This document shows, piece after piece, positions 1 through 21,881 of a DNA stretch of 21,881 nt. The position numbers and the translations under genes are program-made. The DNA is taken from the IMG/VR virus record IMGVR_UViG_3300030688_000370, positions 1 to 21,881 of that record; one strand, 5' to 3'. Below the pieces are notes generated by a model that was not told the DNA's origin, did no database searches, and worked only from the letters and a program-made list of their open reading frames with translations. The first letter of the stretch is position 1, and every line of letters begins with the position of its first letter. This DNA is from a virus.

Positions 1-549
1 CGGGACAGTCGCAAAGTTGGCTACATCGACAACCGCCGCGGTTGGCTGATGGTCGACACGGCGACGTCAAGCAAGGCCGAAGCACTGGTCAGCAAGTTGC
101 GCGAGGCGCTTCCGCCCTTCCCGGCGGCCCTGCCGCGCACAAAACTGGCGCCGCACACCGCGATGACCGACTGGCTGGCCGCGGGCGAAGCGCCGGAAGG
201 CTTCGAACTTGATTCAGATGTTGAGCTGCGCGACCCCGGCGAAAACGGCATGGTGATCAACGCCAAGCGCGCCGACCTGACCGCCGACGAGATCCGCCAA
301 CATATCGCCACCGGCAAGCAGGTGACACGCCTAGGTCTGATCTGGAAAGAGCGCGTGCGCTTTGTGCTGACTGACACGCTGCAGCTCAAGCGCATCCAGT
401 TTCTCGACGTCTTGCAGGACGAGGCAAGTCAAGCTGGTGACGACAGCGCCAGCCTGTTCGAGGCCACCTTCACCCTGATGAGCGAGGAGCTTGGAGAGCT
501 GGTTGAAGCCCTGATCGAGGCCCTGGGTGGTCTGGAGGCAACTGGTTGA
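1..549 (+). CDS. rdgC: RdgC, recombination-associated protein (C-terminal part, cut by window edge)
   Basis: The reading frame is open from base 1 and stops at 549, giving 182 visible residues; the start lies outside the window. The sequence matches the RdgC family in its central and C-terminal parts: a GWLMVDTATSSKAEALVSKL stretch, the region around LPRTKLAPHTAMTDWLAAGE, and the stretch ending RVRFVLTDTLQLKRIQFLDV. RdgC is a ring-forming double-stranded DNA-binding protein that restrains RecA. Phages and prophages often carry copies, presumably to steer recombination during replication. Here it heads the + strand arm, followed after about 50 bp by a small coiled-coil gene. Identification rests on remembered family sequence; whether this is a phage or host copy cannot be settled from the fragment, but every neighbour is phage-like. 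Confidence 0.88.
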   Translation, partial: RDSRKVGYIDNRRGWLMVDTATSSKAEALVSKLREALPPFPAALPRTKLAPHTAMTDWLAAGEAPEGFELDSDVELRDPGENGMVINAKRADLTADEIRQHIATGKQVTRLGLIWKERVRFVLTDTLQLKRIQFLDVLQDEASQAGDDSASLFEATFTLMSEELGELVEALIEALGGLEATG

Positions 550-600
550 GCTTGCAGCGCAGAAAGTGGGTATTTAGTGCCATACAGAAGTGGAGACGAC

Positions 601-828
601 ATGAGCAACAACCCGCACGAACCGGATCTGATTGCACGCTTGTTGGCAGAGAACGCAACCCTGAACGAGCAGTTGCACCAGCGCACAGCGCAGATCGGAA
701 AACTGGCGGCTGAGCTTGATCAAGAAAAAGCCCAGCGGCAAGAGCTTGATGAGCGCAATACACGCCTCGCCAATGATCGCGATGACTGGAAGGCCAGGGC
801 AATCGCCTGGACCCCGTCCGCAGCCTAA
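601..828 (+). CDS. Small coiled-coil phage protein, function unknown
   Basis: This 75-residue protein is preceded by a GGAG-type ribosome site (gtggagacgac) directly before the ATG at 601, which is why that start is preferred over the in-frame ATG at 577. Residues of about 15-65 form a highly charged heptad-like stretch (LLAENATLNEQLHQRTAQ, then KLAAELDQEKAQRQELDERN) that should be a single long coiled coil. No catalytic motif, signal peptide or membrane segment is visible. It sits between rdgC and the DGR and is probably co-transcribed with rdgC. Function is not recognised. Confidence 0.7.
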   Translation: MSNNPHEPDLIARLLAENATLNEQLHQRTAQIGKLAAELDQEKAQRQELDERNTRLANDRDDWKARAIAWTPSAA

Positions 829-910
829 CCAACACCGCCCCGCCCGCTCCATCAGCGGTTTCATGCCGCGCGCTGCGTCCGTCCGGACAATGTGCGCCGG
901 GGTACAGATT

Positions 911-1002
911 CAAAAGCGCCCGCTGATTGAACTGCACCCCAAAATTTGGACACCGATCCAACCTTTGGGGTGCAGTTCACTTGAGCGGGCTTTTTTACGC
1001 CC
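911..1002 (+). terminator. Terminator whose loop holds a 52-bp IS-end palindrome
   Basis: The arms gcccgct (about 919-925) and agcgggc (984-990), followed by tttttt, form a rho-independent terminator downstream of the 601-828 gene. The 52-bp palindrome at 928-979 lies between the two arms, so the structure is now one long compound hairpin. The following acgcccata recurs after other terminators in this window (about 11690-11710). Confidence 0.6.
928..979 (+). repeat. Solo 52-bp palindrome identical (51/52) to the left end of the IS at 10239
   Basis: This sequence matches 10239-10290 at 51 of 52 positions (T instead of G at position 18). It is an inverted repeat with 16-bp arms TGAACTGCACCCCAAA / TTTGGGGTGCAGTTCA and an inner TTGGA/TCCAA stem. 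In the IS the same block ends at the A of the orfA start codon. Here it continues directly into unrelated terminator sequence. It is either an IS remnant or a minimal two-ended unit that can be mobilised in trans. No clear target-site duplication is seen. Confidence 0.85.
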
Positions 1003-1015
1003 ATAGGTATCAATC

Positions 1016-1627
1016 ATGATCAAGATTCAAGACGTAGCAGTTAGCGAGCTGCCGAAATCCATCGGTGAAGCATTCCAGGGCGGCTTTCTTGGCCGCCGCT
1101 ACAAAGTGGATGGCGAAGAGTACGCCGTCATCGTTGCCGGTAAGGATGGCCGACTGCGCGGCACGTGGGGCGAGTATGGACAGGACGTCGTCGGGGCACG
1201 CAGCTGCATTAACGGCGCTACGAACACCGATGCAATGGCCGAAGCCGGCAGCGACGCAGCCAAGGAAGCCCGCGCACTGCGCCTCGGCGGGTTCGACGAC
1301 TGGCACGTCCCGTCACGCGATCAGCTCGAAATGATCTACCGCGACTTCAAGCCGACCGCCGACGAGAACTATTGCACCTACCGCGACGGCGACAACCCGA
1401 CGACGGGCGAATACCCCTACACGCCGGACAGCCCCGCGCAGACCACTATCGCCGCGTTCCAAGAGGGTGGCGAACATGCCATTGAGCCCGGCTGCTACAT
1501 GTCCAGTACGCAGTACAGCCCTAACGACGCATACGGTCAGAGCGTCGGTGATGGCAGCACTTGCGGCATCATCAAGGACGGCGAGGTGCGCGCGCTGGCC
1601 GTCCGCACGATTCACATCGTCCATTAA
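1016..1627 (+). CDS. DGR variable protein 1, DUF1566/Lcl-C (C-type-lectin-like) domain
   Basis: This 203-residue protein carries the Lcl-C/DUF1566 pattern: GGFDDWHVPSRDQLEMIY around residues 91-108, a GDNPTTGEYPYTPD loop, then SSTQYSPNDAY and a closing VRALAVR. Its last about 35 codons (from residue 165) are the variable repeat VR1, a diversified copy of the TR at 2861. In DGRs this position forms the solvent-exposed ligand-binding face of a C-type-lectin-like fold, and adenine mutagenesis changes its residues. The N-terminal about 80 residues show no signal peptide or membrane segment, so the protein is probably cytoplasmic or virion-attached; its ligand is unknown. The ATG at 1016 follows an AGGT about 8 bases upstream. 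A hairpin terminator follows, then the paralogous second target gene. Compared with TR it carries one non-adenine change. Confidence 0.88.
   Translation: MIKIQDVAVSELPKSIGEAFQGGFLGRRYKVDGEEYAVIVAGKDGRLRGTWGEYGQDVVGARSCINGATNTDAMAEAGSDAAKEARALRLGGFDDWHVPSRDQLEMIYRDFKPTADENYCTYRDGDNPTTGEYPYTPDSPAQTTIAAFQEGGEHAIEPGCYMSSTQYSPNDAYGQSVGDGSTCGIIKDGEVRALAVRTIHIVH
1508..1607 (+). repeat. DGR variable repeat VR1
   Basis: VR1 aligns without gaps to TR 2861-2960. I count 14 differences: 13 at template adenines (to G or T) and one T-to-G at 1544. The last 25 bases (1583-1607, ending gccgtccgca) are identical to TR and VR2 and are the candidate initiation-of-mutagenic-homology region. Beyond 1607 the match is disturbed by what looks like a one-base insertion. 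Confidence 0.93.
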
Positions 1628-1642
1628 GCCATTTTTCAATTT

Positions 1643-1662
1643 AACCCGGCGCCAGCCGGGTT
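1643..1662 (+). terminator. GC-rich hairpin after VR1: 8-bp stem, 4-nt loop, T-rich tail
   Basis: AACCCGGC - GCCA - GCCGGGTT, followed by tcgctttttt. It can act as a rho-independent terminator for the first target gene. It starts 36 bp past the end of VR1, and an 8-bp stem with a 4-nt loop is also the form of the DNA hairpin needed for target recognition in the Bordetella phage DGR, so a double role is possible. Confidence 0.75.
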
Positions 1663-1680
1663 TCGCTTTTTTAAGGGTAA

Positions 1681-2292
1681 ATGATGGGATCGAAAATTGA
1701 GCTGTCCATCAAGCAATTGCTTATCAAAGGCGACTTGGTCATCAACTTCCCGGCTCGTTCCGCGGAGATAATCGAGGCACACATCGGTCAAGCGGCCGAG
1801 TTTGCGATGCCACTGAGCCGCACTCCGTTTCCTGGAGAACTTTGGCCGGGCCAAGGTGGCAGAAATGCCGGGCTGATCGTTCCCGGCGACGGCTCCAGGC
1901 CGTATTACGTGATCGCGGCAGAGCATCCCGATGGCCAGATCGCAGAAATTGTGTGGGGCGGTTACGGCAAAGACGAACCCGGAGCAAAAAGTCACTGGGA
2001 CGGTATGGCCAACACGAAAGCGCTGGTTGAGTCGGAATACGATCATCCGGCAGCAGAATGGGCCTACGGCCTCAATATCGACGGGTATAGCGACTTCTAC
2101 CTCCCGGCACGGCGGGAGCTGGCGCTGGTCGAAATCAACCTGGCCGCTCGACTCCCGAAGGGCTGGCACCACACCAGTACGCAGTACGGCCCTAGCTACG
2201 CATACGTACAGTACTTCGATGATGGCAGCACTTACAGCATCAACAAGGACTGCGAGGTGCGCGCGCTGGCCGTCCGCAGATTGTTTATTTAG
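1681..2292 (+). CDS. DGR variable protein 2, DUF1566/Lcl-C domain
   Basis: A 203-residue paralogue of the first target: YYVIAAEHPDGQIAEIVWGG and YSDFYLPARRELALVEINL align with the corresponding parts of protein 1, and the C-terminus (STQYGPSYAYVQYFDDGSTY to VRALAVRRLFI) is the second variable repeat. The N-terminal about 60 residues differ strongly from protein 1, and the Pro/Tyr-rich insert before the variable region is missing, so the shared part is the lectin-like core. Two adjacent ATGs are available; the second, at 1684, is better spaced (6 nt) from AAGGG at 1673-1677. No signal peptide or membrane helix is seen. The gene is followed by its own hairpin and then by the accessory gene. Its variable repeat differs from TR only at adenines, so it appears to be the more recently rewritten target. 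Ligand unknown. Confidence 0.88.
   Translation: MMGSKIELSIKQLLIKGDLVINFPARSAEIIEAHIGQAAEFAMPLSRTPFPGELWPGQGGRNAGLIVPGDGSRPYYVIAAEHPDGQIAEIVWGGYGKDEPGAKSHWDGMANTKALVESEYDHPAAEWAYGLNIDGYSDFYLPARRELALVEINLAARLPKGWHHTSTQYGPSYAYVQYFDDGSTYSINKDCEVRALAVRRLFI
2179..2282 (+). repeat. DGR variable repeat VR2
   Basis: VR2 aligns without gaps to TR 2861-2964 over 104 bp. I count 10 differences, every one at a TR adenine (five A-to-G, five A-to-T). The 29 bp at 2254-2282 are identical to TR. Altered codons include AAC to TAC, AGC or TGC, AGC to GGC and GAA to GTA. Confidence 0.95.
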
Positions 2293-2308
2293 TCATTCAA
2301 CCATTTAA

Positions 2309-2326
2309 GCGCGGGCTTGCCCGCGC
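2309..2326 (+). terminator. GC-rich hairpin after VR2: 7-bp stem, 4-nt loop, T-tract
   Basis: GCGCGGG - CTTG - CCCGCGC followed by gggttttt. It begins 27 bp downstream of VR2 and parallels the hairpin after VR1. It may terminate transcription of the second target and may also mark the VR2 target for retrohoming. The accessory gene starts only 12 bases after the stem. Confidence 0.75.
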
Positions 2327-2337
2327 GGGTTTTTCTC

Positions 2338-2694
2338 ATGGCACTCCATTCCAGCCTACCGATTTACAAGGACGTTTACGCGCTGACGATGCTCGTTGCT
2401 AATCTCGTCAGTAATATCCCTCGCAAGCACAAACGCCGGGGCGACAAGCTTGATGACGAATGCTCAGAGTTAATGACCCTGGTCTTTCGCGCCAATGTCG
2501 CGCGCAACAAAGTGCCCTATCTGAGCGATCTGGTTGAGCGCGTTGAATCGCTGAACTTCATGTTCAGGCTTTGCTGTGATCTAAAAATTATCAGCGAGCG
2601 GCAGTACGCCCAGGGCGTCGCGCTTCTCGGCGGTATTGGGCGGCAGGCCAACGGCTGGAAAAGGAAGTATGAGTCCGCATCGCCAGCTGCATGA
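2338..2694 (+). CDS. avd: Avd-like DGR accessory protein (four-helix bundle)
   Basis: A 118-residue protein that matches the bAvd / four-helix-bundle family throughout: LPIYKDVYALTMLVANLVSN (helix 1, with the typical LPIYK opening), IPRKHKRRGDKLDDECSELM (helix 2), NVARNKVPYLSDLVERVESL (helix 3), then DLKIISERQYAQGVALLGGI (helix 4) and a GRQANGWKRK tail. In characterised DGRs, Avd is a basic pentameric protein that binds the reverse transcriptase and the TR RNA and is required for cDNA synthesis. The ATG at 2338 is chosen because the upstream in-frame start at 2317 lies inside the terminator hairpin and because the family begins close to LPIY. The order target-target-avd-TR-RT is the same arrangement as in the Bordetella phage BPP-1 cassette. 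Confidence 0.92.
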   Translation: MALHSSLPIYKDVYALTMLVANLVSNIPRKHKRRGDKLDDECSELMTLVFRANVARNKVPYLSDLVERVESLNFMFRLCCDLKIISERQYAQGVALLGGIGRQANGWKRKYESASPAA

Positions 2695-2860
2695 CCGTCA
2701 AGGCCGTCATGCCAGTGCGATTTGAATCTGGTCGTGCCGCTGACCCACAAGGTCACCGATATGCGCTCTAGGGGTACCGCCGGTAAAGCCGGGCTGGCCT
2801 GGCGCAGTTTCCCCGCCGTTCGCTTCGGCATCGACAGGGCGACGTAGCAAGCACGAATTG

Positions 2861-2964
2861 ACGCAGTACAGCCCTAACAACGCATACGAACAGAACTTCG
2901 ATGATGGCAACACTAACAACATCAACAAGGACAACGAGGTGCGCGCGCTGGCCGTCCGCAGATT
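2861..2964 (+). repeat. DGR template repeat (TR), adenine-rich, non-coding
   Basis: This is the invariant template for VR1 and VR2. In the coding frame of the VRs its first 25 codons contain eight AAC codons, and I count 32 adenines in those 75 bases. AAC is the codon most favoured in DGR templates because changing its adenines yields many amino acids and no stop codon. The 3' 29 bases are GC-rich, adenine-poor and identical to VR2. The 166 bp between avd and TR hold no convincing gene and probably form the 5' part of the TR RNA; no promoter could be assigned. The RT start codon is only 5 bases after the TR, so the 3' spacer of the template RNA must overlap the RT coding sequence. Confidence 0.95.
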
Positions 2965-2969
2965 CATCA

Positions 2970-4055
2970 ATGCCAGCTTTTTCGGATCTGGTCGAGGATT
3001 ATTTCGATTGCCGTCGCGCGAAGCGCAACAGCAAATCCGCACTGGCCTTCGAGATCGATCTCGAACAGAACCTGCTGGAGCTTTACGACGAACTGATCGA
3101 GGGCCGCTATCATCCGGGCCGCTCGATCTGTTTCGTCATTACCCGGCCAAAGCCCAGAGAGGTTTGGGCGGCAGAATTCCGGGATCGAATCGTGCACCAC
3201 CTACTTTACAACCGTGTTTCCGATCGCTTTCACCGCGGATTCATTGCGGATTCCTGCGCCTGTATCCCCGGGCGCGGGACGCTATATGCAGCAGAAAGGC
3301 TTGAGCATCACGTCAGGTCAATAACGCAGAACTGGAGCCGTCCAGCCTGGTATATCAAGATGGATTTGTCGAATTTCTTTGTATCGATCGACAAGCACCA
3401 GGTGCGCGCGCAATTGGCGAAACGTATCCACGAACCGTGGTGGATGGCCCTGGCCGACCTGATTCTGTTTCACGACCCGCGTACTGATTTCGAGATGCGC
3501 GGCGATCCGGCGCTGATTGATCGCGTACCGGCACACAAGCGGCTGGTCAACGCTGATGAGCATCACGGTCTGCCAATCGGCAACCTCAGCAGCCAGTTCT
3601 TCGCCAACGTGCTACTGGACTCGCTCGACCAGCACATCAAGCACCGCGTCGGCGCTCGGTATTATTGCCGATATGTGGATGATTTCGTGCTGCTGCATGA
3701 GGACGCGAGCTGGCTCACGGCGGCGCGGGCGCAGATCGAAACGAAACTGGCCGAGCTCGGGCTGCAGCTCAACCCGAGGAAAACTTTCATTCAGCCGGTG
3801 GCGCGCGGCATCGATATGGTCGGCCAGGTCATCAAGCCTTGGTCACGTACCACACGGCGCCGGACGTACCGCCAGGCGATACGACGAGTGGTCGACATCG
3901 ATGAGGGCGATCTATTCGAAACAGCCAATAGTTATTTCGGATTGCTTGGCCAAGCCACCAGCAGCCATCACGACCGCTGCCGACTGGCGAACGCACTGCG
4001 ACGGCGCGGTCAGTCGATAAGCATGGACATCAGAAAGACCTACCGAAAACCATAG
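2970..4055 (+). CDS. DGR reverse transcriptase
   Basis: A 361-residue reverse transcriptase. Visible motifs, numbered from the ATG at 2970: RPKPREVWAAEFRDRIVHHL (residues 59-78, fingers), IKMDLSNFFVSID (129-141, motif A, first catalytic Asp132), GLPIGNLSSQFFAN (200-213, the IGxxxSQ form of motif 4 that separates DGR enzymes from group II intron and retroviral enzymes), YCRYVDDFVLL (232-242, catalytic YVDD) and GLQLNPRKT (264-272). It has no maturase or endonuclease domain. It would copy the TR RNA into adenine-mutated cDNA together with the Avd-like protein. The frame is open back to an ATG at 2901 inside the TR, but 2970 is preferred because family resemblance begins at PAFSDL. A terminator hairpin overlaps the stop codon. 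No catalytic residue is missing, so the enzyme looks functional. Confidence 0.95.
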   Translation: MPAFSDLVEDYFDCRRAKRNSKSALAFEIDLEQNLLELYDELIEGRYHPGRSICFVITRPKPREVWAAEFRDRIVHHLLYNRVSDRFHRGFIADSCACIPGRGTLYAAERLEHHVRSITQNWSRPAWYIKMDLSNFFVSIDKHQVRAQLAKRIHEPWWMALADLILFHDPRTDFEMRGDPALIDRVPAHKRLVNADEHHGLPIGNLSSQFFANVLLDSLDQHIKHRVGARYYCRYVDDFVLLHEDASWLTAARAQIETKLAELGLQLNPRKTFIQPVARGIDMVGQVIKPWSRTTRRRTYRQAIRRVVDIDEGDLFETANSYFGLLGQATSSHHDRCRLANALRRRGQSISMDIRKTYRKP

Positions 4056-4075
4056 CCCGCTACATGCGGGCATTT
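4055..4075 (+). terminator. Terminator after the DGR reverse transcriptase
   Basis: GCCCGC - TACAT - GCGGGC (4055-4071) followed by atttt. It closes the DGR and lies just upstream of the methyltransferase ribosome site. Confidence 0.7.
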
Positions 4076-4092
4076 TAATGCCTGGAGATCCG

Positions 4093-6015
4093 ATGATAAG
4101 AGATCAATTCTCGCTCTGCGTCGACAACGAAATCATTGTTGATTTGTTTGCTGGCGGCGGGGGCATGTCCGGGGCAATCGAGCGAGCACTCGGGCGTCAC
4201 GTTGATATTGCCATCAACCACGACGCAGACGCCATCAGTATGCACATGGCAAATCACCCGCAAACTGAGCACTACTGCGCAGACGTATTCGAAGTCGACC
4301 CGAGAGAAGCGACCAAAGGCCGCTCTGTCGGCCATCTGCACGGCAGTCCGGATTGCACACACCACAGCCAAGCCGCTGGCGGTCAGCCGCGCAGCAAGAA
4401 AATACGGGGGTTGGGGTGGGTTCTTCCTCGATGGGCAGGTCAAGTCTTGCCGCGCAGTATCAGCATGGAAAACGTCAAGCAAATGCAGCAATGGGGGCCA
4501 CTGATCGCCAAGCGCGACAAGGCCACCGGCAGAGTCATCAAGCTGGACAAGACAGTCGCCGCTCCCGGCGAGCGCGTACCAGTGCAAGAGCAATACCTGG
4601 TCCCTGATCCAAAGCATGTTGGCCGCACCTGGCGGCGGTTCATTCGCACGTTCGAACAAATGGGGTATCAGGTCGAATGGCGCATTCTCTGCGCGGCGGA
4701 CTATGGCGCGGCAACGACGCGAGAACGGTTATTCCTGTTCGCTCGACGTGACGGCACGCCGATTGTCTGGCCGGAGCCGACGTACTTCAAAAACCCGAAG
4801 CGCGGACAGAAGGCGTGGATACCGGCGGCTGACCACATTGACTGGTCTATTCCGTGCCCGTCTATTTTCTCTCGCAAGAAATCGCTGGCAGACGCCACCA
4901 TGCGCCGGATCGCCAAGGGGATGAAAAAGTTCGTTCTCGACTCCGCCGAGCCGTTCATCGTGCCAATTGCTAACTGGTCAGGAGAAACCGTTCAGTCAGC
5001 AGCAGAGCCGCTGCGCACAATCACGGCATGGCCGAAGGGTGGCAGTTTTGCGGTGGCCGCGCCAACGATGGTTCAAGCTGGCCATGGCGACGGTAAGCCT
5101 GGCGGCGTAAAGCGCTGGGGCAGCGGCGCTAAATCAGCAACGGACCCACTCGGCACCGTAACCGCATCGGGAAGCGGCGGCCAAGCGCTGGCATCTGCAA
5201 TCCTTGTTGGTGCTGGCGGACCGAGTTATAGCGGCAAGCCTGCCAGCGTTGGCGCGCCACTCGGCACGATCTTGAAAGAAAACCATCGGAATGTCGCCAC
5301 GGCCTACCTGATGCAAGCCAATGGCGGGTTCAACACCACGCCAGGCCACGACCTGCGCGAACCGTCCAGCACCATCACCAACACCGGCAGCCAGCAGCAG
5401 TTGATCGCGGCCACGCTGGCCCATCTACGCGGCAACTGCGATGCCCGTGATGTAGCAGATCCGCTCATGACGATCAGTGCCGGCGGCGAGCATCACGGCT
5501 TGATCGCTGCGCACCTGCAGCGCCAGTTCGGAAACTCGGTCGGCCAGCCGGTAGATGATCCAGTCGGCGCAATCATGGCAGGCGGTGGCGGCAAGACTGC
5601 ATTGGTTGAATATCAGCTGAGCCGTGAACATGAAGCCGGTGCCCTCCGCTGTGCGGCATTCCTGATCAGCTACTACGGCACCGACAACGTCAGCGGTATG
5701 ACTGACCCGATGCCTACAGCAACGACCCGGGACCGCCTGGCGCTGGTTACTGTCTGGCTCAAGGGCGAGCCGTGGGTAATTGTTGATATCGGCCTGCGCA
5801 TGCTGGCCCCGCCAGAACTGTACGGGTGCCAAGGCTTTGCCCCTGACTACATCATTGATCGCGGACACGATGGGCGGGTGTTCTCAAAATCAGCGCAGGT
5901 CAGGATGGTAGGAAATTCCGTCAGCCCACCTCCAGCTATCGCACTCATGCGAGCTAATTGCATGGATCTGGCGACATGGACATGGAAAGAAATGCGAGAA
6001 CTGGAGGCCGCATGA
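4093..6015 (+). CDS. DNA cytosine-5 methyltransferase with a repeat-containing recognition region
   Basis: A 640-residue C5-type DNA methyltransferase. From the ATG at 4093 (GGAG at 4084-4087, well spaced): motif I VDLFAGGGGMSGAIE (16-30), motif IV GSPDC with catalytic Cys88, motif VI ENV (126-128), TTRERLFLF (208-216, motif VIII-like), and motif X GNSVSPP (607-613). It transfers methyl groups from S-adenosylmethionine to C5 of cytosine, and in phages usually protects DNA from host restriction. The protein is longer than a typical 330-450-residue enzyme because residues 300-550 contain about seven degenerate units built on DPLxTITAxGG. No cognate restriction enzyme gene is seen, so it looks like an orphan enzyme; the target sequence cannot be predicted. 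The stop overlaps the next start (ATGA). Confidence 0.92.
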   Translation: MIRDQFSLCVDNEIIVDLFAGGGGMSGAIERALGRHVDIAINHDADAISMHMANHPQTEHYCADVFEVDPREATKGRSVGHLHGSPDCTHHSQAAGGQPRSKKIRGLGWVLPRWAGQVLPRSISMENVKQMQQWGPLIAKRDKATGRVIKLDKTVAAPGERVPVQEQYLVPDPKHVGRTWRRFIRTFEQMGYQVEWRILCAADYGAATTRERLFLFARRDGTPIVWPEPTYFKNPKRGQKAWIPAADHIDWSIPCPSIFSRKKSLADATMRRIAKGMKKFVLDSAEPFIVPIANWSGETVQSAAEPLRTITAWPKGGSFAVAAPTMVQAGHGDGKPGGVKRWGSGAKSATDPLGTVTASGSGGQALASAILVGAGGPSYSGKPASVGAPLGTILKENHRNVATAYLMQANGGFNTTPGHDLREPSSTITNTGSQQQLIAATLAHLRGNCDARDVADPLMTISAGGEHHGLIAAHLQRQFGNSVGQPVDDPVGAIMAGGGGKTALVEYQLSREHEAGALRCAAFLISYYGTDNVSGMTDPMPTATTRDRLALVTVWLKGEPWVIVDIGLRMLAPPELYGCQGFAPDYIIDRGHDGRVFSKSAQVRMVGNSVSPPPAIALMRANCMDLATWTWKEMRELEAA

Positions 6016-6176
6016 CAACCACCCTCACCCACCAAGCCCGGGTCTATCTCGCTCAGGCCCGGGCAACTCGATGGCTGTGCCGAGCATGCGCTGGATCGGC
6101 GCGCGCATCGATGCGGTTGACAAACTTTGACGCCGCCCAGGCGGCTTTTCATGGGAGTGATGATGAACCGAGATGA
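6012..6176 (+). CDS. Small hypothetical phage protein
   Basis: A 54-residue frame starting with an ATGA overlap on the methyltransferase stop codon, which favours translation by coupling. The N-terminus TLTHQARVYLAQARATRW resembles the opening of short arginine-rich phage proteins, but no domain is recognised. Its last third runs through the hairpin at 6132-6146 and overlaps the next gene by 14 bases, so the functional product is uncertain. Confidence 0.45.
   Translation: MTTTLTHQARVYLAQARATRWLCRACAGSARASMRLTNFDAAQAAFHGSDDEPR
6131..6150 (+). terminator. Hairpin before the DUF7694-like gene
   Basis: gccgc - ccag - gcggc followed by ttttc. It is a short attenuator-like hairpin inside the end of the 6012-6176 frame, directly before the GGAG ribosome site of the next gene. 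Confidence 0.45.
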
Positions 6177-6564
6177 GCGCCGACGAGCGCAAAAAACACA
6201 GCACGCGTATGTTGCCGCCTTCCCTGCCGATCTTACGCCAGTTCCGCGCGATCAATGGCCCCAGTACAAAGGGATTAACGCCCCGTTCGAGGTGTGGCGC
6301 AGTCGAAATTATCTGGTGCAGGCGTTCAATGAGGCGGCCGGCACCGTCCGGCTGTCCGTATGCCGCACAAAACTTGATGGCAACCGCTGGCAAGACGGTA
6401 TCGCGTGGGAAGAGCTGCAGGAAATCAAAGCCGACGTTGGCTATGCGGATTTCGACGCGGTTGAGGTTTTCCCGCGCCAAAGCGACGTGGTGAACGTGGC
6501 AAACATGCGGCATTTGTGGGTTATGCCAGACCCAGTGCCGTTCGCATGGAGAAAATCGCAATGA
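6163..6564 (+). CDS. DUF7694-like phage protein
   Basis: A 133-residue protein. Several ATGs are available; 6163 is best placed relative to GGAG at 6153-6156. The segment PRDQWPQYKGINAPFEVWRS, the RLSVCRT strand, DGIAWEELQEIK and the closing VVNVANMRHLWV match small phage proteins that I recall as DUF7694, a family without a known activity. No signal peptide or membrane segment is seen. It is coupled to the next gene by ATGA at 6561. The domain name is from memory and should be treated as probable. Confidence 0.75.
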   Translation: MNRDERRRAQKTQHAYVAAFPADLTPVPRDQWPQYKGINAPFEVWRSRNYLVQAFNEAAGTVRLSVCRTKLDGNRWQDGIAWEELQEIKADVGYADFDAVEVFPRQSDVVNVANMRHLWVMPDPVPFAWRKSQ

Positions 6565-7070
6565 CAAACCTAGACGAGCTGGAGCGGCTGGCGAAGGCGG
6601 CAACGCCGGGGCCGTGGCGAAAAATTGAATGTGCTTATGCATGCTATGAGATCGGGCATGATCACAGTGGCGCGGGAACTGTAGAGGTTACTGCCACAAC
6701 CATTGTAAGGCGTAACGCCGCTTTCATCGCCGCATTCAACCCAGCCTCCGTGCTGGAACTGATCCGGCGTGCGCGCGAAGGCGAGAGCTACAAGCGCATG
6801 TTCGAAGCCGCTTGCTCTGATCTTGGTCTCATCAACGAACATCTTGGGCTAGATCCGAATGACGGCGGGTGCGACCCAATCATTGGCGCCATCGAGAATC
6901 TTGAGGGGCAGCGCGATGGCCTGCTGGCGGCGCTATCTGACATTAAACATCGATCCGAGATGATGCGCATTTGGACCGGCCAGGAGTGGAAATACCACCC
7001 ATTCCATGCGTCGGTAATTCACAAATTCGCGGAAGATGCCATCGCCAAACACAAGGATCAGTCAACATGA
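6561..7070 (+). CDS. Ead/Ea22-like phage protein
   Basis: A 169-residue protein starting by ATGA overlap. The N-terminus TNLDELERLAKAATPGPWRK is the signature of the Ead/Ea22-like family, a group of accessory early-region phage proteins with no established biochemistry. The middle (RRNAAFIAAFNPASVLELI) fits the same family; the C-terminal part has a helical LEGQRDGLLAALSDIKHR stretch. A paralogous N-terminal module (LDELERLARAA) occurs in the gene at 11721. It is part of the coupled gene chain 4093-8532. Confidence 0.8.
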   Translation: MTNLDELERLAKAATPGPWRKIECAYACYEIGHDHSGAGTVEVTATTIVRRNAAFIAAFNPASVLELIRRAREGESYKRMFEAACSDLGLINEHLGLDPNDGGCDPIIGAIENLEGQRDGLLAALSDIKHRSEMMRIWTGQEWKYHPFHASVIHKFAEDAIAKHKDQST

Positions 7071-7351
7071 TCCTGATCTGCACCGCATGCGGCAAGCCTC
7101 ACGCCGATGTTTACAAAATGATCATGGTCACGCCCGGCATCAACCTGTGTGACGAGTGCATCAATCTGTGCGTCCATATCCTACATGACGACATTGACGG
7201 ATCTGGGCTGGTCACTGTCACAACAGGCGAGCTTGCCAAGCTGCAGCAGGACGCGCTTGAACTGAGCTTGGCTCGGACATGGATTGGGGCCGTGCGCAAC
7301 TCCATGGATAGAGCAGATGAAGTCATCACAAAAAACCGGGAGCCGTCATGA
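7067..7351 (+). CDS. Miniature protein with ClpX-type C4 zinc finger
   Basis: A 94-residue protein whose first about 40 residues reproduce the N-terminal zinc-binding domain of ClpX: ICTACGKPHADVYKMIM and then INLCDECINLC, giving the CxxC...CxxC set C5, C8, C28 and C31, with a further Cys35. In ClpX this domain dimerises and recruits substrates and adaptors such as SspB. Here it stands alone, with no AAA+ ATPase, followed by a helical tail (LAKLQQDALELSLARTWIGA). It could compete with host ClpX for adaptors or form mixed dimers, but that is inference. It starts by ATGA overlap within the chain. Confidence 0.8.
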   Translation: MILICTACGKPHADVYKMIMVTPGINLCDECINLCVHILHDDIDGSGLVTVTTGELAKLQQDALELSLARTWIGAVRNSMDRADEVITKNREPS

Positions 7352-7446
7352 GCACTTATATCAAGCAGGTAGCGGAGGCGGCATGGGCGCATGAGTCAGA
7401 CTGCGGGCGTATCGTTGAACAAATCGAAAAGGAGCGGGAGTTATGA
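7348..7446 (+). CDS. 32-residue microprotein in the coupled gene chain
   Basis: ATG at 7348 overlaps the stop of the zinc-finger gene (ATGA), and its own stop overlaps the next start in the same way at 7443. The product begins MSTYIKQVAEAAWAHE and ends EQIEKEREL, a charged probable helix. The double overlap is the main evidence that it is translated. No function recognised. Confidence 0.6.
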   Translation: MSTYIKQVAEAAWAHESDCGRIVEQIEKEREL

Positions 7447-7832
7447 TCAAGCCGAGAAGTCACATCTTGCACGAAGGTTGGGACGGCATGGACTCTGGCG
7501 CGCCAACACCCCCAAAAACACGCAGTCAGGCGATAGAGGCGGCGGCGCGCGATTTAATGTGTGCGGTTGAATTTTCTCCGTCGTGCCAAAAAATGAGGAT
7601 TGAACGATGTGCTTGCGTAGATTGCGCCTCTAGTCGCGCCCGCGCCGCACTGGCTATGCCGGAAGCAGTGGACGCGCCTGTCTGGAAAGATCATCAGACC
7701 GCTGAACTGGTCAATCAATTGCGCGACGTGGCAATCAAATACCACGCGGCTGGCCAGCTTCGCGCACAGATTCAGAACGTCATTCTTCCGGTGATTGAGC
7801 GCCTGAATGCTGCGCCGGAGCTCAAGCCATGA
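7443..7832 (+). CDS. Hypothetical phage protein with a cysteine cluster
   Basis: A 129-residue protein starting by ATGA overlap. A helix around TRSQAIEAAARDLMCAVEF is followed by four cysteines (C40 and C48 of MCAVEFSPSC, then CACVDC), which could bind a metal. The C-terminal half (HQTAELVNQLRDVAIKYHAA and onward) is a probable helical bundle. No known family recognised. It is translationally coupled to its neighbours on both sides. Confidence 0.65.
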   Translation: MIKPRSHILHEGWDGMDSGAPTPPKTRSQAIEAAARDLMCAVEFSPSCQKMRIERCACVDCASSRARAALAMPEAVDAPVWKDHQTAELVNQLRDVAIKYHAAGQLRAQIQNVILPVIERLNAAPELKP

Positions 7833-8023
7833 ACATCATCCAAATCGTTGAGCAGCATTTGACGTCGAACGGCTTTGATGGGCTGTGTGGCGATGAGTGC
7901 GGTTGCAAGATAGGAGATATTGCACCATGCGGCCATTTGTTGACTGATTGCTTTCCTGGTTATGAGGTTCCCGTCCCGGAAGGTGATGATTATTCTTTTT
8001 TCATGAGCATCCACAAGCCATGA
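7829..8023 (+). CDS. Small cysteine-rich phage protein
   Basis: A 64-residue protein starting by ATGA overlap. It contains FDGLCGDECGCKIGDIAPCG and LLTDCFPGYEVP, resembling a set of short phage proteins with a G(L)C..ECGC..C..C.PGY pattern of unknown function. Five or more cysteines suggest a small zinc-binding fold. It ends in another ATGA overlap. Confidence 0.65.
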   Translation: MNIIQIVEQHLTSNGFDGLCGDECGCKIGDIAPCGHLLTDCFPGYEVPVPEGDDYSFFMSIHKP

Positions 8024-8532
8024 GCCGCAAGCAATGCAAGCGCAAGCACTACGCCACAGGCAGTGCCGGGGTCAGCATCATCCATCAAACGATCTTCAAG
8101 GCGAGCACTGCCGATGTCGCCACCAACGAACAGACCGACATCCTGCTACCGGCATATATGGCGCTAGACAATCTGCGCGCCGGGATGCTCGACTCGACGC
8201 GATTTATCGTGCTAAACGAGTCGAACTGTATGACGTGGCAACTCGGCCGGCAATTGGCAATTCACCGCGGCAGCGCCGAAACCGGCGATCTTGCGCTGAT
8301 GGTCAAACAGCGCACCGAGGCGGCAGCCGAAGCGCTGGCGGTAATCGGGGAGCGCTGGCGCGAACGCGGGACTTTCACCGCGCTCGCCGCCGAGCTTGAA
8401 GCCATCCGTCAGTCGGTTGATCTGTGTCGGCAACTCTTAGCGGTAATGCCCAAGGGGATGGCGCTCACGGCGATGATCGACGCAGAGGCGATGACCATGG
8501 CATCGATGGCGCAGGCGCGCAAGTGCGCATGA
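8020..8532 (+). CDS. Hypothetical phage protein, last gene of the coupled chain
   Basis: A 170-residue protein starting by ATGA overlap. It has a basic N-terminus (MSRKQCKRKHY), a segment around TDILLPAYMALDNLRAGMLD, and a long helical C-terminal half. It resembles uncharacterised proteins common in Pseudomonas and Burkholderia phages. No catalytic motif, signal or membrane segment is visible. The gene is followed by a hairpin terminator and then the integration module. Confidence 0.65.
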   Translation: MSRKQCKRKHYATGSAGVSIIHQTIFKASTADVATNEQTDILLPAYMALDNLRAGMLDSTRFIVLNESNCMTWQLGRQLAIHRGSAETGDLALMVKQRTEAAAEALAVIGERWRERGTFTALAAELEAIRQSVDLCRQLLAVMPKGMALTAMIDAEAMTMASMAQARKCA

Positions 8533-8567
8533 GTCGATTGGCGGCGCTGCCGCAAGATCAATAATAG

Positions 8568-8592
8568 GCCGCTGATGCGGCTCAAATTTTTT
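8568..8592 (+). terminator. Terminator between the gene chain and the integration module
   Basis: gccgc - tgat - gcggc (8568-8581) followed by tcaaatttttt. The T-tract runs straight into GGAG of the next ribosome site, a hairpin/T-tract/ribosome-site/ATG arrangement seen repeatedly in this window. Confidence 0.65.
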
Positions 8593-8602
8593 GGAGAATC
8601 CG

Positions 8603-8830
8603 ATGGCTGATCAAGTAGCCGCCATAGCCCCGCTGTTTTTGACAAAAGAAGAGATCGCAATACTAACGGGGCGTAAGCTTAAGGCCCTCCAGATTGAGGC
8701 GCTAAAGTCCATGGCAGTACCATTTCGGGTTAATGCCGCGGGGCACCCTATCGTGGCTCGCTCGGCCATCGACGGACAATCAAAACGCGAAATCACTACC
8801 GCCGCAAAGTGGCAACCCGCAGCCAGGTAA
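8603..8830 (+). CDS. DUF4224 protein, excisionase-position small protein
   Basis: A 75-residue protein; the ATG at 8603 is 6 bases after GGAG. The stretch FLTKEEIAILTGRKLKALQI followed by EALKSMAVPFRVNAAGHPIV is typical of DUF4224, a small helix-turn-helix-like family usually encoded directly upstream of phage tyrosine integrases. That position suggests an excisionase/directionality role, but this is inferred from context. The integrase gene follows after 6 bases, so the two are probably co-translated. Confidence 0.8.
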   Translation: MADQVAAIAPLFLTKEEIAILTGRKLKALQIEALKSMAVPFRVNAAGHPIVARSAIDGQSKREITTAAKWQPAAR

Positions 8831-8836
8831 TTCATC

Positions 8837-9886
8837 ATGGGCAGAAAGCCAACCGTAAATTTCAACCTCCCAAAGGGTATGCGCGCTCGCCCGCAGCGGA
8901 GTGGGAAGGTTTTCTATTACTACGATGCAGGCGGGAAGCCTCGCAAGGAAATCCCCCTCGGTTCCGATTACCCGCTTGCGGTAAAGAAATGGTCTGAGCT
9001 TGAAGTGGCCAAGGTTCCTGTTGCGGCGCGCCCAACATTCAAGGATGCAGCAGACCGGTATATGAGAGAAGTGCTCCCATTCAAAGCACCGAAAACTCAA
9101 TGTGAGAATCTACGCGAGCTTAAGCGCCTTGAGGATTTTTTCTGCAACCCGGCGCCGGCGCCACTCGATGAGATCGAGCCGATGCACATCCGCATGTATT
9201 TAGACCACCGCAGCGCCTCCCCTGTCGCGGCCAACCGGGAAAAAGCTCTATTCAGTCACGTATGGAACAAGGCAAGAGGATGGGGATATACCAGCCTTGC
9301 CAATCCATGTGCGGGCATTAAGGGTAATACGGAGAAGGGTCGCAACATCTACATTGAGGACAATATCTTTACCGCCGTCTATGAGGCTGCTGACGAGGCG
9401 CTACGTGACGCAATGGATCTTGCGTATCTGACAGGCCAGCGGCCTGGGGACGTGTTGGCAATGACGGAGGATGACATCAAGAATGGTGAGGTGTGCATTC
9501 AGCAGGCCAAGACCGAAAAGAAGCTGCGGATCACCATCATAGGCGAGCTGGAGACATTGATGGATAGGATGATGGCACGCAAGGCTATCTGCAAAACGCC
9601 AGCGCTGTACCTGGTGGTCAACGAAACCGGCGGCAGATTGACCAAGGGCGCGCTACGGGGGCGTTTCGAGAAGGCGCGCGAAGCTGCTGCAACAGCAAAC
9701 CCGACAATGGCAGACGCAATCAAGGCGTTTCAATTCCGCGACCTGCGCGCAAAGGCCGGTACAGACAAGGCGGAAAGTGCTGGCGATATTCGTCAGGCGC
9801 AGAAGCAATTAGGTCATTCGTCCGTCAAGATGACAGAGCACTATGTGCGAGACCGGAAGGGTGATAAAGTAGGGCCAACGCGCTAA
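8837..9886 (+). CDS. int: Tyrosine-type phage integrase
   Basis: A 349-residue tyrosine recombinase. The N-terminal region (about 1-60) looks like an arm-binding domain (KVFYYYDAGGKPRKEIPLGS), residues 65-165 like the core-binding SAM-like domain, and the rest is the catalytic domain. Catalytic residues: Arg202 in TGQRPGDVL, a Lys in the KTEKK turn (225-229), Arg304 in FRDLRAK (the usual HxxR box, with Arg in the first position), His327 in QLGHSSV, and nucleophile Tyr336 in MTEHYVR. It joins attP and attB. The gene reads toward the att core, which starts about 115 bp after its stop. No truncation is visible, so it should be active. Confidence 0.93.
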   Translation: MGRKPTVNFNLPKGMRARPQRSGKVFYYYDAGGKPRKEIPLGSDYPLAVKKWSELEVAKVPVAARPTFKDAADRYMREVLPFKAPKTQCENLRELKRLEDFFCNPAPAPLDEIEPMHIRMYLDHRSASPVAANREKALFSHVWNKARGWGYTSLANPCAGIKGNTEKGRNIYIEDNIFTAVYEAADEALRDAMDLAYLTGQRPGDVLAMTEDDIKNGEVCIQQAKTEKKLRITIIGELETLMDRMMARKAICKTPALYLVVNETGGRLTKGALRGRFEKAREAAATANPTMADAIKAFQFRDLRAKAGTDKAESAGDIRQAQKQLGHSSVKMTEHYVRDRKGDKVGPTR

Positions 9887-10002
9887 TTTCTGCTCCGCAA
9901 ACCAAATGCCGACCTAGCAAAATCAAGGCTTGTAGAGGGTGTGATATTTGATATTTGCGGAGCAAAAAAACAGCTATTTCCCGCGCCATTACTAGAATCA
10001 AC

Positions 10003-10053
10003 GACTCACTTGTAATCAGGGGGTCGCGAGTTCGATTCCTGCCGCCGGCACCA
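10003..10053 (+). other. att core: 3' part of a tRNA-Thr(UGU)-like gene
   Basis: The sequence holds a CTTGTAA anticodon loop, the T-loop TTCGATT and the end GCCGGCACCA, as in tRNA-Thr. The 5' half of a tRNA (acceptor strand and D arm) is absent, the anticodon stem is not well paired, and the T stem has an A-C mismatch. It is therefore not a working tRNA but the 3' tRNA segment used as integration core. Confidence 0.75.
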
Positions 10054-10058
10054 ATATT

Positions 10059-10088
10059 AAAGGGGCTTCCCAATGTGGAAGCCCCTTT
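10059..10088 (+). terminator. Strong hairpin downstream of the tRNA-like core
   Basis: A 12-bp stem AAAGGGGCTTCC / GGAAGCCCCTTT with loop CAATGT. It resembles the terminator that usually follows a host tRNA gene and may have been carried in the att region. It would also terminate int transcription. Confidence 0.8.
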
Positions 10089-10124
10089 GCATTTGCTCCG
10101 CAATTTCCGAATTGCTCCGCAAAA

Positions 10125-10148
10125 TGTAACGCGGCGTGTAACGCGGCG
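10125..10148 (+). repeat. Tandem 12-bp direct repeat next to the att arm
   Basis: TGTAACGCGGCG occurs twice in tandem (10125-10136 and 10137-10148), 2 bp after the last arm-type decamer. It may be a further protein-binding site of the integration complex; no assignment is possible from sequence. Confidence 0.7.
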
Positions 10149-10185
10149 CGCATTTTGGCACCCATTTGCACCTACATTGGCACTA

Positions 10186-10216
10186 CGCTGCCGCCCGCCT
10201 AGAGCGGGTATTTTTA
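10186..10216 (+). terminator. Short terminator before the IS
   Basis: cccgc - ctaga - gcggg followed by tattttt acaccc. It is a variant of the GCGGG-T-tract-ACGCCC module found at three other places in the window. Confidence 0.5.
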
Positions 10217-10289
10217 CACCCAAACTAAGCCCCACAACTGAACTGCACCCCAAAAGTTGGACACCGATCCAACCTTTGGGGTGCAGTTC

Positions 10290-10820
10290 ATGGCAAAACA
10301 TAATGAAGATTTCAAACGAGCCATAGTTCAAGAGTATTTGGCTGGATCTAGGGGGTACAGAGCACTTGGAGCCAAGTACGAAGTGGACCAAGCGACGATC
10401 CGCAAGTGGGTAACGAGCTATCACCATCATGGCGATGCCGGGCTCTGCAAGAAATTCAGCCGCTATAGCGCTGAGTTCAAGCTTTCGGTGTTGCAGCGCA
10501 TGTGGAAGGAAGAGCTTTCTTGCCGCCAGGCAATTGCCTTGTTTGATATCAGGGGAGGCACTGGGGTCGTCTCTACCTGGGAACGCCAGTATCATGAGGG
10601 TGGTCTGGATGCTCTCAAACCCAAGCCCCGAGGTCGCCCCACGACAATGACACGCCCTGACACCCCCAAGCCCGAGCTACCGATGCCTGAGGAAGCGCGT
10701 ACGCTGGAACAACTCGAAAAAGAGAACGAACTTCTGCGTGCGGAGGTGGCGTATCTAAAAAAATTGGATGCCTTGGTTCGAACCGCTCGGCAAGCTGCGC
10801 CCAAAAAGCGCAAGCCGTGA
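10290..10820 (+). CDS. IS3-family transposase OrfA (helix-turn-helix protein)
   Basis: A 176-residue protein beginning MAKHNEDFKRAIVQEYLAGS. It contains two helix-turn-helix units of the type found in IS150-like OrfA (YRALGAKYEVDQATIRKWV, then CRQAIALFDIRGGTGVVSTW), which bind the terminal repeats, and a C-terminal leucine-zipper-like segment (EQLEKENELLRAEVAYLKKL). The ATG at 10290 immediately follows the terminal palindrome; the in-frame ATG at 10257 lies within the palindrome and is unlikely. OrfA alone usually inhibits or regulates transposition. An A7 run near its end marks a frameshift site into orfB. Confidence 0.92.
   Translation: MAKHNEDFKRAIVQEYLAGSRGYRALGAKYEVDQATIRKWVTSYHHHGDAGLCKKFSRYSAEFKLSVLQRMWKEELSCRQAIALFDIRGGTGVVSTWERQYHEGGLDALKPKPRGRPTTMTRPDTPKPELPMPEEARTLEQLEKENELLRAEVAYLKKLDALVRTARQAAPKKRKP
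10757..10763 (+). promoter_or_regulatory. Probable programmed -1 ribosomal frameshift site (A7)
   Basis: Seven adenines in ctAAAAAAAttgg near the end of orfA. The -1 frame is open from here into orfB without a stop (checked codon by codon to 10822), so slippage would give an OrfAB fusion transposase, as is known for IS150-type elements. Confidence 0.7.
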
Positions 10821-11653
10821 TCGAGCTAAGGCAAGAATATGCGCTACCGGCTTTACTGAGGGTGGCTCAGCTGTCGCGTAGCACGTTCTACTACCAAGCC
10901 AAGGTGCAGCAGACCGGCGATAGACATGCTGACATGAAGGACCGGATTCAAACCATCTTTACACGCCATAAGGGCCGCTATGGCTATCGACGCATTACGG
11001 CTGAGTTACGGCATTCGGGAACCGTGATCAACCACAAAACCGTGCAGCGGTTAATGCGGATGCTTGGCCTCAAGTCGTTGGTGCGTCCCAAGAAATATCG
11101 GTCCTACCGGGGCGGCTGCCACGTTGACGTGCCGAACGTGCTGAATCGGCAGTTCCAGGCAGACCGGCCGAACCAACGGTGGGTGACCGATGTGACCGAG
11201 TTCAACGTGCGAGGCGACAAGCTTTACCTTTCGCCGGTGATGGATCTCTACAATGGGGAGATCATCGCCTACGAGATGCAAGAGCGACCGCACTTTCCCT
11301 TGGTTGGCAATATGCTCCGAAAGGCGTTGGCTAAACTGACGAGCGCAGATGCTCCATTGCTGCACTCAGATCAGGGATGGCAATACAAGATGTCCGCCTA
11401 TCGACACCAACTCGCATCTCATGGGCTCACCCAGAGTATGTCGCGCAAGGGAAATTGCCTGGATAATGCTGCGATGGAGAGTTTCTTTGGCACGCTGAAA
11501 TCGGAGTTCTTCTACCTGAATCGCTTCGTGAGTATCGGTGCATTGCAAGCAGGCATTCGGAAGTATATTCACTACTACAACCACGAACGTATCAAGCTCA
11601 AATTAAAAGGCCTGAGTCCTGTGATGTACAGAACTCAGGCCTTGCGGCCCTAG
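10817..11653 (+). CDS. IS3-family transposase OrfB (DDE integrase core)
   Basis: A 278-residue catalytic part of the transposase. It has an N-terminal HTH_21-like segment (HKGRYGYRRITAELRHSG) and an rve-type core with Asp125 (WVTDVTEF), Asp185 (LLHSDQGWQY) and Glu221 (DNAAMESFFGTLKSE), 35 residues apart for the last pair as expected of IS3. The C-terminus (YNHERIKLKLKGLSPVMYRT) is typical. Its apparent start is GTG at 10817, overlapping the orfA stop, but most product probably comes as an OrfAB fusion by frameshifting at 10757-10763. No disabling mutation is visible. Confidence 0.93.
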   Translation: MIELRQEYALPALLRVAQLSRSTFYYQAKVQQTGDRHADMKDRIQTIFTRHKGRYGYRRITAELRHSGTVINHKTVQRLMRMLGLKSLVRPKKYRSYRGGCHVDVPNVLNRQFQADRPNQRWVTDVTEFNVRGDKLYLSPVMDLYNGEIIAYEMQERPHFPLVGNMLRKALAKLTSADAPLLHSDQGWQYKMSAYRHQLASHGLTQSMSRKGNCLDNAAMESFFGTLKSEFFYLNRFVSIGALQAGIRKYIHYYNHERIKLKLKGLSPVMYRTQALRP

Positions 11654-11720
11654 CCGTAAACTGTCCAACTTTGTGGGGTCAGTTCAACTCGCGGGCTTTT
11701 TTACGCCCATAAGGAACGCC

Positions 11721-12065
11721 ATGGAAATCGATTTGGATGAACTAGAACGCCTGGCGCGCGCGGCGCATCGGCCAGACATCGCATGGTTTACTGCCGAGCA
11801 GGCGAACGAAATGGCGGTCGGGAATGCCGATTGCGCCCTAATCGCCGCAGCCAACCCTGACGTCGTACTGACGCTGGCGGGCCGTCTGCGCGCCGCAGAG
11901 CTTCGCGCGAACGCCAATGCGTCGATGCTCGCCGGATTACAGGCCGAACATGAGCAATTGCGCGACGACCTTGATGGCGCTGTCACGGAGCGCGAGGCGC
12001 TACGCGCCGAATGCGTTCGCCTGATCGGGCTGTTCCCGGCACATGCGCACGAGGCTGTATCATGA
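11721..12065 (+). CDS. Ead/Ea22-like small phage protein
   Basis: A 114-residue protein; AAGGA lies just upstream of the ATG at 11721. The opening IDLDELERLARAA matches the N-terminal module of the Ead-like gene at 6561, followed by an alanine-rich region and a coiled-coil C-terminus (LQAEHEQLRDDLDGAVTERE). It overlaps the ParA-type gene by ATGA and is probably translated from the same message. A GCGGGC-T-tract-ACGCCC element (11690-11708), next to the IS right end, lies upstream. Function unknown. Confidence 0.72.
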   Translation: MEIDLDELERLARAAHRPDIAWFTAEQANEMAVGNADCALIAAANPDVVLTLAGRLRAAELRANANASMLAGLQAEHEQLRDDLDGAVTEREALRAECVRLIGLFPAHAHEAVS

Positions 12066-12694
12066 AAACCATCGCGTTCTTCGGGCAGAAAGGTGGCGGC
12101 AGCAAAAGCACGATGACCGTGCATGAAGCTGTTCAGGCCGCGCTTGATTCAATGAAGGTGCTTGTCTGCGACATGGACGAGCTGCAGCAATCAGCCGTTA
12201 GCTGGGCCGCTCGACGCCAGTCAGAAACACCGACAGTTCTGGGCGTGCCGTCATCAGCCTTGGCCCAGGTATTGCGGAAGGCGCGCGCAGATGGTTTCGA
12301 CTTGGCCATTCTGGATAGCCCTCCGCACGCATCGCCAGCGGCAATGGATATCGCCCGGGCGGCCGACTTGATCATCATCCCGGTCAAGCCGTCACCTTTC
12401 GAGATGGAACGCGCTGAGGCTTCAGCAAAGATGGCGCGCGCGGCAGGCAAAACGCCCCACTTCCTGCTCACCAGGTGCGACCGGCGCCAGAAGGCGCAGA
12501 ACGACGAGGCCGCGGGCTTGCTGGCCAAACTTGGCGAAGTCATCCCGGTTCGGATCAGCCAGTTGGCGGCATATGAGCATGCAATCAGTGGCGGCCTGTC
12601 GGTTGCCGAGTTTAAAAACAAGAGCAACGCACCGGCGGAGGTCCGCGCGCTGTGGGAATGGATAAAGGAGCAGCTATGGCCAAGCCAACATTAA
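12062..12694 (+). CDS. parA: ParA/ParF-type partition ATPase
   Basis: A 210-residue deviant-Walker ATPase. It has the signature KGGGSKST (residues 10-17, with the extra Lys10 of the ParA/MinD group), a switch segment LVCDMDELQQSAVSW (normally DxDPQ; here DMDELQ), and Walker B FDLAILDSPPH. The length and lack of an N-terminal DNA-binding domain place it with type Ib ParA proteins such as ParF (about 206 residues). Such ATPases form ATP-dependent assemblies on the nucleoid that move low-copy replicons. The gene directly downstream encodes a ParG-like protein, and an 8-bp-periodic repeat array follows. It starts by ATGA overlap with the Ead-like gene. Confidence 0.88.
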   Translation: MKTIAFFGQKGGGSKSTMTVHEAVQAALDSMKVLVCDMDELQQSAVSWAARRQSETPTVLGVPSSALAQVLRKARADGFDLAILDSPPHASPAAMDIARAADLIIIPVKPSPFEMERAEASAKMARAAGKTPHFLLTRCDRRQKAQNDEAAGLLAKLGEVIPVRISQLAAYEHAISGGLSVAEFKNKSNAPAEVRALWEWIKEQLWPSQH

Positions 12695-12924
12695 CGGAAT
12701 TTCTCAGGCAACCCAGCCCGGAAGTCGATCCGCCGCCCCCCAGAGGCAGACCGGACATCGTCAAGAATTGCGTCAAGGTTCAGTTTGATGACGAGCTGCG
12801 CATCAAGGCCCTTGCCGCCGCCGAGCACACTTCAGCACAGCGGCTGTTTATCGATGGCATCAATCTTCTGCTGGATGCTAGAGGCCTGCCGCGCATCAAA
12901 CATCACAACGAGCACGGCCCGTAA
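12676..12924 (+). CDS. ParG-like ribbon-helix-helix partition protein
   Basis: An 82-residue protein with AAGGAG 5 bases before the ATG at 12676, overlapping the ParA-type gene by 19 bases. The first about 28 residues are proline-rich and probably flexible; residues 32-66 fit a ribbon-helix-helix fold (CVKVQFDDELRIKALAAAEH, then SAQRLFIDGINLLLDA). Size, disordered N-tail and position behind a ParF-sized ATPase match ParG, which binds the centromere through the ribbon and stimulates the ATPase through its tail. It should also repress its own operon. The fold is inferred by pattern only. Confidence 0.72.
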   Translation: MAKPTLTEFLRQPSPEVDPPPPRGRPDIVKNCVKVQFDDELRIKALAAAEHTSAQRLFIDGINLLLDARGLPRIKHHNEHGP

Positions 12925-12928
12925 TTCG

Positions 12929-12984
12929 TTCGAAGGTTCGAACTTTCGTACATTCTAAGGTTCATAGATTCGCAAGTTTGATGT
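12929..12984 (+). repeat. 8-bp-periodic TTC repeats, candidate partition centromere
   Basis: Six consecutive octamers begin with TTC at 12929, 12937, 12945, 12953, 12961 and 12969 (TTCGAAGG, TTCGAACT, TTCGTACA, TTCTAAGG, TTCATAGA, TTCGCAAG); a weaker seventh, TTTGATGT, begins at 12977. The array starts 5 bp after the ParG-like stop codon. Ribbon-helix-helix partition proteins bind such short phased boxes; the TP228 parH site has 4-bp boxes with 4-bp spacers. The remaining 12985-13100 shows no further feature I can support. Confidence 0.6.
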
Positions 12985-13100
12985 TGCTAACATCCGCATA
13001 ATCAATGACTTAAACGCAACACATCCATCATTCCTGGCTTTCCCAAAGCCCTATCATTCTGCCATGCTGATCGCGCCCACTCCCCCTCTGGTGCGTCGCC

Positions 13101-13295
13101 ATGCGTATCTATATCAGTCCGTCCAGGTATTACGCCGTCGCTGTGCAACACGATCTGTTCGGCCAAACCGTGATCATCCGATCATGGGGCGGACGGTGGT
13201 CACGCAGCGGCGGCACAGCCACCGAACCTTACTCCCGCAAACGAATGGTCGAAATCGACAAGGCCCGGCGTGCGCACGGGTACACGCTGTCCTGA
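13101..13295 (+). CDS. Small WGR-domain protein
   Basis: A 64-residue protein that is essentially one WGR domain: RYYAVAVQHDLFGQTVIIRS, then WGGRWSRSGG and the closing DKARRAHGYTL. WGR domains occur in PARP enzymes, MolR-like proteins and as stand-alone small proteins on plasmids and phages, where they are thought to bind nucleic acid ends. The ribosome site before the ATG at 13101 is weak, so the start is less certain. It lies between the partition locus and the nuclease gene. Confidence 0.72.
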   Translation: MRIYISPSRYYAVAVQHDLFGQTVIIRSWGGRWSRSGGTATEPYSRKRMVEIDKARRAHGYTLS

Positions 13296-13307
13296 TAAAA
13301 TCCCCCC

Positions 13308-13838
13308 ATGAAAACATTAACCCTTGTCATCGCCCTGGCGCTCGCCGCCCCACTCGCCCAAGCCGGCGCCATGCCGGCCGGCGCGAGCTATGAAATCGGA
13401 TTCTCGCCGGATCAAGGCTCGCTCGATCTAGTCATCAAAGCTATCGACAGCGCGCGCGTCTCTATCGATGTGGCCGCCTACAGCTTCACCAGCAAACCAA
13501 TCGCCGGCGCACTGCTCAAAGCGTCACGCCGTGGCGTCAGGGTGCAAGTCGTTGCTGACGCCGAGGCCAATAGCCGCAAATATAGCGCGGCGCAGTATCT
13601 GGCTAATTCCGGCGTGCCGGTTCGGCTGGATAGCCACTACAAAATCATGCACAACAAGTTCATGGTGATCGATGGCGATACGCTGGAGACGGGATCATTC
13701 AATTACACGGCAGCCGCTGTGAAATCGAACGCCGAAAACGTGCTGGTGCTGCGCAACGTGAAGCCGATCGCCTCACGCTACGCGCAAGAGTGGCAACGAC
13801 TCTGGAATGAGTCGACGCCGGTCAGCAAGTCCTACTAG
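13308..13838 (+). CDS. Secreted phospholipase-D-family endonuclease (Nuc type)
   Basis: A 176-residue protein. Residues 1-20 (MKTLTLVIALALAAPLAQAG) form a Sec signal peptide. The mature part is a single PLD-like domain with the HKD motif H115-N-K117-(x4)-D122 followed by GSFNYTAAAVKSNAENVLVL, as in the EDTA-resistant nuclease Nuc of plasmid pKM101 and its relatives, which dimerise to form one active site. It should be a periplasmic, metal-independent DNA endonuclease. Such genes accompany conjugative plasmids and some phages, perhaps to degrade incoming or exogenous DNA. It is the last + strand gene and converges with the - strand late module; its stop codon overlaps the end of the next gene by 4 bases. 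Confidence 0.87.
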   Translation: MKTLTLVIALALAAPLAQAGAMPAGASYEIGFSPDQGSLDLVIKAIDSARVSIDVAAYSFTSKPIAGALLKASRRGVRVQVVADAEANSRKYSAAQYLANSGVPVRLDSHYKIMHNKFMVIDGDTLETGSFNYTAAAVKSNAENVLVLRNVKPIASRYAQEWQRLWNESTPVSKSY

Positions 13839-14188
13839 GCTATTTTGCACGGCACCACCGCGTCCTCGTCGAGATGATGGACCGAGCACGTCCGGTGATA
13901 CCCGTCAGCAATGATCATCGGCGCGCCGCGCACCAGTAGCACTGGTGACAACCGCTTGCCGGACTGAACCTTATTCAGATTTTTGGCGACGTGCGCGTTC
14001 TCCGGGCCAAGCAGCGGCAGGCCGGACGCACGGCAAATGTCCTTGGCCTTAAAGTGGCTTACAGGCGCATCGCGAAGCGCCGCCACCGTTGCCGCTGCCT
14101 CCTCCGGGCTCATAACCAGCAGCAGGTAGCTGAGCGCTGCTGGGTAGTCGTGATCTTCGGGCAGATCGAGCCATTCAGGTTTCTTCAT
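13835..14188 (-). CDS. ParB-like-fold small protein
   Basis: A 117-residue protein; ATG at 14188 is chosen because its ATGA overlaps the stop of the upstream gene. The N-terminus KPEWLDLPEDHDYPAALSYL and a C-terminal LSPVLLVRGAPMIIADGYHR followed by HLDEDAVVPCKIA match a conserved small family often labelled ParB-like; the ADGYHR box resembles the DGxHR box of ParB/sulfiredoxin-type NTP-binding domains. No DNA-binding domain follows, so it is unlikely to be a centromere protein and should not be paired with the ParA gene on the opposite strand. It is the last gene of the - strand operon. Confidence 0.7.
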   Translation of the reverse strand: MKKPEWLDLPEDHDYPAALSYLLLVMSPEEAAATVAALRDAPVSHFKAKDICRASGLPLLGPENAHVAKNLNKVQSGKRLSPVLLVRGAPMIIADGYHRTCSVHHLDEDAVVPCKIA

Positions 14189-14445
14189 GCAGCCCCCGAG
14201 GCTACAACGCATTCAACCGCGCGTGCATGGCGCCGATGGTGGTGGCGTTGCCGCGCGTGATGATTGCGCACAGACTTTACCGGCGCAGGTTGCGGGGTGG
14301 TGACCGGACACGACTGAGGCGTGGCGGCAATCAGCTTGACTGCAGCCTGAACCGCCGCCGGCGCGCGCCAAGCACAAACAGCCCAGCCGCCCGCGAAAGC
14401 GAGCGCGGCCACTGCGGCGACCGCCGCAAATTTCTTCCATTGCAT
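14185..14445 (-). CDS. Small His-rich membrane-anchored protein of the lysis region
   Basis: An 86-residue protein with one hydrophobic helix at residues 5-26 (FAAVAAVAALAFAGGWAVCA), a Pro/Ala-rich linker and a cluster NHHARQRHHHRRHAR. Its location in the lysis cassette suggests a spanin- or holin-associated role, but the sequence does not prove it. The stop overlaps the next start (ATGA). No family recognised. Confidence 0.6.
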   Translation of the reverse strand: MQWKKFAAVAAVAALAFAGGWAVCAWRAPAAVQAAVKLIAATPQSCPVTTPQPAPVKSVRNHHARQRHHHRRHARAVECVVASGAA

Positions 14446-14456
14446 GCAAATCCCCT

Positions 14457-14879
14457 TTAAACAATCTGTCCATCAACAAGGCTATGTCCATCGCTCCGGC
14501 CATCGTCTTCCCAGCTACTCTGTCCGCCGACCTTCACTCCGAGATAAATCCCCCACCGGCGCCATGCAGTAATACCTTCGGCAGCAGAAGCCTCAAGCAG
14601 CACCTGATTTGCCATCGCCTCATCGCAAACTTCATGGTGGTGATAGAGCCAGTCGTGCAGCACGGCGGCCTTGTGGCTGGTATCGCCAAACAGTAGGTAG
14701 GCCACCGGCACGCGCGGGACGCTCGCGTAGTCGGTCAGAAAACCGGGCTCGACGGTGATCGCCTTGCCCAGCAGGTCGGACTGGTACACAAACGGCGCAT
14801 TGACGCGCCAGATCCCGCGCCCGCTTGCATCGAGATCGTTGACGCAAGTTGTTTCGAGGTCGGTGAGAAATTTACTCAT
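14457..14879 (-). CDS. DUF1353 phage protein
   Basis: A 140-residue protein starting by ATGA overlap with the lipoprotein gene. FLTDYASVPRVPVAYLLFGD and KAAVLHDWLYHHHEVCDEAM are the two conserved blocks of DUF1353, a family common in the lysis/tail region of tailed phages, with an (A)VLHDWLY metal-site-like motif. Its function is not established; peptidase-like roles have been suggested from the His/Asp pattern. The length is typical, with no truncation. Confidence 0.87.
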   Translation of the reverse strand: MSKFLTDLETTCVNDLDASGRGIWRVNAPFVYQSDLLGKAITVEPGFLTDYASVPRVPVAYLLFGDTSHKAAVLHDWLYHHHEVCDEAMANQVLLEASAAEGITAWRRWGIYLGVKVGGQSSWEDDGRSDGHSLVDGQIV

Positions 14880-15304
14880 TTCGCACCGCTCGCTTCCGCT
14901 GCCTCTGCGGCTTGCCACTGAGCGATGGCTGGCGCCAGCGCGGCCTGAACCAGCGTGATTCCAACCGTGAATTGAGTCTTCTGATCGGCGGCAAGCGGCG
15001 CAGCATTGATGAGCTGCAGCAACACCGGCACTGCCTTGGATGCGAGCGCCTGCACGTCGATCGCGCTGGCGGATTGCGCATCGGTACACACCTTGGCGAC
15101 TACCGGGGCAACCTTGGCTAGGTTGGCCTGGTCATTGACGCCGATGACGCCCGGCACAGCCAAGGTAGTGTTGATCGCCTGCAGGCTCGGGCAAACCTGG
15201 GCGGCAACTTGCGCGGGGGTTTGGATGGCTGCGGGCTTGATGCTGGCGCAGCCGGCCAGGCCAAGAGCGAAGGCAGCGGTGATCAGGGTGATGAGATTTT
15301 TCAT
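14876..15304 (-). CDS. Phage lipoprotein of the lysis cassette
   Basis: A 142-residue protein. The N-terminus MKNLITLITAAFALGLAGCA is a lipoprotein signal with lipobox LAGC, so the mature protein would be anchored through Cys19. The rest is an Ala/Gln-rich helical domain (QVAAQVCPSLQAINTTLAVP and onward). The position after a holin-like gene suggests an outer-membrane spanin-like or regulatory lysis role, but it is longer than usual outer spanins. The start at 15304 overlaps the holin-like stop by one base; an upstream extension to 15640 in the same frame has no coding character. Confidence 0.75.
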   Translation of the reverse strand: MKNLITLITAAFALGLAGCASIKPAAIQTPAQVAAQVCPSLQAINTTLAVPGVIGVNDQANLAKVAPVVAKVCTDAQSASAIDVQALASKAVPVLLQLINAAPLAADQKTQFTVGITLVQAALAPAIAQWQAAEAAEASGAK

Positions 15305-15486
15305 TACGCGGGTCCTTGTGGGGGAACTTGGAGCGACATGTGCGCGGCGACGACCGAAACCAGCGCGTACTTGATGGCAGAGATCAGATCGGCATCGGCG
15401 TGGCCGGAGACGATCATTAGCGCCCACAGCGCGAACAGCGCGCCGCCGGCGATGAACCATTGAAACTTTTGGAGGATTGCGATCAT
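15304..15486 (-). CDS. Small holin-like membrane protein
   Basis: A 60-residue protein with two hydrophobic segments (about residues 10-27, FIAGGALFALWALMIVSG, and 36-52, AIKYALVSVVAAHMSLQV) separated by a short acidic turn (HADAD). That is the layout of a class II holin. It overlaps the upstream gene by ATGA and the lipoprotein gene by one base, in a lysis cassette. The assignment rests on topology and position. Confidence 0.65.
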   Translation of the reverse strand: MIAILQKFQWFIAGGALFALWALMIVSGHADADLISAIKYALVSVVAAHMSLQVPPQGPA

Positions 15487-16058
15487 GCGGCCGCCCCTTC
15501 ATGGCCGTGGTGGATGATTTCCACGTTGCTGAATTTGTACCCCTTGCGGGCGTACCGCTGGCCAACGTGCAACGGATATGGCAGGTAGTGGATGCCCTCG
15601 TCTTTGCCGATGTGATGCTCCTTGCAGAGCACGCGGCCATTGACGAGCATGTTGTCGACGAACTTGTATGGATCGACAGGCTTGAGAAAAATGAACTCCT
15701 CGGTTACGCCGTCGGCGTAGGTGATGGTGTCATGCACTTCGACTGCTCCAACCCAAAAATCAGCCCAGTCAAACGACTTGGCCGCATCGCCATACATCCC
15801 CGCTTCGCAATCGGCCTGCACCAGTCGGAAGTCGGTCATTTCGGCCAAGCTGCGCTCAACGGGGTGGTGGTGAGTTTCCAGCGGATGGCCGGTGTCTTTG
15901 GCGATACGTCCGCAGATCCAGCAGGTCGTATCAACATCAACGCGCAGCTTGTGGGTGCGCGTGTAGAGCGATGTTTCCTTGCGCGGGCCGTGGCCCGGTA
16001 GATTAACTTTAATGGAAAGCGTTTCCGCCTCGACATGGACATCAGTAACGTTCTGCAT
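15483..16058 (-). CDS. Zinc-binding HNH-like phage protein
   Basis: A 191-residue protein from the ATG at 16058, preferred because GGAG lies 6 bases upstream; the ATG at 16070 is an alternative. It shows an HNH-like arrangement of metal ligands: CWICG near residues 47-51, an ETHHHPVERS stretch, and later GRVLCKEHH. These could form a zinc-supported beta-beta-alpha-metal nuclease site. No exact HNH signature is recognised, so a catalytic role is uncertain. It sits between lysozyme and the holin-like gene and is preceded by a terminator, so it probably has its own transcript or is read through. The stop overlaps the holin-like start. Confidence 0.6.
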   Translation of the reverse strand: MQNVTDVHVEAETLSIKVNLPGHGPRKETSLYTRTHKLRVDVDTTCWICGRIAKDTGHPLETHHHPVERSLAEMTDFRLVQADCEAGMYGDAAKSFDWADFWVGAVEVHDTITYADGVTEEFIFLKPVDPYKFVDNMLVNGRVLCKEHHIGKDEGIHYLPYPLHVGQRYARKGYKFSNVEIIHHGHEGAAA

Positions 16059-16072
16059 TGAGTGCTCCATAA

Positions 16073-16098
16073 ATGCAAAAACCGCCCGAAGGCGGCGA
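16073..16098 (-). terminator. Terminator, - strand, upstream of the HNH-like gene
   Basis: Read on the - strand: gccgcc - ttcg - ggcggt followed by ttttg, a compact UUCG-loop terminator for the lysozyme transcript. A perfect hairpin CCCGGT-GGATT-ACCGGG also lies at 16123-16139. Confidence 0.7.
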
Positions 16099-16159
16099 AC
16101 AATTCACAGTTTTTGTGGGTAACCCGGTGGATTACCGGGCGCGCGCGGCGTAGCGCATG

Positions 16160-16184
16160 ACGATCAGTTATTGATCGTTTTTTA
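16160..16184 (+). terminator. Hairpin with T-tract on the + strand, next to the lysozyme stop
   Basis: ACGATCA - GTTAT - TGATCGT followed by tttttt. The T-tract is on the + strand, so it would stop antisense transcription entering the lysozyme gene. On the - strand it is only a hairpin after the stop codon. Confidence 0.5.
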
Positions 16185-16655
16185 AGCGAGCACTAACGGC
16201 TCATTCGGCATCACGCCGGTTTCCATGGCCTGGCACAGTCGCACGGCGCGCGCGCCGACTTCGCCATACCACGCGCTGGCCTTCATTTGTGCGGCGGCGG
16301 TGACATAGTCGCCGGATTGCATGGCGGCGAGCGCGTGCTGGAATTTCGCCAGGTCAGTCACGCCCATGTTGAACGCCATGTTGGCCACCACCCGCGCGCG
16401 CACGTCATCGAGATGGCGCCACCAAGCCAAGTGTAGATCGAGCGCAGCGAAGGTCACGGCCAGGTCATGCGCCAGCAATTGATTGACCTGGCTATCGTTC
16501 AGTGGGTACGTCCACCCTGTCGGTAACGGGCTGACGGTTAGGTTGTGGCCGACACCGGTCGTCCAGTTGGGCGGCGTCGCTGTGTCCAAATATCTAACGT
16601 AGCGCACGGCCTCATCTCGCCGCAGCTCGGCTTCCAGCAAACTCATGGTGATCAT
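16182..16655 (-). CDS. T4-type lysozyme (endolysin, GH24)
   Basis: A 157-residue muramidase. The catalytic E-D-T pattern of T4 lysozyme is present: Glu in RRDEAVRYVRY, Asp in YLDT and Thr in WTTGVGHNLT; NMAFNMGVTDLAKFQHAL and SAWYGEVGARAVRLCQAMET match the C-terminal lobe, so the length is right for the family. It hydrolyses the beta-1,4 bond between N-acetylmuramic acid and N-acetylglucosamine to burst the host. There is no signal peptide, so export needs a holin. The first ATG (16655) overlaps the upstream stop; the ATG at 16646 would also fit the family start. Confidence 0.92.
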   Translation of the reverse strand: MITMSLLEAELRRDEAVRYVRYLDTATPPNWTTGVGHNLTVSPLPTGWTYPLNDSQVNQLLAHDLAVTFAALDLHLAWWRHLDDVRARVVANMAFNMGVTDLAKFQHALAAMQSGDYVTAAAQMKASAWYGEVGARAVRLCQAMETGVMPNEPLVLA

Positions 16656-16972
16656 TGTTTTCCCCTGTCCGAAAGTAGCGCCTGTGATAGCGAGTCAAAT
16701 TTGTCCCCGAGATCGCGCAGCCCTTCACGAAACGAGGACTCAAGCCGATCAAATTTCGTGTCCAGCTCGCCCTTGACGTAGTGTTGAGAGGCGATCTGAA
16801 GCTTTAATGCCTGCAGCTCCGCGACGTCGGTATCGTGTTTTTTAAACAGCAGGTTGATCTGATTTTGCTGATCGTCTAGCGCCTTTCCTTGCGAGATATC
16901 CTTCTGCCGCAGCAGCCACCACAACACAGCCAGCAACCCCTCAATCAGCCACTTCAGGCTTTCCGAATCCAC
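16652..16972 (-). CDS. Membrane-anchored coiled-coil protein of the lysis module
   Basis: A 106-residue protein from a GTG start at 16972, with a GGGG-type ribosome site close upstream. One hydrophobic helix lies at residues 7-22 (KWLIEGLLAVLWWLLR), followed by a long charged coiled coil (LDDQQNQINLLFKKHDTDVA to the C-terminus). This is the layout of XhlA-like or holin-accessory proteins and of some tail-associated small proteins. It overlaps the lysozyme gene by ATGA, so it probably acts with it. Function is inferred from topology. Confidence 0.65.
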   Translation of the reverse strand: MDSESLKWLIEGLLAVLWWLLRQKDISQGKALDDQQNQINLLFKKHDTDVAELQALKLQIASQHYVKGELDTKFDRLESSFREGLRDLGDKFDSLSQALLSDRGKQ

Positions 16973-16990
16973 TAATCCCCCTTCCCGGCG

Positions 16991-17022
16991 CGCGGGCGTA
17001 AAAAATCCCGCTCGCTGGCGGG
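16991..17022 (-). terminator. Terminator after the tail-fibre operon (- strand)
   Basis: Read on the - strand: cccgc - cagcga - gcggg followed by attttttacgccc. It ends the DUF4376 gene transcript and is the - strand copy of the GCGGG-T-tract-ACGCCC module seen three times on the + strand. Confidence 0.72.
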
Positions 17023-17051
17023 TTATGGTTTGCTATTGCTGAGTGAGCGGG

Positions 17052-17579
17052 CTAAGGCCAGACGATGGCCTGGACGGCAGCGATGGCTTGCGCTTGCGTG
17101 ACGGTTGCTGTGATCGCAACGGCGTTGATCTCATCTTTGAGCGTGGTTCGCGTCTGGAAAGCTGCCCACCCTTGAGCCAGCATTACGGTGTACATGCCTT
17201 TAAGATCCGCCAGTGTAAACGGCACATGGGTATTATCTGTTGCGAGCCAATAAAAGCCTGATGGCACGTCGCCAACTAGGTTGTAACCAGCGATCGCCTG
17301 CAGCAAAACATCCTGGCTACCAGCGTCTGCCTGGAAGGTTTTTGTCATGCCACCGACAGTGGTATAACTGACTGGTTGCGCAATGGCTGACTGATAGTCG
17401 GCAGTGATAACGGCGATCTGCGAAGCTTGCACTTGTTCCAGCGTTGGCGCGGGGTTTTGCAGCGCTAACGCCTGCTCGTCGGTCAGCTGTGTCATGCCTT
17501 GAGGCCACGCGGCCATAGTTAGCGCTGCGCCGTCCATATCATCGTGCAAGCCGCCGTTTGTATCTTTCCAAATAGACAT
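17052..17579 (-). CDS. DUF4376 tail-fibre-associated protein
   Basis: A 175-residue protein. The N-terminus carries tail-fibre-assembly-like features (GMTQLTDEQALALQNPAPT). The C-terminal about 110 residues match DUF4376: SYTTVGGMTKTFQADAGSQD, SGFYWLATDNTHVPFTLADL and a helical end. Proteins of this kind lie directly after tail fibre genes and probably act as chaperones or as part of the fibre tip. It is 9 bp downstream of the tail fibre stop, so the two are co-transcribed, and a terminator follows. Confidence 0.82.
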   Translation of the reverse strand: MSIWKDTNGGLHDDMDGAALTMAAWPQGMTQLTDEQALALQNPAPTLEQVQASQIAVITADYQSAIAQPVSYTTVGGMTKTFQADAGSQDVLLQAIAGYNLVGDVPSGFYWLATDNTHVPFTLADLKGMYTVMLAQGWAAFQTRTTLKDEINAVAITATVTQAQAIAAVQAIVWP

Positions 17580-17588
17580 ATACTTTCC

Positions 17589-19718
17589 TTATCGCAATTC
17601 AGACCATTGGGTCAGCACGTCTGACGTCCCACCCACCGCAGTTACCTGATAGGACATCCCTGCCGGCACTGGGCCACAAACGTTAAGATTCATGCCGTAA
17701 GAGGGAGTACCGTTTTCCTGCTGGCTAAGGGCAACTCCGTTTACATACAGCGTTACCGTCGAACCGTTTCCGATAATCCCACATTCAGCGCTGACAAATA
17801 TCATTTTGCCGGTTGTGTTGTAATACGTGGTTGATAGCGCCCGACTGCCAATTAGATTCTGCGGCGTCTGTCCATACCCCGCGCTCATCAGCGCAGCAAA
17901 TGCCTCACCGAAAACCGGCTGCACCAGGGATGGCGGGGTTGCATAGGTTCCGGGAGTTGCTTCAGTTTGTTGCGTCACGCCGACAAGTCGGTACGGCGAG
18001 TTGGACACCGCAGCCGTCGAATACCAAACGTCGTTGGCATTGGCACTGCTGCTGATCGCGGTGGTGCTGATCGTCCCGGTTTCGGACATGTCCAGACCGC
18101 CGGCGAGGTTAGTAACCGCCAGTACCGGTGATCCACCGTTATATAACAGCGCCCACACAAACGTCGCTTGCACGCCAGCAACCGAACCAAGCGACGCGCC
18201 CGATGGAACAACTAGCGAAAGAGCGGCAGCTACGGCTGCAGACAAAGTACCGCCGGTGCCGCCTGCTGCATTGCGAAACGCGAACGAACCAACCCCCAGT
18301 GAGCCAGTGAGTGCGTTGGATGCAATCGCCGCGGTGAAGTTGGGCGCAGAGGCTTGAATGTTCACGCCGTTTGCCGGGTTTTGCAGGATTACACAACCCA
18401 GCGTGACATCGTAGTTGAGCGCAAGCCAATGACCCGCGCCTGCGATGTCGCCAGGCGCAAGCGGTAAGCCGGCACCCTTCTTGATGACGAGGGGCGTTTG
18501 CCCGCTGTAGAGCGTGATCGTCGGCGTGGTAGTCGCGTTGGCAAGCATTGCCCGCACTTCGATTTCCACATTACCTGCCGCCAGTGTTGCTGCGTTCATT
18601 GCAGGGACAAAGCTGCAGGTCAGCGCATCAGATGTGCCGCCGGCCACGCACGATGTGTACAGGTTGCCCTGAATAGCAGCTTGGATCTGGCCTAATGGGG
18701 CGGCGTGCTGAGATTGGGTGGCGTTGCCGACTTGCAACGGGGCGCCGGTGCAGTAAGCCAGCGTGTAAGTGGTCGTCAGTGCGTTCCAGAGGAACAGCGC
18801 ATGGCCGCCAGCTGGCGCCTCACCACCTTGCAATGCTGCCCCGCCAAGACCAACGACAGGATAAGCCGTCAATGTACCAGAGTTCGGCGTGAAAATAGTC
18901 GCGCCGGTGTTGGTGTTGGCAATCTTGACGAAGAACGGCTGACCGTCGATCAGCGCAGTTGGAGGTAGCGGAAACGTGGCCTGAATTGAGTTCACAGCGC
19001 CATGGTCAATTCCGTACTGGAGCTGCCCAGTCTGGATGGACGACAGTAATGACGCGGGGAGGATCGGCGCACCGGCATATTCGCTGATGTTCGCACTGGT
19101 CAGCGAGGTCGCGCCGTACGGGACGGTAACCACCCACAAACCAACATTCCCGGTGTCCGGGGTTGGGGTGACCTGAGTGCCGGTGGTTGCGGCCACGCCT
19201 GCCTTGACCGTGTAAGCAATAACGCCGTCTCGGAAGGTGTTGGAGGTTGACCCGCTATTATTCGGCCCAGACCACGGCAATGACGGGTTGGCAGCGTTAT
19301 AAAACTGCAAGACGACGGAAGTATTGCCGGTCGTGGGGTCAAGGCTGATATCGGAATCTTGGTACTGCGCCTCGATCAGGTAGTTGATCGACTGGCCAGT
19401 CGTCCCCGGCGCGGCGAAAGTGGCCGTTGTATAGGTTCCGAGTTGGATGCCCTGTTTTAGGATCGAGGACGCCGTGTTTTGCGGCAATGTGCCGCACGCG
19501 GTTGCCTCAATCGGCTCCATTTGATAAATCTCGCCAGCGCCAATCTGCAGCGTCATGCCAGCAGGAGTGGTCGGCGTGCATGGCAGTCCGTTGGCAAAGG
19601 TGTTGGTGCCGAATGCCGCAGCGCAGACCTTGGCAAGCGCGATCATGGCAAGCTGTCCGGGTGAGCTTAAATTCCACTCGAGCAACTGTTGGCCTACATA
19701 TGTCTCAAGACGTCTCAT
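17589..19718 (-). CDS. Tail fibre protein
   Basis: A 709-residue Thr/Ala/Gly/Ser-rich beta-structured protein. The N-terminal about 200 residues (YVGQQLLEWNLSSPGQLAMI; SINYLIEAQYQDSDISLDPT) resemble the virion-attachment end of myovirus tail fibres. The remainder is low-complexity with repeated glycine-rich strands, as in fibre shafts, and the last about 100 residues (STTYYNTTGKMIFVSAECGI to LTQWSELR) look like a receptor-binding tip. It should bind the host surface. It contains no copy of the DGR variable repeat, so the DGR does not target this fibre. It is preceded by a terminator and followed by the DUF4376 gene. Confidence 0.82.
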   Translation of the reverse strand: MRRLETYVGQQLLEWNLSSPGQLAMIALAKVCAAAFGTNTFANGLPCTPTTPAGMTLQIGAGEIYQMEPIEATACGTLPQNTASSILKQGIQLGTYTTATFAAPGTTGQSINYLIEAQYQDSDISLDPTTGNTSVVLQFYNAANPSLPWSGPNNSGSTSNTFRDGVIAYTVKAGVAATTGTQVTPTPDTGNVGLWVVTVPYGATSLTSANISEYAGAPILPASLLSSIQTGQLQYGIDHGAVNSIQATFPLPPTALIDGQPFFVKIANTNTGATIFTPNSGTLTAYPVVGLGGAALQGGEAPAGGHALFLWNALTTTYTLAYCTGAPLQVGNATQSQHAAPLGQIQAAIQGNLYTSCVAGGTSDALTCSFVPAMNAATLAAGNVEIEVRAMLANATTTPTITLYSGQTPLVIKKGAGLPLAPGDIAGAGHWLALNYDVTLGCVILQNPANGVNIQASAPNFTAAIASNALTGSLGVGSFAFRNAAGGTGGTLSAAVAAALSLVVPSGASLGSVAGVQATFVWALLYNGGSPVLAVTNLAGGLDMSETGTISTTAISSSANANDVWYSTAAVSNSPYRLVGVTQQTEATPGTYATPPSLVQPVFGEAFAALMSAGYGQTPQNLIGSRALSTTYYNTTGKMIFVSAECGIIGNGSTVTLYVNGVALSQQENGTPSYGMNLNVCGPVPAGMSYQVTAVGGTSDVLTQWSELR

Positions 19719-19727
19719 GGCGAGCCC

Positions 19728-19756
19728 ATAAAAAAAGACCGCACATGGCGGCCTGT
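19728..19756 (-). terminator. Terminator between the baseplate gene and the tail fibre gene (- strand)
   Basis: Read on the - strand: ggccgc - catgt - gcggtc (one G-T pair) followed by a run of T. The tail fibre start is only about 10 bases further, so expression of the fibre may depend on readthrough. Confidence 0.65.
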
Positions 19757-19776
19757 TGGTGAAATTGTGGTTTTTG

Positions 19777-20460
19777 CTAGTTGGTAATACAGACGCCGAC
19801 GTTCGTCCCGATCGGTCGGCAAGCGTTGATCGCGGCGTAGATGGCCGAATCAGATGCGGTGGAGATCTCGGCGGAAAGCGACCCGGTATAGCTCAACGAT
19901 CCAGGGGCATTTGCGGATGTACGGACGATGGCGTTGCTATACCCGGCGCCAGCAGACCCGCCCGTGACGAGAGGCCGATGGGCGGTGATTAGGGCCATAT
20001 ATGGCACCAATGACCCCATGCGCGCCACGCCGCAAAAACTCGCAGGCCCAGGCGTGCCGCCGCACGACCCAGTGTCGAGCGGTCGATTTGGCTCGAAGAT
20101 GGTCGGCGCGCGCCCGGTCAGTTTGGTCAGCATGTTGATCATTGCTGGCCGCGTGGACTTCTGCTGCAAAATGTTCGCCCGAACGCGCGAGATATAACTT
20201 GAGTCGCTTTCGTTGGGATTGCGCGGTAGGTTACCCCCGAAGAAATCGTAGGCCCACAGGTCAATCCAACCGCCAGAAGACGATCCGAGCCGGGTCTGTG
20301 CCCTGGCAAAAACGATCAGCAGATAGATCGTCGAGAGCACTGAAGCTATACCACCCAGCAGGCCGCCGATAACCGGCGCCGCCGACCAGTCGCCAAACCA
20401 GCCACGCGGCAAGTAGGACTGCAGGCGCGACAAGATATCGCTTTGATCTCCAGTCGCCAT
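19777..20460 (-). CDS. Phage baseplate/tail protein
   Basis: A 227-residue protein immediately downstream of Baseplate J (its ATG directly follows the J stop). The N-terminal part SDILSRLQSYLPRGWFGDWS followed by GGLLGGIASVLSTIYLLIVF and the RLGSSSGGWIDLWAYDFFGG segment resemble the P2 gpI / Mu gp48-type tail protein family that follows gpJ in contractile-tail phages. The C-terminal third is Gly/Ser-rich and beta-like. It probably joins the baseplate to the fibre. Family placement relies mainly on gene order. Confidence 0.7.
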   Translation of the reverse strand: MATGDQSDILSRLQSYLPRGWFGDWSAAPVIGGLLGGIASVLSTIYLLIVFARAQTRLGSSSGGWIDLWAYDFFGGNLPRNPNESDSSYISRVRANILQQKSTRPAMINMLTKLTGRAPTIFEPNRPLDTGSCGGTPGPASFCGVARMGSLVPYMALITAHRPLVTGGSAGAGYSNAIVRTSANAPGSLSYTGSLSAEISTASDSAIYAAINACRPIGTNVGVCITN

Positions 20461-21585
20461 TTAAGTCACCACTATCGTGCCAGCGGTAATCCGCTGCTGG
20501 GTTGTTGGAGTTAGATCCGCTGTTGATCCGTTGAGCAGTACGCCAGTCACATTGGTAACGCCGGCGACCGTGTAGGCAGTTGTTGCAAGCATTGACCATG
20601 GCAGCATCACGTCGTCGCCAAGTCCGTTGATATAGGACTGCAGCGCAGCCTCAACTAGCGCAACAACGGCGGAATGCACGTATCCGCTGGCGGTGGCGAT
20701 GGCCATCGATACGGCCGCCACATTGAGCGTCGGTGCGTGAACGCCGTACGTGACGGTAAGTGGTCGGGCCGATTCGACGGCATTACTGACATTTGCCAGC
20801 GTAGTCGATGACGGCGATCCGGTGCCATCATCTGCAATAACCGTGAAATATCCGGTTTGCGCCGATCCGTTGTACTGCGTGTTTTCGAGAATGACCCCGG
20901 TGATATTCTGTCCAACGCTGGTAATCGCGTTCATGACTGCCGCAAAGGTCGCGGACTTCAGGCTGGCAATCCACAGCACAAAACTTACACGTGCCGCAGA
21001 ATCGCTCTGTGCCGCAACGCCATTCGAAAAGGCCGCTGCATTGGTGACATAATCCACACCAGGGATGGCGGTACCGAGCGTATTCAGCGCACCCAATGCC
21101 AAATTGCCAATCGTGCCAGCGGTCGAGCATTGAACTGTGATCTGCGCGCTGGCTTGGCCGACAGGGATGATGTAATAGCCGAGCGGCGCGTTGTAATTCG
21201 CGTTCGTTGTGTCAGCGATGACGGTAAAAATAACCGTGCCATCGCTCGATGTGACAGTAGCGCCTGGCGAGATATCCGCCTGGTTTGTTGGTGTGTATCG
21301 CCCGAACGTCTCCTGGCCGCTCGCCACAACCGCTGCCTCTCGACTCCATCCGAATTGAGCAAAAAAACTGTCGAGGTCTGGCCCACTACTTGTCGCTGCC
21401 CGGGTCAGTGCCATCGCTTGCAGAATCAGCCCTTGCAGCCAGAGCGCGACACCGGAGGTGGCCTGTCCGACTGCCAGCAGAACCGAGCCTTTCGTGAAAT
21501 CGATCAGCGACGCGCACGCGCCCTGCACTGCCGTGGCGAAGTTGCTGACGATGCTGGAGAACGATTGTTGATTTAGATTTGCCAT
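20461..21585 (-). CDS. Baseplate J-like protein (wedge)
   Basis: A 374-residue protein with the Baseplate J pattern: an N-terminal helical region (TKGSVLLAVGQATSGVALWL), the GPDLDSFFAQFGWSREAAVV segment, a beta domain (ATVTSSDGTVIFTVIADTTN), GTIGNLALGAL with the usual glycine-rich turn, and a C-terminal half containing DGTGSPSSTTLANVSNAVES. J (P2 gpJ, Mu gp47, T4 gp6) forms the baseplate wedge of contractile tails, so the particle is a myovirus-type phage. The length is within the family range. Confidence 0.9.
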   Translation of the reverse strand: MANLNQQSFSSIVSNFATAVQGACASLIDFTKGSVLLAVGQATSGVALWLQGLILQAMALTRAATSSGPDLDSFFAQFGWSREAAVVASGQETFGRYTPTNQADISPGATVTSSDGTVIFTVIADTTNANYNAPLGYYIIPVGQASAQITVQCSTAGTIGNLALGALNTLGTAIPGVDYVTNAAAFSNGVAAQSDSAARVSFVLWIASLKSATFAAVMNAITSVGQNITGVILENTQYNGSAQTGYFTVIADDGTGSPSSTTLANVSNAVESARPLTVTYGVHAPTLNVAAVSMAIATASGYVHSAVVALVEAALQSYINGLGDDVMLPWSMLATTAYTVAGVTNVTGVLLNGSTADLTPTTQQRITAGTIVVT

Positions 21586-21591
21586 GGCTGC

Positions 21592-21881
21592 CTAAGAATT
21601 GGAAACATCGAAATCGACGGTTTGCGTCGTAGCCGTGTTGGCGTCGGTGTACTGAATCGTCACGCTGGACAATCCACCGTTTTGCAAAACAGAAATGCTT
21701 GGCTCCGGAGTTGCCGCCACGACCGACTCCAGCCGCATCTGGCCCTTGATGAGAGCCTTGAGCGCTGACGCATTGCCGGGAGACCCAACTTTCCTCGCGA
21801 GGCCACCCCCGTATGTCGGCTCCCATGTGTAATCCGGCGAAGAGATCGGATTGCCAGATTGATCGCTGAGTTGCGGATTAG
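21592..21881 (-). CDS. Baseplate-region phage protein (C-terminal part, cut by window edge)
   Basis: The - strand frame runs from the right edge to a TAG at 21592-21594, giving 95 visible residues with no start in the window. Readable parts include PDYTWEPTYGGGLARKVGSP, NASALKALIKGQMRLESVVA and the ending TATTQTVDFDVSNS. The gene lies 6 bp upstream of Baseplate J in the same direction, where P2-like and Mu-like phages place baseplate proteins such as gpW or gp46. The family could not be identified with confidence. Confidence 0.65.
   Translation of the reverse strand, partial: NPQLSDQSGNPISSPDYTWEPTYGGGLARKVGSPGNASALKALIKGQMRLESVVAATPEPSISVLQNGGLSSVTIQYTDANTATTQTVDFDVSNS

Follow-up and report, generated by a model that had tools for sequence, protein, structure and literature searches.

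The virus DNA analyzed here (the window: IMG/VR record IMGVR_UViG_3300030688_000370, positions 1 to 21,881, 21,881 nt in all) carries a complete diversity-generating retroelement (DGR) at 1016 to 4055. More than 30,000 DGRs have been catalogued to date (PMC8144416). This one is an element of known kind, and the point of interest is how its lineage departs from the DGR of the Bordetella phage BPP-1. With a probability of roughly 0.7, our reading of the sequence is that it is a temperate-phage DGR of a lineage distinct from that of BPP-1, in which the RT-15 RNA, an octamer array, and targets that act away from the tail would have the roles proposed below. The wider claim, that a large DGR lineage of proteobacterial phages, monophyletic and with no 3' priming spacer, has its template RNA organized by a 5' RT-15 domain and uses array-based acceptor recognition replacing a DNA hairpin, we hold at even odds. 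It has been proposed that DGR homing generally requires the conserved BPP-1 hairpin and that cDNA is primed in the 3' spacer. A lineage with neither would show both to be properties of one branch and, if our reading is true, would offer a second, testable solution to how acceptor is told from donor and where cDNA starts.

The cassette is made up of the following features, where TR is the template repeat, VR a variable repeat, and RT the reverse transcriptase:

1016..1627, + strand: target 1 (ORF), 203 aa, Lcl_C/C-type-lectin fold, VR at the C-terminus; phrog_4245, 4e-26
1508..1607, + strand: VR1; 14 mismatches to the TR in 100 positions, 13 at template A (p = 1.4e-6)
1681..2292, + strand: target 2 (ORF), 203 aa, Lcl_C/C-type-lectin fold; phrog_4245, 1.5e-24
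2179..2282, + strand: VR2; 10 mismatches to the TR in 104 positions, 10/10 at template A (hypergeometric p = 7e-6)
2338..2694, + strand: avd, 118 aa; PF22296 bAvd, 2.1e-11, above cutoff; phrog_3206, 4.7e-21
2678..2863, + strand: RT-15 structured RNA (RF03018), from the avd end to the TR start; 161.8 bits, gathering 82
2861..2964, + strand: TR, with a GC-rich IMH-like 3' end
2970..4055, + strand: DGR RT, 361 aa; PF00078, 1.1e-17; phrog_1423, 5e-108

A sequence-only reading of this DNA had given the same span and the same order, target 1-VR1, target 2-VR2, avd, TR, RT, and we found both to be right. The RT start is most likely ATG 2970, 5 nt past the TR end and not inside the TR, because homologues begin at RT residues 1 to 6. 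The catalytic motifs are complete, as it had said, with YVDD and LPIGNLSSQ found in the RT, and the frames of avd, RT, and both targets are all intact. That reading had overlooked the structured RNA between avd and the TR (2678 to 2863) and the octamer arrays after the VRs.

Direct alignment bore out the earlier counts of differences for VR1 and VR2, and the sole non-adenine change in VR1 is T to G at TR 2897. The first 25 codons of the TR do include eight AAC codons; adenine mutagenesis therefore turns these into other NNC codons, never a stop. Across 208 TR-VR pairs from 107 loci, template A stood at 2550/2624 mismatches, a count that is partly built in, since the scan favors A mismatches; the window's own result needed no scan. 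The sequence supports a scheme in which a transcript spanning avd, RT-15, TR, and RT supplies a template rich in adenines, and the 3' ends of the two C-type-lectin genes have been replaced by cDNA carrying changes at adenines.

Both targets are intact, and the VRs occupy the C-termini of proteins predicted by structural modeling to have the C-type-lectin fold. Target 1 matched PF07603 at 1.1e-5, below the family cutoff. Its model had a pLDDT of 95.3, with 8q4e (Lcl C-terminal domain) as the best PDB match (TMt 0.70); 8q4e was likewise the best match for target 2 (E 5.8e-5). C-terminal domains of tail fibre proteins were among the structural neighbours of target 1. DGRs with two targets have been reported before, in the Burkholderia phage Magia (PMC7883833) and as multi-VR cassettes of Proteobacteria (PMC6642488).

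With BPP-1 the window shares TR/VR adenine mutagenesis, Avd, a DGR-type RT, a C-type-lectin target, and a GC-rich IMH-like end. The arrangement around the TR differs. In BPP-1 a Phage_DGR RNA of ~140 nt lies 3' of the TR and avd abuts the TR, whereas in the window RT-15 lies 5' of the TR and the TR abuts RT. The RT-15 match in the window is full-length, and RT-15 was found 5' of the TR in 16/16 of the in-clade loci tested that retain RT. Phage_DGR (RF03022) was found 3' of the TR in 15/18 BPP-1-type loci; sought between TR and RT, it had no match anywhere in the window. The avd-TR gap was 138 to 191 nt and the TR-RT gap -1 to 24 nt, each in at least 105 of 108 loci. With the TR adjoining the RT start codon, the lineage therefore lacks the 3' priming spacer (Rfam Phage_DGR). 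A BPP-1-like spacer concealed in the 5' end of RT was considered and rejected, as codons 1 to 50 had no raised synonymous conservation. In the RT tree, the RT-15/octamer type and the BPP-1 type fall on opposite sides of a 100/99 branch.

Rfam describes RT-15 as a small RNA gene that takes its name from reverse transcriptase. From its position and conservation we infer that it is a functional DGR RNA, and this suggests a function for the Rfam entry. The RNA 5' of the TR would be the domain held by Avd-RT, standing in for the 3' spacer of BPP-1.

A second difference lies downstream of the VRs, where BPP-1 has a GRNA hairpin and the window has octamers in its place. VRs of the clade are followed by an 8-nt tandem repeat, approximately [A/C]TTYANYC. 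In the window the arrays and the nearby hairpins are these:

1623..1646, + strand: degenerate octamer array after VR1; ATTAAGCC ATTTTTCA ATTTAACC, scores 4.6, 2.1, and 10.6
1643..1662, + strand: hairpin, 8 bp, loop GCCA (not a GRNA loop), T-run nearby, terminator-like
2287..2310, + strand: octamer array after VR2; ATTTAGTC ATTCAACC ATTTAAGC, scores 10.3, 10.7, and 5.6
2309..2326, + strand: GC hairpin, 7 bp, loop CTTG, T-run, terminator-like

The three-copy array after VR2 is the only such array within the window. The one after VR1, which contains the target 1 stop codon, fails the strict tandem criterion, and 31/212 clade VRs likewise lack two strict tandem octamers. Lag-8 autocorrelation for the array had a z of 25.7. 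Two or more octamer copies were present in 86% of held-out VR flanks and in 0.9% of random windows, the hold-out being our check on circularity of the octamer PWM. A scan of 1.15 Mb found 81 strict arrays, 78 of them located at VR ends, and other genes had none after them. BPP-1-type loci had no octamer array (0/110 rows). The position of the array is fixed relative to the IMH. Recent tandem duplication does not account for it, as neighbouring octamers were hardly more alike (0.645) than those of other loci (0.621).

Could the DGR nevertheless work as BPP-1 does throughout, with the terminator-like hairpins after VR1 and VR2 as the cruciform signal and the octamers incidental? The hairpins sit 35 and 26 nt past the two VRs, and BPP-1 homing requires such a structure, with flexible spacing from the VR (PMC3240598). 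But neither of the loops, GCCA and CTTG, is of the GRNA type, and the same detector found a GRNA-loop hairpin 3' of 0/212 clade VRs and of 47/55 BPP-1-type pairs. GC hairpins of at least 6 bp occurred in 17% of clade VR flanks and 10% of random windows, whereas octamers are near-universal. A conserved hairpin after the VRs is thus ruled out for the clade and, with the TR in the window also lacking a 3' spacer, we consider a wholly BPP-1-like mechanism very improbable.

The array could also be a transcription or translation feature of target 3' ends, for example three-frame stops that guard against retrohoming frameshifts. Its 8-nt period shifts the frame with each copy, the target's own stop mostly lies inside the first copy, and 40 nt sufficed for a stop in every frame in 51% of held-out flanks and 7% of shuffles. 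However, a stop trinucleotide is found in just 32% of the second octamers, where position 4 is most often C, which abolishes the stop; a triple-frame stop cassette is therefore not favored. The fixed distance to the IMH and the absence of arrays after other genes also argue against such features, which we think improbable.

We favor the reading in which the array, lying just 3' of each VR and absent after the TR, would mark the acceptor and make homing one-way, filling the role of the BPP-1 hairpin/cruciform. If acceptors are recognized via an iterated 8-nt array, then the choice of what the element rewrites would be set by a short, portable tag, and the array could serve as a simple sequence tag for locating remote targets or building diversification tools. 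The literature covered gave neither an earlier account of the octamer array nor a paper linking RT-15 to DGR template RNA, and the array and the RT-15/DGR link may be new.

The setting of the targets is a further departure, as BPP-1 has one tail target and the window has two targets away from tail genes. One more feature bears on this:

8837..9886, + strand: tyrosine integrase, downstream of and on the same strand as the DGR; PF00589, 1e-20

Because the integrase lies downstream on the DGR strand, the DGR is placed in the integration module; the tail genes of the window are on the other strand. Past the integrase, where a tRNA attachment site had been suspected, ARAGORN found none. Among records with an integrase, 15/21 had it downstream on the strand of the cassette, and baseplate J was on the opposite strand in 8/9 records. 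Targets beside the integrase and away from tail genes would be made outside the late programme, and they may bind a variety of ligands inside the lysogen or on its surface. Alternatively, they are virion receptor-binding proteins, and the DGR serves to switch host tropism in the manner of Mtd in BPP-1. Phage DGRs usually have this role (PMC8144416, PMC10743442), and the tail fibre neighbours of target 1 fit it. The strand arrangement argues against this role, and so does the small size of the targets, which stand alone and are not fibres; we regard it as somewhat unlikely. Products of such phage DGRs may serve something besides tail tropism.

The clade has members among public phages (PMC7883833). 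The RTs of Magia and its relatives, the Pseudomonas phages Haboob, Cruim01, LPPA56, SC_8_H2H8_2017, and VB_PaD_phPA-G and the Shewanella phage QDWS, are 60 to 63% identical to that of the window, and these phages likewise have the target-avd-TR-RT order and short lectin-fold targets. In Magia and Haboob the cassette lies between repressor and integrase. The targets and phage backbone differ from those of the window. The Magia announcement covers only the RT, Avd, and two targets and mentions neither the RNA placement nor the array (PMC7883833). Catalogue classes similar in cassette geometry and VR number are DiGReF group 3, with the TR overlapping the end of the annotated RT ORF (PMC3521204), and MetaCSST G2/G4 multi-VR cassettes (PMC6642488). 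DUF1566 (Lcl_C) targets are common in them and they are enriched in Proteobacteria; the passages covered describe no such RNA or 3' signal (PMC3521204, PMC6642488).

That the element is a complete DGR, with the C-type-lectin fold in both of its targets, is supported; the sequence-only reading had also inferred it to be active. On activity, a single near-identical contig was found (L002/L165, 100% across ~9 kb), and its VRs are identical to those of the window; the two contigs could stem from related samples or a single clone. The window copy might instead be a decaying, inactive DGR. The identical VRs, the non-A change and degenerate array of VR1, and a sister phage (L162-L164) that still has both target ORFs but has lost the TR and RT-15 together with most of avd and of RT are consistent with decay. 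But the window copy has every frame intact, as is its RT catalytic motif, and its VR2 differences are 10/10 at adenines, so that we find decay doubtful. Adenine-limited VR variation beside a fixed TR, the pattern that the earlier reading had proposed to look for, was found in sister elements of the clade. One pair (L017/L018) had 14/14 VR differences at template A, with 0/2563 differences elsewhere and 0/110 in the TR. In four further pairs, VR differences were at template A in 32/33 (L032/L063), 46/46 (L077/L078), 43/43 (L029/L033), and 25/25 (L101/L103) cases. Judged by this VR variation, the sister elements are active in nature.

In this 21,881-bp IMG/VR virus record, the sequence-only reading had described a complete DGR with two targets (1016-4055), in which VR2 differs from the TR at 10 positions, all of them template adenines, VR1 differs at 14, 13 of them adenines, and the TR carries eight AAC codons. 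We confirmed each of these points. The repeats align without gaps, and direct alignment returned the same differences (probability by chance, 7e-6 for VR2 and 1.4e-6 for VR1). In all, 16 of the 35 template adenines are altered in VR1 or VR2. Because an AAC codon becomes NNC when mutated, a stop codon is never possible. Avd, the RT, and the two targets are all intact, with matches to curated families. AlphaFold modeled the targets with pLDDT values of 95 (target 1) and 86 (target 2), and among solved structures both models are closest to the C-terminal domain of Legionella Lcl. Variable residues span 168-189 (target 1) and 170-191 (target 2). The element is a genuine DGR, is ordinary as a DGR, and belongs to a known kind.

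Cassette features of the window
1508-1607, + strand: VR1
1623-1646, + strand: degenerate octamer array after VR1, which fails the strict test
2179-2282, + strand: VR2
2287-2310, + strand: octamer array after VR2, ATTTAGTC ATTCAACC ATTTAAGC
2678-2863, + strand: Rfam RNA RT-15, filling the gap upstream of the TR (161.8 bits)
2861-2964, + strand: TR

The window RT is 100% identical to that of the IMG/VR contig L002, and the two contigs are identical over about 9 kb. Identity is 80% to the RT of the related locus L003, 75% to that of L082, a prophage of Paludibacterium purpuratum, and 60 to 63% to those of cultured temperate phages such as Magia, Haboob, Cruim01, LPPA56, and QDWS. In a maximum-likelihood tree of 40 RTs, the 18 rows with RT-15 and the octamer array, including the window, and the 13 BPP-1-type rows each occupy a single side of a 100/99 branch; Melainabacteria and other DGRs fall outside both groups. 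We surveyed 112 loci of the RT-15/array clade with an adenine-tolerant repeat scan, counting pairs of 75 nt or more, and found TR-VR pairs in 107 loci (208 pairs). Upstream of avd, 77 loci carry two VRs, the majority arrangement, and 14 carry three. The Magia announcement had already described a DGR with a pair of short targets (PMC7883833), and cassettes with multiple VRs and DUF1566 targets are cataloged from Proteobacteria (PMC6642488). Non-adenine mismatches number 74 in the 208 pairs, T to G being the commonest type (17); the window's sole exception, in VR1 at TR 2897, is of the same type.

Adenine-limited VR variation with a constant TR, the pattern that the sequence-only reading had named as a check of activity, is seen in sister elements of the clade but not in the window's own near-copy, L002, whose VRs are identical to those of the window. 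Loci L017 and L018 differ at 14 VR positions, all at template adenines, while the TR and 2563 other positions are identical. Between L032 and L063, 32 of 33 VR differences are at adenines, with none in the TR and 4/2670 elsewhere. All VR differences were at adenines in L077 versus L078 (46/46), L029 versus L033 (43/43), and a Cupriavidus pauculus pair, L101/L103 (25/25). Further close pairs in the clade had no VR change, like the window and L002.

The clade departs from the BPP-1 prototype in both cis features believed to drive the mechanism. The first lies at the VR. Homing in BPP-1 requires a hairpin directly 3' of the VR, with a GC stem of 7 to 10 bp and a GRNA loop, which was proposed as a conserved requirement (PMC3240598); a later survey refers to a subset of DGRs (PMC3521204). 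With the same detector, we found the GRNA hairpin in 47/55 BPP-1-type pairs and in 0/212 clade VRs. The 40 nt 3' of clade VRs instead have an 8-nt periodicity (lag-8 identity, 0.439; shuffled, 0.265; z, 25.7). The unit is roughly [A/C]TT[C/T]A[A/T/G][T/C]C, most commonly starts 10 nt beyond the sequence GTCCG in the IMH (the GC-rich 3' end of the repeat), and is followed by the next match exactly 8 nt away in 119/169 cases. We then scored 59 independent flanks with a matrix trained on half of the loci. Two or more in-step octamers occurred in 86% of these flanks (random windows, 0.9%; shuffles, 0.2%) and three or more in 36% (0.4% and 0, respectively). Across both strands of 1.15 Mb of clade DNA there are 81 strict arrays (three or more octamers), 78 at VR ends and 3 where an undetected target is expected. 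No array follows the TR in the clade, and none was present in BPP-1 types.

Octamers next to each other are not products of recent duplication, and stops are not enriched in the second one. Thus, a putative iterated binding or pairing site, proposed here from sequence, fits better than slippage or a stop cassette. We found no earlier description of the array in the literature searched, the coverage of which was incomplete.

The second feature lies at the TR. In BPP-1, avd abuts the TR, and a structured spacer of about 140 nt between the TR and brt, its RT gene, holds an adenine that primes cDNA (PMC12875486). The clade mirrors this layout, with the gap upstream of the TR and the TR abutting the RT: among 108 loci, avd and the TR are 138 to 191 nt apart except in two, and the TR and RT -1 to 24 nt apart except in three. 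In one exception, L010 (4466-5001), the TR-RT gap is about 534 nt, possibly through an insertion. All 16 tested clade loci that carry an RT have RT-15 5' of the TR, the outlier L114 (Telmatospirillum) among them, and Rfam Phage_DGR lies 3' of the TR in 15/18 BPP-1-type loci tested; neither RNA was found in the tested loci of the other group. Synonymous conservation is not raised in RT codons 1 to 50, so no spacer is evident there. The position and conservation of RT-15 and the missing alternative suggest that it is the working RNA of the DGR. In sense orientation, a conserved unpaired stretch of RT-15, UUUGAAUC, at model positions of about 43 to 56 (window, about 2720-2733) is similar to the target octamer, a match that could be chance.

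The window cassette shares its strand with the integrase (8837-9886), and the baseplate and tail genes are on the opposite strand. An integrase is present in 21/30 longer records, downstream on the cassette's strand in 15/21, and in 8/9 records baseplate J lies on the other strand. In Magia and Haboob, the cassette lies between repressor and integrase. Since the clade's targets are also short stand-alone proteins, a tail role like that of Mtd, the BPP-1 target, is not the default here; the targets may be expressed in the lysogen or early and bind an intracellular or surface ligand.

Three mutually identical records (L162-L164; in L164, 6084-7656) belong to a sister phage that keeps both target ORFs but is without the TR, RT-15, most of the RT, and the end of avd. 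Its second VR differs from the window TR at 14 positions, 12 at adenines, and is a relic of past diversification. The persistence of the targets as open frames in the absence of the machinery suggests that they have their own use. The first VR of this phage seemingly comes from another TR than the second.

Other features of the window
49-549: truncated rdgC, at the start of the window
577-828: small ORF adjoining the truncated rdgC, with matches to Csm1_N (Pfam) and, weakly, to an Rz-like spanin (PHROG)
10239-11690: IS3-family insertion between the integrase and the lysis/tail genes (transposase ORFs, 10257-10820 and 10817-11653)

A palindromic IS-end sequence, TGAACTGCACCCCAAAATTTGGACACCGATCCAACCTTTGGGGTGCAGTTCA, lies at 928-979 in the loop of a terminator-like hairpin directly upstream of target 1 and recurs in the IS3-family element, at its left end (about 10239-10290). 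After the right end of that element comes a terminator tail, GCGGGCTTTTTTACGCCCATA, almost identical to the tail at 985-1005.
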